DNA from: Paraburkholderia flava
GTDB lineage: Bacteria > Pseudomonadota > Gammaproteobacteria > Burkholderiales > Burkholderiaceae
Assembly: GCF_004359985.1 (NCBI RefSeq)
Contig: NZ_SMRO01000001.1
Coordinates: 1,655,100 to 1,719,099 of the forward strand
DNA length: 64,000 nt
Direction of reading: 5' to 3'
How positions within the stretch are numbered: the first letter of the stretch is position 1; each line of letters starts with the position of its first letter. Positions 1 through 64,000 of the stretch are shown here, in pieces. The notes beneath the pieces are model-generated. The model was not told the origin of the DNA, made no database searches, and saw only the letters and a program-made list of their open reading frames with translations. The position numbers and the translations under genes were made by a program.

Positions 1-1
1 C

Positions 2-250
2 GGTTCGGAACTGCAGCTCTCGCTAGTAGCGCGCGGTCTGGGCGTCGGGCTTGCTGCGCCCGAAATACTCGCGCGCAGCCCGCATCGAGACGCGTTGCAG
101 ATCATCGATGTACCGGATTTCAGAAGCGGGCTGAACGTGTGGCTCGTTCATGGTGCATTGCCGGGGCGCCTCGTGCGGCCCGTCGCGTTGATGCGCGATG
201 CGCTGATCGAAAAACTGGAGAAGGACGCGGTGAGTTTCCCGCTCGCGTGA
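2..250 (+). CDS. LysR-family transcriptional regulator, C-terminal fragment
   Basis: This open frame enters from the left edge and stops at a TGA. Its 82 residues look like the end of a LysR substrate-binding domain: a V-A-R-G-L-G-V-G-L-A-P segment, the usual last-lobe motif, then a basic and aliphatic C-terminal helix. LysR regulators bind a small-molecule inducer with this domain and DNA with an N-terminal helix-turn-helix, which lies outside the window. Its target and effector cannot be judged. Family assignment is moderately secure; the gene is partial only because the window is cut. Confidence 0.7.
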   Translation, partial: GSELQLSLVARGLGVGLAAPEILARSPHRDALQIIDVPDFRSGLNVWLVHGALPGRLVRPVALMRDALIEKLEKDAVSFPLA

Positions 251-476
251 TCTGCGTTTTATTACGATCGGGGCGGAAGATGTAATCCGATCCACGCGTA
301 AAACCCAACATCCAGGAAAGATCGGAATTCGACACGCGCACGCGTATAGGCGTATTCCCGAACAACGCACGCGCGCAAGCCGTGGACCCGCTCCGATAGG
401 CCAATTTAATTGGCATCGCGCAGACCCGCGTCCTTTAATGGAAGGCCCGCCCGTTCACCCCCCCTCGGAGATTCCC

Positions 477-674
477 ATGACGCGTCAGCCTCAGCCCAAC
501 GTCGACGAAGTCGTACAGGCCATCGCAGCGGAAACGAATACGCCCGCCGAGACGGTCTCGAAGATCTACGCCGACACGCTGGCCGACTACAAGGCGGACG
601 CCCGCATCATGGATTACATGCCGTTGCTCGTCGCGAAGAAGGTTCGCGAAACGCTGCGCCAATCGCGGCACTGA
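477..674 (+). CDS. DUF3562 family small protein
   Basis: A 65-residue protein starting MTRQPQPN. This ATG is preferred over the in-frame one at 438 because a GGAG lies about 8 bases upstream. It is acidic at the start and helical throughout, with the pattern typical of DUF3562, a Burkholderiaceae family of unknown function: an A-x-E-T-N-T-P-A-E-T-V-S-K-I-Y segment, then a D-Y-M-P-L-L-V-A-K-K-V-R-E-T-L tail. There are no membrane segments or cysteines. It stands alone between the LysR remnant and the convergent MocR gene. No function is assigned. Confidence 0.7.
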   Translation: MTRQPQPNVDEVVQAIAAETNTPAETVSKIYADTLADYKADARIMDYMPLLVAKKVRETLRQSRH

Positions 675-710
675 CTGCCGCTCTCAGCTTCTTCTTTTAT
701 CGTTCGTTCG

Positions 711-2228
711 TCACGCAGGATCGACGCTGAGCACACGCGCAGCGTCGTCGTTGCGTGCGCGCTCGCGCGGCAGCATCGTGCGAATGACGCGCGCGAACCG
801 CGCGATCAATGCATCGGCTTTTTCCGCCGGCACGCCCGCGTAGCCGAGCATGAAGCCGTTGTAGCGCGACGTGCCCGCACCCGGCATGCAGTACGCGCTC
901 AACGGCGCGGCGAAGAGGCCGTGGTCACGCAGCGCCTGGCTCACATCACGGTCCTTTAGCGGCGCGTCGAGACGCACTGTGAGATGCATCCCGCCGCCGT
1001 CAGCGGACAGCGTGACAAGGTCGCTCATCTGTCTGTCGATCGCACGAACGAGCGCGCCGCGCCGCTGCTGATAGAGCCGCCGCATCCGCCGCAGATGGCG
1101 CGCGTACTTGCCGCTGTCGATGAAATCCGCAAGCGCGATCTGCTCCGCGATACGCCCCTGTCGCGAGATCTCGCTCAACGCTTCGTCGATCTGCCGTACG
1201 AGATGTGCCGGCACGATCATGAAGCCCATCCGCAGCGCCGGAAACATCGTCTTGCTGTACGTGCCGAGATAGACCACCGGCGCATCCGCTGTCAGACCCT
1301 GGATGGCCGGTAGCGGCGGTCCGCTGTGACGCAGCTCGCTGTCGTAATCGTCTTCGATGATCCACGCGCCGGCGGCAATCGCGTTCTCCATCAATGCCCG
1401 CCGACGCTCGAGGCTCAACACGCAGCCGAGCGGATACTGATGCGACGGCGTCGTGTAAATAAGCCGCGGCGGTACGTCGCGCCAGTCGCGCGGAGTCGGT
1501 GCGAGGCCAGAGCCGTCCACCGGCATCGGCAGGAGCCGCAGCCCCGCCGTCTGGAACGCAGCCTTTGCACCGTGATAACCGGGGTTCTCGACCCACACGG
1601 TATCGCCCGGATCGGCGAGCAGGCGCGCACATAGATCGAGGCTCGTCTGCGTGCCCTGCGTGATGAACACCTGGTCTGCGGTACAGCGCACGCCGCGCGA
1701 CACTCGCACGTATTCCGCAATGGCCCGCCGCAGCGCCGGATGACCCGCGCTGTCGCCGTAGCCGAGTTCGTACGCATCGATCGTGCGCCACGCGCGCTCC
1801 ACCGACGCTCGCCACTGCGCGACCGGAAATTCGTCGAGTGCTGGCACGCCCGGACGAAACGGCGTCGGGTCATCGGGTCGGCCGCGCTCGCGCGGCAGAT
1901 TGCTGACACGCTTCGACAGCGCGCTTGCGGGTGCACCAACGCCGCGCGGATCGGTCGCGGCCGGAAACGCGAGGCGACTCACCACAGACCCATGCCGGCT
2001 CGTCGTGATGAATCCCTCTTCGGTCAAACGCTCGTACGCGTACAGCGCCGAGTTACGCGCGATACCGAGTTGCTCGGCGAGCGCGCGCGTCGGCACGAGC
2101 TGTGTGCCGTGCCGCAGATCGCCATCGACGATCGCCTGACGCAGGCTCTCGTACAGCAGGTTCTGCTGGGTCAGCTTGCGCCCGGCAGCCCGCTTCGCGA
2201 AGTTCGACATCAGCAGCGCGTAGTCCAC
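711..2228 (-). CDS. MocR/PdxR-type transcriptional regulator with aminotransferase domain
   Basis: A 505-residue GntR-MocR protein. Residues about 20-85 form a GntR winged helix (L-Y-E-S-L-R-Q-A-I-V-D-G-D-L). Residues about 120-490 are a fold-type-I aminotransferase-like domain carrying the PLP-binding signature Y-S-K-T-M-F-P-A-L-R-M-G, whose lysine would form the Schiff base. Such proteins use PLP or a PLP-amino acid adduct as effector and control vitamin B6, taurine, GABA or related genes. The start is a GTG with GGAG 8 bases upstream. It is divergent from the genes at 2333 and 2632, its likely targets by position. Confidence 0.88.
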   Translation of the reverse strand: MDYALLMSNFAKRAAGRKLTQQNLLYESLRQAIVDGDLRHGTQLVPTRALAEQLGIARNSALYAYERLTEEGFITTSRHGSVVSRLAFPAATDPRGVGAPASALSKRVSNLPRERGRPDDPTPFRPGVPALDEFPVAQWRASVERAWRTIDAYELGYGDSAGHPALRRAIAEYVRVSRGVRCTADQVFITQGTQTSLDLCARLLADPGDTVWVENPGYHGAKAAFQTAGLRLLPMPVDGSGLAPTPRDWRDVPPRLIYTTPSHQYPLGCVLSLERRRALMENAIAAGAWIIEDDYDSELRHSGPPLPAIQGLTADAPVVYLGTYSKTMFPALRMGFMIVPAHLVRQIDEALSEISRQGRIAEQIALADFIDSGKYARHLRRMRRLYQQRRGALVRAIDRQMSDLVTLSADGGGMHLTVRLDAPLKDRDVSQALRDHGLFAAPLSAYCMPGAGTSRYNGFMLGYAGVPAEKADALIARFARVIRTMLPRERARNDDAARVLSVDPA

Positions 2229-2332
2229 GTTCGTGGCTCCATATTTTGCGTTTCAGGTGGAGCTAACAATGGTGCCACAAATTTTCTATTCTGAGCCTGT
2301 CGACACTGTCGTCCCTTTACAGGATCGCTGCG
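2229..2332. promoter_or_regulatory. Divergent promoter region of the MocR gene and 2333 gene
   Basis: Three related 8-9 base elements lie here: GTGGCTCCA near 2233, GGTGGAGC near 2256 and GGTGCCAC near 2271. They read as repeated and inverted versions of GTGG(C/A)(G/T)CC. MocR regulators typically bind such repeated elements between themselves and a divergent target gene. The assignment as an operator is inference. Confidence 0.35.
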
Positions 2333-2596
2333 ATGACTCGCGATACCGCAATCTTTTCCTTGCCTGGTCGTGCGCATCGCGTTCAGCACGCGGGCGTGGT
2401 TGCAGTCTGCGTCGTGCTGGCCGCAGCGACGGCGCTGACGTACTGGGCACTGCGTCCCGCCGACCGCGCACGCGCCGCGCTCGACGCATGCGTCGCGGCA
2501 CGACTGCACGACGCGTACGGTACATCCGCGATGCACGTCGCCGTCGATCCAGACGCACGCACCGCCGCGCTATACGCGTGCTCGACGCAGCCCTAA
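2333..2596 (+). CDS. Small membrane-anchored hypothetical protein
   Basis: An 87-residue protein with one hydrophobic segment at about residues 20-41 (V-V-A-V-C-V-V-L-A-A-A-T-A-L-T-Y-W), followed by an alanine-rich tail with cysteines near residues 52 and 83. It looks like an inner-membrane protein with a short periplasmic domain. AGGA lies about 10 bases before the ATG. It is divergent from the MocR gene and 35 bases upstream of the acetyltransferase, so the two may be cotranscribed. I do not recognise a family. Confidence 0.55.
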   Translation: MTRDTAIFSLPGRAHRVQHAGVVAVCVVLAAATALTYWALRPADRARAALDACVAARLHDAYGTSAMHVAVDPDARTAALYACSTQP

Positions 2597-2631
2597 ACCG
2601 CCCACCGTCTTCTTACTCGAGGAATCAATCG

Positions 2632-3096
2632 ATGACCGACACAACGCTTCAGATCCGCCCCGTCACCCCCGACGATTTCACCGCATGGCTGCCGCTATGG
2701 GACGGCTATAACGCGTTCTACGGACGCGCTGGCGAAACCGCGCTGCCGCGCGGAATGACCGAACTCACATGGAGCCGTTTCTTCGACGGCTACGAACCGA
2801 TGCATGCGCTCGTCGCCGAACGCGACGGTCAGCTGGTCGGCCTCGTGCACTACATCTTCCATCGCAGCACGACGCTCGCCGGGCCGACCTGCTATCTGCA
2901 GGATCTGTTCACGCTCGCATCGGAACGCGGCAAGGGCGTCGGCCGCGCGCTGATCGAAAACGTCTACGTCCGCGCAAAGGAAGGCGGATCGGCGCGCGTG
3001 TACTGGCTCACGCACGAAACCAATGCGACCGCGATGCGGCTGTACGACGGCGTCGCGGAACGCTCCGGCTTCGTCGTCTATCGCAAAGCACTGTAA
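2632..3096 (+). CDS. GNAT-family N-acetyltransferase
   Basis: A 154-residue GNAT protein. It opens with the usual I-R-P-V-T-P-D-D-F strand and has the acetyl-CoA pyrophosphate-binding motif A as L-Q-D-L-F-T-L-A-S-E-R-G-K-G-V-G-R-A-L-I (R-G-x-G-x-G/A type) near residues 85-104. The C-terminal strand reads F-V-V-Y-R-K. AGGA lies 9 bases before the ATG. It probably acetylates a small amine or amino-acid-like substrate in the cytoplasm. Its place across from a MocR regulator suggests an amino-compound substrate, but this is inference. Confidence 0.85.
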   Translation: MTDTTLQIRPVTPDDFTAWLPLWDGYNAFYGRAGETALPRGMTELTWSRFFDGYEPMHALVAERDGQLVGLVHYIFHRSTTLAGPTCYLQDLFTLASERGKGVGRALIENVYVRAKEGGSARVYWLTHETNATAMRLYDGVAERSGFVVYRKAL

Positions 3097-3243
3097 GCGG
3101 ACAGCAGGATAGGCATTCGCGTCCGGCGCGGGTTGCCGTGCGCACCCGCGGCGTGTCAGGATGCACGGTGGTCGAAGGTGGACGCATGCCTGATGCGCGC
3201 CCTCGCCCGTGCCCTCCTTCCCGCGAATGCCGGAGTCCTGCCG

Positions 3244-4932
3244 ATGAACGAAAACGACCCGAACCTTCCCGCCGTCAATGCCGACGCCCCCGACGATCCC
3301 GAACGTCGCCGCGTACTGACCGGCCTCGCCGCAGTCGGCGTGAGCCTCGCGCTTGCGGGCTGCGACACGACGCAAACCGGTTCAGCAGACAACGGCGCGC
3401 CGCGTAGCGCGGCCGACCTTCGGCTCGATGCGGCGTTGCGCGATCAGGTGCGCAACATCGTCGTGATCTACGCGGAGAACCGCAGCTTCGCGAACCTGTA
3501 CGGCAATTTTCCCGGCGTGCAGCATCCGCTCGATGCAGTACCGGCTTCACGTTACGTACAGTTCGATCGCGACGGCAAGACGCCGCTGCCGCAACTGCCG
3601 AAAATCTGGGGCGGGCTCGTGCCGCAGGCGCAGGAGGTCGACGGCAAGCGCTACATGATCGGCGAGAGTGCAATCGACGGTCTGCGCAACGGCCCGTTCC
3701 GTCTCGCCGATGCGCAAGGTGCGCCGCTACCGAACGGCGTCATCACGCGCGACCTGTGGCATCGCTTCTATCAGAACCAGATGCAGATCAACGCGGGACG
3801 CAACGATCAGTTCGCCGCGTGGGCCGACTCCGGCGGCCTCGTGATGGGGCATTACCGCAATTCGGCACAAACGCTGCGGCTATGGAATCTCGCGCAGCAG
3901 TACACGCTGTGCGATAACTTCTTCATGGCCGCGTTCGGCGGTTCGTGGCTCAACCACATCTTCCTGATTTCCGCACAGGCGCCGTTCTATCCGAACGCGC
4001 AAGACAGTCCGGCAAAGCATCTCGTGTCGGTGGTCGAAGGTAGTGATCCGACCGGCTCGCGGTTGAAGATCGCCGCGCATTCGCCGGCTTCGGCGCTCGA
4101 CGGTCCGCCGAAGTTCGTCAACGACGGCCTCTTCACCGCCGACGGCTACGCGGTGAACACGATGGCCCCGCCGTATCAGCCGAGCTTCGTGCGGCCCGCG
4201 TCCGGCGGCAATCCGCTGCTCGCCAATCCAGCCGACCCGAAGGTCTTGCCGCCGCAAACCTACGCGACGATCGGTGACCGGCTCTCGGCGAAGGGGGTCG
4301 ACTGGGCGTGGTACAGCGGCGCATGGCAGTACGCACTCGATCATCTCGACACCGGCGCAGTGCCCGATTTTCAGTATCACCATCAGCCGTTCAATTACTT
4401 CGCGAACTACGCGCCGGGTACCGACGCGCGTCGCCGGTATCTGCGCGACGCGGGCCTCGGCGACGATCCGTCGACCAACCGTCTGCTCGCCGACATCGAT
4501 GCGGGCCGTCTGCCTGCCGTCACGTTCTACAAGCCGCAGGGAAATCTGAACATGCACGCGGGTTATGCGGACGTCGAATCCGGCGACCGTCATATCTCGA
4601 CGGTGATCGAGCATCTGCAGCGTAGTCCGCAGTGGGCGCACACGGTCGTGATCGTCACGCACGATGAGAACGGCGGCTGGTGGGATCCGGTCGCGCCGCC
4701 ACAGGGTGACCGTTGGGGTCCGGGCTCGCGGATTCCGGCGCTCGTCATCTCGCCGCTCGCGAAGAAGGGCTACGTCGATCACACCGTGTACGACACGAAC
4801 TCGATCCTTCGATTGATCAGCCGCGTGCACGGCCTTGCGCCGCTCGACGGTGTGCGGGTACGCGACCGTGCGTTCGCGCAGAACGGTCTTGCACCGCTCG
4901 GCGATATGACGGGGGCGCTGGACCTCGCGTGA
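3244..4932 (+). CDS. AcpA-like acid phosphatase / phosphoesterase lipoprotein
   Basis: A 562-residue member of the PF04185 phosphoesterase family (phospholipase C and AcpA acid phosphatase). R-R-R-V-L-T at residues 21-26 resembles a twin-arginine signal. A hydrophobic stretch follows and ends in L-A-G-C (Cys40), a lipobox, so the mature protein is probably a Tat-exported lipoprotein. Metal-site motifs are visible: V-I-Y-A-E-N-R-S-F near the start and H-D-E-N-G-G-W-W-D near residue 475. It would release phosphate from organic phosphate esters in the periplasm. The ATG at 3244 is chosen because the signal begins there; an upstream in-frame start at 3133 would bury it. Confidence 0.85.
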   Translation: MNENDPNLPAVNADAPDDPERRRVLTGLAAVGVSLALAGCDTTQTGSADNGAPRSAADLRLDAALRDQVRNIVVIYAENRSFANLYGNFPGVQHPLDAVPASRYVQFDRDGKTPLPQLPKIWGGLVPQAQEVDGKRYMIGESAIDGLRNGPFRLADAQGAPLPNGVITRDLWHRFYQNQMQINAGRNDQFAAWADSGGLVMGHYRNSAQTLRLWNLAQQYTLCDNFFMAAFGGSWLNHIFLISAQAPFYPNAQDSPAKHLVSVVEGSDPTGSRLKIAAHSPASALDGPPKFVNDGLFTADGYAVNTMAPPYQPSFVRPASGGNPLLANPADPKVLPPQTYATIGDRLSAKGVDWAWYSGAWQYALDHLDTGAVPDFQYHHQPFNYFANYAPGTDARRRYLRDAGLGDDPSTNRLLADIDAGRLPAVTFYKPQGNLNMHAGYADVESGDRHISTVIEHLQRSPQWAHTVVIVTHDENGGWWDPVAPPQGDRWGPGSRIPALVISPLAKKGYVDHTVYDTNSILRLISRVHGLAPLDGVRVRDRAFAQNGLAPLGDMTGALDLA

Positions 4933-4955
4933 AGCGCTTGAAACGCGCCGCGCGG

Positions 4956-5537
4956 CTAGCTGAAATCGGCGAGCAGCGCGGTGCGCACGTCGGAGTCGAT
5001 GGTCTGCACGGGCACCGGATAATTCGGGTGATCGCAGCCGATCTTCAGCGCCGCGCCGTCGTGTAGCCGCGCCTTCATCGCGGGCGTGAACTCGAAGCGC
5101 ACGAAATGCACCGCCGACGTCTTCTGTGCGTTGTCGCGCTCGAGGTCTTCGTCCGCGATCGCATAGACCGGCGGCTCGCCAGCCACTTCGACGAACACGC
5201 GATCCTCGATACCGATCAGCCGCGCCAACGCCGCGTGCCGCTCGACTTCGTTCTCGTACTCGATCTGCATCGTCGCCTTCAGATTGCTGCCGTCGGGCAC
5301 GAGCGGCAGATACGCTTCGAGTTCGCCCTGAATGCCGTCCTGGTCGAAAATCTTCTCGATGTGCAGCATCTCCTGGATCTGATAGCGGATCGTCAGTTCA
5401 TCCTCGAACAGAAACGTCACATGGTTACCGAGCGGCACGGTGCGGCGTTTCTTGTGCTCGATGATCTGCGCGCGCATCGTCTTGCGCGCCTTCGAATAAT
5501 TCTCGAGCGACAGCAGCGAATTTCTGGCGATACTCAT
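4956..5537 (-). CDS. DUF3501 family protein
   Basis: A 193-residue cytoplasmic protein of DUF3501. It has the family opening S-L-E-N-Y-S-K-A-R-K, a polar core F-L-F-E-D-E-L-T-I-R-Y-Q-I-Q-E-M-L, and no signal or membrane segment. In many proteobacteria this family sits beside an Fe-S oxidoreductase and a rubrerythrin, as here: the next two genes upstream on the same strand are those two. The set is probably a peroxide or oxidative-stress module, but the biochemical role of DUF3501 is unknown to me. Confidence 0.82.
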   Translation of the reverse strand: MSIARNSLLSLENYSKARKTMRAQIIEHKKRRTVPLGNHVTFLFEDELTIRYQIQEMLHIEKIFDQDGIQGELEAYLPLVPDGSNLKATMQIEYENEVERHAALARLIGIEDRVFVEVAGEPPVYAIADEDLERDNAQKTSAVHFVRFEFTPAMKARLHDGAALKIGCDHPNYPVPVQTIDSDVRTALLADFS

Positions 5538-5586
5538 CGGGTGTCCTCGCGATTCGGGTTTGGGTTCGGCGCAGGTGTGGGCATCG

Positions 5587-6924
5587 TCAGATGTCGTAGG
5601 CCTTGCGCAGCAGCGTCAACGGATGCGCGAGCTGCGCTTTCGGCAGGCCGTTCTCGTCGATGCCCTGTTCGATATGATGGCCCGCGAGCTGGCAATCCGA
5701 CGAAATGTAGTCGGGCTGCGGCTGCGCCATCGCCTTGAACACCGGCGTGCCGATCTGCATCGCGGTGCGGTGAAACTCCTTCTTCACGCCGAACGTGCCG
5801 GCGTGTCCCGAGCAGCGCTCGACTACCGTCACTTTCGTATCGGGCACGAGCGCGAGCGTCTCCGATGTCTTGCGCCCAATGTTCTGCACGCGGCCATGAC
5901 ACGGCACGTGATACGACACCTTGCCGAGCGGCGTCTTGAAGTCGGTCTTCAGCAAGCCATCGCGATGCCGCGACACGAAGTACTCGAACGGATCCCAGAA
6001 CGCTTCGCTGACGGCACGCACATCGGGATCGTCGGGGAACATCAGCGGCAGTTCGTGCTTATACATCAGCACGCAGCTCGGAATCGCGCCGATCAACGCA
6101 TAGCCTTCGCGCGCGTATTTCGCGAGCACCGGCAGGTTCTTCGCTTTCTTGTCGGCGACGCCTTCGAGATTGCCCTGTTCGAGCAGCGGCATTCCGCAGC
6201 ACGCTTCGCTCGCGACGAGTTCGTACGGAATGTCGTTATGCGCGAGCACCGCCAGCAGATCGTGGCCGATGCCGGGTTCGTTGAAATTCACGTAACAGGT
6301 CGCGTAGATCGCGACTTTGCCCGGCGTGCGCTCACCGTCGTTCACCTGCGTCGCGGGCGACTTCTTCGCGGCGCTGCGGAATTTGCGCGTCGCGAAGTCG
6401 GGCAACCATGCGTCCTTGTCGACGCCCAGCATCTTCTCCATCAGGCCGCGCGCAGCCGACGTGTGATTCACTGCGTTGACCGTCTGCGTGACGACCGGAA
6501 TGCCCGCGAAATGGCCGAGCGCATCGGTGTTCGACAGGAAACGGTCGCGCGGCTTCACGTCGCCGCGTTTGTAGTCGATCGCTTTTGCGCGCAGCATCAG
6601 ATGCGGAAAATCGACGTTCCACGGATGCGGCGGCACGTACGGGCATTTCGTCATGTAGCAGAGGTCGCACAGATAGCACTGGTCGACGACCTTGCCGAAC
6701 TCGCGCTTGTCGACTTCGTGTGCCTCGCCGCCATCGGTTGCGTCGACGAGATCGAAGAGCTGCGGAAACGCGCCGCACAGCGACACGCAGCGACGGCATC
6801 CCGCGCAGATATCGAAGACGCGGGTCAGTTCCTGATCGAGCGCGTCCTGATTGTAGAAATCGTCCGAGAGCCAGTCGAGCGGATGACGCGTGGGCGCTTC
6901 GAGACTGCCTTCTTTGTGGGGCAT
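5587..6924 (-). CDS. GlpC/HdrD-like Fe-S oxidoreductase
   Basis: A 445-residue protein. The N-terminal part carries two ferredoxin-type clusters, C-A-G-C-R-R-C-V-S-L-C and C-Y-L-C-D-L-C-Y-M-T-K-C-P. The C-terminal half has the CCG-type domain found in heterodisulfide reductase and glycerol-3-phosphate dehydrogenase subunit C. The first copy is normal (E-A-C-C-G-M-P). The second reads R-C-S-G-H-A-G-T, so the paired cysteines are altered. The ATG at 6924 has GGAG 9 bases upstream and is preferred to the one at 6963. It sits between rubrerythrin and DUF3501 genes and would pass electrons in that stress module; the partners are inferred. Confidence 0.85.
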   Translation of the reverse strand: MPHKEGSLEAPTRHPLDWLSDDFYNQDALDQELTRVFDICAGCRRCVSLCGAFPQLFDLVDATDGGEAHEVDKREFGKVVDQCYLCDLCYMTKCPYVPPHPWNVDFPHLMLRAKAIDYKRGDVKPRDRFLSNTDALGHFAGIPVVTQTVNAVNHTSAARGLMEKMLGVDKDAWLPDFATRKFRSAAKKSPATQVNDGERTPGKVAIYATCYVNFNEPGIGHDLLAVLAHNDIPYELVASEACCGMPLLEQGNLEGVADKKAKNLPVLAKYAREGYALIGAIPSCVLMYKHELPLMFPDDPDVRAVSEAFWDPFEYFVSRHRDGLLKTDFKTPLGKVSYHVPCHGRVQNIGRKTSETLALVPDTKVTVVERCSGHAGTFGVKKEFHRTAMQIGTPVFKAMAQPQPDYISSDCQLAGHHIEQGIDENGLPKAQLAHPLTLLRKAYDI

Positions 6925-7071
6925 GTTGTCAGTCTCCAATAATTTTTTTCGAGCTACGGACACACGAACTCATCCGCTGCATGCAGATATGCAAGCAGAC
7001 ACGCGCATGCAGCCTTGCCGCATGCGCGTGCGTGATCGGGTACGTCCCTCTATCGCTGAACGTGCGACGTG

Positions 7072-7494
7072 TCAGTCCACCAACGCATCGAGCGCTTTCG
7101 TATAGCGATTCGCGTGACTACGTTCGGCTTTCGCGAGCGTCTCGAACCAGTTCGCGATTTCGTCGAAGCCTTCTTCGCGCGCCGCCTTCGCCATGCCGGG
7201 GTACATGTCCGTGTATTCGTGCGTTTCGCCGGCGATCGCCGCTTCGAGATTCAGGCGCGACGAACCGAACGGCAGACCCGTCGCCGGGTCGCCCGATGCT
7301 TCGAGATATTCGAGGTGGCCATGTGCATGACCGGTTTCGCCTTCGGCAGTGGAACGGAACAAGGCGGCGACGTCGTTCTGGCCCTCCACGTCCGCCTTCG
7401 CTGCGAAGTACAGATAGCGCCGGTTTGCCTGAGATTCGCCGGCAAACGCCGCCTTGAGATTGTCCTCCGTCTTCGTTCCCTTGAGTTGCGACAT
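7072..7494 (-). CDS. Rubrerythrin-like diiron protein without rubredoxin domain
   Basis: A 140-residue four-helix ferritin-like protein. The diiron ligands are visible as E-S-Q-A-N-R-R-Y, E-G-E-T-G-H-A-H, A-G-E-T-H-E-Y and A-E-R-S-H-A-N-R-Y. Classical rubrerythrin has a C-terminal rubredoxin domain with C-x-x-C pairs; this protein stops before it and has no cysteine, as in erythrin or sulerythrin types. It probably reduces hydrogen peroxide using electrons from a separate donor, perhaps the Fe-S oxidoreductase encoded next. AGGAG lies 6 bases before the ATG at 7494; the longer upstream frame is not needed. Confidence 0.88.
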   Translation of the reverse strand: MSQLKGTKTEDNLKAAFAGESQANRRYLYFAAKADVEGQNDVAALFRSTAEGETGHAHGHLEYLEASGDPATGLPFGSSRLNLEAAIAGETHEYTDMYPGMAKAAREEGFDEIANWFETLAKAERSHANRYTKALDALVD

Positions 7495-7726
7495 CTGAGC
7501 CTCCTGAGAGCCTTGTATTGTGGTGGGGTGCGCGAGGGGATGGCCTGGCGGTCGTCTGTGCGACCGGATGAGGACGGCGAGGCGCGCGTGCCTGCACCGC
7601 GTCTTTAAATCTAGAAGCTGCGCCATGTGTTCCCAATTGTGTTTTTCAATCTAGCCGATAGTCGAGAGCTTGAATAAATCGCATCCCGTTCTACACTTCT
7701 AGACCCATGCCTCACTCGGAACAGCG

Positions 7727-8086
7727 ATGCGCCTCACCATCCTGATCAACGGTTCCGATCCCACCGTCAACCACGATTACGCCGTGCTCTGGCTCGACAC
7801 AGACGAACATCGCTGGTCGCGCGAAGCGCACGAAGGGATCGATCTTCCACCGGGCGGCGATCTGCACGACGTCGACGGTGTCACAACGCTGTGCGCACCG
7901 AGTACCGATGCGCCGCTGTGCACGTTGCGCGGTCTGTCGGTGGATCGTCGACAGCGCGTGAGTTCGGCGGAAGGTTCGGCCGACTGGGCTTCGTCACCCG
8001 CGCGTCGACCCGCGAAAGGATTCTGGCGTCTGCAGGCCGTCGATCGTCAGACGGTGCAAGCCGAACACAGGCTGTTTGGAGGCTAA
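7727..8086 (+). CDS. Hypothetical protein
   Basis: A 119-residue polar protein with no signal peptide. The N-terminal strand M-R-L-T-I-L-I-N-G-S is followed by an acid-rich stretch and a basic tail. It is divergent from the rubrerythrin gene, with about 230 bases between them, and its ribosome binding site is weak. I do not recognise a family. Codon use looks normal for the region and the frame is uninterrupted, so it is probably a real lineage-specific gene. Confidence 0.5.
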   Translation: MRLTILINGSDPTVNHDYAVLWLDTDEHRWSREAHEGIDLPPGGDLHDVDGVTTLCAPSTDAPLCTLRGLSVDRRQRVSSAEGSADWASSPARRPAKGFWRLQAVDRQTVQAEHRLFGG

Positions 8087-8300
8087 CGCCCGCGCATTAG
8101 CACGTGCATCAGCACGCTATGCCGCGCCGCTTTCATGCGGCTTCCAGGATCGCCGCTTGTATTGACAGGCGTCGAACAACCTCTCGATACTCCGGGCTGG
8201 TCCATTCCTGGGCCGGCTCTTCTCCGGGCTGGTCCGTCAATTCGTCGCGTGCATTGCGCCCGTTCATGCGGCGCACACGTCGATGCACGGGGAAAAACGG

Positions 8301-10076
8301 ATGCGGCTTCGCGTCGGACAACGATCTGCCCGAGACGTCACGTTTCTACGCCGCGCGCTGGCGACGCTGGCGCTCACCTCGCTCACCTCGCTCACCTTCG
8401 CCCTGCTCCCCTGCACCGCCCACGCGGCCGCAGCGGACGATCACCCCGATCCCGATGCCTGCACGCTCGTGCAGAACGCCGACGCCGACGTCGCCGCGCT
8501 GATCGCACCAGCGCACTACGCGATGCGCGTCACGTCGAGTCATCCGGCGCCCGGCAAATCGAGTTGCGTCTGGCTCGCACATGAAAAAGGATTGACCGAC
8601 GACGCGCCGCCGAGCGGCACCCTGTCGCTCGATTACTACCATTTCGCCGACGCCGCCCGCGCGCGTCGGCATACACGCGAACTCGGCGATGCGGTGCCGC
8701 CGTTCCTGACCCGCACCGACGACACCAACGACCGGCTGATCCGCGTGTCGCACGATGAAATCCTCGCGCTGCACGGCGCCGATGCGGTTGTCGTGCACGC
8801 AGAAACTGCTGCAGCGCACGCGGATCGTCCGGACTGGACCACGCGACTCGAAACGCTCGCGTTCACCGCAGCCGGCGCGCATGTACTCGGACCCGCGAAC
8901 GACAAAGCCGCCGCCGATCTCTGCGCACAGATCGACCCGCAACACGTCCTAGCGCTGCTCACACTGACGCCTTCGACGCTCACCGCCGACGCGGGCAGCG
9001 CAACGCGTTGCCGCTTCGACGTGAAGGACGCATCGGGCAAACCGAACGGCTGGGTCGATAACAAAGGCGACGCCACCTTCGAGCGGTCCGATTTCGGCAA
9101 TCACGCGGCCGCGCTGAAACGCCAGCATGACGACACGCCGTTCTATCCCGAGAGTCACGCGGTGCGCACTGCGGACCCGACCGATCGCGTGCTCGTCGAT
9201 CCGCAGCATCCGGAGTCGGTGTCGGCGGTGCATGGTCCGTACCTTGTCGATCTGAACGTCAGTAACGCGACCGCCGCTGCGCGGGCAACGCCGGGCTGGG
9301 ACTATCGCGTGCAGCGCACCGCGCTCGAAGCGGCCGGCGCGACCGTCATCCCGCAACCCGGCATGCCGCCCGATCCGGTCGTGCCCGGTCCCAATGCAAC
9401 ACCCGCCCCGTCCGGCTGGCATCCGGCCGCCTACACTCCACCGGCCATCGGCGTGACACTCGCACCGGTCCTGCACATGATGTGGACACTCGCAAGCTGG
9501 CGCTTCTACCTGATGCCCGCTGGCGTTGTGTTCTTCATGTTCTTTGGTGCGCTGCTGAGGCGCCGGCTGCGCCACATGCTGTGGATCATCCCGCTCGGCA
9601 TTGCGCTGGTTGTGCTGAATCTGGTCGTCGGTGTCGATGTCAGCGTGCGTCTGGTTCATCGCTTCGGTGAGCAGGGGCAGGCGACGATCGTCGGCCGCTA
9701 CGGCACGAGCACCGTGTACAACCATCATCATGTGATCGGCTACAACGTGCTGGTGCGTACCGCCGACGGCAAGATCGTCGAGACCTCGTTCGAGGACGAC
9801 GACTTCAACGTCTATCCGCCGCACAACGCGACGACCTACCCGCAACGCGGCGACGAATTCACCGTCCGCTATCCGGCCGGCTTTCCCCACGATTTCGTGA
9901 TCGTCAGCGACGACGACAGCCCATGGGCCCGGCAACTGAACTGCAGCAGACTGGCCCGCACCGCCGGCGCCGCCGCACAGAAGCAGCAATTCGCTCCAGA
10001 CTCCGCAGCTTATCGCGACGCCTCCGCCGCAGCGGAACGCGCGCTGCGCGCAGCGGGCTGCGACGACGACCAATAA
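8301..10076 (+). CDS. Exported DUF3592-like membrane protein
   Basis: A 591-residue protein. An N-terminal basic region and hydrophobic stretch (about residues 16-42, ending A-H-A-A-A) form a signal peptide or anchor. A long periplasmic domain of about 340 residues contains Cys-containing C-T-L-V-Q-N and C-V-W-L motifs. Two membrane helices follow near residues 390-445, then a small domain of the DUF3592 kind (R-Y-G-T-S-T-V-Y-N-H-H-H). GGGGA lies 8 bases before the ATG at 8301, so that start is preferred to 8283. Function is unknown. A hairpin and T-tract about 60 bases downstream probably end the transcript. Confidence 0.6.
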   Translation: MRLRVGQRSARDVTFLRRALATLALTSLTSLTFALLPCTAHAAAADDHPDPDACTLVQNADADVAALIAPAHYAMRVTSSHPAPGKSSCVWLAHEKGLTDDAPPSGTLSLDYYHFADAARARRHTRELGDAVPPFLTRTDDTNDRLIRVSHDEILALHGADAVVVHAETAAAHADRPDWTTRLETLAFTAAGAHVLGPANDKAAADLCAQIDPQHVLALLTLTPSTLTADAGSATRCRFDVKDASGKPNGWVDNKGDATFERSDFGNHAAALKRQHDDTPFYPESHAVRTADPTDRVLVDPQHPESVSAVHGPYLVDLNVSNATAAARATPGWDYRVQRTALEAAGATVIPQPGMPPDPVVPGPNATPAPSGWHPAAYTPPAIGVTLAPVLHMMWTLASWRFYLMPAGVVFFMFFGALLRRRLRHMLWIIPLGIALVVLNLVVGVDVSVRLVHRFGEQGQATIVGRYGTSTVYNHHHVIGYNVLVRTADGKIVETSFEDDDFNVYPPHNATTYPQRGDEFTVRYPAGFPHDFVIVSDDDSPWARQLNCSRLARTAGAAAQKQQFAPDSAAYRDASAAAERALRAAGCDDDQ

Positions 10077-10136
10077 AAAGCCTGCGTTTAAGCGTTGCTT
10101 AAGAGTCGCTCCGTAGAGTGAAGTCTCCACGCATTA

Positions 10137-10164
10137 GGGTCGCCGCCAGGCGGCCCGTTTTTTT
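10137..10164 (+). terminator. Rho-independent terminator
   Basis: A short hairpin, GGG-T-CGCC with GGCG-G-CCC across a 4-base loop, is followed by seven Ts. It lies about 60 bases after the stop of the DUF3592-like gene and before the nuclease gene. Confidence 0.6.
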
Positions 10165-10268
10165 GCGTGCGATTTCTGCGTTCGACGCCTGCGCACCACG
10201 ACACTCGACACTTGCACAAGCCGCAACGGCCAACGCATACTTGCGCCCCATTCATCGACGACATTCCC

Positions 10269-11033
10269 ATGAAGAAGTGGATTATTTCGCTGCTGATCGC
10301 CGCTGCCGCACATACGGTCGCGACGACGGCCACAGCGGCACCGACCTGCACGCAATTCACACCAAACGCGCAATGGCCCGTCCTCACCAACCCGAAGATG
10401 CAGCCGAAGACGCGCATGCTCTGCTACGCGGACTTCGCCGTGCTGCACTCGGGGATCACGCACGGACCGCTGTGGTCCGCCGAACATCTGACCCGCGATC
10501 ACCTCGCCACCGCACGCGACATGGTGCGCACCAACCGCTTCTTCGAGGACGCGCGGTTGCCTGAAGGCGAAGGCGCGACGCTCGCGGACTACAAACGCAG
10601 CGGCTTCGATCGCGGTCATATGAGCCCGGCGGGCAATCGCTGGACGCAGGAAGGAATGGCACAATCGTTCTCGCTCGCGAACGTCGTGCCGCAGGATCGC
10701 GTGAACAACCAGCGACTGTGGGCGCGCATCGAAACCGCCGTGCGCCGCCTCGCGACGAAATACGACGAGGCATGGGTCGTCACCGGACCGATGTTCAACG
10801 GTCAGCAGTTGCAGACCATCGGACCGACGCGCGTGCTCGTACCGACGCAGCTGTTCAAGGTCGTCTATCTGCCGTCGCGCTCGCTCGCCTTCGCGATCGT
10901 GTCGGACAACGTATCGACGAACCGCTATGACATCCGCTCGGTGCATGAGCTCGAAGCGGCGAGCGGCATCCGCTTTCCGGGCATCCCGGAAGCGTTGAAG
11001 GATCAGCGACCCGGAGGACTGAAAGGTGTTTAA
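10269..11033 (+). CDS. Exported DNA/RNA non-specific endonuclease (NucA/EndoG family)
   Basis: A 254-residue protein with a clear Sec signal peptide (M-K-K-W-I-I-S-L-L-I, ending near A-T-A-A). The catalytic motif of the beta-beta-alpha-metal nucleases, D-R-G-H-M-S-P-A-G-N, is at residues 115-124; His117 is the expected general base, and Asn residues further on bind Mg2+. The family cuts single- and double-stranded DNA and RNA. Export suggests a role in nutrient DNA use or clearing extracellular DNA. Its stop overlaps the GTG start of the next gene by a few bases, so the pair is probably translated together. Confidence 0.88.
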   Translation: MKKWIISLLIAAAAHTVATTATAAPTCTQFTPNAQWPVLTNPKMQPKTRMLCYADFAVLHSGITHGPLWSAEHLTRDHLATARDMVRTNRFFEDARLPEGEGATLADYKRSGFDRGHMSPAGNRWTQEGMAQSFSLANVVPQDRVNNQRLWARIETAVRRLATKYDEAWVVTGPMFNGQQLQTIGPTRVLVPTQLFKVVYLPSRSLAFAIVSDNVSTNRYDIRSVHELEAASGIRFPGIPEALKDQRPGGLKGV

Positions 11034-11286
11034 AGCCTATGCGAACGATGCGGACGTGCTGAGCGTCCAGGGCGATGCGTTGACGGTGTCCAACAGCACG
11101 ACGCGCGTCGTCATCAGCGGCACGCTGGAAATCGCGAAGGATAAGCGCGGACTCGACGCCGCGCTCGCGTTGAAACAGGCACTCGACAGCGTGGTCGCCG
11201 CGCTGCAGGCGCAGCCGAACCTGCCGGCACGCGTCAAGGACGAACCCGACGCGAAACCCGGCGTGACCGACAACCCGTTTAAATAA
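11026..11286 (+). CDS. Small hypothetical protein coupled to the nuclease gene
   Basis: An 86-residue acidic protein with a GTG start inside the end of the nuclease gene, behind a GGAGG about 10 bases upstream. It is cytoplasmic by sequence: strands at residues 10-35 (V-L-S-V-Q-G-D-A-L-T-V), a helix around 45-65 and a proline-rich tail. Overlap with an exported nuclease raises the idea of an immunity-type partner, but no immunity family is recognised and the nuclease is not of a known toxin type. It could equally be an unrelated small protein. Confidence 0.55.
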   Translation: MFKAYANDADVLSVQGDALTVSNSTTRVVISGTLEIAKDKRGLDAALALKQALDSVVAALQAQPNLPARVKDEPDAKPGVTDNPFK

Positions 11287-11302
11287 CTAACGCGTACGGA
11301 CC

Positions 11303-12028
11303 TTAGCGGGCCGGAGGATCGGCCAGTTCCGCGAGCTTGCGCGCATCGACGATCTCGATCTCCGCGTAACGCAGTTGCAGCGCGCCCTGCATCTCGAACT
11401 GCCGCAGGATCTGGTTCGTGGTCTGCCGCGACAGCGCGAGCATCATCGCGAGGTCTTCCTGCGGCACCTTCAGCACGCGCCGCAGCGTGCCGGGCTTGTC
11501 GAAACCACCCGCCATCAACAGCAGACGCCGCGCGACGCGCTGCGCGGCCGGCAGCAGCGCGGCCTCTTCGATCGCATCGAATGCGTGTCGCAGCTTCTGC
11601 GTGAGCAGCAGGCCGAACGCGTGCCACCAGGCCGGCGTGCGTTCGAGCAGCGCGGCGAGCGCCGCGCGCGGCACATGAAACAGCACCGACTCGCGCTCCG
11701 CGTACGCATCGTGCGTGCGCGCCTGGCCGTCGAACAGCGTGATCTCGCCGAACCAGTTGACCGGCTCGATCACCGCCAGCAGCGCTTCCTTCCCTGCGAA
11801 ACTCGCCGCGCCGATCCGGATCAGTCCGTCGAGCACGCAATAGAGGCCATCGTCGGGATCGTTGCGCATGAAAAGCCGCTCGCCGGCTGCGAACCGCTCG
11901 ACGCGGCCGGCTTGGATCAGTTCGGTGCGCAGCGCGTCGGGCGCGGCGCGGAACCACGCACTGCGGTCGAGCGTGGTAATCAGCGAAGCGCCCTCATAGG
12001 GCCCGGACGGCGTGGCATGCGAAGTCAT
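11303..12028 (-). CDS. Crp/Fnr-family transcriptional regulator
   Basis: A 241-residue regulator. Residues about 20-140 are a cyclic-nucleotide-binding-type barrel (F-A-A-G-E-R-L-F-M-R-N-D-P-D-D-G-L-Y and W-F-G-E-I-T-L-F-D-G). Residues about 170-235 are a Crp-type winged helix with the recognition segment L-A-M-M-L-A-L-S-R-Q-T-T-N-Q-I-L. There is no N-terminal cysteine cluster of the Fnr kind, so oxygen sensing by an Fe-S cluster is unlikely. The effector is unknown. It is divergent from the Mpo1-like gene with about 90 bases between. Confidence 0.87.
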   Translation of the reverse strand: MTSHATPSGPYEGASLITTLDRSAWFRAAPDALRTELIQAGRVERFAAGERLFMRNDPDDGLYCVLDGLIRIGAASFAGKEALLAVIEPVNWFGEITLFDGQARTHDAYAERESVLFHVPRAALAALLERTPAWWHAFGLLLTQKLRHAFDAIEEAALLPAAQRVARRLLLMAGGFDKPGTLRRVLKVPQEDLAMMLALSRQTTNQILRQFEMQGALQLRYAEIEIVDARKLAELADPPAR

Positions 12029-12119
12029 CTGATGATTTTTCTGCCCGATTGTCGGCTAGCCGAAAGTGTGAAACCCCGATGCCCGCGATTATGATGTTTT
12101 TGGCACCGGAGCGGCACAC

Positions 12120-12665
12120 ATGAGAACGCTGACCGAACAACTCACCCAATACGCGGCCTATCACCGCGACCGCCGCAATATCGCCACGCATTTCATCGGC
12201 ATCCCGATGATCGTGCTCGCGCTCGCCGTGCTGCTCAGCCGGCCGGCGTGGCCGGTCGGCGCGGGGACGATCGCGCTGTCGCCGGCGTGGGTGCTGTTCG
12301 TCGGCGCGACGCTCTACTACCTCGTGCTCGACGTGCAGCTTGGCGTGATGATGGCGATTTTCTCGGCGCTATGCCTCGCGTTCGGACAATGGCTCGCCGG
12401 CATGACGACGCTGACGTGGCTCGCGACCGGCATCGGCCTGTTCGTGATCGGCTGGATCTTTCAGTTCGTCGGCCACGCGGCTTACGAGCATCGCAAGCCG
12501 GCTTTCGTCGACGACGTGATGGGCCTGTTGATCGGACCGCTGTTCGTGTTCGCCGAAGCGCTGTTCGGTGCGGGCTGGCGACCGTCGTTGCGCGAAGCGA
12601 TCGAGGCGCGGGTGGGACCGACGCGGATCAATGAGGCGGGAGCGCCGGCGCATCACGGGCAGTGA
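12120..12665 (+). CDS. Mpo1-like (DUF962) membrane protein
   Basis: A 181-residue membrane protein of the DUF962/Mpo1 family. The family histidines are present in Y-H-R-D-R-R-N-I-A-T-H-F-I-G-I-P near the N-terminus and in F-V-G-H-A-A-Y-E-H-R-K-P-A-F near residue 120. Four to five hydrophobic helices lie between and after them. Yeast Mpo1 is an Fe2+-dependent dioxygenase of 2-hydroxy fatty acid alpha-oxidation; a matching bacterial role is suggested by homology only. GGAG lies 8 bases before the ATG. Confidence 0.82.
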   Translation: MRTLTEQLTQYAAYHRDRRNIATHFIGIPMIVLALAVLLSRPAWPVGAGTIALSPAWVLFVGATLYYLVLDVQLGVMMAIFSALCLAFGQWLAGMTTLTWLATGIGLFVIGWIFQFVGHAAYEHRKPAFVDDVMGLLIGPLFVFAEALFGAGWRPSLREAIEARVGPTRINEAGAPAHHGQ

Positions 12666-12710
12666 GGCGCTTCTGCGGCGCGCTCGTACAGCGCCTGGTG
12701 TAACGCGCAC

Positions 12711-13631
12711 TCACGTCGGAGCGTTCAGGCTACGTGCGTGGCGCTCCAGCCTCACGATCCGCACCCCATGCAGCGCGGTAAGCGCGACCGCCGCCCAGAT
12801 CGGCACATAGGTCGCGAGCTGTTCAGCGGATAGCGTCTCGCCAAGCAGCACCACCGATACGAGCACCAGCAGCACCGGCTCCACATAGCCGAGGATGCCG
12901 AACAGCGCCATCGGCAGCAGGCGGCTCGCGTTCAGATACGACGCGAGCGCGAACGTACTCAATGCGCCGAGCCCCGGCAGCAGCACGGCCCACAACTCGA
13001 CGCGCGGCGCGACGATCGCAAGCGAACCGCCGGTCACGACGAGCACGGCGGCCACCGGGAACAGCACGAGCATCTCGCACGCGAACATGATCAGCGAGTC
13101 CGCGCCGACCTTGCGACGCAGCACAAAATACGGCGGATAACCCAGCGAGACGAGCAGCGTCGGCCACGCGAATGCGCCCGTTGCCCACAACTCGTGCGCG
13201 ACGCCGAGCGCAGCACACGCGACCGCCAGCCATTGCAGCGCGTCGAGGCGCTCGCGATAGTAGAAGCGTCCGGTCAACACCATCGTCAGCGGCAGCAGGA
13301 AATAGCCGAGCGACACTTCGAGCATGCGCCCATGCAACGGCGCCCACAGAAAAACCCACAGCTGCGCGCCGAGCAGCGCAGCACTGACGAGCAACGCGAG
13401 CGCTATCCACGGTTGCGCGACGGCCCGCATCACGAGCGCGCGCAACTGCGGCAAACGTCCGCGCAGCGCGAGCAGAATCAACGCACCCGGCAACGTCCAG
13501 ACAACGCGCCACGCGAAGATATCGACGCCGCTCAACGGCGCGAGCAGCGTCGCATATACGGACATCAACGCGAACAACGCAGAAGCACCGACGGAAAACG
13601 CGATCCCGCGACCGGACTCGGGACGGTTCAT
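12711..13631 (-). CDS. rarD: RarD-like EamA-family transporter
   Basis: A 306-residue inner-membrane protein with about ten hydrophobic helices and the two-fold EamA repeat. The N-terminal half (G-I-A-F-S-V-G-A-S-A-L-F-A-L-M-S-V-Y, then I-F-A-W-R-V-V-W-T-L-P) matches the RarD subgroup of drug/metabolite exporters. The substrate is unknown. AGGT lies about 7 bases before the ATG. It is divergent from egtD across a long intergenic region; a link with ergothioneine is not supported by anything beyond position. Confidence 0.78.
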   Translation of the reverse strand: MNRPESGRGIAFSVGASALFALMSVYATLLAPLSGVDIFAWRVVWTLPGALILLALRGRLPQLRALVMRAVAQPWIALALLVSAALLGAQLWVFLWAPLHGRMLEVSLGYFLLPLTMVLTGRFYYRERLDALQWLAVACAALGVAHELWATGAFAWPTLLVSLGYPPYFVLRRKVGADSLIMFACEMLVLFPVAAVLVVTGGSLAIVAPRVELWAVLLPGLGALSTFALASYLNASRLLPMALFGILGYVEPVLLVLVSVVLLGETLSAEQLATYVPIWAAVALTALHGVRIVRLERHARSLNAPT

Positions 13632-14205
13632 CGGTTGACCTGCAATGGGTGGAGAGGCGTCGTACCAACGCTCAAACGAACGGTGGAAATCGCGGCGCAG
13701 ACGCGCACACGTTGGGGATGAATCATCGGTGGAATGTCTCGTGCGAGCGGCGCGATCACGGCAAACCGTGCGCGCCGTATTGTCGAATGCATGTCGAATC
13801 GGGATCAGCGCAGCATTCTAGACGGGTTCGCGCGAAGACGCGCGCACCGCTCCACGACGCGAAACGCGTCGATGTGGCAACATGAACCGTCGCTCAGCGT
13901 GAATTGGCAATCGACCGTGCAGATCCGCGCGCGATGCACTAGAACATAACTTCACGTCCTCGATGCGCGTCGCCGTCCGCCGGCCAAGCGCGTTTTTTGC
14001 TTCACCTCCAGTTCGCCCGAAGGCCATCGATACGGCCACCGGCCCGAAATCACCCTGCGTTGCCGTCCGCGAGCAACGCAACTCCGACGCAATCCCACGC
14101 AGCGCCCGTGCGCCGCGACCGCCCGCCTCATCGCTGTCGCACGAACGTCGCAGAATCGCTGGACAGCCGCCGCGCTTGTCCGCCCCGCCGATCACAGGAG
14201 AACGC
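13632..14205. other. Intergenic region between rarD-like gene and egtD
   Basis: These 574 bases contain no frame I would call a gene. An in-frame extension upstream of egtD from 13963 exists, but its composition is arginine-rich junk and egtD has its own strong ribosome binding site at 14195-14200. No hairpin with a T-tract, repeat or riboswitch was recognised. Confidence 0.5.
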
Positions 14206-15183
14206 ATGACCCAGCCCGCCCTGTCGCCCGATCTATCCGCCAGCACCGCCGCGTTTGCCGCCGAGGTTCGCGCCGGTCTCACGCACTCGCCGCAGAAGGA
14301 GTTGCCGTCGAAGTATCTGTACGACGAAGTGGGCTCCGCGTTGTTCGAAGTCATCACCGCGCTGCCGGAGTACGGCGTGACGCGCGCCGAAGAGCGTCTG
14401 ATGGCGGAGCACGCCGCCGATATCGTCGAGCAGTTGCCGCACGACGTCACCGTCGCCGAACTCGGCAGCGGCAGCGGCCGCAAGACGCGGCGCATTCTGG
14501 AGGCGCTGTGTAAAAAGCGCCCCACTTCCTACCATCCGATTGAAATTTCGCGCACCGCGCTGCAGTTGTGCCGCCGCGAACTCGGCGACATCGAGCGCAT
14601 TTCGATCGTCGGTTACGAGCGCGACTATCTCGCGGGTCTCGCCGAAGTGAGCAAGAAGCGCACGCCGGGTGAACAATTGCTGGTGCTGTTTCTCGGCAGC
14701 ACGATCGGCAATTTCAGCCGCCTCGCCGCGACGCGCTTCCTGCGCGATATCCGCACGATGCTCGCGCCCGGCGACGCGCTGCTACTCGGCACCGATCTCG
14801 ACAAGCCGGTGCCGGTGCTGCTCGCGGCCTACGACGATCCGATCGGCGTCACCGCCGCGTTCGACCTGAATCTGCTCGCGCGCATCAACCGCGAACTGGG
14901 CGGCGATTTTCCGCTCGATGCGTTCGAGCACGTCGCGCGCTTCAATCGCGACGCGCGCAGCATCGAAATGCATCTGCGTGCAACGCGTCATGTGACCGCA
15001 CAGGTGCGTGCCGCGCAACTCACGGTGACGCTCGAAGCCGGCGAAACGATCTGGACCGAGAGCAGCCACAAGTACCGCGTCGAAGAAGTCGATGCGATGG
15101 CGCACGACGCGGGGTTCGCGTGCCGTAGCCAGTGGCTGGAAGAGGATTGGGGATTTGCTGAAAGTCTGCTGGTCGCGCGCTGA
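14206..15183 (+). CDS. egtD: L-histidine N-alpha-methyltransferase EgtD
   Basis: A 325-residue SAM-dependent methyltransferase of the EgtD family. It carries the family opening S-P-K/Q-K-E-L-P-S-K-Y-L-Y-D-E-x-G-S-x-L-F, a glycine-rich SAM motif V-A-E-L-G-S-G-S-G-R-K-T, and the F-L-G-S-T-I-G-N-F segment. It trimethylates histidine to hercynine, the first step of ergothioneine synthesis. AGGAG sits 6 bases before the ATG at 14206. No EgtB sulfoxide synthase gene lies in this window, so the pathway must be completed elsewhere, if at all. Confidence 0.9.
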   Translation: MTQPALSPDLSASTAAFAAEVRAGLTHSPQKELPSKYLYDEVGSALFEVITALPEYGVTRAEERLMAEHAADIVEQLPHDVTVAELGSGSGRKTRRILEALCKKRPTSYHPIEISRTALQLCRRELGDIERISIVGYERDYLAGLAEVSKKRTPGEQLLVLFLGSTIGNFSRLAATRFLRDIRTMLAPGDALLLGTDLDKPVPVLLAAYDDPIGVTAAFDLNLLARINRELGGDFPLDAFEHVARFNRDARSIEMHLRATRHVTAQVRAAQLTVTLEAGETIWTESSHKYRVEEVDAMAHDAGFACRSQWLEEDWGFAESLLVAR

Positions 15184-15267
15184 AGCTGAAGTTCGACGCG
15201 GCGTAACGTGAAATGAAGTGATCGAACCGCAAGGCCCGCGACGTGCAAGTCGCAGGCCTTGCCGCAT

Positions 15268-15564
15268 TCACTGCTGCTGAAAGCGCTCGAAGCGTCTTTC
15301 GGTGAGGCGTTCCTCGCTAGCCACGTCGCTGACGCGCGCAGCCGGCGGTCCGTGGCGCAACCACGACAGCATCCGGTCGACCTGATTGGCCGTGCCCTGC
15401 AGCATCGCCTCGACCGAGCCGTCCTCGAGATTGGCGACCCAGCCGCGAATGCCGAGCGCGTGCGCCTGACGCACGGTTGCGTGGCGAAAGCCGACGCCCT
15501 GCACGAGCCCGTGCACTCGCACGTAATACGTTTCGATCCGTGAATCCAGATCCGGGCCACTCAT
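15268..15564 (-). CDS. acyP: Acylphosphatase
   Basis: A 98-residue protein with the acylphosphatase signature V-Q-G-V-G-F-R (catalytic Arg27) and G-W-V-A-N-L-E-D-G-S-V-E-A (catalytic Asn45). It hydrolyses carboxyl-phosphate bonds such as acetyl phosphate or 1,3-bisphosphoglycerate in the cytoplasm. The ATG at 15564 follows AGGAGG and is preferred to 15591. It is convergent with egtD and divergent from hpnA. Confidence 0.92.
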   Translation of the reverse strand: MSGPDLDSRIETYYVRVHGLVQGVGFRHATVRQAHALGIRGWVANLEDGSVEAMLQGTANQVDRMLSWLRHGPPAARVSDVASEERLTERRFERFQQQ

Positions 15565-15731
15565 GACCGCCTCCTGTCGTCGGAATTTCAAGCCGGCATT
15601 CTAGTCGCGTCGCGGCAGGTGTGCGCACCGATGTGCTCGCGTATGTCTTCACGGAGATCCGCGCACGTCACCGCGCGGCCGCGCCAAGCCACGTACAATC
15701 CGACGATTTCCACGCCACCCTCGAAAACAGA

Positions 15732-16766
15732 ATGACCGATCAGACTCGCGATCTCGTGCTTATCACCGGCGCCTCGGGCTTCGTCGGCTCGGCGGTTGCG
15801 CGCATCGCGCTGCAAAAAGGCTTCGCCGTGCGCGTGCTCGTGCGCGCGACGAGTCCGCGTCGCAACGTCGAAGCGCTCGACGCGGAAGTCGTCGTCGGCG
15901 ACATGCGCGACGAAGCATCGATGCGTGTCGCGCTGCGCGGCGTGCGTTATCTGCTGCACGTCGCCGCCGACTATCGTCTGTGGGCACCCGATCCGCTCGA
16001 AATCGAGCGTGCGAATCTCGAAGGCGCCGAAGCGACGATGCGCGCGGCGCTGAAGGAAGGCGTCGAGCGCATCGTGTACACGAGCAGCGTCGCGACGTTG
16101 AAGGTGACGAATTCGGGCGCCTCCGCCGACGAAACGTCGCCGCTCACGCCCGAACGCGCGATCGGCGTCTACAAGCGCAGCAAGGTGCGCGCCGAACGCG
16201 CAGTCGAACGGATGATCGCCGAAGACGGTTTGCCCGCAGTGATCGTCAACCCGTCGACGCCGATCGGTCCGCGCGACGTGAAGCCGACGCCGACCGGCCG
16301 CATCATCGTCGAGGCGGCGCTCGGCAAGATGCCCGCATTCGTCGATACGGGTTTGAATCTCGTGCACGTCGACGATGTCGCGGCGGGTCATTTCCTCGCG
16401 CTCGAACGCGGCAAGATCGGTGAGCGCTATATTCTCGGCGGCGAAAATCTGCCGCTGCAAACCATGCTCGCCGATATCGCCGCGCTCACCAATCGGAAAG
16501 CACCAACGCTCGCGCTGCCGCGCTGGCCGCTATATCCGCTTGCAGTCGGCGCGGAAGCGGTCGCGAAAATCACGAAGCGCGAACCGTTCATCACCGTCGA
16601 CGCGCTGCGGATGTCGAAGAACAAGATGTACTTCTCGTCGGCGAAGGCGGAGCGCGAGCTGGGTTATCGCGCGCGGCCGTATCGCGAGGGCTTGAGCGAT
16701 GCGCTCGAGTGGTTCAGGCAGGCGGGGTATCTCGATACGCGCGGGGCACGCGCAAATGCGGGATAA
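15732..16766 (+). CDS. hpnA: Hopanoid-associated sugar epimerase HpnA
   Basis: A 344-residue extended short-chain dehydrogenase. It has the NAD(P) motif I-T-G-A-S-G-F-V-G-S-A-V-A at residues 10-22, Y-T-S-S-V-A-T, and an active-site Y-x-x-x-K in Y-K-R-S-K. The dihydroflavonol-reductase-like sequence matches the HpnA family of hopanoid clusters, thought to act on the sugar part of extended hopanoids. It begins the hopanoid region, which runs to about 31.3 kb. The start is the first ATG of the Rossmann domain; the ribosome site is weak. Confidence 0.87.
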   Translation: MTDQTRDLVLITGASGFVGSAVARIALQKGFAVRVLVRATSPRRNVEALDAEVVVGDMRDEASMRVALRGVRYLLHVAADYRLWAPDPLEIERANLEGAEATMRAALKEGVERIVYTSSVATLKVTNSGASADETSPLTPERAIGVYKRSKVRAERAVERMIAEDGLPAVIVNPSTPIGPRDVKPTPTGRIIVEAALGKMPAFVDTGLNLVHVDDVAAGHFLALERGKIGERYILGGENLPLQTMLADIAALTNRKAPTLALPRWPLYPLAVGAEAVAKITKREPFITVDALRMSKNKMYFSSAKAERELGYRARPYREGLSDALEWFRQAGYLDTRGARANAG

Positions 16767-16856
16767 AAGCGCGTGCTAAAAGCGGTAAGCATTTTGTTAC
16801 AGCGTCGGCGAGATCGCAGCGGGTAAAATCGCGGGTCCTACCCGAGAACCAATCGC

Positions 16857-17357
16857 ATGAATCTTGAAGAACAGATCGGCGCGCTCTCAGCAGGCGTCGA
16901 TCAGCTCAACCAGCTTGTCGAGGCCGCTGCTGTACCGCTTGCTCAACCTGAGCACACCACGCCCGAGCCCGAATCCGCGCCCGCGGCTAACGATGCGTCC
17001 GACGCATCCGCCGCCGAACCCGCTGCCGACGAAAAACCCACGCTCGCAGTCGGCCGCCCTACGCGCGACGAAATCACGCTGACCATCGGCGGACAAACCG
17101 TATCGCTGCATCCCACGCAGATCGGTCAGTTGATCGAAGAACTGGCGAACGCGCGCGCGTCGATGCAACCTGAGCCGCCGGCAAACCTGCCGTCGGGCTG
17201 GCGTTTCGTATCGACGAAGAATCCGGTGATGGCGGTGCAGAAGCAGTCGAACGGCGACCGTCTGCTGGTGATGCGTCATACGGGTCACGGCTGGGTGCCG
17301 TTCACGTTCTCGCCCGACATGGTGCTTCAGCTGTACGCACTGCTCACGCAACGCTGA
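16857..17357 (+). CDS. Conserved hypothetical protein
   Basis: A 166-residue acidic protein. Residues 1-30 are helical, 30-65 form an alanine-proline linker, and 70-166 a compact domain (I-T-L-T-I-G-G-Q-T-V-S-L-H and W-R-F-V-S-T-K-N-P-V-M-A-V-Q-K). No signal peptide, membrane segment or catalytic motif was recognised. It follows hpnA by 90 bases on the same strand, but nothing ties it to hopanoids. I know it only as a Burkholderiaceae hypothetical pattern. Confidence 0.6.
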   Translation: MNLEEQIGALSAGVDQLNQLVEAAAVPLAQPEHTTPEPESAPAANDASDASAAEPAADEKPTLAVGRPTRDEITLTIGGQTVSLHPTQIGQLIEELANARASMQPEPPANLPSGWRFVSTKNPVMAVQKQSNGDRLLVMRHTGHGWVPFTFSPDMVLQLYALLTQR

Positions 17358-17379
17358 GCATTCGACACGGTCAACGCGC

Positions 17380-18084
17380 TCAACGCGACGCGGAACCGCC
17401 GGACGGATTCATCGCGCCGAGCGCAACGGGCAGCCCTTGCGCGCCGGAAGCATTGCCTTGCCAGATCACCGGCCCGACGCAGAAGTCGGTCCAGCGCGCG
17501 TCGCACGCACCGGGTCGCACCGCATCGGACATGACGGCCGGCATCAGCGGCTGTGTCGCATCGGCAGGCGGCACGTCGCCGACGACGCCCGCGAACGCCT
17601 GCACGCGCTTGCTCACTTTCTCGGCATACGCCTGCGAGCCGCCGTACGATTTCAGCGCCGCATTCAGATCGCCGCCGGCCGAGCGCCGGTAGCCGTACAG
17701 AATCGCCGAACCCACTTCAATGTTGGTGTCGGGCTGCGTCAGATCCTTCACGTTCTTCAGCAGATTGCGGTGCGCAGAGGGCACGACCTGCATCAGACCG
17801 GTCGCGCCGTTCGTCCCCTTCGCCTTTTCCTTGAAACGCGATTCGATCGAGATGATCGCGAGCAGCAAGGCCGGCGGCAGCGCGTATTTCTCCGACGCGG
17901 TGCTCACCGCTTTCGCGATCTGCTCCGCTTTATCCTTCGCGACGCCGAACTTCTGCGTCAGATAGCTGGACACGCGCTGCCGTTCGGTTTCCTGTGCCGC
18001 TTCCTTTGTCTTGTCGTCCGCCTGCGCGACATGCACGAGACCGAGCAGGAGAGCGAAGACGAAGGTGCGGGACAGGCGGTTCAT
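17380..18084 (-). CDS. Soluble lytic transglycosylase (SLT domain)
   Basis: A 234-residue exported protein. The signal peptide is residues 1-22 (ending H-V-A-Q-A). The SLT lysozyme-like domain follows, with catalytic Glu81 in I-S-I-E-S-R-F, then G-A-T-G-L-M-Q-V-V-P and Y-G-Y-R-R-S. It cleaves peptidoglycan to 1,6-anhydromuropeptides in the periplasm. The ATG at 18084 follows GGAG and starts 13 bases after the hpnB stop, so it is cotranscribed with hpnC-hpnB. The extra C-terminal 60 residues with two cysteines are not part of the catalytic fold. Confidence 0.85.
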   Translation of the reverse strand: MNRLSRTFVFALLLGLVHVAQADDKTKEAAQETERQRVSSYLTQKFGVAKDKAEQIAKAVSTASEKYALPPALLLAIISIESRFKEKAKGTNGATGLMQVVPSAHRNLLKNVKDLTQPDTNIEVGSAILYGYRRSAGGDLNAALKSYGGSQAYAEKVSKRVQAFAGVVGDVPPADATQPLMPAVMSDAVRPGACDARWTDFCVGPVIWQGNASGAQGLPVALGAMNPSGGSASR

Positions 18085-18097
18085 CGGCGGAACTCCG

Positions 18098-19270
18098 TCA
18101 CCGTTCCTGCACCGGCGCCTGCACGCGCGCCTTCCACTGACCGCCCTTGCCGCGCCAGTAACGCACGGCCGAAGCGAACGTCGCGCCCACATAGAACAGC
18201 GCGATCAGCGGCAGGAACGGCGCCCACAGCGGCGAGCGTCCGTAGTAGCGCAGCATCGGCGCGTACGCGCAGCACATCGCGGCCCACGCGAGCCATGCGG
18301 GAAGACCGGTCGGCCCCAGCGTCAGCGCGGCAACCGGCGGCACGAGATAGATGATCGTCATGCCGGCCAGCGTGCCCGCGAGCAGCAGCGGCGAATAGCG
18401 CAGCTGCGTGAATGCGGTGCGCGCGATCATGTTCCAGATGTCGCGCCAGCTGTCGTACGGACGCAGCGACACGCTGCGCGCGGCGACGTCGAGCCGGATC
18501 GGATGCCGCCCGCTGCCGCGATGCTTGATGCGCGCGGCGAGACTGCAATCGTCGATGAGTTCGGCGCGAATCGATTCGATGCCGCCCGCTTCCTCGAGTG
18601 CCGTGCGGCGCACGAGCATGCAGCCGCCGGCCGCCGCCGCCGTCCGGTTGCGCGGGTTGTTCACCCACTTGAACGGATACAGCTTCGCGAAGAAAAACAC
18701 GAACGCCGGAATCAGCGCCTTTTCCCAGAACGAATCGCAGCGCAGCCGGACCATCAGCGACACGAGGTCGCGCTGCTCCGCGTCGGCGCGCGCGACGAGT
18801 TGCGTGACGGCGTCGACGGGGTGGCCGATGTCGGCGTCGGTGAGCAGCAGGAAGTCGGCGGGAAGGTTGTGCGTGCGCACCGCTTCGATACCCTGCGACT
18901 GCGCCCACACCTTGCCCGACCAGCCCGGCGGCAACGGCTTCGCGGTGAGGACCGTCAGGCGGTCGGGACACTGCATCTGCAACGCGACCGCGCGGGCCGC
19001 GTCGGCGGTGCCGTCGGTGCTGTGATCGTCGACGACGACGACGTGAAACGCGCCGGCATAGTCCTGCGACAGCAGCGAAGCGACCGCCTGCGCGATCACG
19101 TCCACCTCGTTACGCGCGGGCACGACTGCGGCGACCGCGGGCCACGCGTCGCGCGGCGGCACGACGAGCGTGGGCGCCGGGCGAGCGCGCCAGAAACCGC
19201 CGCGTGCGACCAGCAGCACGCACCAGATCAACAGCGACAGACACGACAGCGCGAAGAGAATCAGAGTCAT
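18098..19270 (-). CDS. hpnB: Hopanoid-associated glycosyltransferase HpnB
   Basis: A 390-residue family-2 glycosyltransferase. An N-terminal membrane helix is followed by the GT-A core: V-V-P-A-R-N-E near residue 50, V-V-V-D-D-H-S-T-D-G-T, then D-A-D-I-G-H as the metal-binding DxD. The C-terminal third has about four membrane helices. HpnB is thought to modify or attach sugar to extended hopanoids; its exact acceptor is not established. Its ATG overlaps the hpnC stop as ATGA, which fixes the start. Confidence 0.87.
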   Translation of the reverse strand: MTLILFALSCLSLLIWCVLLVARGGFWRARPAPTLVVPPRDAWPAVAAVVPARNEVDVIAQAVASLLSQDYAGAFHVVVVDDHSTDGTADAARAVALQMQCPDRLTVLTAKPLPPGWSGKVWAQSQGIEAVRTHNLPADFLLLTDADIGHPVDAVTQLVARADAEQRDLVSLMVRLRCDSFWEKALIPAFVFFFAKLYPFKWVNNPRNRTAAAAGGCMLVRRTALEEAGGIESIRAELIDDCSLAARIKHRGSGRHPIRLDVAARSVSLRPYDSWRDIWNMIARTAFTQLRYSPLLLAGTLAGMTIIYLVPPVAALTLGPTGLPAWLAWAAMCCAYAPMLRYYGRSPLWAPFLPLIALFYVGATFASAVRYWRGKGGQWKARVQAPVQER

Positions 19271-20142
19271 ACGCTGCCCTCGATCGAAGGCGCACGCACG
19301 CAGACGCGACGCGACAGCCGCATCGCAAGCGTGCGCGTCGCGACGACGCACCAGTCGAACGCGCCGAGCGTCGGACGACGGCGAAACACGTCGTAGCCGG
19401 CTTTTTCGATGCGCTCGAGAATGCGCAACGCGCCGTGCACGACAGTACTCAGCCCGAGGCCGAAACGCCCCGGCAACCGCAGCGCGAGCGGTGCGCCGCG
19501 CACGATCATCGCGCGTGCGTGGGCGACCTCGTGGGCCATCAGCGCGCGCCACGCATCGTCGACGATGCCCTGCGCAATCTGCGCCTCGGTCACGTTGAAG
19601 CGCACGAGATCGGCTTGCGGCAGGTACACGCGGCCCTTCTTCCAGTCGCCGGCGACGTCCTGCCAGAACGTGATCAGTTGCAGCGCGGTGCAGATCGCAT
19701 CGGAGTCGGCGAGATTTTGCGGCGTGGCCGCGTCGGACAGATGCAGCATCAGATGCCCGACCGGATTCGCCGAACGCCGGCAATAGTCGAGCAGCGCGGG
19801 CCATTCGGCGTAACGCGGAGTGTCTATGTCCTGATCGAACGCGGACACCAGATCGTAGAACGGCTGCAGCGGCAGCTTGTATTGCGCGACGACGCCGGCC
19901 AGCTTGTCGAACAGCAGCGGATGAACCGGCGCGGTGTGGCCGGCCGCTACTGCGTCGAGCCCGGCGCGAAAGTCCGCGAGCCGCGTGTGGCGCTCGGCCG
20001 GGCTCCAGTCGCCTTCGTCGGCGATATCGTCGGCGGTGCGCGCGACGCGATAGATCACACCGACCGGTGCCCGCAACGCCTTCGGCAACAACACGCCGGC
20101 GGCGGGAAAGTTTTCGTGGTGATCGTGGTGATCGACTTCCAT
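19267..20142 (-). CDS. hpnC: Squalene synthase HpnC (hydroxysqualene synthase)
   Basis: A 291-residue squalene/phytoene synthase-fold protein. The aspartate-rich motifs are A-R-T-A-D-D-I-A-D-E near residue 38 and F-W-Q-D-V-A-G-D-W near residue 160. In the HpnCDE pathway, HpnD joins two farnesyl diphosphates into presqualene diphosphate, HpnC turns it into hydroxysqualene and HpnE reduces that to squalene. It heads an operon hpnC-hpnB-transglycosylase and diverges from ispH, an upstream isoprenoid enzyme. Confidence 0.9.
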   Translation of the reverse strand: MEVDHHDHHENFPAAGVLLPKALRAPVGVIYRVARTADDIADEGDWSPAERHTRLADFRAGLDAVAAGHTAPVHPLLFDKLAGVVAQYKLPLQPFYDLVSAFDQDIDTPRYAEWPALLDYCRRSANPVGHLMLHLSDAATPQNLADSDAICTALQLITFWQDVAGDWKKGRVYLPQADLVRFNVTEAQIAQGIVDDAWRALMAHEVAHARAMIVRGAPLALRLPGRFGLGLSTVVHGALRILERIEKAGYDVFRRRPTLGAFDWCVVATRTLAMRLSRRVCVRAPSIEGSV

Positions 20143-20439
20143 CCAGCGAGCCTCAAATCCAATCAGTCAATCGGTAATGCGGCTGTAAGAGAAAACCGCA
20201 GGGCCGTCTAGTTTAAGGGTTCCAGAGGCCTGGCGCATGCGTCGCGGATGACGTTCGACCGTCGTCGCGGGCACCGGGGCCACCAGAGCAAAGCCTTCCC
20301 GATAGCGTTAGAATGCGCGTTTAGTTTTCGGCAGCCGGCTGCTACACCGGCGTCAGAACATCAATCAATAGATGATCGCGGCGAGAAAGCTGGCTTGCCG
20401 GCTCCTTCGAAACCCGCGTCAGTCGGAGTTCGCCAGCCT

Positions 20440-21390
20440 ATGCGAGTCATCCTTGCCCAGCCCCGCGGCTTTTGTGCGGGCGTGGTCCGCGCAATCGAAA
20501 TTGTCGATCGCGCGCTGCTGCAACACGGCGCGCCCGTGTACGTGCGCCACGAAATCGTTCACAACCGTCACGTCGTCGACAACCTGCGTCAGAAAGGCGC
20601 GCGCTTCGTCGAAGAACTCGACGAGGTGCCCGAAGGCGCCGTCGCGATCTTCAGCGCACACGGTGTCGCACAGACTGTCGAACGCGCCGCCGAACAACGC
20701 GGCCTCGACGTGCTCGACGCAACCTGCCCGCTCGTCACGAAGGTCCACGTGCAGGGTCGTCAGTACGTTTCCGCCGGCCGCACGCTGATCCTGATCGGCC
20801 ACGCGGGCCACCCGGAAGTCGAAGGGACGGTCGGCCAGATTCCCGGCAAGGTCATCCTCGTGCAGAGCGAGGCCGAGGTCGCGACGCTCGATCTGCCGCT
20901 CGATACGCCGCTCGCCTATGTCACGCAGACCACGCTGTCGGTCGACGACACGCGCGGCATCATCGATGCGCTGCTCACGCGTTTCTCCGACATCGTCGGC
21001 CCGGATACCCGCGACATCTGCTACGCGACGCAGAACCGCCAGGCGGCGGTGCGCGAGCTGAGCACGCAGGTCGACGTGCTGCTGGTGGTCGGCGCGACGA
21101 ACAGCTCGAACTCGAACCGGCTGCGCGAGATCGGCAGCGAAACCGGCGTGCCGAGCTACCTCGTCGCGGACGGCTCGGAAGTGAAGCCGGAGTGGTTTGC
21201 GAACGCGCAGACGGTCGGCATCACGGCGGGCGCGTCGGCACCGGAAGAAATGGTCAAGCATGTGATCGATGCGCTGCGCGCGCTCGGTCCCGTCGATGTG
21301 ACGACGATGGCCGGCCGCGAAGAGAAGGTCGAATTCAAGCTGCCGTCGAAGTTGATGCAGCCGATCGCCGCGCGCGCGGAGCAAGCGTAA
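20440..21390 (+). CDS. ispH: 4-hydroxy-3-methylbut-2-enyl diphosphate reductase
   Basis: A 316-residue IspH (LytB). The three cluster cysteines are in R-G-F-C-A-G-V (Cys12), D-A-T-C-P-L-V and D-I-C-Y-A-T-Q-N-R. It reduces HMBPP to IPP and DMAPP, the last step of the non-mevalonate pathway, and so feeds the farnesyl diphosphate used by hpnD. Burkholderia genomes often carry a second ispH; this one lies within the hopanoid cluster and may be dedicated to it, which is inference. GGAG lies 10 bases before the ATG. A strong terminator follows at 21411. Confidence 0.93.
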
Positions 21391-21410
21391 GTTTTTCGCG
21401 CAGCCGATAA

Positions 21411-21447
21411 AAAAGAGCGCGACGGCTCTGGCCGTCGCGCTCTTTTT
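21411..21447 (+). terminator. Strong rho-independent terminator after ispH
   Basis: A near-perfect inverted repeat AAAAGAGCGCGACGGC / GCCGTCGCGCTCTTTT with a short loop ends in a T-run. The A-run on the other side makes it bidirectional, so it can also serve the convergent hpnM gene. Confidence 0.9.
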
Positions 21448-21480
21448 GTTTGATGCGAGCGTGTTGCGCTGGGCCTGACG

Positions 21481-22086
21481 TCAGCCCGCGCTGCGCGCGT
21501 TGTGCGCGATCAAGAACTTGATCAGGCCATCGACGCCGCCTTTCGCGAGCTGGTCTGCGAATTGCGTCTGGTACACCTGAATCAGCCACGCGCCCATCAT
21601 GTTGATGTCGTAGACCTTCCAGCCGGTCGCCGTTTTCGTCAGGCGGTAGTCGATCGAATCGTCGCCGCCGTTGCTGATCACATGCGACTGGACGACCGCA
21701 TCTTTCGCGGTGGCCGGCACGTTGACCGGCAGGAAGCGAAACTTGACGTCCTGGTCGCGCAGCTGGGACAGCGACGCGGCATACGTGCGCACCAGCAGCA
21801 ACTGGAACTGCTCGTACAGCTGCTTTTGTTGATCGGGCGTGGCCGTGGTCCAGGCCTTGCCGATGGCGATCCGTGTGGTGCGCTGGAAGTCGGTGGCCGG
21901 GACGAAATGCGTTTCGACCACCTGAGTGATCTTCGCCATGTCGCCGCCGCGCGCCTGCGGGTCCGCCTTCATCGCGTTGACCGTGCCTTCGACGGCGCCC
22001 TTCACGATGGCGTCGGGAGCGCTTTGCGCGAAGGCGCTGGTGGAAATCAGCGCCGCAATCAGGAATGCAGGGAAATAACGTTTCAT
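21481..22086 (-). CDS. hpnM: HpnM, MlaC/Ttg2-like periplasmic lipid-binding protein
   Basis: A 201-residue protein with a Sec signal peptide ([10 protein letters not shown], ending S-A-F-A-Q). The rest matches the MlaC/toluene-tolerance family: I-V-E-T-H-F-V-P-type strand, [10 protein letters not shown] and [17 protein letters not shown]. MlaC proteins carry a lipid across the periplasm; HpnM is the version found in hopanoid clusters. It is divergent from hpnN-mlaA, so a complete outer-membrane lipid or hopanoid trafficking set is encoded here. The ATG at 22086 is chosen because the signal begins there. Confidence 0.87.
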
Positions 22087-22258
22087 ACGCTCGCCAGAAC
22101 AGGAAAAAAGGCGCCGGTCGACCGAGGGCCACCGGCGCAAACCAGTATACCGGCTTTGCCCGCGGGGCCTCGCAGCCGCCAACGACGGCTACCGGTGCCG
22201 CATCGGTATACTTGTGCCCTCCCAACCACGCAGTCCGCGACCAGGCCTCTTTCGCCTA

Positions 22259-24886
22259 ATGCTCAAGTCCTCGATCGTCCGTCTCGTCGCCGCATCGGTA
22301 CGCCATCCGCTGCAGGTCATCGCGCTCTCGCTGGCTCTCGCCGTCGCAAGCGGCTACTACGTCGCCCATCACTTCAAGATCAACACCGACATCAGCCGGC
22401 TGATCGATACGGACAAGAACTGGTCCGCGCTCAGCGATGCGATGGACACGGCCTTTCCGCAACGCGGCGACACCGTGCTCGTCGTGGTCGAGGCGCAGGC
22501 GCCGGAATTCGCGGATGCCGCCGCCAACGCGCTGACCGCCGCCCTGCGCAAGGACACGCGTGAATTCGCCGCCGTGTCGCAACCGGCAGGCGGTGCGTTC
22601 TTCGAACACAACGGGATGCTGTTTCAGTCGTTGAAAGACGTCGACTCGACGACTTCGCAGCTGGTTCAGGCGCGTCCGCTGATCAATACCCTTGCCCACG
22701 ATCCGAGCCTGACCGGTCTCGCCGGCACGCTCAACACGACGCTGCTGCTGCCGCTGCAGATCGGCCAGGTGAAGCTGCCCGACATGAGCCGTCTGCTGTC
22801 GCAAAGCGCGACCACGCTCGATCGCGTGCTGGCCGGTCAGCCGGCGGCGTTCTCGTGGCGCGCGCTGGTCGACAAGGGCGTCGCGACGAATCCCGCGCGC
22901 GCGTTCGTCACGGTGCAGCCGGTCGTCGATTACGGTGCGCTCGAACCGGGCGCGCGTGCATCGGCGGCGATCCGCGCGACCGCCGCGTCGCTCGATCTGA
23001 CCGCGCGCTACGGTGCGCAGGTTCGCCTGACCGGCGCACAGCCGCTCGCCGACGAAGAGTTCGCGTCAGTCGAGGACGGCGCCGCGCTGAACGGCATCGT
23101 GACCGCGTTCGTCGTGCTGGTGATCCTGTGGCTCGCGCTGCGCTCGGGCAAGCTGATCGTCGCGGTCTTCATCACGCTGTTCGTCGGGCTCGCGATCACC
23201 GCCGCGCTCGGGCTAATGATGGTCGACGCGCTGAACATGATCTCGGTCGCGTTCATGGTGCTGTTCGTCGGGCTCGGGGTCGACTTCGGCGTGCAGTTCG
23301 GCGTGAAGTATCGCGAGGAGCGCCATCGCGACGACCGGCTGCCGGCCGCGCTGGTCAACACCGCGTACAGCATCGGCGTGCCGTTGACGCTCGCGGCGAT
23401 CGCCGTCGCGGAAAGCTTCTTTTCGTTTCTGCCGACCGCGTATCGCGGCGTGTCGGAGCTCGGCAAGATCGCGGGCGTCGGGATGTTCGTCGCGTATCTG
23501 ACCAACATGACGCTGCTGCCCGCGCTGATCAAGGTGCTCAATCCGCGCGGCGAGGCGGCTTCGCCCGGCTTCCGGCAACTCGCGCCAGTCGACGATTTTC
23601 TCGACAAGCATCGCAAGCCCGTGCTGATCGGCACGCTGATCGTCGTGATCGGCGCGTTGCCGCTGCTCACGCATCTGCGCTTCGACTTCAACCCGCTGCA
23701 TCTGAAAGACCCGCATACCGAATCGATGGCGACGCTGCTGTCGCTGAAGGATTCGCCGGAAGCCGCCGTCAACGACGTGCACGTGCTCGCGCCGTCGCTC
23801 GCGGACGCGGACCGGATCGTCGCGCATCTGTCCACATTGCCTGAAGTGGGTCGCATCACGACGCTGGCCACTTTCATCCCGCCCGACCAGCCGCAAAAAA
23901 TCGCACTGATCGGCAACGCCGCGCAACTGCTGCTGCCCGCGCTCACGCAGACACCCGCGCCGCCCGCCACCGACGCGATACGCGTCGCGGCGCTCAAGCG
24001 CGCGGCGAACCAGCTGTCGCTCGCCGCGGACGACCATCCCGGCCCGGGCGCGGCCGAAGCGCAGCATCTGTCGGCGACGCTCGCGAAACTCGCCGCCGCC
24101 GACGTCGCGACCCGCGACCGCGCCGAAAAGGCGATGTCCGAGCCGTTGAAGCTCGCGCTCGCGCAACTGGCCACGCTGCTGCAGCCCACGGCGATCACGC
24201 GCGAGACGCTGCCGCCGACGCTCGCCCGCGACTGGATCGCGCCCAACGGCCAGGCGCTCATCGACATCTCGCCGAAGATCGCACCGGGAGCAGACCCCGG
24301 CGACGACACCGTGCTGCGCCGCTTTGCGCATGCGGTGAAGGCGGCGGAACCCGGCGCGATCGGCGGGCCTATCTCCATCCTGCATTCGGCCGACACGATC
24401 ATCAAGGCGTTCCTGCAGGCCGCCTGCTGGTCGGTGCTGTCGATCACGATCCTGCTATGGCTCACGCTGCGACGTTTCGGCGACGTGCTGCGCACGCTGA
24501 TTCCGCTGCTGGTATCGGCGATCGTGACCCTTGAGCTTTGCGTGGTTTTCGGCATGCCGCTCAACTTCGCGAATATCATCGCGCTTCCACTGATGCTCGG
24601 CGTCGGCGTCGCGTTCAAGATCTACTTCGTGATGGCATGGCGCAGCGGCCAGACTGGCCTGCTGCAGTCGAGCCTCACGCACGCCGTGATGTTCAGTGCC
24701 GCGACCACGGCGACCGCGTTCGGCAGCCTGTGGCTGTCGCACCACCCCGGTACGTCGAGCATGGGACGATTGCTGGCGCTGTCGCTGCTCTGCACGCTGA
24801 TCGGTGCGGTCGTGTTCCAGCCGGTGCTGATGGGCAAACCGCGCGCGAAGCGCGTCACCAAACAATTGCAAGGGATTGACGGATGA
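22259..24886 (+). CDS. hpnN: HpnN, hopanoid-associated RND transporter
   Basis: An 875-residue RND-type membrane protein with two large periplasmic loops. A membrane helix near residues 15-36 precedes loop one. A six-helix block follows around 270-440 with the hydrophobic signature [17 protein letters not shown], and a second block lies near 720-865. In Rhodopseudomonas, HpnN is needed to move hopanoids to the outer membrane. A GTG at 22214 is an alternative start but adds residues without function. The stop overlaps the mlaA start as ATGA, so both are cotranscribed. Confidence 0.9.
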
Positions 24887-25842
24887 AGATGCAAAACGCC
24901 GCTGTGGCGCTGCTCGCCGCGAGCCTCGTCACCGGCTGTGCGACGGGCCCCAACCGCAAGCCGGGCGACCCGTTCGAACCGGTGAACCGCGCGATCTTCA
25001 AGGTCAACGATACGATCGACCAGAACATCGCCGTCCCGGTCGCGAAGGGCTACGAGAAAGTGACGCCGCAACCGATCCGCACGGCGATCAGCAACTTCTT
25101 CTCGAACCTCGGCGACCTCAGCAATGCGGCAAACAACCTGCTGCAGCTGAAGATCACCGACGCGACCGAAGACATCATGCGCTTCGCGTTCAACTCGACG
25201 TTCGGGATCGGCGGCCTGCTCGACTGGGCGACGCCCGCCGGCCTGCCGAAGCACAACCAGGACTTCGGCCTGACGCTGGGTCACTGGGGCGTGCCGGCCG
25301 GCCCGTACCTCGTGCTGCCGCTGTTCGGGCCGAGTTCGGTTCGCGACGGCATCGGCCTCGCGGTCGACGTGCGGTTCAATCCGCTGAACTACATGGAGCC
25401 GGCGTTGCGCAATCCGCTGTATGTCGCGCAGTTCGTGAGCAAGCGCTCCGATCTGCTCGGCGCGTCGGATCTGCTGCAGGCGGCCGCGCTCGACAAGTAT
25501 TCGTTCGTTCGCGACGCGTTCACGCAGCAGCGTCGCGCGCGTGTGGAGCAAGGTGGTGCGACGGCGGCGCCGCTGCCGGATTATGGCGATCCGGATGCGC
25601 CGGGCGCGGCCGCGCCGGCTTCGGGTGTGGCGCCTGCGGGTGCGGCGGGTGTGCCCGATTACGCGGATCCGGGTGAAGGTGCGAGCGAGCCGGCTGCGAA
25701 ACCGGCAGCAGGGGCGAGTTCGCCTGCGAGCAGCAACAGTAGCAACGGCAGTGCGCAACCGCCGGCCAACGTGCCGAACTACGCCGATCCGGGCGATGCG
25801 GCGAGCAGCCCGACACCTGCGTCGACACCGGCTGTGCAGTAA
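24883..25842 (+). CDS. mlaA: MlaA/VacJ-family outer-membrane lipoprotein
   Basis: A 319-residue lipoprotein. The signal ends in L-V-T-G-C, giving a lipidated cysteine near residue 19. The VacJ core follows with [15 protein letters not shown] near 30-45, [15 protein letters not shown], and [19 protein letters not shown] near 140. MlaA extracts lipids from the outer-membrane outer leaflet and passes them to an MlaC-type carrier, perhaps HpnM. An unusual 90-residue alanine-proline tail carries three copies of a P-(D/N)-Y-(A/G)-D-P repeat. A terminator follows. Confidence 0.88.
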
Positions 25843-25865
25843 CGTACTGTCTGTCGGAGAATGCA

Positions 25866-25901
25866 AAAGGCCCGGCAAGCTCGATGAGCTTGCCGGGCCT
25901 T
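25866..25901 (+). terminator. Rho-independent terminator after mlaA
   Basis: An inverted repeat AAGGCCCGGCAAGCTC / GAGCTTGCCGGGCCTT with a 3-base loop is followed by a T-rich run. It serves mlaA and, on the other strand, the end of the thioesterase gene. Confidence 0.88.
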
Positions 25902-25949
25902 ACTTTTTCGCGTTCTGTTTCGCGCATCGCCGGTCGCGATGTGCAGCGG

Positions 25950-26405
25950 TCAATGGACGGTGTCGGCTTCGACGGGCGACGTTTCTTCCACCAGATCGAC
26001 GGCTGCCGAGTCGTGGCGCTGCGCAAACGCCTCGTCCGCATAGCGAATACGCGTCTGGCCGTGCGGCGCAGGATTGCCCTGTTCGTCGAGATTCACGAAC
26101 ACCATCTTCTCGACGGTCAGGATGCTCTTGCGCGTGATCTTGTTACGCACTTCGCAGCGCAGCGTCAGCGACGTGCGGCCGAAGTGCGTGGCGGTCATCC
26201 CGAGTTCGATGATGTCGCCCTGACGCGCCGAGCTGACGAAGTTGATCTCCGACATGAACTTGGTGACCACGCGCTGATTGTCCAGCTGGCAGATCGCGTA
26301 GATCGCCGCTTCCTCGTCGATCCAGCGCAGCAGGCTGCCGCCAAACAACGTGCCGTTCGGGTTCAGGTCTTCGGGCTTGACCCATTTGCGGGTGTGGAAA
26401 TTCAT
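25950..26405 (-). CDS. Acyl-CoA thioesterase, hotdog fold (YciA-like)
   Basis: A 151-residue hotdog thioesterase. The active-site segment N-P-N-G-T-L-F-G-G-S-L-L-R-W-I-D-E, with the catalytic Asp in helix one, is at residues 15-31, followed by V-V-T-K-F-M-S-E-I-N-F. It hydrolyses acyl-CoA to free acid and CoA in the cytoplasm. It has its own promoter with a consensus TATAAT (26466-26471 on this strand) and is separated from hpnG, so a role in hopanoid synthesis is not implied. Confidence 0.87.
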   Translation of the reverse strand: MNFHTRKWVKPEDLNPNGTLFGGSLLRWIDEEAAIYAICQLDNQRVVTKFMSEINFVSSARQGDIIELGMTATHFGRTSLTLRCEVRNKITRKSILTVEKMVFVNLDEQGNPAPHGQTRIRYADEAFAQRHDSAAVDLVEETSPVEADTVH

Positions 26406-26465
26406 GGCTCCGTCCGTGCGGTGAGGCGATCGGCGTGCGGCGACCGATCCAAGGTTAACGCCAGC

Positions 26466-26471
26466 ATTATA
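26466..26471 (-). promoter_or_regulatory. -10 element TATAAT upstream of the thioesterase gene
   Basis: A perfect TATAAT lies 61 bases before the thioesterase start. No convincing -35 is seen at 17 bases, so this may be an extended -10 type or activator-dependent promoter. Confidence 0.4.
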
Positions 26472-26522
26472 ACGGAGATAAGGGTTTTCCCTAGACTATC
26501 AAGATGTGGGCTTGATTAAAGA

Positions 26523-27209
26523 TCACCGCAGCGGCCGGAACGCGTCGTCCCGTTCGAGCGCATGACGCGCCTGGATCAGCGATGTCTTCGCGGCGCGCGC
26601 ATCGCCCGCGAGGCGGATCAGCGCGCCGAGCTGCGACGGCTGGCGGATCAGTTCGCGCAGGATCGGCGCGAGCGCGGTGGTGCCGTCGTCGCGCAGACCG
26701 GCCGTTGCGGCAGACGGCAGCGTCGTCGCTGCCGGATCGACGACCGCGCGGCACACTGCGAACGGCAGCCCATGCGCGGCTGCGATCGCGCCGGCGAGGT
26801 GCGATTCCATATCGACGGCGAGCGCGCCCGACGAACGATGCAGCACAGCCTTGTCGGCGGCACTGACGAGCGGCGCCGTCACCGCCGCCTGCAGGCCACG
26901 CCGCAGACGCGCGCCCAGCGGCGTCGCGGCCAGCGACGCGGCGATCTGTTCGCTCCACAGTGGATCGGTCACGAGGCGGCCGAACGGCCCCTCGACGGCA
27001 TCGGCGACGATCAGCGTGCCCGGCACGAGCGACGGATCGAGACCGCCCGCCGTACCGAAGCTGACGATGCCCGCGCAGCCGCGCGCCACTGCCTCGCTCA
27101 GCGCACGCTCGAGCAGATCGGCGCGTGCCGCGTACACCGCGTCGACACCGGCGCCGCGCGCGATGCGCGCCTCGAACGCCATGCCGGTCACCGCGATGAC
27201 GGGCAGCAT
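26523..27209 (-). CDS. hpnG: Adenosylhopane nucleosidase / phosphorylase HpnG
   Basis: A 228-residue nucleoside phosphorylase-fold protein. It has G-T-A-G-G-L-D-P-S-L-V-P-G-T near the N-terminus and the family motif V-D-M-E-S-H near residue 140. HpnG removes adenine from adenosylhopane to give ribosylhopane, the precursor of bacteriohopanetetrol. Its substrate is made by HpnH, which is not in this window. It is the last gene of hpnD-E-F-G. Start is uncertain: the ATG at 27209 begins the fold, but a GTG at 27248 overlaps the hpnF stop as GTGA, like the other junctions of this operon. Confidence 0.85.
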   Translation of the reverse strand: MLPVIAVTGMAFEARIARGAGVDAVYAARADLLERALSEAVARGCAGIVSFGTAGGLDPSLVPGTLIVADAVEGPFGRLVTDPLWSEQIAASLAATPLGARLRRGLQAAVTAPLVSAADKAVLHRSSGALAVDMESHLAGAIAAAHGLPFAVCRAVVDPAATTLPSAATAGLRDDGTTALAPILRELIRQPSQLGALIRLAGDARAAKTSLIQARHALERDDAFRPLR

Positions 27210-27244
27210 GCCGCCGTCGGCGCCGGTACGCCGCGCGTCCGCCG

Positions 27245-29206
27245 TCACACCCCGACGACGACGCGCGTCGCGCCGTCGCGTTTCATCTGGCGATAGCGCG
27301 CGAGCGCCCACAGCGGGAAGAACTTGCGATAGCCGTGGTAGCGCAGATAGAACACGCGCGGGAAGCCCGTCGCGGTGAAACGCGTTTCATCCCACAGCCC
27401 GTGCTCGCGCTGCTCGCGCATCAAGTAGTCGATGCCGCGCGCCACTGCCGGATGCCCGACGTCGCCGGTCGCCATCAGGCCCATCAGCGCCCATGCGGTC
27501 TGCGACGCGACGCTCGGCGCGCGTTCGTAGCCGCGATAGTCGAGCTTGTAGCTGGTGCCGTCTTCGCCCCAGCCGCCGTCGTCGTTCTGGATCGACACGA
27601 GCCATTGCGACGCGCGGCGCATCCGCGGATCGTCGTGAGCGATGCCGGCCGCGTTCAGCGAACACAGCGCGCTCCACGTGCCGTAGATGTAGTTCATCCC
27701 CCAGCGGCCGTACCAGCTGCCGTCGGCCTCCTGTTCTTTCAGCACGTAGTCGAGCGCACGCTGCGCCGGTTCGCTCGCAGCGGGCATTTCGCCGAGCTGC
27801 GCGAGCATCGACAGACAGCGGCCGGAGACGTCGGCGGTCGGCGGATCGAGCAACGCGCCGTGATCGGAGAACGGGATGTTGTTCAGGTAGTACTGCGTGT
27901 TCTCGGGTTCGAATGCACCCCAGCCGCCGTCACTGCTCTGCATGCCGACGACCCATTCGCGCGCCCGCGCAATCGCCTCGCGATCGACGTTCGATCCCGT
28001 CAGCTCCGCCGCCCGCTGCATCGCCATCGCGACAACAGCGGTGTCGTCGACGTCCGGGTAGTGCGGGTTCGCGTACTGGAATGCCCAGCCGCCAGGACGC
28101 ACGTCGGGGCGACGCGAGATCCAGTCGCCGCGCACGTCGAGAATCTGCAGCGGACGCAGCCACTCCAGTCCGCGCAGCACGGCTTCCTGTGCGCGGGCAT
28201 CGCCGGTTTCGAGTAGCGCGTGCGCGGCAAGCGACGTGTCCCATACCGGCGACAGGCACGGCTGGCAATACGCTTCTTCGTCGCCGATCACGAGCAGCCT
28301 GTCGAGCGAACGGCGGGCGATCGCGCGGCTCGGATGATCGGCCGGATAGCCGAGCACGTCGTACATCATCACGGCGTTGGCCATCGCCGGGTAGATCGCG
28401 CCGAGACCGTCTTCGCCGTTCAGCCGCTCGTCGACGAAGGCGACAGCCGCATCGACCGCACGCTGACGCGTGTACTTCGGAAACAGCCCGTCGACGAGAC
28501 GCAGCACGCCGTCGACCGCGCGGAAGAACATGAACCAGCCGGTGCTCTGATGCGGGGCCTTCGGCGACAGGCCGGTCGTCACCGGCGCCGAGCGGAACAG
28601 TTCGTCGATGCGCACACCGAGCGGATTGCGCGCGACCGGCCGCTTGGCGTTCAGCACGAGCAGCGGCACGATCACCGTGCGCGCCCAGTACGACACCTTC
28701 GACAGGTGGAACGGAAACCACTTCGGCAGCAGCATGATCTCGACCGGCATCATCGGCACCGCGTACCACGACACCACGCCGAACAGCGCGAGCAGGATCC
28801 GCGTGAACACGTTCGATGCCTCGGCGCCGCCGTGCGACAGGATCGCTTCACGTGCACGCCGCATGTGATCGGCGTCCTCGGGGTCGCCGATCATCTTCAG
28901 CGCGAAGTACGCTTTCACGCTTGCGCTAACGTCGAGCGCGCCGTCGGTGAAGAGCGGCCAACCGCCGTTCGGCAACTGGATGCGGCGCAGGTAGCGCGCA
29001 ATTTTCTGTTCAAGTTCGACGTTCGGCGTTTCGCCGAGGTAATGCACAAGCAGCACGTACTCGGCCGGAATCGTCGCGTCGGCTTCGAGTTCGTAGACCC
29101 AGTGGCCATCGGGACGTTGGTCGTCGAGGATCGCATCCGTGGCGCGTTCGACGGCTGCGTCGAGCGCAGCGGTGTCAGCGGTCGGGGCGAGAGAAAGATC
29201 GTTCAT
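27245..29206 (-). CDS. hpnF: Squalene-hopene cyclase
   Basis: A 653-residue class-II triterpene cyclase (Shc). The acidic catalytic motif D-V-D-D is at residues 385-388, matching the DxDD that protonates squalene. Several QW repeats (Q-L-P-N-G-G-W, Q-S-S-D-G-G-W-G and Q-N-D-D-G-G-W-G types) run along the chain. The length fits the family. It cyclises squalene to hopene and hopanol on the inner membrane. The ATG at 29206 overlaps the hpnE stop as ATGA, fixing the start. Confidence 0.96.
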   Translation of the reverse strand: MNDLSLAPTADTAALDAAVERATDAILDDQRPDGHWVYELEADATIPAEYVLLVHYLGETPNVELEQKIARYLRRIQLPNGGWPLFTDGALDVSASVKAYFALKMIGDPEDADHMRRAREAILSHGGAEASNVFTRILLALFGVVSWYAVPMMPVEIMLLPKWFPFHLSKVSYWARTVIVPLLVLNAKRPVARNPLGVRIDELFRSAPVTTGLSPKAPHQSTGWFMFFRAVDGVLRLVDGLFPKYTRQRAVDAAVAFVDERLNGEDGLGAIYPAMANAVMMYDVLGYPADHPSRAIARRSLDRLLVIGDEEAYCQPCLSPVWDTSLAAHALLETGDARAQEAVLRGLEWLRPLQILDVRGDWISRRPDVRPGGWAFQYANPHYPDVDDTAVVAMAMQRAAELTGSNVDREAIARAREWVVGMQSSDGGWGAFEPENTQYYLNNIPFSDHGALLDPPTADVSGRCLSMLAQLGEMPAASEPAQRALDYVLKEQEADGSWYGRWGMNYIYGTWSALCSLNAAGIAHDDPRMRRASQWLVSIQNDDGGWGEDGTSYKLDYRGYERAPSVASQTAWALMGLMATGDVGHPAVARGIDYLMREQREHGLWDETRFTATGFPRVFYLRYHGYRKFFPLWALARYRQMKRDGATRVVVGV

Positions 29207-30468
29207 CGGCGTTCCATCGGTTCGTTCAGCAGGGTGTCCGCGGCCTTCTGGCCGGAGCGGATAGCGCCCTCGATCGTCGCTGGCAGGCCGGTGGCCGTCC
29301 AGTCGCCTGCGAGCACAAGGTTGTTCCAGCGGGTGCGCGTGCCGGGGCGGCGCATCTCTTCTTCGGGCAACGCCGCGAAGGTCGCGTGTTTCTCGATCAC
29401 GATCTGCCACGCGGGCATCGGCTCGACCGGCAGGTTGGCGGCCTGCGCGACTTCGGCCCAGATCGTCTTCGCGAGTTCCTCGCGCGGCGTATCCAGCAGG
29501 CGACCGGCACCGCTTATCGTCACCGACAGCCGGCCGTCGAACGCGAACAGCCATTCAGCGGTGGCGTTCAGCAGCCCGAGGATCGGCGGGTGTCCAAGCG
29601 GTGGTTCGACGGCGAAATGCACGTTGACGATCGCGGTGAAACGTCGCGGCGTCTGTACGCCCGGCACAAGCGTCTGCGCGATGTCGGACGGCACCGCGAG
29701 CACGACGCCGTCGCCGTTCGCCAGATCGATGGCGGTGTCGCCGAAATCGAGCGCAGCGACGCGGCCCGTGTCGCCGAAGACCATCGACTTCAGCCGAGAG
29801 CCGAGGCGGATCTCCGCGCCGCCATGCTGCAGCAGGCGCAGCGCGGGATCGACGAACGCGCTCGCGAGCCCGTTGCGCGCGACGAGCGGCCGGCACGCCT
29901 GGCCACCCGCGGCAAACGTCTCGCGCACGACCGCGCCGGCGAGCGCCGCCGTGCCGTCACGCGGCTCGACATTGAGCACCGCGAGAAACAGCGGCCGCAG
30001 CAGCCGGTCCCACAGCACGCCGTGGCAACGCATCGTCTGCGCCATCGTGCGACCGGGTTTCGCGAACAGCAGCGGGACGAGCGACAGGTAGTCGGCTGCG
30101 CGGGTGCCGGGCACGCGCGCGGCGGTATCGAAGATCCACAACGGCGTGCGACCCGGCGAAAGCCGCACGGTCCAGCGTGCCTTCGTCGCGAGATCCATGA
30201 AGGTGAATTCGGGCTGCGCGGGGCCGGCGAGTTCGTCGGCGGCGCCGATCGCACGGGCGTAGCCCAGCGTCGCGTGATTGCCCGACAGCACGAGGTGATT
30301 GCCGTTGTCGATCGTCGCGCCGAGCGTGCGGTCGTAGTACGAACGGCAACGGCCGCCGGCCTGCGCGGTGGCCTCGTGCAGCACGACGCGGGTGCCGCGT
30401 CGCTGCAGTTGCACGGAAGCGGCAAGACCGGCGAGCCCGGCGCCGATCACGTGGACGAGCCGCGCCAT
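29203..30468 (-). CDS. hpnE: Hydroxysqualene dehydroxylase HpnE
   Basis: A 421-residue FAD-dependent amine oxidase/desaturase-type protein. The dinucleotide motif V-I-G-A-G-L-A-G-L-A-A-S is at residues 7-18, followed by G-G-R-C-R-S-Y. The C-terminal FAD segment reads L-A-G-D-W-T-A-T-G-L-P-A-T-I-E-G-A. It reduces hydroxysqualene to squalene. The start at 30468 shares one base with the hpnD stop (TGATG). Confidence 0.92.
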   Translation of the reverse strand: MARLVHVIGAGLAGLAASVQLQRRGTRVVLHEATAQAGGRCRSYYDRTLGATIDNGNHLVLSGNHATLGYARAIGAADELAGPAQPEFTFMDLATKARWTVRLSPGRTPLWIFDTAARVPGTRAADYLSLVPLLFAKPGRTMAQTMRCHGVLWDRLLRPLFLAVLNVEPRDGTAALAGAVVRETFAAGGQACRPLVARNGLASAFVDPALRLLQHGGAEIRLGSRLKSMVFGDTGRVAALDFGDTAIDLANGDGVVLAVPSDIAQTLVPGVQTPRRFTAIVNVHFAVEPPLGHPPILGLLNATAEWLFAFDGRLSVTISGAGRLLDTPREELAKTIWAEVAQAANLPVEPMPAWQIVIEKHATFAALPEEEMRRPGTRTRWNNLVLAGDWTATGLPATIEGAIRSGQKAADTLLNEPMERR

Positions 30469-31316
30469 CAGAAGAACGCGTAGCGGGCCACGATCCACAG
30501 CAAGCGCGCACGCGGCTTGCTGACCTTCGTGCGCGGAATGTCAAAGCCGCGATCCAGCGTGCGGTCGAGCAGGCAGCGATACACGCCGGACATGATGCGC
30601 GGCGCGCGGACGTGCACGCGCGGCGATGCGTCCATGATCGCGTCGGCAGCAGCGAAGTGTTCCTTCGCGCGTTCGGCGATGGGTGCGCAGACGCGCGGCA
30701 GCGCGGGATCGTCGGCGATCGCGCTGGGGCTCGATATCGCGATGCCTTCGCGCGCGAGCAGTTCGCGCGGCAGATAGCAGCGGTTGAGGCCGGCGTCCTC
30801 GTCGATGTCGCGCAGGATGTTCGTCAGTTGCAGCGCGCGGCCGAGGTGGTGAGCGAGGTCGCGGCCGGGTTGTTCCTGCATCCCGAATATCCTCACCGAT
30901 AGCCGTCCGGCCGCACTCGCGACGCGATCGCAGTACAGGTCGAGCGTGGCTTCGTCGGGTGCGCAGATGTCTTCGGCGGCGTCCATCGCCATGCCGTCGA
31001 TCATCGCGTGGAAGTCTTCGCGCTGCAGATGGAACGTGTGAATGTGCCGCGTCAGCGCGGCCAGCGACGGGCGCGGCGCGCCTGCATAGCAGTCGTCGAT
31101 GTCGACGCGCCAGCGCTCGAGCGCCGCCGCGCGTTCGGCGCGCGGCAGGTCGCCGTCGGCGATGTCGTCGACGGCGCGGCAGAACGCGTACACGTGGTAC
31201 ATCGCGTCACGTTGCGCGGCCGGCAGGATGCGCATCGCGAGATAGAACGAGCTGCCCGAGGTAGCGGCAGCCGCATCGGTTTGTGTATCGTCCACGACGA
31301 GATTGGAAACGGCCAA
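30468..31316 (-). CDS. hpnD: Presqualene diphosphate synthase HpnD
   Basis: A 282-residue squalene/phytoene synthase-fold protein. Its motifs are F-C-R-A-V-D-D-I-A-D near residue 45 and L-T-N-I-L-R-D-I-D-E-D near residue 165, the two Mg-binding aspartate clusters. It condenses two farnesyl diphosphates into presqualene diphosphate. I place the start at a TTG (31316) behind GGAG; the frame is open further upstream but that sequence is not family-like. It heads the hpnD-E-F-G operon. Confidence 0.9.
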   Translation of the reverse strand: MAVSNLVVDDTQTDAAAATSGSSFYLAMRILPAAQRDAMYHVYAFCRAVDDIADGDLPRAERAAALERWRVDIDDCYAGAPRPSLAALTRHIHTFHLQREDFHAMIDGMAMDAAEDICAPDEATLDLYCDRVASAAGRLSVRIFGMQEQPGRDLAHHLGRALQLTNILRDIDEDAGLNRCYLPRELLAREGIAISSPSAIADDPALPRVCAPIAERAKEHFAAADAIMDASPRVHVRAPRIMSGVYRCLLDRTLDRGFDIPRTKVSKPRARLLWIVARYAFF

Positions 31317-31543
31317 GACGATCTCCGCTGAGGCGCCCAAGGGCGATGAGGAAGTCACGCCTACCCGGGAGGGCAAGCCGTCCGCGCGCGCGGACACGCG
31401 CAAACAAACAATGAAAAGCCAAATCCGGCCAGGATGCCGGAAGCGGCGAAAAGTATACCAATGTTTGTTAGCCGACGCAGTTTGCGGGCCGATTCGAGCG
31501 TTTCCGTACGGACAGGCGGCGGGGGTCGTCTGTTTCGCTGGAT

Positions 31544-32482
31544 TCAGCTGAACGCGATCGACCGGTTGCGACCCTGCCGTTTCGCGCTGTACAGCGCCGC
31601 GTCGGCTTCGTTGATCAGCACCTCGTAGGCGGGCACGCCTGTACGCGCCGATGCGCCGCCGACGCTCGCGGTGACCGGCACGCTGACGCCCTGCACGTCG
31701 ACCGGCGTGTCGCCGATCGTGTGGCGGATTTTCTCGGCGACCCGCATCGCGTCGTCGAGCGGCGTGCACGGCAGCAGCAGCGCGAATTCCTCGCCGCCGA
31801 ACCGGCCGAACGTGTCCTGCCCGCGCACCACCTCGGCGACCCGTTGCGCCATCTCGCGCAACACGCCGTCGCCGACCGTGTGACCGAACTGGTCGTTGAT
31901 CTTCTTGAAGTGGTCGAGATCGAACAGCAGCACCGACAGTTCGCCGCCGTAGCGCTGCCAGCGCGTGTACTCGTCGCGCAGCCGCGCTTCGAAGAAGCGC
32001 CGGTTGGCGATGCCGGTCAGCCCGTCGCGGTCCGCGTATTCCTGCAGCTTCGCGACCGCTTCCTCGCGTTCGCGCTGCACGATGCTCACGTGCGTGACGT
32101 CCGACACGGTCACGCAGACGGCCACCACTTCGCGGTCGCGCATCAGCGGCATGAACGTGCAGTCCTGCTGCATGTAGTCGACGCCGCCGGTGATCGGCCG
32201 GTCGTGATCGAACTTGAACAGGTAGGGCCGCTGCTCCCACGAGCTGAACGCGAAGCTGCCAAGCTGGAACACGCTGTCGAGCTTGCGCGTGAGCCACACG
32301 CGCGGCAGCTCGGGAAAACTGTCGAAGATCGAATGACCGACCACCTGCTCGGCAAGCAGGCCGCTGTGATCCTGCATGAAGCGGTTCCACATCAGCACTT
32401 TCGCGTCGCGGTCGACGACGAAAATACCGAAGCCGACACGCTCGACGACGAGGTCACTCAACGAAGCAGCAGAAACATTCAT
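31544..32482 (-). CDS. PAS-GGDEF diguanylate cyclase
   Basis: A 312-residue soluble protein. Residues about 10-130 form a PAS-type sensor (V-E-R-V-G-F-G-I-F-V-V-D-R-D). Residues about 145-310 are a GGDEF domain with intact active site G-G-E-E-F and an inhibitory I-site R-G-Q-D five residues before it. It makes cyclic di-GMP and should show product inhibition. Its start overlaps the CheC-like stop as ATGA, and the response regulator is just upstream, so the three form one signalling operon. Confidence 0.92.
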   Translation of the reverse strand: MNVSAASLSDLVVERVGFGIFVVDRDAKVLMWNRFMQDHSGLLAEQVVGHSIFDSFPELPRVWLTRKLDSVFQLGSFAFSSWEQRPYLFKFDHDRPITGGVDYMQQDCTFMPLMRDREVVAVCVTVSDVTHVSIVQREREEAVAKLQEYADRDGLTGIANRRFFEARLRDEYTRWQRYGGELSVLLFDLDHFKKINDQFGHTVGDGVLREMAQRVAEVVRGQDTFGRFGGEEFALLLPCTPLDDAMRVAEKIRHTIGDTPVDVQGVSVPVTASVGGASARTGVPAYEVLINEADAALYSAKRQGRNRSIAFS

Positions 32483-33102
32483 AGGCTGGACAACAGCGCA
32501 TCGAGCGCACGATTCATATGACGGATCGAATCCTCGGCCATCAGCATGACCAGATGCGCGCGAAAACTTTGGTCTTCGAGCGCGAAATTCACTTCGACCA
32601 GCAGCGCGACTTCCCACGCGAGCACGCCTGGCTGGAACACTTCGTCGAGCATCAACGACTCGCCCAGCATGCCGGGCGCGGAAAACACCGGCGTGCGGCC
32701 GAGCTGGTCGAGGATGCACGACACGCACGCGCCGGTCAGCGCGTTCGCGACGTCGAAAATCAGTTCCTGCTGCGTCGTCGTTTCGTAGGCGGAGCGCGCG
32801 TACGGATCGTTGACGAGATCGCACAGCTGCTCGACGCTGCCGCTGCGGCACAGCACCAGCGCCTCGCCCTTGATATCGGAACGAAAGCCCTGCCGCACCG
32901 CCGAGACCGGCTCTTCGATACCGGTCATTTCGCGCAACGTGTCGGCGGCTTCGCTTACGGCGACCACCCGCACGCGCGGCACGGACAGTTCGATGAACGC
33001 ATCCAGCAGCAGCGCGAGACGTGTCGCGGCCTGACCCATCGCCAGATTGGCAACCTCCTGCAGCGCGTCGCGCTGATCTTCGGTGAGGACTGGTTCAGAC
33101 AT
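32479..33102 (-). CDS. CheC-like chemotaxis phosphatase
   Basis: A 207-residue protein with the two-fold CheC pattern: E-V-A-N-L-A-M-G-Q-A-A near residue 16 and E-L-I-F-D-V-A-N-A-L-T-G-A near residue 115, each giving the E-x2-N pair that removes phosphate from a phospho-aspartate. CheC proteins dephosphorylate CheY-like receivers. Here the natural partner is the receiver encoded immediately upstream, whose stop overlaps this start. No flagellar or methyl-accepting gene is nearby, so the unit probably works outside chemotaxis. Confidence 0.82.
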   Translation of the reverse strand: MSEPVLTEDQRDALQEVANLAMGQAATRLALLLDAFIELSVPRVRVVAVSEAADTLREMTGIEEPVSAVRQGFRSDIKGEALVLCRSGSVEQLCDLVNDPYARSAYETTTQQELIFDVANALTGACVSCILDQLGRTPVFSAPGMLGESLMLDEVFQPGVLAWEVALLVEVNFALEDQSFRAHLVMLMAEDSIRHMNRALDALLSSL

Positions 33103-33463
33103 ACAACCCGTACTCCTTGAGGATGGGCAGGACCGCCTCGGGGGTCACCGGCTTCGCGATGAACGCGACCGCGCCGAGCGAGCGCACACGCGCCTGCGCC
33201 ATCGGCTGGATGTCGGCCGACACGACTATGACGAACGTGTTCAGGTCCTCGTGCCGCAGCGCCTCGAGCACCTGATAGCCGGTCATGTCGGGCATCGTCA
33301 GATCGAGAAACATCACCGATGCCTTGCCCTCGCGATACAGCGCGAGCGCTTCGCGGCCATTGGTCGCGTAGCTGATGTCGACGTCCCACTCCGGCGGCAG
33401 CGCTCTCGTGAGCACCTTGCGGGCAAGCAGTGAATCGTCGGCGATCACGATGGGCAAAGGCAT
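33095..33463 (-). CDS. Single-domain response regulator (CheY-like)
   Basis: A 122-residue receiver domain. The acidic pocket I-A-D-D is at residues 7-10, the phospho-acceptor Asp54 in M-F-L-D-L-T-M-P, the Ser/Thr switch position near V-V-S-A (81-84), and the conserved lysine in A-K-P-V-T. There is no output domain. It probably signals through the CheC-like phosphatase and diguanylate cyclase of the same operon. The kinase is not fixed; the hybrid kinase at 34189 is divergent and close. Confidence 0.88.
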   Translation of the reverse strand: MPLPIVIADDSLLARKVLTRALPPEWDVDISYATNGREALALYREGKASVMFLDLTMPDMTGYQVLEALRHEDLNTFVIVVSADIQPMAQARVRSLGAVAFIAKPVTPEAVLPILKEYGLYV

Positions 33464-34188
33464 GGGCTTGGGGCGACAGATCGAAAATGCGGATTGGGTT
33501 CGTGCGCGTTCGTTAACGGCGGCGACGGGCGTTTCTTTAATCGCCGTTAGAGAAACGGGACACGGAAAACCGGTATGTCTGCACGCGAATGGTGTTTTTT
33601 GCAGCGGATGGAAAGCGACTGCGGCGCGAGCGAACGCGCGCATCGATGGCGCTGCAGGCGCACGGCGCGTGAAACGCGCGTGCGATGGACGACGGCAATG
33701 ACCGGCATGTTCGAAGCCTACCCCGTAGGTGGTTCTGCGCAGCAATACGGTCGATGCATGTCCTCGTCGCCGCGCGCGGTTCCGCGAATGCCCCTGCGTC
33801 ACGCTCTTGCGTGCGATGTCCGGCGCCCTCGCGGCAAAAGTCGTCCGAACGTAGCGGACGCTTTGTTTTATGAGTGGCGGCGATTTTCAAAGCAAATGGA
33901 TAGAAAGGCAACTCGCCAATAACTTTCTATGAACAAAAATGACCTTATTACTGTCTATCCTGGGAATATTTAAATTAGACGATTGAGTAAATGCCGCCGT
34001 TTATACTTTTGTGTACGTTTGCGCTTCCGGATTCGTCGCTGATTTTGCCGTGTCTGTCCTGCGTCTCTCTCCGGCCCGGCCGACAATTATCGATTCGCAA
34101 AGGGCTGTGCGCTTCGACTGGAATATCGCCGCTGTTGCCTTAACATGAAATCCAGCCATACTTCTGTCGAATTTCAGCGGTACCTACG
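33464..34188. other. Long intergenic region between divergent signalling genes
   Basis: These 725 bases lie between the response-regulator operon and the hybrid kinase. The part from about 33880 to 34030 is clearly AT-richer than its surroundings. CCTAC-CCC-GTAGG at 33717-33729 is a perfect short inverted repeat. No convincing gene, tRNA or terminator is seen. It probably holds both divergent promoters. Confidence 0.45.
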
Positions 34189-36450
34189 ATGACACCTGAC
34201 CGGCCCGAACCGCCTCCCGCGAGCCGTCTTTCTCCTGCGCCGCAGGACGACGCGCCGTTTCCCGCGGTGCCCGAACATAACTTCGCCGTCCGTCGCATGA
34301 CGCTGATCGCGCTGCTCGTCGCGGCCGTCGTGCTGCCGTGCGTGTATGTCGTGGCGATGGCGATCGGTGACCTGCATGCACGCGAGGCCGACGCGACCGA
34401 CATCACGCTGCGCACGGTACGCGTCGCCGAAGAGCACGCGCTGAAAGTGTTCGACATGAACGAGGCGCTCGACGCACGCGTCGTCGACCTCGTGCAGGAC
34501 CTCGACGACAACGGCATCCGCTCTGCCGAATCCGCGATCCACGAAAAGCTGCGCGTGATGGGCGGCGGTTATCCGCAGGTCGCGGCGGTGTCGATCTTCG
34601 GCGGCGACGGTACGCTGCTTGCGAGCAGCCGGTTCTATCCGGCGCCGCCGGTTTCGATCGTCGATCGAGAGGATTTCACCGGCATCCGCGATGGCCGCGT
34701 GATCGATCACGTGTCGAAGGTGATGGTCGGTCACGTCGCGGGCGAGCAGGTGTTCAATACGGGCGTCGTGCGACGCGACGACAACGGCGCGTTCGCGGGC
34801 GTCGTCTCGGTTGCGCTGCGGCCCAGCTACTTCAGCGCGTTCTATCGCGAGCTGCTCGGCGGCAACGACGCGCCGATGACGATGTCCCTGCTGCGCAGCG
34901 ACGGCGCCATCCTCGCCCACTATCCGTCGCAACTGCGCCAGCCGACCGAGGTACAAGCCCACTCGCCGTTCGCCGAAGCACTTGCCGAGGGTCGTCGTGC
35001 GGGTGTCGTGCGCGCGCATTCCGTCACCGAGGACGACAACCTGATTCTCGCGTTCCGCCGGGTCGGCTCGTACCCGGTGTACGTGTCGTGCGGCTATCAC
35101 ACGTCCGCGATCTGGGCCGCGTGGTACCGGCATCTGAGCGTGCTGATCCTGTCGATGTTCACGCCGTCGATCGTGCTGTGGTGCGTGATCTGGCTGTCGC
35201 TGAAACGCCTCGGCGCGGAGGAGGAAGCGTGGGAGCGCTGGCAGGCGGAAGCGTCGATGCGGCGGTCGATCGAATCCGCGTACCGGCAGTCGCGCAAGAT
35301 GGAGGCGCTGGGTAATCTCGTCGGCAGCGTCGCGCACGACTTCAACAACCTGCTGATGATCGTCTCGACGAACGTGCAGATCGTCCGCAGACGCGGCGTG
35401 CAGGGACTCGAGCGCGAACTGTCGGCGGTCGAGCGCGCGCTGCGCAGCGGCCAGTCGCTGACGCGGCAACTGCTCGGCGTCGCGCGCAAGCAGCCGCTGC
35501 ACAACGAAACGCTCGCGATCGAACGCTGGCTGCCGTCGTGCCGCGACCTGCTGCGCGCGTCGCTCGGTGCGAAGGTGTCGCTCGTGATGGACATCGGTGT
35601 CGACGTGTGGCCGATGCGCGTCGACGTCGCAGAGCTCGAACTCGCGTTGATCAATATCGCGGTGAACGCGCGCGACGCGATGCCGAGCGGCGGCCGCTTC
35701 ACGGTGCGGGCCGCGAACATCAGCTTTCGCCACGAAGACGGCTTTCCGCTGATCGGCGACTTCGTCCAGCTGTCGCTCGAAGATACCGGCGTCGGCATGC
35801 CGCCCGACGTGCTCGCGCGCGCGTTCGAGCCGCTCTACACGACCAAACCGAAAGGCATGGGCACGGGCCTCGGCTTGCCGCAGGTGTTCGCGTTCTGCGA
35901 ACGGTCGGGCGGTCTCGCGGCGATCGACAGCGCGATCGGCGCGGGGACGTCGGTGCGGCTCTATCTGCCGCGTGCGGCCGCTGCGCCGGTGCTCGAAGGT
36001 CCAGGCGACATGCCGGCCGAGGCGCCGGGCACGCCGCATGGTCTGCGTATCCTGCTCGTCGAGGACAATGACGAAGTGGCAGCCGGCACCGAAGCGCTAC
36101 TGCAGATGATGGGTCATCAGGTCACATGGGTGTTCAACGCCGACACCGCGCTGCGCCTGTTCGACGATGCGCACGCGAAACAGGCGCGCACCGGCGAACC
36201 GCTGCCGTTCGATCTCGTGATCTCCGACATTCACATGCCCGGCGCCACGAACGGCATCGACCTCGCCGAAGCGGTCCAGGCGTTCGAAACGAAGCTGCCG
36301 GTGATCCTCGTGACCGGCTACGCGGAAGAGCTCGACCGCGCGCGCCACGTCGACGTGCGCGTGCTGTCGAAGCCGTTCGATATCGCGCTGCTCGACCAGA
36401 TCCTGCAGACGATCCAGCGCGATCTCGCGCATGCGCATCCCGAAACCTGA
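34189..36450 (+). CDS. Hybrid sensor histidine kinase with C-terminal receiver
   Basis: A 753-residue membrane sensor. Membrane helix one is at about residues 36-58. A Cache-like periplasmic domain of about 240 residues follows, and helix two lies near 310-335. The H-box V-A-H-D-F-N-N-L-L places the phospho-acceptor at His383. The ATPase boxes are N-I-A-V-N-A-R-D-A, D-T-G-V-G-M and G-T-G-L-G-L-P. A receiver domain follows, with Asp680 in V-I-S-D-I-H-M-P. It would sense an extracytoplasmic signal. No DNA-binding regulator follows it, so its output goes to another protein, possibly the receiver/CheC/GGDEF operon across the gap. Confidence 0.9.
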   Translation: MTPDRPEPPPASRLSPAPQDDAPFPAVPEHNFAVRRMTLIALLVAAVVLPCVYVVAMAIGDLHAREADATDITLRTVRVAEEHALKVFDMNEALDARVVDLVQDLDDNGIRSAESAIHEKLRVMGGGYPQVAAVSIFGGDGTLLASSRFYPAPPVSIVDREDFTGIRDGRVIDHVSKVMVGHVAGEQVFNTGVVRRDDNGAFAGVVSVALRPSYFSAFYRELLGGNDAPMTMSLLRSDGAILAHYPSQLRQPTEVQAHSPFAEALAEGRRAGVVRAHSVTEDDNLILAFRRVGSYPVYVSCGYHTSAIWAAWYRHLSVLILSMFTPSIVLWCVIWLSLKRLGAEEEAWERWQAEASMRRSIESAYRQSRKMEALGNLVGSVAHDFNNLLMIVSTNVQIVRRRGVQGLERELSAVERALRSGQSLTRQLLGVARKQPLHNETLAIERWLPSCRDLLRASLGAKVSLVMDIGVDVWPMRVDVAELELALINIAVNARDAMPSGGRFTVRAANISFRHEDGFPLIGDFVQLSLEDTGVGMPPDVLARAFEPLYTTKPKGMGTGLGLPQVFAFCERSGGLAAIDSAIGAGTSVRLYLPRAAAAPVLEGPGDMPAEAPGTPHGLRILLVEDNDEVAAGTEALLQMMGHQVTWVFNADTALRLFDDAHAKQARTGEPLPFDLVISDIHMPGATNGIDLAEAVQAFETKLPVILVTGYAEELDRARHVDVRVLSKPFDIALLDQILQTIQRDLAHAHPET

Positions 36451-36656
36451 GGCCTGAGGCCGTACGCACTTACTGGTTGTAAAAACTGCGCCTCGCGTAC
36501 ACCGCTTCACCTCCATCAAGGCCGTCGAACCGGCTCGCCGCGCCCGCCCCACGGCGCGCCGTGCCGGAATCCGCCCGACCGGCACGATGCTTGCGGCCGA
36601 AGGAGAAAGGAAGCGCCGTCTGTCGCGCATCCCCCTTTCACAGTCGGGAGACAGCC

Positions 36657-37640
36657 ATGAGACACACAGTGATCGGCCTGTTCGACAACTACGCCGAAGC
36701 CGAAAATGCGCGCGACACGCTCGTGCGGACGGGCTTCGCCCACACCGACGTCGAGCTTCAGGCGAACCCTCAACCCGCGACAAGCGAGCACCTGGCGTCG
36801 GGCGGGGCGAGCGTACTGGCGAACATCGAGCGCTTCCTGTCGAGCCTGTTCGCGTCGGGCCCGCGTACCGGCGACGCACAGCGCTATACGGATGCGGTGC
36901 GGCGCGGCGCGGTGCTCGTGTGCGTGAACGCGGCGAGCGAATCGCATGCGGAACTCGCGAGCAAGACGCTGACGAAGCTGGGCGCCGTCGACGTCGGCGA
37001 GCGGGCACCGGGCTGGGAAGCCACGCTAGACGATCCGGATGCGGGACGCGAGCACTCGGTGCTCGATGAACTGGGGATTGGTGGAATGGGCGGAATGAGC
37101 GCATCAGGCGCCGTGCCACCCGGCCAGCAGCCGGGCCGTGCATCCGTCGATCCGCTGACGCCGGCCGTCGACGAGCCGACGCCGCGTATCCCGTCCGTCG
37201 ACGATGCCGCCGCGAGTGTGATCGCCGCGGGCGCTGCGCCCGGTTCCGGGGCGGTGCTGCGACCCGACCTGGCCGACACCGAAACTGGCGGTGTATCGCG
37301 ACCCGCTGCGATACACAATCCGGTGCCGCCGCTCGCAAGCACGCCCGACGAATTCATGGAGTTCGAAGAGGATTTTCGCAGCCACTACGACGAGCAGTAC
37401 GCGAGCGATGACGCGCGCTACGAAGATTACGTGCCGGCGTACCGCTACGGTGCAACGCTTGCACGCGACATGCGCTTTCGCGACCGCGCATGGGATGAGT
37501 TCGAACCGGAGGCCCGGCTCGACTGGGAATCTGGCGACGCATTCCGCGCCGGCACAACCGACGACGAAAACAGCTGGGAGCGCTTCAAGGTCGCGGTACG
37601 TCACGGTTGGGAACGCGTCACTGGACATCATCACGTATGA
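36657..37640 (+). CDS. YflT-like stress protein with long acidic C-terminus
   Basis: A 327-residue cytoplasmic protein. Residues 1-115 resemble the YflT/general-stress-17M domain (V-I-G-L-F-D-N-Y-A-E-A-E-N-A, then R-G-A-V-L-V-C-V-N). The middle is glycine-proline-alanine rich and disordered. Residues about 235-290 are acidic and aromatic (F-M-E-F-E-E-D-F-R-S-H-Y-D-E-Q-Y), ending in a Trp-containing segment. The family is linked to general stress responses, but its activity is unknown. The ATG at 36657 has GGGAG upstream. Confidence 0.68.
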   Translation: MRHTVIGLFDNYAEAENARDTLVRTGFAHTDVELQANPQPATSEHLASGGASVLANIERFLSSLFASGPRTGDAQRYTDAVRRGAVLVCVNAASESHAELASKTLTKLGAVDVGERAPGWEATLDDPDAGREHSVLDELGIGGMGGMSASGAVPPGQQPGRASVDPLTPAVDEPTPRIPSVDDAAASVIAAGAAPGSGAVLRPDLADTETGGVSRPAAIHNPVPPLASTPDEFMEFEEDFRSHYDEQYASDDARYEDYVPAYRYGATLARDMRFRDRAWDEFEPEARLDWESGDAFRAGTTDDENSWERFKVAVRHGWERVTGHHHV

Positions 37641-37680
37641 GGCAAGGCGGCGGGCAGCCGCCTCGCATAGTAGTGACCGC

Positions 37681-38232
37681 TTACTGTCCGTGCCGCTCCA
37701 CCCATCCGACGAAGCGGTCCACGAACGTCTGCAGGAATTTGCGGGTGTCGTCGCTGACGATCTTGCCGGTTTCGTCAATACGCGACGGGTCGTACTTGAT
37801 GAACATCTCCGGCTGCCCGAGCACGGGAACATCGAGGTAGGCGAGCACGTTGCGCAGATGCTGCTGTGACAGCGCGGTGCCGACAGCGCTCGGCGACGTG
37901 CCGATCACTGCGCCGGGCTTGCCGCCCCATACGCTCTTGCCCCACGGCCGCGAGCCCCAGTCGAGTGCGTTCTTCAGCACGCCGGGCATCGAGCGGTTGT
38001 ATTCGGGCGTGACGAACAGCAGGCCATCGGCGGCTTCGATGCGCGCCTTGAACTGCTTCGCGGCTTCGGGGAAATCCGCGTCGTAGTCCTGGCTGTAGAG
38101 CGGGAGGGAGCCGATATCGACGAAATCGAACGAGAAGCCTTCGGGGGCCAGCGACGTCAGCGCATTCGCGAGTTGCCGGTTGGTCGAATCGCGGCGCAGG
38201 CTGCCGACGATAACCGCAATGTGGCGGGTCAT
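37681..38232 (-). CDS. NADPH-dependent FMN reductase / azoreductase-type flavoprotein
   Basis: A 183-residue flavodoxin-fold protein. It has the FMN phosphate loop G-S-L-R-R-D-S-T-N near the N-terminus and the family signature T-P-E-Y-N-R-S-M-P-G-V-L-K-N-A-L-D-W near residue 75. It reduces quinones, azo compounds or metals such as chromate using NADPH; the true substrate is not visible. GAGGA lies 9 bases before the ATG at 38232. It is divergent from the small polar gene at 38465, with DnaA-type boxes between. Confidence 0.9.
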   Translation of the reverse strand: MTRHIAVIVGSLRRDSTNRQLANALTSLAPEGFSFDFVDIGSLPLYSQDYDADFPEAAKQFKARIEAADGLLFVTPEYNRSMPGVLKNALDWGSRPWGKSVWGGKPGAVIGTSPSAVGTALSQQHLRNVLAYLDVPVLGQPEMFIKYDPSRIDETGKIVSDDTRKFLQTFVDRFVGWVERHGQ

Positions 38233-38320
38233 GATCGTTTTCCTCAGTGAGGCGCACGAGGCGCGGAAATGGGCTCTCAATCATAACCGGAGGTATGCAG
38301 AAAGCCGCTTCGAGCGCGCC

Positions 38321-38381
38321 GGTGGATAACCCCGGCGTCGCAAAAGATATCCACAGTTTTGTTGAATAACCTTGTGGATAA
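38321..38381. promoter_or_regulatory. Cluster of three DnaA-box-like sites
   Basis: Three sites related to TTATCCACA lie exactly 26 bases apart. 38321-38329 reads as TTATCCACC on the minus strand, 38347-38355 is ATATCCACA on the plus strand, and 38373-38381 is a perfect TTATCCACA on the minus strand. They occupy the gap between divergent genes, about 4 kb from parA. They may bind the initiator DnaA for regulation or titration; this is inference. Confidence 0.6.
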
Positions 38382-38464
38382 GTTACGGCCGGTCCTTGTC
38401 CATCAAGCCAGGCTCCGGCCTCCACGGGTCCGCATCAGCGGATTTCGGACTATGGAGGATCACC

Positions 38465-38674
38465 ATGACACTCGACCACGCGGGTAAATCGCACGACGAA
38501 GCCGTCGCCGCACGCAAGCAGCAGAAGCAGAAAGCCCAGGAGCAACCCGGCGGCGACATGGCCGTGGACAACACTCAGGCCGATGCGACGCACAGTGCCG
38601 GCGAGTTGTCGGAGAAAGGCAAGCAGGTGTGGCGGACCGGCAGCGGCATCGATGGCGGCGGGAAATCGTCCTGA
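38465..38674 (+). CDS. Small polar hypothetical protein
   Basis: A 69-residue hydrophilic protein rich in Lys, Gln, Asp and Gly, with no hydrophobic core and a glycine-serine tail. GGAGG lies 7 bases before the ATG, so translation is likely. It resembles small intrinsically disordered stress proteins in character only. No family is assigned. Confidence 0.55.
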   Translation: MTLDHAGKSHDEAVAARKQQKQKAQEQPGGDMAVDNTQADATHSAGELSEKGKQVWRTGSGIDGGGKSS

Positions 38675-38966
38675 TCCTGGTGTTCCCAGCGCCGGTCGTT
38701 TGGCTTTGGTAAGAAATTTGCGATGGCGCTGTCATCAAAACGCGTATCGCGCGACTAACTCTCCAGCATGCACGCGAACGCGTCGCGCCGATCCCGTTCG
38801 ATTGCGGTAGGCGGCAGCGTCAACGTGCGGGAAAATGGGTGACGGACCCAGGACGGGCCTCATCTCACCCAGACATGAACACGATTGAATTTGCAGGACG
38901 CCCACGTTGGGATACCTGCGACGGCTCGACGCTGTCGGCAGGTTGTCGTTTGTTGCCGAGGTCCGC

Positions 38967-39575
38967 GTGACGGCCGCCACGCAGGCGGGCTTCGACGACC
39001 CGGTCTATCTGGGCCAGTTGCGACGCGATCTGTTCCGCTTCGCGCGGCTGCAGTTGCGCGATGCAGCCGCCGCCGAAGACGCGGTTCAGGAAGCGCTCGC
39101 GGCAGCATGGGTACAGGCGGACCGGTTCGCCGCGCAATCGGAGCACAAGACATGGGTGTTCGGCATCCTGAGGCACAAGCTGGTCGATACGCTGCGCGCG
39201 CGGCGCCGGACGATCAATCTGTCGGCGCTCGAATCGGAACTCGACGGCGAAGCATTGCTCGACCGCGAGCTGTTCAAGGAGAACGGGCACTGGTCGCGCG
39301 AAACGAAACCGCGTCCGTGGCCGACACCCGAAACCGCGTTACGTCAACAGCAGTTCTGGGCGCTGTTCGAGATGTGCCTCGATCATCTGCCCGAGCACAT
39401 CGGGCGCGTGTTCATGATGCGTGAATTCCTCGATCTCGATACGGCCGAGATCTGCAAGGAACTCGAGATGACCGCGAATCACTGCAGCGTGCTGATCTAT
39501 CGGGCGCGTCTGCGGTTGCGGACCTGCCTGACCGAAAAAGGCCTCTCCAGCGAGGACGTCCATGGGGAAATGTAA
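38967..39575 (+). CDS. ECF-type RNA polymerase sigma factor
   Basis: A 202-residue sigma-70 family protein. Region 2 spans about residues 15-80 (D-L-F-R-F-A-R-L-Q-L-R-D-A-A-A-A-E-D-A-V-Q-E, then W-V-F-G-I-L-R-H-K-L-V-D). Region 4 runs from about 130 to 190 (L-P-E-H-I-G-R-V-F-M-M-R-E-F-L-D). The GTG at 38967 follows GAGGT and is preferred to a TTG at 38907. It overlaps the downstream zinc-finger anti-sigma gene by 14 bases, the usual arrangement for a sigma/anti-sigma pair. Confidence 0.88.
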   Translation: MTAATQAGFDDPVYLGQLRRDLFRFARLQLRDAAAAEDAVQEALAAAWVQADRFAAQSEHKTWVFGILRHKLVDTLRARRRTINLSALESELDGEALLDRELFKENGHWSRETKPRPWPTPETALRQQQFWALFEMCLDHLPEHIGRVFMMREFLDLDTAEICKELEMTANHCSVLIYRARLRLRTCLTEKGLSSEDVHGEM

Positions 39576-39765
39576 GAACATCACGCGGCTTCTGTCCGAC
39601 GCGCTCGATCGACCGCTAAACGCCGGCGAATGGCTCGCTGTGCGCGTCCATCTGCCGACGTGCAGCGGTTGCCGCAACTACCGGAAGCACATCGCGTTGT
39701 TGCGCGCGGCCGCGCACGAAGCGAGCGGAATCGCCGGTTCAGGTGCGACGGGGTCGAACGACTGA
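39562..39765 (+). CDS. Small zinc-finger anti-sigma factor
   Basis: A 67-residue soluble protein with the ZAS zinc motif H-L-P-T-C-S-G-C (His-x3-Cys-x2-Cys). Such proteins hold an ECF sigma factor inactive and release it on a redox or metal signal. It lacks the membrane helix and periplasmic part of larger anti-sigma factors, so it would sense a cytoplasmic signal. Its start lies within the sigma gene. Confidence 0.85.
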   Translation: MGKCKNITRLLSDALDRPLNAGEWLAVRVHLPTCSGCRNYRKHIALLRAAAHEASGIAGSGATGSND

Positions 39766-39792
39766 CGTTGTTCGAGGTTGTCCGGAAGTAAG

Positions 39793-40083
39793 TCAGCGCT
39801 CGCCGGGTGGAACGTCGCGGTAGCGTGCGAGAAACGCTGCGTGCGCGTCGGCGTTCACATCGACCGGATGACGTTCTGTCGACGCCGGATTTTTCGCGAG
39901 CATTGCGCGCGGACGGATCGGTCGATGCCGGAAGTTACCGCCGCAATTCGGGCACACGTTGCGCAGAACATCCGATACGCACACTTCGCAGAACGTGCAT
40001 TCGTAGCTGCAGATCATCGCGTCGGATGCGTCCGGCAGCAGCGTCTTGCCGCAGCCTTCGCAGGATGGTCTCAGTTCCAGCAT
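39793..40083 (-). CDS. DUF1272 zinc-ribbon protein
   Basis: A 96-residue protein of DUF1272. The cysteine pattern is M-L-E-L-R-P-x-C-E-x-C, then Y-E-C-T-F-C-x-x-C and V-C-P-N-C-G-G, consistent with two zinc sites. GGGAG lies 8 bases before the ATG at 40083. The function of the family is unknown to me. It is convergent with the sigma/anti-sigma pair. Confidence 0.82.
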   Translation of the reverse strand: MLELRPSCEGCGKTLLPDASDAMICSYECTFCEVCVSDVLRNVCPNCGGNFRHRPIRPRAMLAKNPASTERHPVDVNADAHAAFLARYRDVPPGER

Positions 40084-40221
40084 ATCGCGGGCTCCCTCTT
40101 CTCTTGTCGACGCTAGTCGGGGCTCTTTCAGGTTCGTGGCGCGACCTAGTGTAGGCCGCGCCCGCCGCGGTACCTGCCATCTCGCGTTCAATTGCTGCTG
40201 TTTGGTTGCATCAGAGCTGCA

Positions 40222-41598
40222 TCAGGTCAGCACGCCCCACAGCACCAGCGTCAACGCGAGCCCGACGACCGAGACGATGGTTTGCAGGATCGACCACACG
40301 AAGACTGTCTGCTTCAGCTGCAAGCCGAAATACTCGCGCACCATCCAGAAGCCGGCGTCGTTCACGTGACAGAAGAACACCGAGCCCGCGCCGATCGCGA
40401 GCGCCATCAGCGAATTGTGCGTGGCGCTCAATCCGACGACGACCGGCGCGACGATGCCAGCGGTCGTTGTCGTTGCGACGGTCGCCGAGCCGGTCGCCTG
40501 TCGCAGTGCGACAGCGATCAACCACGCGAGCAGGATGAGCGGCATGTGCGCGCCCACGGCGATCTTGCCGACCGTCGTGCTGATGCCTGCCACGACGAGC
40601 GCCTGTTTCAGGCCGCCGCCGGCACCGATCGTTAGCAGCAGCGCGGCGATCGGCGGCAGGCTCTTGCGCAGAATCCCGCCGACGCGATCGCGCGGCATTC
40701 CTCGCGACCAGCCGAGCGCAACGATGGCGAACAGCACCGTGAGACCGAGTGCGATCAACGGTTCACCGAGGAAGTTGAGCGCGTCGAACAGCAGCGTTTC
40801 AGGCGAAAGCAGCAGCTTCGCGATGGTGCGGCCGAGCATCAGCACGACCGGCAACAGGATCGTGACCAGCGAGATCAGGAATCCCGGCTGGGCGCCGTCC
40901 GTCACTTTGGCCGTGAAGAGCTTGCCCATCTCTTCCGGCTCGACGACGTGCATCCGCTTCGACAACCACATTCCATACACCGGTCCCGCAAGCACGACGG
41001 CCGGCACGGCGACGATCAGACCCAGCCCGAGGGTGATGCCGAGGTCGGCATGCAACGCGCTCACCGCGATCAGCGGACCCGGATGCGGCGGCAACAGTGC
41101 GTGCAACGTCGTCATGCCGGCGAGCGCGGGAATGGCGATCCGGAGGATCGGCTGCTGTGAGCGACGCGCCATCACGAAGATGATCGGCACCATCATCACG
41201 AGACCCACTTCGAAAAACAGCGGCAAACCGACGATGATCGCGACGAGCGCCATCATCCACGGCAGCAGGCGTGGCGTCGAATGATCGAGGATGGTGGAGA
41301 CGAGCCTGTCGGCCGCTCCCGACTCGGCCATCAGCGCGCCGAGCATCGCACCCAGCGCAATGATGATGCCCACGTCTCCGAGCAGCGCGCCCGCCCCTTT
41401 GCTGAACGCGCCCGCTACCGCCTCGAGCGGTAGCCCGGCCGCGAAACCCGCGGCGAACGTTCCGACCAGAATCGACAGGAACGGCGCGAGCTTCAACGCG
41501 CTGATAAAGACGATGATCAACGCGAGGCCGAGCACGCACGAGAGAATCAGACGGGTGTCGTGGGGCGCCCACGGAGTGAGAGATGTCGTTAGATGCAC
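40222..41598 (-). CDS. GntP-family gluconate:H+ symporter
   Basis: A 458-residue inner-membrane permease with about 12-13 helices. The GntP core is visible: G-x-L-L-G-D-V-G-I-I-I-A-L-G-A-M-L-G, L-P-P-H-P-G-P near residue 170, and G-S-A-T-V-A-T-T-T near residue 370. It imports gluconate or a related sugar acid. The start is GTG behind AAAGGGA, just after three 8-base tandem repeats. No gluconate kinase or dehydrogenase gene adjoins it, so its substrate is not fixed. Confidence 0.9.
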   Translation of the reverse strand: MHLTTSLTPWAPHDTRLILSCVLGLALIIVFISALKLAPFLSILVGTFAAGFAAGLPLEAVAGAFSKGAGALLGDVGIIIALGAMLGALMAESGAADRLVSTILDHSTPRLLPWMMALVAIIVGLPLFFEVGLVMMVPIIFVMARRSQQPILRIAIPALAGMTTLHALLPPHPGPLIAVSALHADLGITLGLGLIVAVPAVVLAGPVYGMWLSKRMHVVEPEEMGKLFTAKVTDGAQPGFLISLVTILLPVVLMLGRTIAKLLLSPETLLFDALNFLGEPLIALGLTVLFAIVALGWSRGMPRDRVGGILRKSLPPIAALLLTIGAGGGLKQALVVAGISTTVGKIAVGAHMPLILLAWLIAVALRQATGSATVATTTTAGIVAPVVVGLSATHNSLMALAIGAGSVFFCHVNDAGFWMVREYFGLQLKQTVFVWSILQTIVSVVGLALTLVLWGVLT

Positions 41599-41605
41599 GG
41601 TGTCC

Positions 41606-41629
41606 CTTTGTTGCTTTGTTGCTTTGTTG
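41606..41629. repeat. Three tandem 8-bp repeats before the GntP gene
   Basis: CTTTGTTG occurs three times in direct succession (41606-41613, 41614-41621, 41622-41629). The array begins 8 bases upstream of the GTG start, inside the leader or promoter. It is the only perfect short-unit tandem array noticed in the window. Confidence 0.85.
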
Positions 41630-41792
41630 TTGACGTGTGGCGAACGCGGACCGCCTGGGTAGAGCCGCTGAATGCGGTCGCCGCAGATTGTAGCGGCCTC
41701 GCGGGGCAGCGTAGCGATTCTGCATACGCGGTGCCCCGTTACTTCACGTTTTGTTCAAACTGATGTCGCCGCTCTCTGCGCAATATTTTCGA

Positions 41793-42152
41793 TTAATCGA
41801 ATAACGCTTTGACGTTTTCCGGAGGTCGGCCGATTGCCGCGCGTCCATCGCGCACGACGACTGGACGCTGCATCAGGATCGGATGCTCAGCTATCGCCTG
41901 ATAGATCTGATCGTCGGTCAATGCGAGATCGGCGAGACGCAGATCCTTGTATTCCGCTTCAGTCTCCCGAAGCAAACCACGCGGCCCGCAACCCACCATC
42001 GCGGCGAGCTCCTTGAGGCGACTCGCGGTTAGTGGATGCTTCAGGTACTCGACTATCTCAATGGGTTCGTCGGCTGTATTGAGCGTGCTCGCGATCAGTT
42101 CGCAGGTGCTTCTTGATTTCGAGCAACGGGGGTTGTGGTAGATGGTGATCAT
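41793..42152 (-). CDS. arsC: Arsenate reductase, glutaredoxin-linked (ArsC family)
   Basis: A 119-residue ArsC with catalytic Cys10 in N-P-R-C-S-K-S-R, then R-P-V-V-V and G-R-P near the C-terminus, where the family places its arginine ligands. It reduces arsenate to arsenite with glutathione and glutaredoxin. No ars operon surrounds it; lone chromosomal copies of this ArsC type are common and may have little to do with arsenic. It ends the metabolic region before the partition locus. Confidence 0.9.
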   Translation of the reverse strand: MITIYHNPRCSKSRSTCELIASTLNTADEPIEIVEYLKHPLTASRLKELAAMVGCGPRGLLRETEAEYKDLRLADLALTDDQIYQAIAEHPILMQRPVVVRDGRAAIGRPPENVKALFD

Positions 42153-42312
42153 TCGGACGCGGTTCGGTTGAGGGTGGAAATGAAGGGCTCGCTTTGGTGA
42201 TTTTAAGGGGTTGCTTTGGTCGGTTGGGGTTAATGGAAGCTTGTTCTGCCGAGGCGGGAGGTTTTCGCACTGTCCCTTGGTAGACGCTTCATCGGCCTCG
42301 ATCGCGCCTCCG

Positions 42313-42328
42313 GTTTATGCGCATAAGG
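42313..42328. promoter_or_regulatory. parS site 1
   Basis: GTTTATGCGCATAAGG matches 14 of the 16 bases reported for Burkholderia chromosome-2 parS (GTTTATGCGCATAAAC). ParB should load here. Confidence 0.8.
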
Positions 42329-42421
42329 ACGCCTGTCACGTGGACGACCAGAAGCAAGGTGATAGTCCATGACGCAGGACAAGCGCATCGAAGCTCGATC
42401 TTCTCAGCACCGCTCCAGCAG

Positions 42422-42437
42422 CTTTATGCGCATAAAA
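42422..42437. promoter_or_regulatory. parS site 2
   Basis: CTTTATGCGCATAAAA contains the full 14-bp palindrome TTTATGCGCATAAA, about 100 bases upstream of parA. Confidence 0.85.
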
Positions 42438-42537
42438 CACGCGTCATCGATCAATTCGTCGTGCGGATACGACGAAAATCATTGAAATCAAAAACTCACA
42501 AGGTAGAATTCATCAACTTCTAGAAGAGGGGTGGCGC

Positions 42538-43200
42538 TTGGCAGCCGAAATCATTGCGGTAACTCAACAAAAAGGCGGGGTTGGCAAAAGCACGATCGCG
42601 ATGCACCTTGGAGCGGCGTTCCACGAAAAGGGCAAGCGCGTGCTGGTCGTCGATGCTGACGGACAAAATACTCTGGTGCATTGGGCAAGCGCGTCGTCCG
42701 AAGGCGACTCTGGTATCCCGTTCCCTGTCGTCAACCTGTCCGAAGCCGGTGGACAGATCCATCGGGAAATCAAGAAATTCATCGGGGACTACGACCTGAT
42801 CGTGGTCGACTGCCCTCCGTCCATCACGGAGAAGGTGTCGGGTGTCGTGCTTTTAGCCGCCACGATCGCGGTTATCCCAACTTCCTCATCGCCAGCGGAT
42901 TATTGGTCGAGTGTTGGCCTCGTCAAACTGATCCAGCAAGCGCAGGTGATGAATGAGGATCTCCGCGCCGTCTTTCTGCTGAACAAGACTGAAGAGAAGC
43001 GGATGCTGACGCGCGAACTGAAGCTTGCGCTGGAACAACTCGGCTTTCCTTTACTCAAGACACAAATCCCGACCCGCGAGGCCTACAAACAGGCGATGGC
43101 GCTCGGTCAAACCGTCCTGCAGATGAACGACCGCGGCGCGAAGCTTGCCGCCCTTGAAATTCGCGCGTGCGCAGACGAACTCGCTGCGTTGCTCCCCTGA
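42538..43200 (+). CDS. parA: Chromosome/plasmid partition ATPase ParA
   Basis: A 220-residue ParA without an N-terminal DNA-binding domain. The deviant Walker A motif K-G-G-V-G-K-S-T is at residues 12-19, Walker B is L-I-V-V-D-C-P-P, and P-T-S-S-S-P lies near residue 120. It binds non-specific DNA and moves ParB-parS complexes. The start is a TTG behind AGAGGGG. A parS site lies directly after its stop and before parB, so the two genes form one partition operon. Confidence 0.95.
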   Translation: MAAEIIAVTQQKGGVGKSTIAMHLGAAFHEKGKRVLVVDADGQNTLVHWASASSEGDSGIPFPVVNLSEAGGQIHREIKKFIGDYDLIVVDCPPSITEKVSGVVLLAATIAVIPTSSSPADYWSSVGLVKLIQQAQVMNEDLRAVFLLNKTEEKRMLTRELKLALEQLGFPLLKTQIPTREAYKQAMALGQTVLQMNDRGAKLAALEIRACADELAALLP

Positions 43201-43202
43201 CA

Positions 43203-43216
43203 TTTATGCGCATAAA
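43203..43216. promoter_or_regulatory. parS site 3
   Basis: A perfect 14-bp palindrome TTTATGCGCATAAA sits in the 25-base gap between parA and parB. Confidence 0.87.
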
Positions 43217-43225
43217 GGACCCTGA

Positions 43226-44305
43226 ATGAAACCCTCTCAATTGGCTAAAGGCTTCCAGGCGCGTCCGGATTCGACGAGCAGCGAAAAGCGCACAGCTCTC
43301 GACCGGCTCAATGCCATCGACGGCCTCGTGCAGGACCCGGGGAAAACCAGGGAAGTTGTTGGTCGATCGAGTCAACCTGCTGTGAGCCCGATTGCCTCGG
43401 TCGCATCGAATGAAGCGGAGTCGGCCGAAACGGCGAATGAATCGCCGGCCTATCGTGCCTGGCGTATCGAGCATGGTTATCGGCCCGGACAGGTTATCGA
43501 TCTGTCGTTGAAGGCGATCAAACCGAGCCCGTTCAACCCGCGGCACTTCTACCTGAAATCGTCGATCGCAGAGCTTGCGGTCAATCTCGCGAAACAGGGG
43601 CAACAGCAGGCGATTCACGTCATCCCTGACTACGACAACCCCGACAGCTACTTCGTCAGCGACGGCGGACGTCGGGTGCGAGCCCTCAAGGAAGCAAACA
43701 AGGAAACGGTCAAGGCAATCGTCGTCGATTTACCTATCGGTATCGAAAGCTACAAACTCGGCTACGACCTCAACGTCCAGCGCGACTCACAGACAGTCTT
43801 CGATAACGCGGTTGTCTGGAAGCGGTTTCTGGACGATCGCCATTTCCAGAGCCAAAAGGAACTGGCTGAACATCTGGGGTTAGATGAATCGACGGTGGCT
43901 GTGGCACTCTCGATTGCCAAACTGCCGGAAGCCGTCATGCACGAAATGGTCGCGAGAACCGACCGTTTTGGCTCCAACATGGCTTACCAGGTGGGTCGCT
44001 ACCATTCAGCACGCGGCGTCGACTCGACGCTACGACTGATCAACAAAATCCTGTCTGACGATTTGAGCACGCGGCAGGTCGCGGATATCGTGAAGGGCAG
44101 GGCCAGCACGCACGAGGCCACGAAGCCGGCGGGACGACAGCGCTACGCCCAGCGGCTCGAGATCAAGATGGAAGGTATTGCGGTAGGGGATCTGAAATCG
44201 TACGGCGATGACCGCCTCGAGCTCAAGCTGCGCGGACTGTCAAAGGACAAGCGCGACGATATCCTCAGACAGATCGAACAGATTCTTCAATCGAAGAAAG
44301 CCTGA
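43226..44305 (+). CDS. parB: Partition DNA-binding protein ParB
   Basis: A 359-residue ParB/Spo0J-family protein. Residues about 85-185 form the N-terminal CTPase domain (I-K-P-S-P-F-N-P-R-H, S-D-G-G-R-R-V-R-A-L). A helix-turn-helix lies near 210-240 (S-Q-K-E-L-A-E-H-L-G-L-D-E-S-T-V). The C-terminal dimerisation part is basic. It binds the parS sites around parA. The acidic first 80 residues are longer than in classical Spo0J. It is convergent with repA, with a GC-rich hairpin between. Confidence 0.95.
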   Translation: MKPSQLAKGFQARPDSTSSEKRTALDRLNAIDGLVQDPGKTREVVGRSSQPAVSPIASVASNEAESAETANESPAYRAWRIEHGYRPGQVIDLSLKAIKPSPFNPRHFYLKSSIAELAVNLAKQGQQQAIHVIPDYDNPDSYFVSDGGRRVRALKEANKETVKAIVVDLPIGIESYKLGYDLNVQRDSQTVFDNAVVWKRFLDDRHFQSQKELAEHLGLDESTVAVALSIAKLPEAVMHEMVARTDRFGSNMAYQVGRYHSARGVDSTLRLINKILSDDLSTRQVADIVKGRASTHEATKPAGRQRYAQRLEIKMEGIAVGDLKSYGDDRLELKLRGLSKDKRDDILRQIEQILQSKKA

Positions 44306-44315
44306 GTCACGAACA

Positions 44316-44343
44316 CCGGCCGCGCGTGCGACGCGCGGCCCGG
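44316..44343. terminator. GC-rich hairpin between convergent parB and repA
   Basis: GGCCGCGCGT-gcg-ACGCGCGGCC forms a perfect 10-bp stem with a 3-base loop, lying 12 bases past the parB stop and 7 before the repA stop. There is no T-tract, so it may only slow polymerase or protect transcript ends. Confidence 0.5.
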
Positions 44344-44349
44344 ATTGCC

Positions 44350-45705
44350 TCACGCCGCGCGCGACTGGCTCAACGTGAAAGAGAGAAGATCGCCATCAGT
44401 CGGCTCGCCCCACGTGCGACGCGCCAGCCAGTCAAAAAAAGCCGTCTCGGCAAGCTTCGACTCGAGACCCCGCCGACGCCAGTCGTCGCGCATGTGACCA
44501 CCCAGCGTGGGCAGTTCGTCCTCTTCGAACGACTGCCTCGCCAGTTCCCGCTCCGTTTCGCCTTGTTCGTCATAGAGCGCTCGCGCCTCTTTCCGACGAT
44601 AGGCGGAGTACTCGCCGAGCAGGCGCGCCTTCAGATCGCTCGCAGGCACGCCCGCCAAAGCCTTGGCTGCGGGCGCCGTGGTCGCCTGCAGCTCTTCGAC
44701 CGGCGGCGCATAACCCTTCTTCAATGCATCCTTGAACAGCGCCGGCGCACTACGCACCGGCGGCAGCGTCGTACTGCGCATGCGTTGCTCGGTCATCTGC
44801 AGCGCGGCGCGAATCCGGTTCTCTTCACTGTCGGCGTACAGCGTCTGTGCTTCCTTGAGCGGAATGCCGATCTTGACCATCCGGTCGACGAGCGTGCTGT
44901 CGAAGACGTTCGGATGTTCGTCGAGCGCGAGCATCGGCTGTTTGCGCTCGGTGACGCGGAACTGAATCTCCGCTACCCGTCGCCCCTCACGATGCTCGAT
45001 CAATTCGACGAAGATATTCGTCACTGCGTTCACTTCGGCGATAGCCGGCCGCAGATAATCCCGCTTGAAATACTTGTACTCCCGCTTGGCTTCATCGCCA
45101 GCTTCGGTATCCGGCGTGCCGGAGAGGATCGGGCGCCACCACTCCCATGACTCGCGCATCGTCAGATGGCTGGGGTTGGTCAGATACCGAACGCAAATCT
45201 CATAGAGCGCAAGGCCGGCACTGCTACGCAACTGGCTCTGAAACTGGAGGCTCAGCCGCGCGTATTGAACCGGATCGAGCAGCTTTTTCTTGATCTTCGG
45301 TGCGAACGAAAATTCGACCCAAACCCGGCGCGTTGTCGGATCTTCGAGGATTTCGGCATCGGCGATGAGCGTGGAGATACCCCATTTACGGCCCGGCTTC
45401 TGGCTCGACGTCCCTGTGCTCCATTCGACCTGCACCGAGACCATCCGGCGCAAATGCTCCTTCACGAGGGCGGTATCGTTCGAATCAAATGCAGAGTTCG
45501 CCACGATATCGGAGAGGAGCGCCCGGTACGTATCGCCTGAATCGTCCGCCTGTTGGGCCACCGCGAGCAGCACGTTGAAGAGCTTGCGCGTCAGTAGTGT
45601 AATTTTGCCGCTCTTCGGCTGGATGGCGATCGCTTCAACGGCTTTACGCAGCTCCGCCGAACTCGGGCTTACCACATCGGTTTTCTTCGCGCGCTTCGTG
45701 GCCAT
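44350..45705 (-). CDS. repA: RepA-type replication initiator of the secondary replicon
   Basis: A 451-residue basic protein of the initiator type encoded beside parAB on Burkholderia second chromosomes and megaplasmids. The N-terminal 270 residues look like paired winged-helix domains (L-L-T-R-K-L-F-N-V-L-L-A, L-R-R-M-V-S-V-Q-V-E-W, S-A-G-L-A-L-Y-E-I-C-V-R-Y). The C-terminal part is helical and charged. It should bind the 17-bp iterons that begin 120 bases upstream of its start and open the origin. The assignment rests on context and general fold; no single diagnostic motif is available. Confidence 0.87.
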   Translation of the reverse strand: MATKRAKKTDVVSPSSAELRKAVEAIAIQPKSGKITLLTRKLFNVLLAVAQQADDSGDTYRALLSDIVANSAFDSNDTALVKEHLRRMVSVQVEWSTGTSSQKPGRKWGISTLIADAEILEDPTTRRVWVEFSFAPKIKKKLLDPVQYARLSLQFQSQLRSSAGLALYEICVRYLTNPSHLTMRESWEWWRPILSGTPDTEAGDEAKREYKYFKRDYLRPAIAEVNAVTNIFVELIEHREGRRVAEIQFRVTERKQPMLALDEHPNVFDSTLVDRMVKIGIPLKEAQTLYADSEENRIRAALQMTEQRMRSTTLPPVRSAPALFKDALKKGYAPPVEELQATTAPAAKALAGVPASDLKARLLGEYSAYRRKEARALYDEQGETERELARQSFEEDELPTLGGHMRDDWRRRGLESKLAETAFFDWLARRTWGEPTDGDLLSFTLSQSRAA

Positions 45706-45825
45706 GCGTCGGGGTCGAGGAAGGGTTTTGAGAAGAATACCGGGTGGGGTGATGGCCGTCTATAGGGCCGATCTCACCATTTCCGGTGAAGCGCCGTTGC
45801 AAACCCGCACTCACCTCGTCGTGCT

Positions 45826-47215
45826 CCCGAAAGCTCTCACCGTCAAGAAACTCACGGCCAGGCTGCCTTCCTTGGTAGATCGAGAGTCTGGCGGAACGCA
45901 TGTTTTTGGCCGCTATTGCCAGGGGATCCAGTTTATCCCGTAACGGCTCACCTCAAGATTTGTCGTAATTCTGCGACGAGCAATCGTGAACCGTGCCTCC
46001 ATTTGCGATGTCTGCGACGGCAGCATGAGCGGAAATTAGCCGGTACAAGAAACTGCACTCGCCACCCTGCTGGCGATAGGGGACCTCTAGATGGGGAATT
46101 TGCCGAGTTTTCCAGTAAAACACAGCGAAATGCAATCACATCGCTTGCTTCCTGGTCAGAAATGGCTCGATCACCACAGAGACAGGGCAGTCCGCTCGAT
46201 CAAATCTCCTCAATGTACATCCCGAAAACCCTCACCTTAACAACGCTAGACGCCCCTTGAAACAAGGGTCGAGCCGCCGATTGACGGTTATTAGCTTCGC
46301 AAAGGTCCCGAAAAGCCTCACCTTGAGCCTCTAGGCACTCCTACATCGTATTGCTCCCGAAAACCCTCACCTTCCAGGTTGACGAAAAAAATACCCAGCC
46401 ATTTCCGGGACTTATGTTGGGAAGCCAATGCTCCAGTTGAGCTTGAGTAGTCCCGTAAACTCTCACCCAAAGCCCTTGTCTGACTCCAGAACCGTGCTCG
46501 GGCGCAACTCCCGCAAATCCTCACCTCAAAATTCGAAGGTACTACGCCACGACCATCACCAATGGCTAATGTATGGGCTTCTGCGGTAAGTAATCGCAAA
46601 CTTGATCCCGTATTTACTCACCTAAACGGCTCACATTCCCTAAAAAGCATCCCGAAAACTCTCACCTTGGAGACGCAGGTGAGGGGCTCGGTGAGCTATA
46701 TCGACGCCGCCAAGCGATCCCGGATTTCCTCACCCATACAAAGGGAACCCAGGGGAAAAGAGAAACCACTTGACCCATCGGATGAAATCCACCGGCCGAA
46801 TGCTCCCGAAAAAGCTCACCTAATGCTCCGGAAAGCGCTGGTATCTGGCTTTCGGGTAGGGTTTTACCCGAATATGCTCACCTTCGAACGCCAATCTTTC
46901 CTGTGGAGTCTCACCCAGGCCCTGAAACGCCATTGGTAGAGGGTCCCAAACCGCCGGCAGCACCCTCCCGAAAAACCTCACCTTATGGCCAAATACGAGC
47001 CATCGCGCGATGCGGCGGTTAAAGGCTGAGACCACCACCTGATCCCGAAACCACTCACCTATTCCAAACCTGTAGTTGCGAGCCTCCCCCGAACCCGCTC
47101 ACCTCGATACCCGAAGACTCTCACGTGTCTCCCCGAATCCCGTCACTCCAGGTCCCCGGACAGACTCACCATCAGTCCCGTAAAGCTTCACCTTTGAGCC
47201 CGCAGAGCCTTATCT
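45826..47215 (+). repeat. Array of about 21 direct 17-bp iterons (replication origin)
   Basis: The unit is CCCG-N6-CTCACCT, most often CCCGAAAACCCTCACCT, always in one orientation. Copies begin at 45826, 45937, 46221, 46307, 46356, 46452, 46510, 46607, 46651, 46719, 46805, 46867, 46900 (weak), 46967, 47044, 47088, 47110, 47132, 47155, 47177 and 47199 (weak). The last six are phased at 22-23 bases, about two DNA turns. Iterons next to a Rep gene are the binding sites of the initiator and also set copy number. This marks the origin. Confidence 0.93.
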
Positions 47216-47556
47216 GACAAGGGTTTGCCATGGCGTTAACGTTTTTAACTTGGTTCAAGGGTGTTTACTTTTACTACTCTCAAGGACAAAACCTGCGTGC
47301 AGAGAAGAAAAGAATCCCCGCCATTCCGTGAAACAGTGCCAAAACGAAGGCAACTACAAAAAAGATATTCAAACCAATAAGATAGCCACAACTCTTCATT
47401 TTGTTTCACGAAATCACCGTGTCAACGGACTTCCAGCAAAGGTTTGCAACCTCCTAGGTCGGTTAGCCTCCCCACCAGCAGCAACACCCTCAAGATTCGT
47501 AGCAAAAAATACGTAATTTGTTATTATTGCTCCACTTTGTTGGCTCGGAAGACCAA
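47216..47556. other. AT-rich stretch next to the iterons, candidate unwinding element
   Basis: This 340-base stretch between the iterons and the KfrA-like gene is much richer in A and T than the rest of the window. It includes runs such as AACGTTTTTAACTT and ATACGTAATTTGTTATTATT. In iteron origins the DNA-unwinding element lies beside the repeats. A 47250-47516 open frame here is not credible as a gene. Two half-sites of the other parS type (GTGAAACA and TGTTTCACG) occur 75 bases apart in inverted order. Confidence 0.6.
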
Positions 47557-48762
47557 ATGACACCCGATCAGGAACGCCAATCGATCCGTGAAGAGCTCAA
47601 CCGCATGCGGGAAAGTGGCGCACGACGGCAGGACCTGTCGCTGCATGCCTGCAAACGACTGTTCTTCGATATGGGCGTTCGCCCGTCTATGGCTGCGGTC
47701 CGCGACCTGACCCAAACCGGAAGCGCGAGCGATATCCCGAAGGACATCGATACCTTCTGGGAGCGCCTACGAACGACAGCGCAAACCCGTATCGGCGCCG
47801 GCGCGATTCCGGAAGGACTGGAAACTCGAGCCGGTGAATTTCTGGCCGCGTTGTTCGACGAGGCCCTGGCACACGCCCGCATCGCGCTGAATAACGAGCG
47901 CGAGGAAATTCACGCTCATCTTGCCACTGCGGAACAGTCTATCCGCGAGGCAGAAATTCGAAAGGACGCGTCGGAGGAGGCCATCAAACGGGCCGAAACC
48001 CGCGCGGACGCTGCCTGGGACCGCGTTCGCATCCTTGAAAGCGAGCTTGCGGCGACCAACACGCAAGGCGCGACCTATCACGACGGACTGCAGAACACGG
48101 TTCGTCGACTGGAAGCGGAAAACGAGGCTCTTGGCAAAAAACTGGAAACCGAACAGGCAGGTAATGCGACGCTGCGTGACCGGATAGACGCGCTCCACAT
48201 CGAAATGCGCCAAAGTACCGAGCACTACGCCCAGCAGATCAAGGATGCGATCGCCGAAGCCGAGCGACGCGTCAAGCCGATGCTGGTCGAGCTGGACTCG
48301 CTGCGCGCCATGTCGACGACCTACCAGTCCGGGATCAGGGACGCGAGTCGAAAGGAATTCGACTTCATTCAGCAGCTGGCCGCGGCAAAAGCTCGCGGGG
48401 ATCGTCTCGACGCGCAGTTACGCGAACAATCTGATGAGCTCGATGGTTTGACGAAGGAACTGTCGCAGCTGCGAGCGCAGCAGGGCACCGATCCCGCTCT
48501 GGCGAATCTGCTGTGCACCCTCGCGTCTGCTGGACGTCTCAACGCAGAAGAGCTTGCAACGATCGGAACCACGGCCGACGGCTACGTCGCGCTCCCCACC
48601 CACTGTCCCAAATGTTCTGAAGGTGAGCCGGAGCTTTCGCAGATCGATCACCGGTATGAACTGTCTTGCCCCGAGTGTGAACACACGTCTGGACCTGGCG
48701 CCTCTCGCCTCGAGGCGGTGAGTCGATTCGTCTCGTTGTCGCTCACCAACGCCCCGTCATAG
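47557..48762 (+). CDS. KfrA-like coiled-coil DNA-binding protein with zinc ribbon
   Basis: A 401-residue protein. Residues about 5-110 resemble the KfrA N-terminal DNA-binding domain (L-S-L-H-A-C-K-R-L-F-F-D-M-G-V-R-P-S-M-A-A-V). Residues 110-340 are a continuous coiled coil. The end has a zinc ribbon, C-P-K-C at 350-353 and C-P-E-C at 371-374, which plasmid KfrA lacks. KfrA is a plasmid-backbone protein that aids partition and represses itself. The ATG at 47557 follows GGAAGA. It lies between the iterons and two inverted iterons, so it is part of the replicon backbone. Confidence 0.75.
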   Translation: MTPDQERQSIREELNRMRESGARRQDLSLHACKRLFFDMGVRPSMAAVRDLTQTGSASDIPKDIDTFWERLRTTAQTRIGAGAIPEGLETRAGEFLAALFDEALAHARIALNNEREEIHAHLATAEQSIREAEIRKDASEEAIKRAETRADAAWDRVRILESELAATNTQGATYHDGLQNTVRRLEAENEALGKKLETEQAGNATLRDRIDALHIEMRQSTEHYAQQIKDAIAEAERRVKPMLVELDSLRAMSTTYQSGIRDASRKEFDFIQQLAAAKARGDRLDAQLREQSDELDGLTKELSQLRAQQGTDPALANLLCTLASAGRLNAEELATIGTTADGYVALPTHCPKCSEGEPELSQIDHRYELSCPECEHTSGPGASRLEAVSRFVSLSLTNAPS

Positions 48763-48786
48763 TGATTTCGTACACGCCTGCTCAAA

Positions 48787-48827
48787 AGGTGAGGAAATAC
48801 GGGATCGAAAAAGGGAGCATTTTCGGG
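48787..48827 (-). repeat. Two iterons in inverse orientation
   Basis: AGGTGAG-GAAATA-CGGG at 48787-48803 is a perfect reverse-strand iteron (CCCG-N6-CTCACCT). 48811-48827 is a weaker one on the same strand (CCCGAAAATGCTCCCTT). They lie between the convergent KfrA-like and recombinase-fold genes, 1.6 kb from the main array and facing it. Confidence 0.75.
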
Positions 48828-48868
48828 AGCGCACTCTTCGCAAATGCACATCCGCCGGGGCAAGTGCA

Positions 48869-49867
48869 CTACGTCGCTTTCGATTCTTCACCGGCCTGAT
48901 CTGCCGGTTGCTGCTTGTCCGCCCATAGTTTCCACGCGCGATGCAACCTGTTTGCCGAAATCGATTGCACGAACCCCAGCCATTGGCCGACCAGTTCCGG
49001 CGCAATGCCGCTCTCGAAAAGATCCGCGGCGAATGAATTGCGCAACGTATGCGGACTCGCCCTCGCGGCACGGGCATCGGCGATTCCGCACGCCTCGATC
49101 TGCGCATCGACTGCGCGCAGCATCGTGGCCTTGTGCATCGGGCGGCCGGCTGCCGACGCTGGAAAGACCAATGTCCCAGCGAGTTCGGACAATCGCCGCT
49201 CCGCCAACCAGGCGTCGAGAATCGGGACAGCGAACGCCGACAGTCGCGTTCGTCGAGTGAGTTGTGGATCCGGGGACTCGATCGTCACCCATGGCGACCC
49301 GGGAGCTACGCAACTAACCGCCAATTTTGCTGCTTCGCCTGTCTTTACGCCTCCCCCCAGGAAGAGCGCTGTCAGCGCCCGATCCCGACGTTCCCTCCAC
49401 CGTTGAGTGGAGGACAGTATCGTCAGAGGCGAGAACAGATGAGCGACGAGTGCTGCCCGCTCGGCTGTACTGAGGAAACTGGTGGGTTCGTTATCGGCCA
49501 CATCGCGCCACGACGCTTCACCGTCTTGTGCAATGAAGCGCGCTGGATTGGTCGATGCGAGTTCGATCGCCCGAACGTGATCGAGCACCCGTTCGATCAG
49601 CCGCAGATATCTGACACGTTGAGGCTTGCGAACTGGCAGCGTTGCGGCGAACTCCGCGATGGTCGGCGTATCGACCGAGATCAGATCCTTGCGGCGAAGC
49701 GTGATCCACTCGAGGAAGGCTCCCCATTGCGCGCGATAAACGTCAGCCGACGATTGCCGCAAGCGCTGTGTGACAAGCCAGCCATCGAACGCGGCGTGTG
49801 GATCGCGACGCCAGATTTCGCGTTCCTGGATAAAGAGATCGTCGCTCGATGGATGGGGAGGAGACAC
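48869..49867 (-). CDS. Tyrosine-recombinase-fold protein lacking catalytic residues
   Basis: A 332-residue integrase-like protein. The N-terminal SAM-like domain (about 15-115) and C-terminal catalytic-fold domain are both recognisable, but the active site is broken. The first arginine is Lys175 (G-G-G-V-K-T-G-E). H-T-L-R is kept (His273, Arg276). The L-G-H motif is L-G-F (Phe299), and no tyrosine exists anywhere in the C-terminal domain. It cannot be an active recombinase of the standard type. It may instead be a DNA-binding protein of the origin region. The GTG at 49867 follows GGAAT; a longer frame from 49954 is possible. Confidence 0.8.
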   Translation of the reverse strand: MSPPHPSSDDLFIQEREIWRRDPHAAFDGWLVTQRLRQSSADVYRAQWGAFLEWITLRRKDLISVDTPTIAEFAATLPVRKPQRVRYLRLIERVLDHVRAIELASTNPARFIAQDGEASWRDVADNEPTSFLSTAERAALVAHLFSPLTILSSTQRWRERRDRALTALFLGGGVKTGEAAKLAVSCVAPGSPWVTIESPDPQLTRRTRLSAFAVPILDAWLAERRLSELAGTLVFPASAAGRPMHKATMLRAVDAQIEACGIADARAARASPHTLRNSFAADLFESGIAPELVGQWLGFVQSISANRLHRAWKLWADKQQPADQAGEESKAT

Positions 49868-49968
49868 GGTTCTATTCCAGTTAGTTGCGCCATTGTAGGT
49901 GCAGAACTGGCTCGTGGTGAGGTTTTCCAGGAGATAACGGACGTACCGAGGCACCCCCTCAACGCACG

Positions 49969-50370
49969 TCAGCCGCCCCAGGCTCGCCCGCGCCTTGCGC
50001 GTGATGACGTCGCTTTTTGCACCGTCGCGCTCTGAGACATCGCGCGACGCTCCGCCTCCTCATAGGCCGAAACCGCGAATGCGAACACCGCCGGCAGCGC
50101 ATTCGATGAACCGAAGTTCACCGGATCGTCAGTTTCGGGATAAGGCAAGTTGCCCGGCCGTTGAAACAGGCTGAGCATGATTTCATCGTGCCGGCTCGCG
50201 AGCCCGAGGTCGGCGAGCGCTTCCGCCTCGATCGCGTGCAACAGCCGCCACGTGAGCGGTACGCCACGCACGATGTAACGCCCGGCGATGTGCCGGACAA
50301 TATGCTCGAGGTCCCGCGCCGCGGTCTGGAAGCGTCGGGCGGCCAGGTCGTGATCGGTGATGTCGTTCAT
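49969..50370 (-). CDS. Unknown gene behind a LexA-type SOS box
   Basis: A 133-residue helical cytoplasmic protein with no cysteine. It has a core A-A-R-D-L-E-H-I-V-R-H-I-A-G-R-Y-I-V-R-G-V-P-L-T-W and a basic tail S-S-R-A-R-R-G-R. I do not recognise the family. GGAG lies 6 bases before the ATG. A perfect CTGT-N8-ACAG lies 27-42 bases upstream, overlapping a plausible -10, so it should be induced by DNA damage. The next gene on the strand, about 100 bases downstream, is the catalytically dead recombinase, perhaps cotranscribed. Confidence 0.6.
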   Translation of the reverse strand: MNDITDHDLAARRFQTAARDLEHIVRHIAGRYIVRGVPLTWRLLHAIEAEALADLGLASRHDEIMLSLFQRPGNLPYPETDDPVNFGSSNALPAVFAFAVSAYEEAERRAMSQSATVQKATSSRARRGRAWGG

Positions 50371-50395
50371 ATCGGGCTCCGGTCGTCGGGCGTAT

Positions 50396-50424
50396 ACTGT
50401 ACAAATATACAGTGATTGCCGCAA
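50396..50424 (-). promoter_or_regulatory. LexA/SOS box overlapping a promoter
   Basis: CTGTACAAATATACAG at 50397-50412 fits CTGT-N8-ACAG exactly, with matching outer TA/TG. On this strand TTGCGG (50424-50419) and TACAGT (50401-50396) are 17 bases apart and can serve as -35 and -10. LexA bound here would block the promoter of the 49969-50370 gene. Confidence 0.8.
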
Positions 50425-50496
50425 CCTCGGCCGATCGGCTAACGGGTCCCGTTCACCGCAGCCGCCGCGTTCGACCGCCACCGCTCATCATGGATT

Positions 50497-51114
50497 TCAG
50501 CCATGAATCACGATCAGCAGCGCTTTCGCTTCTCCTTTGCCGGCATTGCGAATCGCGTGCGGTTCGTCTGCGACATAGCGCGCGGTGTCGGCGGTCTTCA
50601 ATCGCCGGGTTTCGCCGGCGGCCTCCACTTCGATCGAACCGTGCAGCACGGTCAGGTGCTCGCGGGTGCCGGGCTCGTGTGCGTTCGACACCAGCGCGCC
50701 CCCCGGCTGCAACGTCAGCTCATACCATTCGAAACGGCCCGCCAGTTCGATCGGCCCCCACACGCGCAACTGATATCGCGCATCGTGACCGTTCAACGTG
50801 GGGATGTCGTGCGGACCGGAAACCTCGATGGCTTCGGGCGCCTTCTGCGCGGCAAACAGCGAATCGAGGCTCACGCCGAGCGCGTTGGTCAGCCGCCACG
50901 CGACCGCGATCGTCGGGTTGGCCTTGTCGCGTTCGATCTCCGACAGCATCGACTTCGACACGCCCGCTGTGCGCGACAACTCGTCGAGCGTCATGCGCCG
51001 CTCGCTGCGCAGGCGCTGGATCTGCTCGCCGACACGAGGCGGGGCAGCAGGCGCGGAGGCCGGCGGAATGGACGGAGCGGGCGCGGCCTGACGACGGGTC
51101 GCCGAACTTGCCAT
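50497..51114 (-). CDS. XRE-family regulator with cupin domain
   Basis: A 205-residue protein. A helix-turn-helix of the XRE type is at about residues 30-85 (M-T-L-D-E-L-S-R-T-A-G-V-S-K-S-M-L-S-E-I-E). A cupin barrel follows at about 120-200, with H-E-P-G-T-R-E-H-L-T-V and a closing strand L-L-I-V-I-H. These proteins sense small molecules in the cupin and often control an adjacent catabolic operon. It is divergent from kbl-tdh, and three inverted-repeat operators lie in the gap, so it probably controls threonine breakdown. Confidence 0.88.
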   Translation of the reverse strand: MASSATRRQAAPAPSIPPASAPAAPPRVGEQIQRLRSERRMTLDELSRTAGVSKSMLSEIERDKANPTIAVAWRLTNALGVSLDSLFAAQKAPEAIEVSGPHDIPTLNGHDARYQLRVWGPIELAGRFEWYELTLQPGGALVSNAHEPGTREHLTVLHGSIEVEAAGETRRLKTADTARYVADEPHAIRNAGKGEAKALLIVIHG

Positions 51115-51137
51115 TTAAGGACCTATGATTTAGAGTT

Positions 51138-51192
51138 GTTCGATATCCCGAACATGAGTTCGGAAAATCGAAAATATTCGGCAAAACCGAAC
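51138..51192. promoter_or_regulatory. Three inverted-repeat operators between the XRE-cupin gene and kbl
   Basis: TTCG-N6-CGAA occurs at 51139-51152 and 51159-51172, and TTCG-N7-CGAA at 51177-51191. Spacing is about 20 bases, so the three sites lie on one DNA face. They sit 24-78 bases from the regulator's start and are its likely binding sites. Confidence 0.65.
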
Positions 51193-51256
51193 ACCGACTA
51201 TAACAGCACGCGGCCCGACCGCACATCGTCCGGACGACCCATCAGGAGCCCGATTC

Positions 51257-52465
51257 ATGCGTGACACCTACCTCGCCCATCTGCGCGGGACACTCGACCA
51301 GATCCGTGCAGACGGTTTCCACAAGACGGAGCGCGTAATCGCCAGCCCGCAGTCGGCGGAGATCCGTCTGGCCGCAGCTAATGAAGGCGCTGGCGTGCTG
51401 AATTTCTGCGCGAACAATTACCTCGGCCTCGCAAACGACGCACGCCTGATCGAAGCGGCCAAAGCCGGTCTCGATCACGACGGTTTCGGCATGGCATCCG
51501 TGCGTTTCATTTGCGGCACGCAGACGGTCCATAAAGAACTGGAGCGCTCGATCGCCGGTTTTCTGCAGACCGACGACTGCATCCTGTACTCGAGCTGCTT
51601 CGACGCAAACGGCGGGCTCTTCGAAACGTTGCTCGATGAATCCGACGCGATCATCAGCGACGAACTGAATCACGCGAGCATCATCGACGGCGTGCGTCTG
51701 TCGAAAGCGAAGCGCTTTCGCTATCGCAACAACGATCTCGCCGACCTCGAAGCGAAGCTACGTGAAGCCGATGCAGCCGGCGCGCGCTTCAAGCTGATTG
51801 CAACCGATGGCGTGTTCTCGATGGACGGCATCATCGCGGACCTCGCCGGCATCTGCGATCTCGCGGACCGCTACGGCGCGCTCGTGATGGTCGACGATTC
51901 GCACGCAGTCGGCTTCATCGGCGAACACGGTCGCGGGACGCCCGAACATTGCGGCGTGCTCTCGCGCGTCGACATCATCACGGGCACGCTCGGCAAGGCG
52001 CTAGGCGGCGCATCGGGTGGTTACGTTGCCGCTCGAAGCGAGATCATCGAGCTGCTGCGTCAACGTTCGCGGCCGTATCTGTTTTCGAACACGCTCGCAC
52101 CGAGCATCGCCGCGGCCTCGCTGAAGGTACTGGAACTGCTCGCCAGCGACGAAGGCGCGCAGCTGCGCGAACGCGTCCGCGCGAACGGCGCGCATTTCCG
52201 TCAGGCGATGAGCGCGCTGGGATTCACACTCGTACCCGGCGAACATCCGATCATCCCCGTGATGCTCGGCGACGCGACGCTCGCGTCGCGCATGGCCGAC
52301 GCGCTTCTAAAAGAAGGTGTTTACGTGATCGGCTTTTCGTACCCCGTCGTGCCTAAGGGCCGCGCACGCATCCGCACGCAGATGAGCGCCGCACACACGA
52401 CAGAACAGATCGATCGCGCCATCGACGCATTTGCAAGCGTCGGCCGTTCGCTCGGCGTTATCTGA
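51257..52465 (+). CDS. kbl: 2-amino-3-ketobutyrate coenzyme A ligase (glycine C-acetyltransferase)
   Basis: A 402-residue PLP enzyme of the alpha-oxoamine synthase family. The substrate region C-A-N-N-Y-L-G-L is near residue 50, D-D-S-H-A-V-G-F near 215, and the PLP lysine in [10 protein letters not shown] near 245. It cleaves 2-amino-3-ketobutyrate with CoA to glycine and acetyl-CoA, the second step of threonine catabolism. AGGAG lies 9 bases before the ATG. tdh follows after 18 bases, so they form an operon. Confidence 0.96.
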
Positions 52466-52483
52466 AGAAGATCAGGAATCCCC

Positions 52484-53512
52484 ATGAAAGCACTTGCGAA
52501 ACTGGAACGCGGCCCCGGGTTGACGCTGACCGACGTGAAGAAACCCGAGGTCGGCCACAACGACGTGATGATCCGTATCAAGCGGACGGCAATCTGCGGC
52601 ACCGACATCCACATCTGGAAGTGGGACGACTGGGCACAAAAGACGATTCCGGTGCCGATGCACGTCGGTCATGAATACGTCGGCGAAATTGTCGAGATGG
52701 GTCAGGAAGTGCGCGGTTTCGCGATCGGCGATCGTGTGTCCGGCGAAGGGCACATCACGTGCGGCTTCTGTCGTAACTGTCGTGCGGGGCGTCGTCATCT
52801 GTGCCGCAATACGACGGGCGTCGGCGTGAATCGCGAAGGGGCGTTCGCCGAATACCTGGTGATTCCCGCGTTCAACGCATTCAAGATTCCGTCGGACATC
52901 TCCGACGATCTCGCCGCCATCTTCGATCCGTTCGGCAACGCGACGCATACCGCGCTGTCGTTCAACCTCGTCGGCGAAGACGTATTGATTACCGGCGCGG
53001 GACCGATCGGCATCATGGCTGTCGCGATTGCGAAGCACGTCGGTGCGCGCAACGTGGTGATCACCGACGTCAACGATTACCGTCTCGAGCTTGCGCGCAA
53101 GATGGGCGCCACGCGCGCGGTGAACGTGTCGCGCGAAACGCTACACGACGTGATGGCCGATCTGCACATGACCGAAGGTTTCGACGTCGGGCTCGAGATG
53201 TCGGGTGTACCGAGCGCGTTCACCGGGATGCTCGAAGCGATGAATCACGGCGGCAAGATCGCGTTGCTCGGCATTCCGCCCGCGCAGACCGCGATCGACT
53301 GGACCCAGGTGATCTTCAAGGGCCTCGAAATCAAGGGCATTTATGGACGCGAGATGTTCGAGACCTGGTACAAGATGGTCGCGATGCTGCAAAGCGGACT
53401 CGACCTCTCGCCGATCCTCACGCACCGCTTTGCGGTCGCCGATTACGAAAAGGCTTTCGCCACGATGCTGTCCGGCGAAAGCGGCAAGGTCATTCTCGAC
53501 TGGACCGCGTAA
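52484..53512 (+). CDS. tdh: L-threonine 3-dehydrogenase
   Basis: A 342-residue zinc alcohol dehydrogenase-type enzyme. The catalytic zinc region is [11 protein letters not shown] near residue 38 with G-H-E-Y-V-G-E. The structural zinc cysteines are in [15 protein letters not shown] near 88-102, and the NAD motif is G-A-G-P-I-G-I-M-A. It oxidises threonine to 2-amino-3-ketobutyrate, the substrate of Kbl next to it. Confidence 0.96.
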
Positions 53513-53524
53513 CGAGCCTCGGAA

Positions 53525-54184
53525 TCAACCGGCTGCCGGCCGCACGAACTCGGCCTGAATGCGCACATGCACGTCGTCGCCGACGGCCGGATACCACGTT
53601 CCCAACCCGAACTTCGCTCGACTGAAGCGGCCTTCCGCTGAAAAGCCGAGCGTGTCCTGCTTCGTCAGCGGATCCGGCGCGAAGCCATTGAACGTGACAT
53701 CGAGCGTGACCGGTTGCGTCACGCCGCGAATCGTCAGATCGCCGGTCAACGTGCCGCGTCCATCGCCGGTGCGCTCGAAGCGCGTGCTGACGAAATGCAT
53801 CTGCGGATAGCGCGCAACGTCGAACATGCTGTCGCTTTTGACGAGCTTGTCGAGAATCGGCACGTTCGTATCGACGCTGTCTGCGTCGATCGTCACGTCC
53901 ACCTGGCTTTTGTCGAGTCCGCCCGGATTCCAGTCCAGCTGCGCCTTCACACGATCGAACCGCATCGTGAAGCGCGAATACTTCAGATGGTCGACATCGA
54001 AAATCACGCTCCAGTGGTGCGGATCGAGCGCGTATTGCCCAGCGGGCACGCGCGCTTCGGTCGGGCTGACAGTGTGCGTGACCACCTGCAGCGGCGTACA
54101 CGCAGCCACGAGCGTGAGCACGGAGGCAGCGAAGACAGTCGACAACATACGCGCGAAAGCCGCGCGGCCTGCGATTCTTTTCAT
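53525..54184 (-). CDS. YceI-family periplasmic lipoprotein
   Basis: A 219-residue protein. The signal ends L-V-A-A-C near residue 29, a lipobox. The YceI barrel follows: Y-A-L-D-P-H-H-W-S-V-I-F-D-V-D-H and D-L-T-I-R-G-V-T-Q-P-V-T-L-D-V. YceI proteins bind isoprenoid quinones or similar lipids in a long cavity. It is divergent from the TetR gene, which may regulate it, and convergent with tdh. Confidence 0.88.
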   Translation of the reverse strand: MKRIAGRAAFARMLSTVFAASVLTLVAACTPLQVVTHTVSPTEARVPAGQYALDPHHWSVIFDVDHLKYSRFTMRFDRVKAQLDWNPGGLDKSQVDVTIDADSVDTNVPILDKLVKSDSMFDVARYPQMHFVSTRFERTGDGRGTLTGDLTIRGVTQPVTLDVTFNGFAPDPLTKQDTLGFSAEGRFSRAKFGLGTWYPAVGDDVHVRIQAEFVRPAAG

Positions 54185-54269
54185 GGCGAAGAGTCCGTGA
54201 CGCGATCGACATCACGATAACCGAAGTCACGCGATCCCGCGCGCAGCAGCGCACATCAAGACGAAAATC

Positions 54270-54298
54270 TTGACAGGGGAGAACGATCGTTCTACCTT
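54270..54298 (+). promoter_or_regulatory. TetR promoter with overlapping palindromic operator
   Basis: TTGACA (54270-54275) and TACCTT (54293-54298) are 17 bases apart, and between them lies the perfect 14-bp palindrome AGAACGATCGTTCT (54280-54293). A repressor bound to the palindrome would block this promoter. The predicted transcription start is at or next to the ATG at 54306, so the message may be leaderless. Confidence 0.65.
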
Positions 54299-54305
54299 AA
54301 ACGAC

Positions 54306-54932
54306 ATGACGACCTCTCCCGATTCCCCGACGACACCCAGCGCACGCGAACGCCTGCTCGAGGCCGCCGAAGCGCTGATTTACGCAGGCGGCATCCACGC
54401 GACCGGCGTCGATGCGATCGTCAAGCAGTCAGGCACCGCGCGCAAAAGCTTCTACACGCACTTCGAATCGAAGGATGCGCTCGTCGCAGCCGCACTGGAG
54501 CGACGCGACGAACGCTGGATGAACTGGTTCATCGCGGGCACGAAGCGCCACGGCAGAACGCCGCGCACGCAGCTTCTCGGTATGTTTGACGTGCTGCGTG
54601 AATGGTTCGTGTCCGACGACTTTCACGGCTGCGCATTTTTGAACGCAGCGGGCGAAATCGCTACGGCCGACGACCCGATCCGGATCGTCGCGCGCGAGCA
54701 CAAGGAACGCCTGCTGCGATTCGTGCGAACCGTCTGCGACGAATACATCGCATCGAGCGGCGAGAGCGCACGGCTTGCTGCGCGCCTGTCCCGTCAATGG
54801 CTGATTCTGATCGACGGTGCGATCGGCGTCGCGCTCGTGAGCGGCGACGCCGATGCCGCGCTCGATGCGCGCGCCGCGGCCGAGCGAGTGCTCGACAGCA
54901 ACACCACCCCATCGCGCAAACCGTCGGCCTGA
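54306..54932 (+). CDS. TetR-family transcriptional regulator
   Basis: A 208-residue TetR regulator. The N-terminal helix-turn-helix is E-R-L-L-E-A-A-E-A-L-I-Y-A-G-G-I-H-A-T-G-type (kept short here) with S-G-T-A-R-K-S-F-Y-T-H-F-E-S-K near residues 40-54. The ligand-binding helices follow. The palindrome just upstream is its likely operator. The start at 54306 is chosen because the domain begins there. Neighbours that it may control are the divergent YceI gene and the downstream SnoaL-like gene. Confidence 0.9.
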   Translation: MTTSPDSPTTPSARERLLEAAEALIYAGGIHATGVDAIVKQSGTARKSFYTHFESKDALVAAALERRDERWMNWFIAGTKRHGRTPRTQLLGMFDVLREWFVSDDFHGCAFLNAAGEIATADDPIRIVAREHKERLLRFVRTVCDEYIASSGESARLAARLSRQWLILIDGAIGVALVSGDADAALDARAAAERVLDSNTTPSRKPSA

Positions 54933-54990
54933 CCACTAAACACACCACACCCGACTACCGGTCGCGCAAGCGATCTCACCCTGAGGAAAC

Positions 54991-55473
54991 ATGATGAGCG
55001 ATTCGATCGAAACCCGTCCGCCCGTTCCGCCGTTCACACGCGAAACGGCGATCCAGAAAGTGCGAGGCGCCGAAGACGGCTGGAACACCCGCGACCCGCA
55101 GCGCGTGTCGCTCGCGTACACGCCGCAAAGCGTGTGGCGCAACCGCTCGGAGTTCGTCACCGGGCGCGCGGAAATCGTCGGCCTGTTGCAGCGCAAATGG
55201 GCGAAGGAACTCGACTACCGGCTGATCAAGGAGCTGTGGGCGTTCGGCGACAATCGCATCGCGGTGCGTTTCGCGTATGAGTGGCACGACGATTCAAACA
55301 ACTGGTTTCGCTCGTACGGCAACGAGAACTGGGAGTTCGACGAGCATGGCCTGATGGCGCGTCGTCACGCGAGCATCAACGACTTGCCGATCCGCGAAGC
55401 CGACCGTCTGTATCACTGGCCGCTCGGCCGCCGTCCCGACGATCATCCTGGCCTGTCGGATCTCGGTCTCTGA
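54991..55473 (+). CDS. DUF1348 / SnoaL-like NTF2-fold protein
   Basis: A 160-residue cytoplasmic protein of the NTF2-like DUF1348 family. It has the family opening [20 protein letters not shown] and a strand-rich core [16 protein letters not shown]2-fold proteins include isomerases and hydrolases, but DUF1348 has no proven activity. GAGGA precedes a pair of ATGs; 54991 or 54994 is the start. A long hairpin at 55493 ends the transcript. Confidence 0.85.
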
Positions 55474-55492
55474 GCTGCTATTGATATATCCC

Positions 55493-55533
55493 TGCAACGC
55501 GGGCTGCGGTACAGACCGACGGCCCGCGTTGCA
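55493..55533 (+). terminator. Long stem-loop after the DUF1348 gene
   Basis: TGCAACGCGGGC (55493-55504) pairs perfectly with GCCCGCGTTGCA (55522-55533) across a 17-base loop. It lies 20 bases past the stop. The following bases are pyrimidine-rich but not a clean T-tract. Confidence 0.55.
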
Positions 55534-55741
55534 ACTTCTTCACCCCTCTGTCACCCGCTTTCGCTATTGTCCTTTCCCCTGACGGCAACGCGTTCCGCGT
55601 GCCGCAGTTCCCGTGCCCGTGATTCTGAGCAGCGCCTCCACTGCCCCGCAACAGGTTGAGGTACAGTGCGACGGGCGCAGCCCGATAACCTCGGCGGAAC
55701 AACAATCGTGACACCGGCGCGCGACCGGTGACGGAGAAGAC

Positions 55742-56266
55742 ATGCGTTTTTGGCAGACGACAAAGAGAACGACGCGCGTATTCGCATTAGCGGCGCTCGT
55801 CGCCGGTTTGACCGCAGCGCCGGCCACGCGCGCGGCCGATTGGTGTTCAGGCGGTGTGTGGGTCGATGCGATGCTCGGCTCGTATCACATCAATCCCGAC
55901 CGCGATAAGCACTTCGAGCAGTTCAATCCCGGCCTCGGCGTCGAGTGCTGGCTCGGTAGCGAATGGGCGGTGACCGCAGGCGGATTCCGCAATTCGCTGC
56001 GCCGGCCGTCGTGGTATGGCGGTGGCGTCTGGGCACCGGAATTCCTGCATTGGGGCTTCATTCGACTCGCGGCGATGGGCGGCATCATCTCCGGCTACAA
56101 CTACGGCAACTGGGGCCTCGGTCGCAATCACACGATCGGCCCGGTCGCCGCGCCGATCGTGATGGTCGAATACAAGAATGTCGGTGCAAACTTCATCGTC
56201 ATTCCGCCGATCCCCTCCGACGATCTGCCGTTCACGATCGGCTTCCAGGTGAAGGTGCGCTTCTAG
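55742..56266 (+). CDS. Outer-membrane beta-barrel protein, PagP-like
   Basis: A 174-residue exported protein with a Sec signal (about residues 1-31, ending T-R-A-A). The remainder alternates in short amphipathic strands rich in Gly, Trp and Tyr, and ends in K-V-R-F, a typical barrel C-terminus with a terminal Phe. Size and the order of strands recall the lipid A palmitoyltransferase PagP, but I cannot see the catalytic His/Asp/Ser set with certainty. Its stop overlaps that of the ankyrin gene on the other strand. Confidence 0.6.
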   Translation: MRFWQTTKRTTRVFALAALVAGLTAAPATRAADWCSGGVWVDAMLGSYHINPDRDKHFEQFNPGLGVECWLGSEWAVTAGGFRNSLRRPSWYGGGVWAPEFLHWGFIRLAAMGGIISGYNYGNWGLGRNHTIGPVAAPIVMVEYKNVGANFIVIPPIPSDDLPFTIGFQVKVRF

Positions 56267-56874
56267 CGCGTCGCGCCCACCTTGCGCAGCGCATTCGCCG
56301 CCGCGCGATTGCCCTGCGCGTCGGCCATCTGCAGCGCAGTGCCGCCATGCGCATCGGTGTGGTCGGGATTCGCGCCGTGCGCGACCAGTTCGGGCAGTAA
56401 CGTGAGGCGTCCGAACAACGCTGCGAACGACAGCGCCGTTTCTCCCGCATTGTTCGTTTGATCGATGTTGCACGACGTCTGCATCAGACGTCGCGCGATC
56501 GCCGCTTCGCCCTTGAAAAGCGCGCCCATCAACGCCGTGTTGCCATGGCTGTCGCCGACGCACGCGTTCGCGCCCGCTCCGATCAGGAAATCGAGCGCGG
56601 CCGGCTGGTCGTCGTATGCGGACAGGATCAGCGCGGTATAGCCGGCGTCCGTTTGACTGTCGACCGGATAGCCGGCATCGAGCAGCGCCTTCAGGATGTC
56701 GATACGGCCGAGACGCGCGGCGGCGAACCATTCGTCATCGTATCGATGAAGATTCGCGCTCACCGCGTCGCGTGTCGGCACGACGAGTTCGGGCGTCGTG
56801 CTGCAACCGGCGGCGAACGCAATGCATGCGACTGCGCATGCCGCTGCGCACTTCAGTCGGGAAACGGATCGCAT
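56263..56874 (-). CDS. Ankyrin-repeat lipoprotein next to catalase
   Basis: A 203-residue protein. The signal ends F-A-A-G-C, giving a lipidated cysteine near residue 24. Four to five ankyrin repeats follow (D-A-G-Y-T-A-L-I-L-S-A-Y, H-G-N-T-A-L-M-G-A-L, N-A-G-E-T-A-L-S-F-A-A and H-G-G-T-A-L-Q-M-A). In Pseudomonas, AnkB beside catalase is needed for full catalase activity. Here the catalase gene lies directly upstream and is also exported. The ATG at 56874 is preferred to 56907 because the signal begins there. Confidence 0.85.
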   Translation of the reverse strand: MRSVSRLKCAAACAVACIAFAAGCSTTPELVVPTRDAVSANLHRYDDEWFAAARLGRIDILKALLDAGYPVDSQTDAGYTALILSAYDDQPAALDFLIGAGANACVGDSHGNTALMGALFKGEAAIARRLMQTSCNIDQTNNAGETALSFAALFGRLTLLPELVAHGANPDHTDAHGGTALQMADAQGNRAAANALRKVGATR

Positions 56875-56958
56875 GTTGGGTCTACCGGAAGACGAAGGAT
56901 CAGACATTCGTCACGCGACGGCATGACACCAGCCGTCGCGCAACGCACAGTCACCGCA

Positions 56959-58491
56959 TCAGTCAGCGAGCTTCGCAGCCTGTTGCGCGACACGCGAAGC
57001 ATCCGCATGCGTGGCGCTCGCGAGACGCTTGCCGTAGTCCTCGTCGGCCTTGTAGAAGTACGACAGCATCGTGTACTTGTTGCCGTCGTTCGTGACGTGG
57101 TTCAGATCCGCAGCGAGCGCGGTGACGAGATCGCCCTTGTCCTGCGCAGACAGCGACCGGTAGTACTCGCCGGCCTGGCGGAAGTTGAGCGTCTTGTGGA
57201 TCGCCTGCTGCTGTGTCGTGCCCGTCAGCGGCGTCTGCACAGGTTTGTACTGCGGGTCCTGTGCGAGCTCCGCGATACTCGACGGCTCGTAGTTCACGTC
57301 GCCCTTGCGATCGCCGAAATTCATCAGGCCGTCCTGATTGTTGTTCGTGACGGGCACGCGCGGCCGGTTGATCGGCAGGTCGAGGTAATTCGGTCCGAGC
57401 CGGTACATCTGCGTATCGGCATACGAGAACAGGCGACCCTGCAGCATCCGGTCTTCCGACGGCTCGATGCCCGGCACCATTCGCGAAGGTGCGAACGCGG
57501 ATTCCTCGGTGCTCTGGAAGTAGTTGTCCGGCACGCGGTTCAGCGTCATCGTGCCGATCTTGCGCTCGGGCACCGACGACCAGACCTTCGTGTCGTCGAG
57601 CGCGTCGTAGTCGAACTTGCCGAGATCATCCGGATTCAATACCTGGATATACAGATCCCATTTCGGATAGTCGCCATTTTTCAATGCGCCATACAGATCG
57701 TTCGACATCAGATTCCAGTCTTTTCCGATCGATGCCGGAATGTCCTGCGGCCGGATGCCATGAATGCCTTGCTCGCTTTTCCAATGGAATTTCACGTAAT
57801 GCACTTCGCCTTTTGCATTCACGAGCTTGAACGCATGCACGCCGAAGCCATCCATATGCCGGTACGAATTCGGCATTCCACCGTCGGTGTACAGGCGGGT
57901 CAGCATGTTCGTCGCTTCGGGCGCGTGCGCGAAGAAGTCGAACGCGAGATTGGCATCCTGCACACCGGTCACCGCGCTCGGTTTGTTCGCGTGAACGAAG
58001 TCGGGGAACTTGATTGCGTCGCGAATGAAGAAGATCGGCAAGTTGATGCCGACCAGATCCCAGTTACCTTGCTGCGTGTAGAACTTCGTCGCGAAGCCAC
58101 GCGGATCGCGAGCCTGCTCGGGTGATCCTCGATAGCCCATCACCGTAGAAAACCGCACGAATACAGGCGTATGCGCACCCGGCGTGAAAACCTGCGCCTT
58201 CGATAGATCCGAAATGTCGGCGTCCGCGACGAACTCGCCGAACGCACCGGTGCCACGTGCATGCACGACACGCTCGGGGATGCGTTCGCGATCGAAGCGT
58301 TGAAGTTTCTCGGTGAGATCTGAATCCTGCAGCAGCGTTGGGCCGCTCGGACCAGCTGTCTGCGAGTTCTGGTTGTCGCCGATCGGAGCGCCGGCGTCGC
58401 GCGTGAGATCGGCAGCGAATGATGTCGACGCAAGCGCGACAGCGAGCGCTGCGGGAAGAAACTTGAGGGCATGTCTGGCGTATTTCGCCAT
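56959..58491 (-). CDS. Exported monofunctional heme catalase
   Basis: A 510-residue clade catalase with a Sec signal peptide (M-A-K-Y-A-R-H-A-L-K, ending S-T-S-F-A-A). The distal histidine is in V-V-H-A-R-G-T-G-A-F-G. The asparagine is in G-I-N-L-P-I-F-F-I-R-D, and the proximal heme Tyr in R-L-F-S-Y-A-D-T-Q. It breaks down hydrogen peroxide in the periplasm. GGAG lies 8 bases before the ATG at 58491. The ankyrin lipoprotein follows in the same operon. The upstream region is AT-rich and may bind OxyR, though no full site was recognised. Confidence 0.92.
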   Translation of the reverse strand: MAKYARHALKFLPAALAVALASTSFAADLTRDAGAPIGDNQNSQTAGPSGPTLLQDSDLTEKLQRFDRERIPERVVHARGTGAFGEFVADADISDLSKAQVFTPGAHTPVFVRFSTVMGYRGSPEQARDPRGFATKFYTQQGNWDLVGINLPIFFIRDAIKFPDFVHANKPSAVTGVQDANLAFDFFAHAPEATNMLTRLYTDGGMPNSYRHMDGFGVHAFKLVNAKGEVHYVKFHWKSEQGIHGIRPQDIPASIGKDWNLMSNDLYGALKNGDYPKWDLYIQVLNPDDLGKFDYDALDDTKVWSSVPERKIGTMTLNRVPDNYFQSTEESAFAPSRMVPGIEPSEDRMLQGRLFSYADTQMYRLGPNYLDLPINRPRVPVTNNNQDGLMNFGDRKGDVNYEPSSIAELAQDPQYKPVQTPLTGTTQQQAIHKTLNFRQAGEYYRSLSAQDKGDLVTALAADLNHVTNDGNKYTMLSYFYKADEDYGKRLASATHADASRVAQQAAKLAD

Positions 58492-58877
58492 GATCGTCTC
58501 CAGCTGATTGTGGGGGGCGGGTCGCTTGTGGCGCGCTTGTGGCTCAATACGCAGCGAATGGTATTGAATGCGGTATTGAGCGACCAATCGAATTTTGAAA
58601 TTAAACAGATAGCTCGTTTTAATTGTCAGCCGTAAACGCGATGAGCAATAACGCTATGCATCTACATGGCATTTCCGAAAGGAATTTGCGAAAAGATGTG
58701 CATGAATTATTGCGTGTATTGATGTGTCGACGAGCAGGGCGCCACGCGATGACTTATCGCTATCGAGCGGATCGGAATTATCAAACGCAGCTGACATGTT
58801 GAACGGCTACCCTACCGGCCAGTACGCGAACGCGGCAACCGTGCCGCAGCGACCTATTCCATTCGACGGAGCCGTGC
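58492..58877. other. Intergenic region between catalase and sigma-factor genes
   Basis: These 386 bases contain an AT-rich part (about 58560-58720) and no credible gene. They must hold the catalase promoter on the minus strand and the promoter of the sigma factor gene on the plus strand. No perfect operator or hairpin was found. Confidence 0.5.
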
Positions 58878-59429
58878 ATGACTGCACGATTCGATACCAG
58901 GACATCGCGCGCCCGAACACGCGCAGTTACATCGGACGGAGACACCTTGTCTGCGCAGCTCATCACGATGCTGCCGCAGCTGTGGGCATTCGCGTTGCGA
59001 CTCTGCGGAGACGGGTGCGCAGCCGAGCATCTCGTGCAATGCGCGTGTGCACGGACGCTCGAGCAGCCGTACCATTCGCGCTCCGACGACGTCTCGCCAT
59101 GGGTCGCGCTGTTGTGCGAGCTGTACGCGACCTGGCACAGCGAGCGGCATGAGCCCCCGATGTATGGCGACCGTCGTCACGATACGTCCACACAGCGACA
59201 TGACCCATCGATCGTCGACGCTGTCGATTGCCTGCCCGACGTGCAGCGCGTTGCGCTACTGCTGATCGAAGTCGAAGGCCTGAGCTACGACGAAACGGCC
59301 AGCGTGCTGAACGTTCCCGTCGCAATGGCGATGAGTCACCTATCGCGTGCGAGACGAACGCTGGGTGCCCAGTTTGTCGGCCGGGCATTGCGCGGCAATG
59401 CAGCTTCCGGCGAATCGGCCGTGCGGTAA
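58878..59429 (+). CDS. Sigma-70 family (ECF-like) sigma factor
   Basis: A 183-residue protein. A clear region 4 lies near residues 115-165 (L-P-D-V-Q-R-V-A-L-L-L-I-E-V-E-G-L-S-Y-D-E-T-A-type segment, then S-H-L-S-R-A-R). Region 2 is degenerate (L-W-A-F-A-L-R-L-C-G-D-G-C-A-A-E-H), with cysteines in place of usual residues. GGAG lies 6 bases before the ATG. No anti-sigma gene follows; a CHRD-domain gene comes next on the same strand. Confidence 0.78.
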   Translation: MTARFDTRTSRARTRAVTSDGDTLSAQLITMLPQLWAFALRLCGDGCAAEHLVQCACARTLEQPYHSRSDDVSPWVALLCELYATWHSERHEPPMYGDRRHDTSTQRHDPSIVDAVDCLPDVQRVALLLIEVEGLSYDETASVLNVPVAMAMSHLSRARRTLGAQFVGRALRGNAASGESAVR

Positions 59430-59613
59430 GCCGTTACGCGGGATGACGCATGAGCATTGCCGCACTGCACGAACGGGAGCCGCACCCGGAACCGGAAATC
59501 ACACAACGAAAAACCGATGGAATAATTCCCCAAGGGTGTACGTTCTGAAAGCAAGCAGCCACCACGCTGCCGATTTGCGACCTGCTCCCAGCCACTCAAA
59601 AACGGAAAACATC

Positions 59614-60051
59614 GTGAAACTGAACCTGACTCTCTCCGCACTCGCCCTGACCATCGGCCTGGCTTCGCCGCTCATCGCGATGGCCGACATGCTGAACGTG
59701 CACGCGGATCTGACCGCCGCCGCCGAAGTGCCGCCGAAGACCAGCGACGGTCACGGCCAGCTGACCGGCATGTACGACACGTCGTCGAAGGATTTGCAGT
59801 GGACGGTCGAGTACTCGGGCCTGACCGGCCCGGCGACGATGGCGCACTTCCACGGCCCGGCACCGGTCGGCAAGAATGCGAGCGTGGTGATTCCGATCGC
59901 CGCCGCCGATCTGCCGAGCCCGATCAAGGGTCACGCGACGCTGACCGACGCGCAGGAAAAGGATCTGCTGGCCGGCAACTGGTACTTCAACGTGCACACG
60001 GCGAAGAACCCCGGCGGCGAGATTCGCGGCCAGGTTGCTGCAACGAAGTAA
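59614..60051 (+). CDS. CHRD-domain periplasmic protein
   Basis: A 145-residue exported protein with a Sec signal (ending I-A-M-A-D) and one CHRD domain. The family markers A-H-F-H-G-P-A and W-Y-F-N-V-H-T-A-K-N-P-G-G-E-I-R-G-Q-type end are present. CHRD domains occur in animal chordin and in many bacterial secreted proteins of unknown role, sometimes linked to copper or superoxide dismutase-like folds. The start is a GTG after a weak GGAAAAC site. Confidence 0.85.
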   Translation: MKLNLTLSALALTIGLASPLIAMADMLNVHADLTAAAEVPPKTSDGHGQLTGMYDTSSKDLQWTVEYSGLTGPATMAHFHGPAPVGKNASVVIPIAAADLPSPIKGHATLTDAQEKDLLAGNWYFNVHTAKNPGGEIRGQVAATK

Positions 60052-60121
60052 GCGCAGGCTTTCGCGTGATACGACCGGTTATGTGCCGGTCGCATCGCGC
60101 GTTGATTTCAACCCACAGTCA

Positions 60122-60763
60122 TCACCAGCGCAGCAATCGCGGTCCCGCCAGAGCACCCACCGCTGTTGGCAGCGCGATGCCCAGCACATACCAGACTGCC
60201 CAGAACGGCACGGTCATCTCCGGACAGTGCAGGCAGTACGCGATGGTCGCAACCGATCCCGACAGCAGTCCTGCCGCCGCGCCCGCGAGCCGCAGCCGCG
60301 TCGGCGCGAGGCCGCGCATCGCGATGAACGTCGCGATGCAGCCCGGCACCGACAGCAGCGCGATGTTGAACGGGCACGAATGCCACGTATGACCGAATAT
60401 CAACGTGGCGCGCGAGTCGGGCGACGCCAGCCATAACACGACGAGTGCGGCGAGCCAGACCACCACGACCGGCGTCGCCACGCCTCCCCATGCACGTCCG
60501 ACGGCAACGCCCGGCCGCGACAACCGCGCGGTCAGCACGAGCGCCGCAATCGCGAGACACAGCGGCAATGCGAGCTTGACCCAGAACAGCGGCGTCACGA
60601 GCATCGTGCCGATATCGGGGCGAACGCCGTAGCCGAACACCGCGATCAGCGTGGCGCCGAGTGCGCCGACGAGCAGTGCCGGCGCGAGACGCCGGGTCAC
60701 GGCATGGCGCTTGACGGGGACAACATCCGTCGCGAGCAGCGAAATAAGCGCGTCGGTTTTCAT
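60122..60763 (-). CDS. nrsF: NrsF-type membrane anti-sigma factor (DUF1109)
   Basis: A 213-residue inner-membrane protein with six hydrophobic helices and the DUF1109 pattern: a short cytoplasmic N-terminus ([11 protein letters not shown]), then helices with cysteine pairs in H-S-C-P-F-N and C-L-H-C-P-E-M. In Caulobacter, NrsF holds sigma-F inactive and senses metals through conserved cysteines. It overlaps the sigF stop as ATGA, so the two are translated together. Confidence 0.9.
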
Positions 60764-61335
60764 ACGGTGGCTCCTTTAATCTTCAACGCCAGGGCTTTCA
60801 GCCCCCGATGCACGCCGACCTTGATCGCCGATTCGGTGAGGCCGGTGAGCTGCGCGGTTTCGGCGACCGACAATCCTTGCAGCTTCACGTGCACGATCGG
60901 CAGCCGCTGCCGGTCGGGTAGATGGTCGAGCAGTTTTTCGAGGTCGCGTTTTGCGTCGGCGGGCTCGGTGTCGGAGGCGGCGAACAGCTCGGACTCGTCG
61001 TCGAGCGGATCGTGCAGCGCTTCGCGGCGCGACCGCGCGCGCAGAAAATCGGTCAGCTTGTAGCGCGCGATCGCGTGGACCCATGCGGTCAGCGGTTCTT
61101 CCGGACGATACGTGTGCCGGCCATTGTGCACGGCAAGCAGGATCTCCTGAACGATATCCTCGATCTCGTCGTGCAGGTGAAAGAGCCGCTTGCGCAGGAA
61201 CGCGCGCAGATGGCCGGTCAGGTCGGCGAGGAACGCATGATAGGCCGCCTGGTCGCCGTCCAGCGACCGGACGAGCAGCGCCCTGAGGCGTTCTTCGACA
61301 GGCCGCGCAAGGCCGGGATCGGTACTGTGGGTCAT
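60760..61335 (-). CDS. sigF: ECF sigma factor SigF
   Basis: A 191-residue ECF sigma factor. Region 2 lies near residues 40-100 ([24 protein letters not shown]) and region 4 near 135-185 ([24 protein letters not shown]). Together with NrsF it forms the sigma-F system that in Caulobacter answers to copper and other metals. Three exact copies of its known promoter pattern lie within 2 kb, upstream of the thioredoxin, DUF4148 and bufferin units. Confidence 0.92.
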
Positions 61336-61481
61336 CGCGGAGACGGCGTTCGGACGCCGTGAGGTTGCGGAAGTGACCGTTAGTCGGCGAACCGGGCCGG
61401 TTCTTACAGCCCGAGCGAACGATTTTTTCGATGCACGAAGCCCGAGCCGCGATTCGAGTGAGAAGATCGCGCGTCCGCCAA

Positions 61482-62210
61482 TCAGATCGACGTCGTGAAC
61501 GTAGTCAGCCACGCAGGACTCACTGCCAGCGCCGCTGCCTCGATCTGCCGGTCGAAACCCGTCAGCACGACACCGCCCAGCACGACGAACAGCGCGCCGA
61601 GCACCCAGCGCGAGCGCTGACCGAACGTCGCGAGCGTGCCGCGCAACCGCAGCATCGACGCACGCGACACGACGCCCACCAGCAGCAGCGGCAGCCCCGC
61701 GCCGAACCCGAACACGATCATCAGCAACGCGATCTGGCCGAGGTGCTGGCCCTGCGCGGCGAGCGTTGTCGCGGCGCCGAGCGTCGGTCCGACACACGGA
61801 CTCCACACGAACCCCAGCAGCAGACCGATCAGCAACTGACCGGCGAGGCCGTCGCCGCTCACGCGATCGAGCGCTTGTTGACCGGTCGCGCCGACCTGTG
61901 CGCTCACCCGCGCGAACCGTTCCTGCAACCGGCCGGACAACATCACGAGACCGAACGCGACCATCAACGCGGCAGCGAGACGCCGCAGCATGTCCGCATC
62001 GAGGCCGATCGACGCACCGAGCGTCGCGAGAAACAGCCCGACCGCCGCGAACGACAACCCGAGGCCAAGCGCGAGCGCGGCGGCGCCGAGCCGATGCTTC
62101 GACAGCGCAGACGCCGCGAGGATCGGCAGCAGCGGCAGCACGCACGGCGACAGCACCGACACCACGCCAGCGCCGAACCCGAGCGCGTAAGTCGCGAGAC
62201 CGAAATCCAT
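61482..62210 (-). CDS. ccdA: CcdA/DsbD-like transmembrane thiol transporter
   Basis: A 242-residue inner-membrane protein with six helices. The two redox segments S-P-C-V-L-P-L-L-P (helix 1) and S-P-C-V-G-P-T-L-G (helix 4) carry the cysteine pair that moves electrons from cytoplasmic thioredoxin to the periplasm. Its start (TGATG) touches the stop of the exported thioredoxin gene, its likely electron acceptor. The pair is preceded by a sigma-F promoter. Confidence 0.92.
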
Positions 62211-62605
62211 CACAGCGCCTTGTCGAACGTCGCGCGAATCGCCTGCTCCTGCGTTTGCCCGGTCGAGCGCGCGACTTCATGTCCCTGTTTGAACACGACG
62301 AAGGTCGACTGCTGCGTGATTTTCAGCGCGCGCTTGAGCGCGGTTTCGGTGTCGTAGTCGGCGACGAAGATCGTCACCGGTTTCAGCGACGGTTCGGCGG
62401 CGAGCCTGTCGACGATGGGTTTCTGCACGCGGCAGGTCGGGCACCACGTCGCGTGCAGATAGACGACGGCGGGTTCGCCGGCCGCGATCGTGTGCTCGAA
62501 GCGGGCTTGCGTGAACAGCACTTCGTCGGCGAACGCGGGGCCGGAAAGCACGGCGCACGACAACAGCGCGCCGGTGAGGATCTTGCCGGAAGAGAACGGT
62601 TTCAT
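62210..62605 (-). CDS. Exported thioredoxin-like protein
   Basis: A 131-residue protein with a Sec signal (ending G-P-A-F-A-D) and a thioredoxin fold. The active site is W-C-P-T-C-R in [11 protein letters not shown]. It would take electrons from the CcdA protein and reduce periplasmic disulfides. A perfect sigma-F promoter lies about 55 bases upstream, so it should be induced with the bufferin genes. Confidence 0.9.
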
Positions 62606-62663
62606 CGGATGACTCCTGCGAGCGAGACGGCGTTGCCGCCATCGGTGGATGGGTTCATAGGAG

Positions 62664-62689
62664 TTCGTCGCGAAGGCGCTGCCGGTTAC
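62664..62689 (-). promoter_or_regulatory. Sigma-F promoter for thioredoxin-ccdA
   Basis: On the minus strand GTAACC (62689-62684) is followed by 16 bases and CGAA (62667-62664), an exact match to the Caulobacter sigma-F promoter GTAACC-N16-CGAA. Confidence 0.85.
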
Positions 62690-62722
62690 ACCGCAAGCGA
62701 AATTTATTTACGGCTTTTCGCT

Positions 62723-62748
62723 GTAACCGGCACGGCCACCGCGGCGAA
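62723..62748 (+). promoter_or_regulatory. Sigma-F promoter for the DUF4148 gene
   Basis: GTAACC (62723-62728), 16 bases, CGAA (62745-62748): exact sigma-F pattern, about 76 bases before the DUF4148 start. It is divergent from the thioredoxin promoter, with 33 bases between them. Confidence 0.85.
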
Positions 62749-62823
62749 TTCACCGTCAGACACGCCATGCATCGCAGCGTGCCACTTTCCTTCTACCTCT
62801 GCACGTTCTGACTGGAGCCGATC

Positions 62824-63144
62824 ATGAAACCGACTTTTACCACCCTCTTCATCGCCGCTGCTGCAACCGCCATCACTGCTGTCGCTAGTCCCGCTTTCGC
62901 CGACGCACGCTACGACGTCGGCATGTCGTCCGCGACTGTCGCTGCTTCCACGGTTTCCCGCGCCGAGGTTCGCGCCGAACTGGCCCGTGCCCGCGCGGCC
63001 GGCGAACTCGCGTTCTCGCATAACGAATACCCGGTGCTGCAACCGTCGATGCACGACATGTCGAACGTGTCGCGTGCGGACGTGAAGGCCGAACTGGCCC
63101 GCGCCCGCGCTGCGAATGAGATCCCGCATTTCGTGAACGGCTGA
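62824..63144 (+). CDS. DUF4148 exported protein
   Basis: A 106-residue exported protein with a Sec signal (ending S-P-A-F-A-D) and two copies of a short repeat, S-R-A-E-V-R-A-E-L-A-R-A-R-A-A and S-R-A-D-V-K-A-E-L-A-R-A-R-A-A. DUF4148 is common and multi-copy in Burkholderiaceae and has no known activity. The sigma-F promoter upstream places it in the metal or thiol stress regulon here. Confidence 0.87.
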   Translation: MKPTFTTLFIAAAATAITAVASPAFADARYDVGMSSATVAASTVSRAEVRAELARARAAGELAFSHNEYPVLQPSMHDMSNVSRADVKAELARARAANEIPHFVNG

Positions 63145-63184
63145 TCCTGCGTTCCGGATCGCTCGCAAAAATTTTCGCGTCGCT

Positions 63185-63210
63185 GTAACCGCACGATCGA
63201 CAGCGACGAA
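63185..63210 (+). promoter_or_regulatory. Sigma-F promoter for the bufferin operon
   Basis: GTAACC (63185-63190), 16 bases, CGAA (63207-63210): exact sigma-F pattern 81 bases before the bufferin precursor start. Confidence 0.87.
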
Positions 63211-63290
63211 CTAACCAGCAGATCGCTCACGACAACGCAACGACGACGATCTGCCCACCTTCTTACCCGTCAACACACCAGGAGCTTCAC

Positions 63291-63566
63291 ATGAACACGA
63301 TCAAACTGTCCGCTGCTGCACTCGTTCTCGCCTCGCTCGCATCGGGCGCATTCGCTCAGACCCAGGCCGCCGGCGGCGCTGTCGAAAAGTGCTACGGCGT
63401 GTCGCTCGCCGGTCACAACGACTGCAAGGCAGGCGCGGGCACGACCTGCGCGGGCACTGCAAAGATGGACTATCAAGGCAACTCGTGGAAGAACGTTCCG
63501 GCCGGCACCTGCACCTCGATCAAGACGCCGAAGGGCATGGGCTCGCTGTCGGCGATGGAATCGTAA
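63291..63566 (+). CDS. bufA1: Bufferin-1 precursor (DUF2282, copper-binding RiPP)
   Basis: A 91-residue exported peptide with a Sec signal (ending G-A-F-A-Q) and a core with four cysteines: K-C-Y-G-V, N-D-C-K-A, T-T-C-A-G-T and G-T-C-T. This is the DUF2282/BufA1 pattern. In Caulobacter, such precursors are modified at cysteines to thiooxazoles by the MNIO enzyme BufB, exported, and bind copper. AGGAG lies 6 bases before the ATG. The maturase gene follows after 22 bases. Confidence 0.9.
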
Positions 63567-63588
63567 GCACTGCATCGCGCCCACGATC

Positions 63589-64000
63589 ATGGATACCTTC
63601 ACGAACCTCGGCGCAGGCGTCGGCCTGAAGCCGCATCATTACGACGAAGCGCATCGCGCAACGCAACGCGGGTTGTGGTTCGAGGTTCATCCGGAGAACT
63701 ACATGGTCGCGGGCGGTCCACGGCTCGCGTGGCTCGAGACGATTCGCGCGCGGCATCCGCTGTCGCTGCATGGCGTGTCGCTGTCGCTTGCCGCAGATCG
63801 TGCGCCCGACGCCGATCATCTGCACCGTCTCGCTGCACTGATTAAGCATGTCGAACCCGCGCTCGTTTCCGAACATCTCGCGTGGTCTGCATGGCGCGAT
63901 CAATACCATCCGGACCTGCTGCCGTTTCCGCGCACGAACGCCGCGCTTGCACGCATCGCGGACAACATCGCGCAGACGCAGGACGCACTCGGCCGCCGCA
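63589..64000 (+). CDS. bufB: MNIO-family bufferin maturase BufB (DUF692), partial
   Basis: The first 137 residues of a DUF692/MNIO enzyme, cut by the window edge. [20 protein letters not shown] and S-L-H-G-V-S-L-S-L, followed by S-E-H-L-A-W-S, give the iron-binding His, Glu and Asn pattern of the family. It would oxidise cysteines of the bufferin precursor just upstream using an Fe2+/Fe3+ centre. The remaining operon (a DUF2063 partner is usual) lies beyond the window. Confidence 0.9.

Follow-up and report, generated by a model that had tools for sequence, protein, structure and literature searches.

How is the thiol state of a bufferin maintained outside the cytoplasm, given that bufferins need free or heterocyclised cysteines, that the periplasm is oxidising and that copper itself promotes disulfides there? 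In the stretch of Paraburkholderia flava DNA analyzed here (64 kb, termed the window), genes for an exported thioredoxin and a CcdA-type carrier lie next to an ECF sigma factor gene, nrsF and a bufferin operon. We consider it likely that an envelope-stress regulon of the sigma-F/NrsF (ECF16) type has its core at this locus and works by the mechanism proposed below. Sigma-F control of bufferins is already known. The trx-ccdA pair is the least documented part of the set, yet its linkage holds up at the level of sequence comparison. In the accessible parts of the open-licence PMC literature we found no description of trx-ccdA as a sigma-F or bufferin partner. A recurrent, co-regulated thioredoxin-CcdA pair would be a testable candidate for maintaining bufferin thiols.

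Results

Three predicted sigma-F-type promoters and their genes

An earlier note on this DNA had placed three exact GTAACC-N16-CGAA matches before trx-ccdA, a DUF4148 gene and the bufferin operon. Their coordinates and strands proved correct (Table 1), and the end of CGAA lies 58, 75 and 80 bases before the respective called start codons. This motif is the published sigma-F promoter of Caulobacter (PMC3511200). Scoring was done with a matrix of 110 sites from other genomes (relatives), from which the sites of the own genome were left out. With this matrix the three sites were the top three of the 64 kb and the next best place reached 2.1 bits; allowing variable spacing, the best other place in the window had 7.5 bits. 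The relatives-only matrix thereby rules out that the three sites arose by chance. The published group motif YGTAAC-N17-CGAA likewise had three exact matches against 0.13 expected, and none of 100 shuffles reached three. GTAACC-N16-CGAA with at most one mismatch gave four matches, an unremarkable number that a quarter of the shuffles (25 of 100) also reached. The ECF16 form [TC]GTAAC-N17-CGAA stands before the targets. Moreover, the link of trx-ccdA and of a DUF4148 gene to conserved sites was seen again in relatives, and the proposed tie of NrsF-type sigma-F promoters to all three targets is supported.

Table 1. Features of the locus, with positions in the 64-kb window
Feature	Position	Strand	Target or description	Evidence
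Sigma-F-type promoter (predicted), GTAACC-N16-CGAA	62664..62689	-	would drive trx-ccdA, probably sigF-nrsF by read-through	exact match; 27.4 bits
Sigma-F-type promoter (predicted), GTAACC-N16-CGAA	62723..62748	+	DUF4148 gene	exact match; 34.8 bits
Sigma-F-type promoter (predicted), GTAACC-N16-CGAA	63185..63210	+	bufferin operon	exact match; 28.7 bits
trx	62210..62605	-	exported thioredoxin-fold protein, 131 aa, WCPTC active site	PF00085 50.4 bits, cut-off 23.5
ccdA	61482..62213	-	CcdA/DsbD-type membrane thiol-electron carrier	PF02683 53.4 bits, cut-off 27.1
sigF	60760..61335	-	ECF sigma factor, 191 aa	Sigma70_r2 and Sigma70_r4_2 above cut-off
nrsF	60122..60763	-	membrane anti-sigma factor with Cys130 and Cys180	PF06532 251.2 bits; alignments
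DUF4148 gene	62824..63144	+	small exported protein, 106 aa	PF13663 63.8 bits
bufA	63291..63566	+	bufferin precursor (DUF2282, Buf1), four conserved Cys	PF10048 85.4 bits; alignment
bufB	63589..64000	+	MNIO bufferin maturase, extends past window end	PF05114
Second sigma-70-like gene	58878-59429			

The nrsF gene (DUF1109) is adjacent to sigF and overlaps its end by 4 bases. Against the NCBIfam equivalog model AntiSigF_NrsF its product reached 151.5 bits over the full length, below the curated cut-off of 300; by that model it belongs to the same family but is no strict equivalog. Cys130 and Cys180 are present in both NrsF proteins of the genome and align with those of relatives, their match to C131/C181 in the text of the Caulobacter paper being one of position only (PMC3511200). 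CcdA has the DsbD_TM domain and its partner a thioredoxin fold with CxxC; the WCPTC of Trx is invariant in 10 of 10 aligned sequences, and its signal-peptide-like start was judged by eye. The bufferin precursor combines DUF2282, four cysteines and a signal peptide, the last also judged by eye, and scored 23 bits with the model of the other bufferin family, BufA2 (cut-off 60). The full bufB in record L018 of the same genome scored 368.5 bits with MNIO_BufB (cut-off 310). It is followed there, beyond the window, by a DUF2063 gene (PF09836, 64.5 bits) and doxX, giving the bufABC order of MNIO maturase and DUF2063 partner. This DoxX gene had 41.7 bits with the HvfX-family model and did not reach the curated cut-off of 80; genes of relatives were labelled DoxX by tblastn match to it.

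The motif in the genome and in relatives

A scan of the whole genome yielded 17 exact GTAACC-N16-CGAA matches versus 2 for the reversed pattern. Matrix scores were over 20 for six of them, 13.8-17.2 for three and below 7 for eight. These eight were discarded, among them L014, which has near-identical copies in genomes without NrsF. We make no claim for L017 (14.1 bits), which is inside a gene, or for L007 (13.8 bits), which overlaps a called gene at its end; L011 (17.2 bits) is neither claimed nor discarded. In relatives, a T directly precedes GTAACC in 107 of 110 sites and a T occupies the second position after CGAA in 106 of 110, both outside the search string with its 10 fixed letters. The mean number of TGTAACC-N16-CGAA per genome was 5.88 where a strong NrsF was present (49 genomes) versus 1.70 in 20 without (Mann-Whitney p 4e-10), and that of reversed-pattern controls 1.31 versus 1.35. 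Exact sites were found in 60 of 61 NrsF loci (the own and 60 others), where the genes behind them include sigF, DUF2282, cytochrome b561, Met-rich and DoxX genes and others.

Discussion

Control of sigF-nrsF

The earlier note had stated that no matching site precedes sigF and that its control must therefore differ. The observation stands, with a best score directly before sigF of at most 2 by the matrix and at most 0 with variable spacing, and no hidden sigma-F site was found there with spacers of 14-18. The stretch TGTAAGAACC...CGACTAAC at 61408-61379 (-0.1/-0.6 with spacers 14/15 before the gap penalty) is not claimed. The conclusion drawn from it was not borne out: trx-ccdA is succeeded on its own strand by sigF-nrsF, and the 146 bp between them contain no terminator-like site. 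Therefore, the trx site probably drives sigF-nrsF as well, by read-through. In L071 and L108, too, a site heads a similar row of genes in which sigF comes later. The view implied by the earlier note, that a separate promoter (housekeeping or other) in the ccdA-sigF gap serves sigF-nrsF and that the pair lacks autoregulation, is less likely than not. Besides the missing sigma-F site, it is favoured by the reported RpoD dependence of rpoQ-rsqA in C. metallidurans (PMC10304878) and by Caulobacter sigF, which is not strongly autoregulated (PMC3511200). However, we found no sigma-70-like site in 60000-64000, a weak test with 0.5 expected, and 41 of 60 sampled sigF genes have a site within 330 bp. 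In 9 of the 60 a site is absent within 3 kb; autoregulation is therefore not general. That a sigma factor other than the own SigF serves the sites is highly improbable. The second sigma-70-like gene would be a candidate, but the number of sites follows NrsF presence across 69 genomes, and mapping by 5'RACE and fusions gave this very motif for Caulobacter SigF (PMC3511200).

The role of the thioredoxin-CcdA pair

Of the 30 Paraburkholderia trx-ccdA loci whose surroundings were read, 7, the own among them, carry a site immediately upstream, 12 belong to or adjoin a diverged sigF/nrsF/bufferin cluster and 11 show neither feature; in other genera of the family 7 of 8 lack such linkage. Of the best 80 trx loci of named genomes, 25 had NrsF within 10 kb and 26 had bufferin genes within that distance; 32 had at least one of the two and 48 had neither. 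These fractions are not independent, as the scan overlaps with the genus loci and 9 of the 10 rows of the Trx alignment behind it come from linked loci. A sigma-F-type site lay upstream of trx in 9 of the 80 and at the mirror place past the 3' end in none. Because so many loci are unlinked (11/30, 7/8 and 48/80), we regard trx-ccdA as optional. Tentatively, we propose an optional but dedicated periplasmic thiol relay that would be induced together with the bufferin and would keep bufferin (or NrsF) cysteines reduced for copper binding and reset, with the second NrsF as a brake.

Given real sigma-F sites, Trx-CcdA could instead be a general periplasmic reductant, for methionine-sulfoxide repair or cytochrome c maturation, that has nothing particular to do with bufferin; we regard this as rather unlikely. 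In Haemophilus influenzae RpoE2 does control an msrAB operon with exported thioredoxin and CcdA (PMC9404787) as well as a DoxX/MNIO-type cluster (PMC7907618), and methionine sulfoxide reductases belong to ECF16 regulons elsewhere (PMC8315932). However, there was no msr gene among the locus genes run against Pfam or NCBIfam, and bufferin genes are close to trx-ccdA both in two diverged sigF/nrsF lineages and at Caballeronia, Dyella and Rhodanobacter loci. Alternatively, Trx-CcdA might reduce the periplasmic NrsF cysteines and so reset the sensor. The model for this idea is the known sigma-R/RsrA/thioredoxin loop, of which it would be the periplasmic counterpart. Exchange of the two conserved NrsF cysteines derepresses the regulon in Caulobacter (PMC3511200), both residues occur in both own NrsF proteins, and trx-ccdA is a same-strand neighbour of sigF-nrsF, before or behind it, in the own locus, L151 (= L219 record) and L250. 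Nevertheless, such a reset is improbable as the pair's function: a diverged NrsF lineage (about 25% identity, so that residue placement is less sure) keeps Cys130 but lacks a Cys180 equivalent in 4 of 4 aligned sequences and still has linked trx-ccdA, which weakens NrsF cysteines as a general Trx substrate, while bufferin retains all four cysteines in both lineages (7 sequences).

Proposed mechanism

At rest, SigF would be held at the inner membrane by NrsF. Periplasmic copper or an oxidant, probably acting via the NrsF cysteines, would free SigF, and RNA polymerase with SigF would initiate from predicted start points at TGTAACC-N16-CGAAyTA. Near-identical sites would very probably let one stress regulator induce both the bufferin pathway and the envelope-reducing pair. 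The predicted targets are trx-ccdA, the DUF4148 gene, bufABC-doxX and a second nrsF and, at a distance, DoxX and lactonase-type propeller genes. The trx-ccdA transcript would very probably continue into sigF-nrsF as positive autoregulation, with the second nrsF providing negative feedback. Bufferin would chelate periplasmic Cu(I). Electrons would pass from the cytoplasm via CcdA to exported Trx, which would reduce copper-induced disulfides and may hold bufferin cysteines as thiols. The Scs disulfide reductase of Salmonella reportedly also couples periplasmic thiol reduction to a copper-binding protein in copper resistance, but it has another regulator, CueP as its partner and no NrsF/bufferin system. 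Copper as inducer is inferred here from relatives; in Caulobacter, SigF has been linked to copper (PMC8224329). Two findings from other bacteria speak against the mechanism: in S. meliloti neither hydrogen peroxide nor cadmium nor chromate reportedly elicited a response from the RpoE7 promoters (PMC6180224), and in C. metallidurans deletion of rpoQ raised gig expression (PMC10304878).

Comparison with known systems

Among the closest known systems is SigF-NrsF of Caulobacter crescentus (CC3252-CC3257, CC2905-2907, CC2748), which shares the GTAACC-N16-CGAA motif, the SigF/NrsF pair with conserved cysteines and bufferin-type operons as targets, and has a copper phenotype. Genes for thioredoxin, CcdA and DUF4148 proteins are absent from its published regulon table, which contains one NrsF where the own genome has two, and its sigF, unlike ours, has its own sigma-F-type promoter (PMC3511200). 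Similarly, Cupriavidus metallidurans gigPABT and rpoQ-rsqA combine a copper-induced bufferin operon with an ECF sigma/anti-sigma pair. There, however, the layout is divergent and RpoQ is a candidate rather than an established direct regulator of gig, besides the RpoD dependence mentioned above; the terms CcdA and DsbD are absent from the accessible text (PMC10304878). H. influenzae RpoE2-HrsE (and Neisseria SigE) resembles our locus in placing both a relay of exported thioredoxin and CcdA and a COG3220 (MNIO-type), DUF2063 and DoxX cluster under one ECF factor, but it has a small cytoplasmic anti-sigma factor of 67 aa, a relay that serves MsrAB and hypochlorite as signal (PMC9404787, PMC7907618). 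Brucella BcrS-AbcS (ECF16) shares the NrsF-type anti-sigma factor, [TC]GTAAC-N17-CGAA and an MXKDX target as in some relatives; its main targets are instead MsrPQ and a Met-rich peptide, and thioredoxin is absent from the available text (PMC8315932).

Further predicted members of the regulon

The promoter set amounts to a defined, predicted SigF regulon for a Burkholderiaceae genome, in which an anti-sigma gene occupies a feedback position, and the relatives-derived matrix can find further members. The locus had been described as a complete regulon, a reading that is not supported: beyond the window there are at least three further sites whose targets are conserved, namely the second nrsF and one gene each for a DoxX protein and a lactonase-type propeller. 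The second nrsF starts 76 bp behind its site (L018:6659-6684(-)). DoxX relatives had a site of >12 bits in 15 of 17 loci (own included), GTAACC lying 111-158 bases upstream of the protein match; one of the other two had no site and one had it 437 bases before the match. For propeller relatives, neither of two with 37-39% identity had a site, versus all four (own included) with at least 62% identity.

Sigma-F-type sites in the window

The three GTAACC-N16-CGAA sites reported in the earlier note were confirmed as exact matches (see the table). On the minus strand the gene of the exported thioredoxin (trx) is followed by ccdA with a 4-base overlap and, after a gap of 146 bases, by the ECF sigma factor gene sigF and the membrane anti-sigma gene nrsF, which again overlap by 4 bases. 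Downstream of the bufferin gene lie the gene for the MNIO maturase and, beyond the end of the window, those for a DUF2063 protein and DoxX. In Caulobacter this motif has been published as the sequence bound by sigma-F (PMC3511200).

Sites and other features with their coordinates
Feature	Coordinates	Strand	Position
Site before trx	window 62664-62689	-	58 bases to called start
Site before DUF4148 gene	window 62723-62748	+	75 bases to called start
Site before bufferin operon	window 63185-63210	+	80 bases to called start of DUF2282 bufferin precursor
TGTAAGAACCGG...CGACTAAC	window 61379-61408	-	~43 bp before sigF
Catalase-like gene	window 56959-58587		adjoins the following pair
Sigma-70-like gene, then CHRD-domain protein gene	window 58878-60051	+
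Near-identical TGTAACCGAGGAAAGAAGGCACGCGAA, locus L014	G000:C2:1969885-1969910
17.2-bit site, locus L011	G000:C2:1547203-1547228		44 bp before proline-rich protein gene

For the exact group motif, three matches in the window compare with 0.13 expected, and this number was reached in none of 100 shuffles. With up to one mismatch there were four matches, an unremarkable count that 25 of 100 shuffles also reached, and the whole P. flava genome holds 17 exact matches versus 2 for the reversed pattern. The bare string was thus insufficient, and we therefore searched for NrsF in 77 genomes of the same genus. It was found in 57, in 56 of them above the curated cut-off. Sixty stretches (10.5-20 kb) around NrsF genes of relatives, picked from the stronger matches, were read. 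Together with the P. flava locus they contained 132 exact sites, four of them its own, and 60 of the 61 loci had at least one. A scoring matrix was built from 110 sites of relatives located at most 300 bases from a called start and outside called genes, with the P. flava sites left out. Conservation in these 110 sites extended past the searched letters, with 107 having a T just before GTAACC and 106 a T two positions beyond CGAA. The three window sites scored 34.8, 28.7 and 27.4 bits and everything else in the window at most 2.1. Moreover, TGTAACC-N16-CGAA occurred on average 5.88 times per genome with a strong NrsF (n = 49) versus 1.70 times without NrsF (n = 20), and the reversed-pattern controls were nearly equal (1.31 and 1.35, respectively). 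Eight genomes with only a weak or fragmentary NrsF match were kept as a separate class (mean 2.25). Separately, near-identical TGTAACCGAGGAAAGAAGGCACGCGAA was seen at L014 and, among the Paraburkholderia genomes listed, in many others, including some without NrsF; the P. flava copy lies 174 bp before a quinone-oxidoreductase-like gene (named by eye), and the sequence is a conserved element.

Link of thioredoxin-CcdA and DUF4148 to sigma-F-type sites

Thioredoxin relatives at E 1e-10 were patchy (16 of 200 family genomes, 14 of 77 genus genomes). Thirty genus trx loci were read in context; these are the stronger matches, weaker relatives such as L136, L146 and L148 being left out. A site stood directly upstream of trx in seven (P. 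flava, L087, L152, L160, L161, L183, L184). Another twelve (L153, L155, L157, L158, L159, L186, L188, L191, L194, L195, L198, L199) were part of, or close to, a diverged sigF-nrsF-bufferin cluster with a site of its own, GTAACCTTTTG...CGAA. The remaining eleven showed neither, one of them (L193) with DUF2063 and MNIO matches nearby. In the diverged lineage NrsF is about 25% identical and lacks the second cysteine in all four aligned sequences; sigF/nrsF run divergently from the bufferin operon, with trx-ccdA nearby. Among other genera of the family one of eight trx loci was linked and seven were unlinked (L162, L164-L167, L169, L170; L167 had weak, distant matches only). The linked locus, L151, reads site-sigF-nrsF-trx-ccdA and adjoins a bufferin operon and another nrsF, each with a site. 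It comes close to being a rearranged version of the locus in the window.

Named species genomes were also scanned with the thioredoxin alignment, which gave 134 relatives. Of the best 80 of these, 25 had NrsF and 26 had bufferin genes within 10 kb; 32 had at least one of the two and 48 had neither. These fractions are biased and non-independent, as nine of the ten alignment rows come from linked loci and some records are the genus loci themselves. Nine of the best 80 of 134 carried a site above 12 bits within 330 bases upstream of trx (two Paraburkholderia, three Caballeronia, Burkholderia sp. S171, two beta-proteobacterial bins and, weakest at 12.7 bits, Sphingobium), compared with none of 80 at the mirror position. 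As an additional control, twelve trx loci chosen for absence of these neighbours (222 kb) gave no match above 12 bits. The proposed link of trx-ccdA to sigma-F-type sites is a good lead that holds under wide comparison.

DUF4148, likewise named as a target, recurs in relatives as a domain family. A conserved site precedes a small gene of one kind in six relatives (L076, L087, L160, L161, L183, L184). The one tested, from L087, is DUF4148 by Pfam; BLAST does not group it with the DUF4148 protein of the window, so the link holds for the domain family only.

Control of sigF

Neither the matrix nor a variable-spacing scan found a site directly upstream of sigF, as the earlier note had said. Among 60 sigF genes sampled, 41 had a site above 14 bits within 330 bases, ten, including that of P. 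flava, had one farther away (three at 358-374 bases), and nine had none within 3 kb. Same-strand runs headed by a site and reaching sigF later, as in the window, occur behind nrsF in L071 and behind a DoxX gene in L108. A comparable run in L121, again behind a DoxX gene, has a site that is inexact (20.0 bits). Moreover, no terminator-like site was found in the ccdA-sigF gap, by a weak test (3 found in 4 kb versus 2.9 expected). Read-through from the trx site is therefore the simplest account of sigF transcription. The claim that its control must differ was therefore not upheld, since read-through may suffice. A separate promoter, as reported for rpoQ of C. metallidurans, is possible. Just before sigF, TGTAAGAACCGG...CGACTAAC resembles a broken or gapped sigma-F site, scoring -0.1 to -0.6 with short spacers.

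Known systems and proposed working

Caulobacter SigF is induced by and required under copper stress (PMC8224329). The Caulobacter regulon table comprises genes for DUF2282, DUF692, DUF2063, DoxX, YedY, SigF and NrsF; thioredoxin is absent from it (PMC3511200). Buf1 clusters have been reported with sigma factor and NrsF genes in PMC12452194, the main text of which lacks the terms thioredoxin, ccdA and DsbD. In H. influenzae a different ECF factor, with a different type of anti-sigma factor, couples an exported thioredoxin and CcdA to an MNIO-type/DoxX cluster (PMC9404787, PMC7907618). The title of a cited reference connects a disulfide reductase system of Salmonella with copper resistance. A thioredoxin-CcdA relay that is co-regulated under envelope or copper stress is therefore not new in kind. 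We found no description of thioredoxin-CcdA within NrsF-type bufferin regulons in the open-licence literature.

We infer that periplasmic copper or an oxidant would hit the NrsF cysteines and release SigF; in Caulobacter, release was shown under chromium stress and in cysteine mutants (PMC3511200). Bufferin would then chelate copper and CcdA-thioredoxin reduce thiols. As candidate thioredoxin client we favour bufferin over NrsF, because both trx-ccdA-bearing lineages keep the four bufferin cysteines but not the second cysteine of NrsF. The observation and core reading of the earlier note are sound; its inferences of a separate control of sigF and of a complete regulon were not upheld.

Probable regulon members beyond the window

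Conserved sites outside the window show that the regulon is not complete within it. Past the bufferin operon, on the opposite strand, there is a second nrsF whose product keeps both cysteines; a fourth clustered site precedes this gene by 76 bases. Among 76 NrsF-type genes above 100 bits in the 61 loci, 59 follow sigF, 14 directly follow a bufferin operon gene, and three, including the second nrsF of P. flava, follow neither. An additional NrsF coupled to the output operon is thus a common arrangement, which suggests feedback.

Two remote P. flava sites, of 21.7 and 31.1 bits, stand before a DoxX gene and a gene for a lactonase-type propeller. In 15 of 17 DoxX loci (P. flava included) a site above 12 bits was present whose GTAACC lies 111-158 bases upstream of the protein match; six of these 15 sites have CGAT instead of CGAA. 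One further locus had a site at 437 bases; the last had none and belongs to a genome where NrsF was not found. Another NrsF-less genome, only 86% complete, had the DoxX site. For the propeller gene the site was present in all four relatives of at least 62% identity (P. flava included) and in neither of two at 37-39%.

The proline-rich, exported-looking protein at L011, which has no Pfam match, is a possible further target. In relatives, a cytochrome b561 gene lies behind a site near sigF in 16 loci (L062-L066, L068, L070, L080-L082, L086, L096, L097, L100, L102, L107) and a small Met-rich protein gene in six others (L072, L074, L084, L091, L099, L104). One Met-rich member matches MXKDX by NCBIfam; the group consensus and a Met-rich MXKDX target have been published (PMC8315932). 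Sites of the same type precede DUF1223 genes (L087, L161) and HD-GYP-like genes, named by eye (L076, L087). In the window itself, a catalase-like gene (named by eye) adjoins a short sigma-70-like gene, whose region 2 falls just below the Pfam cut-off, and the CHRD-domain protein gene behind it.
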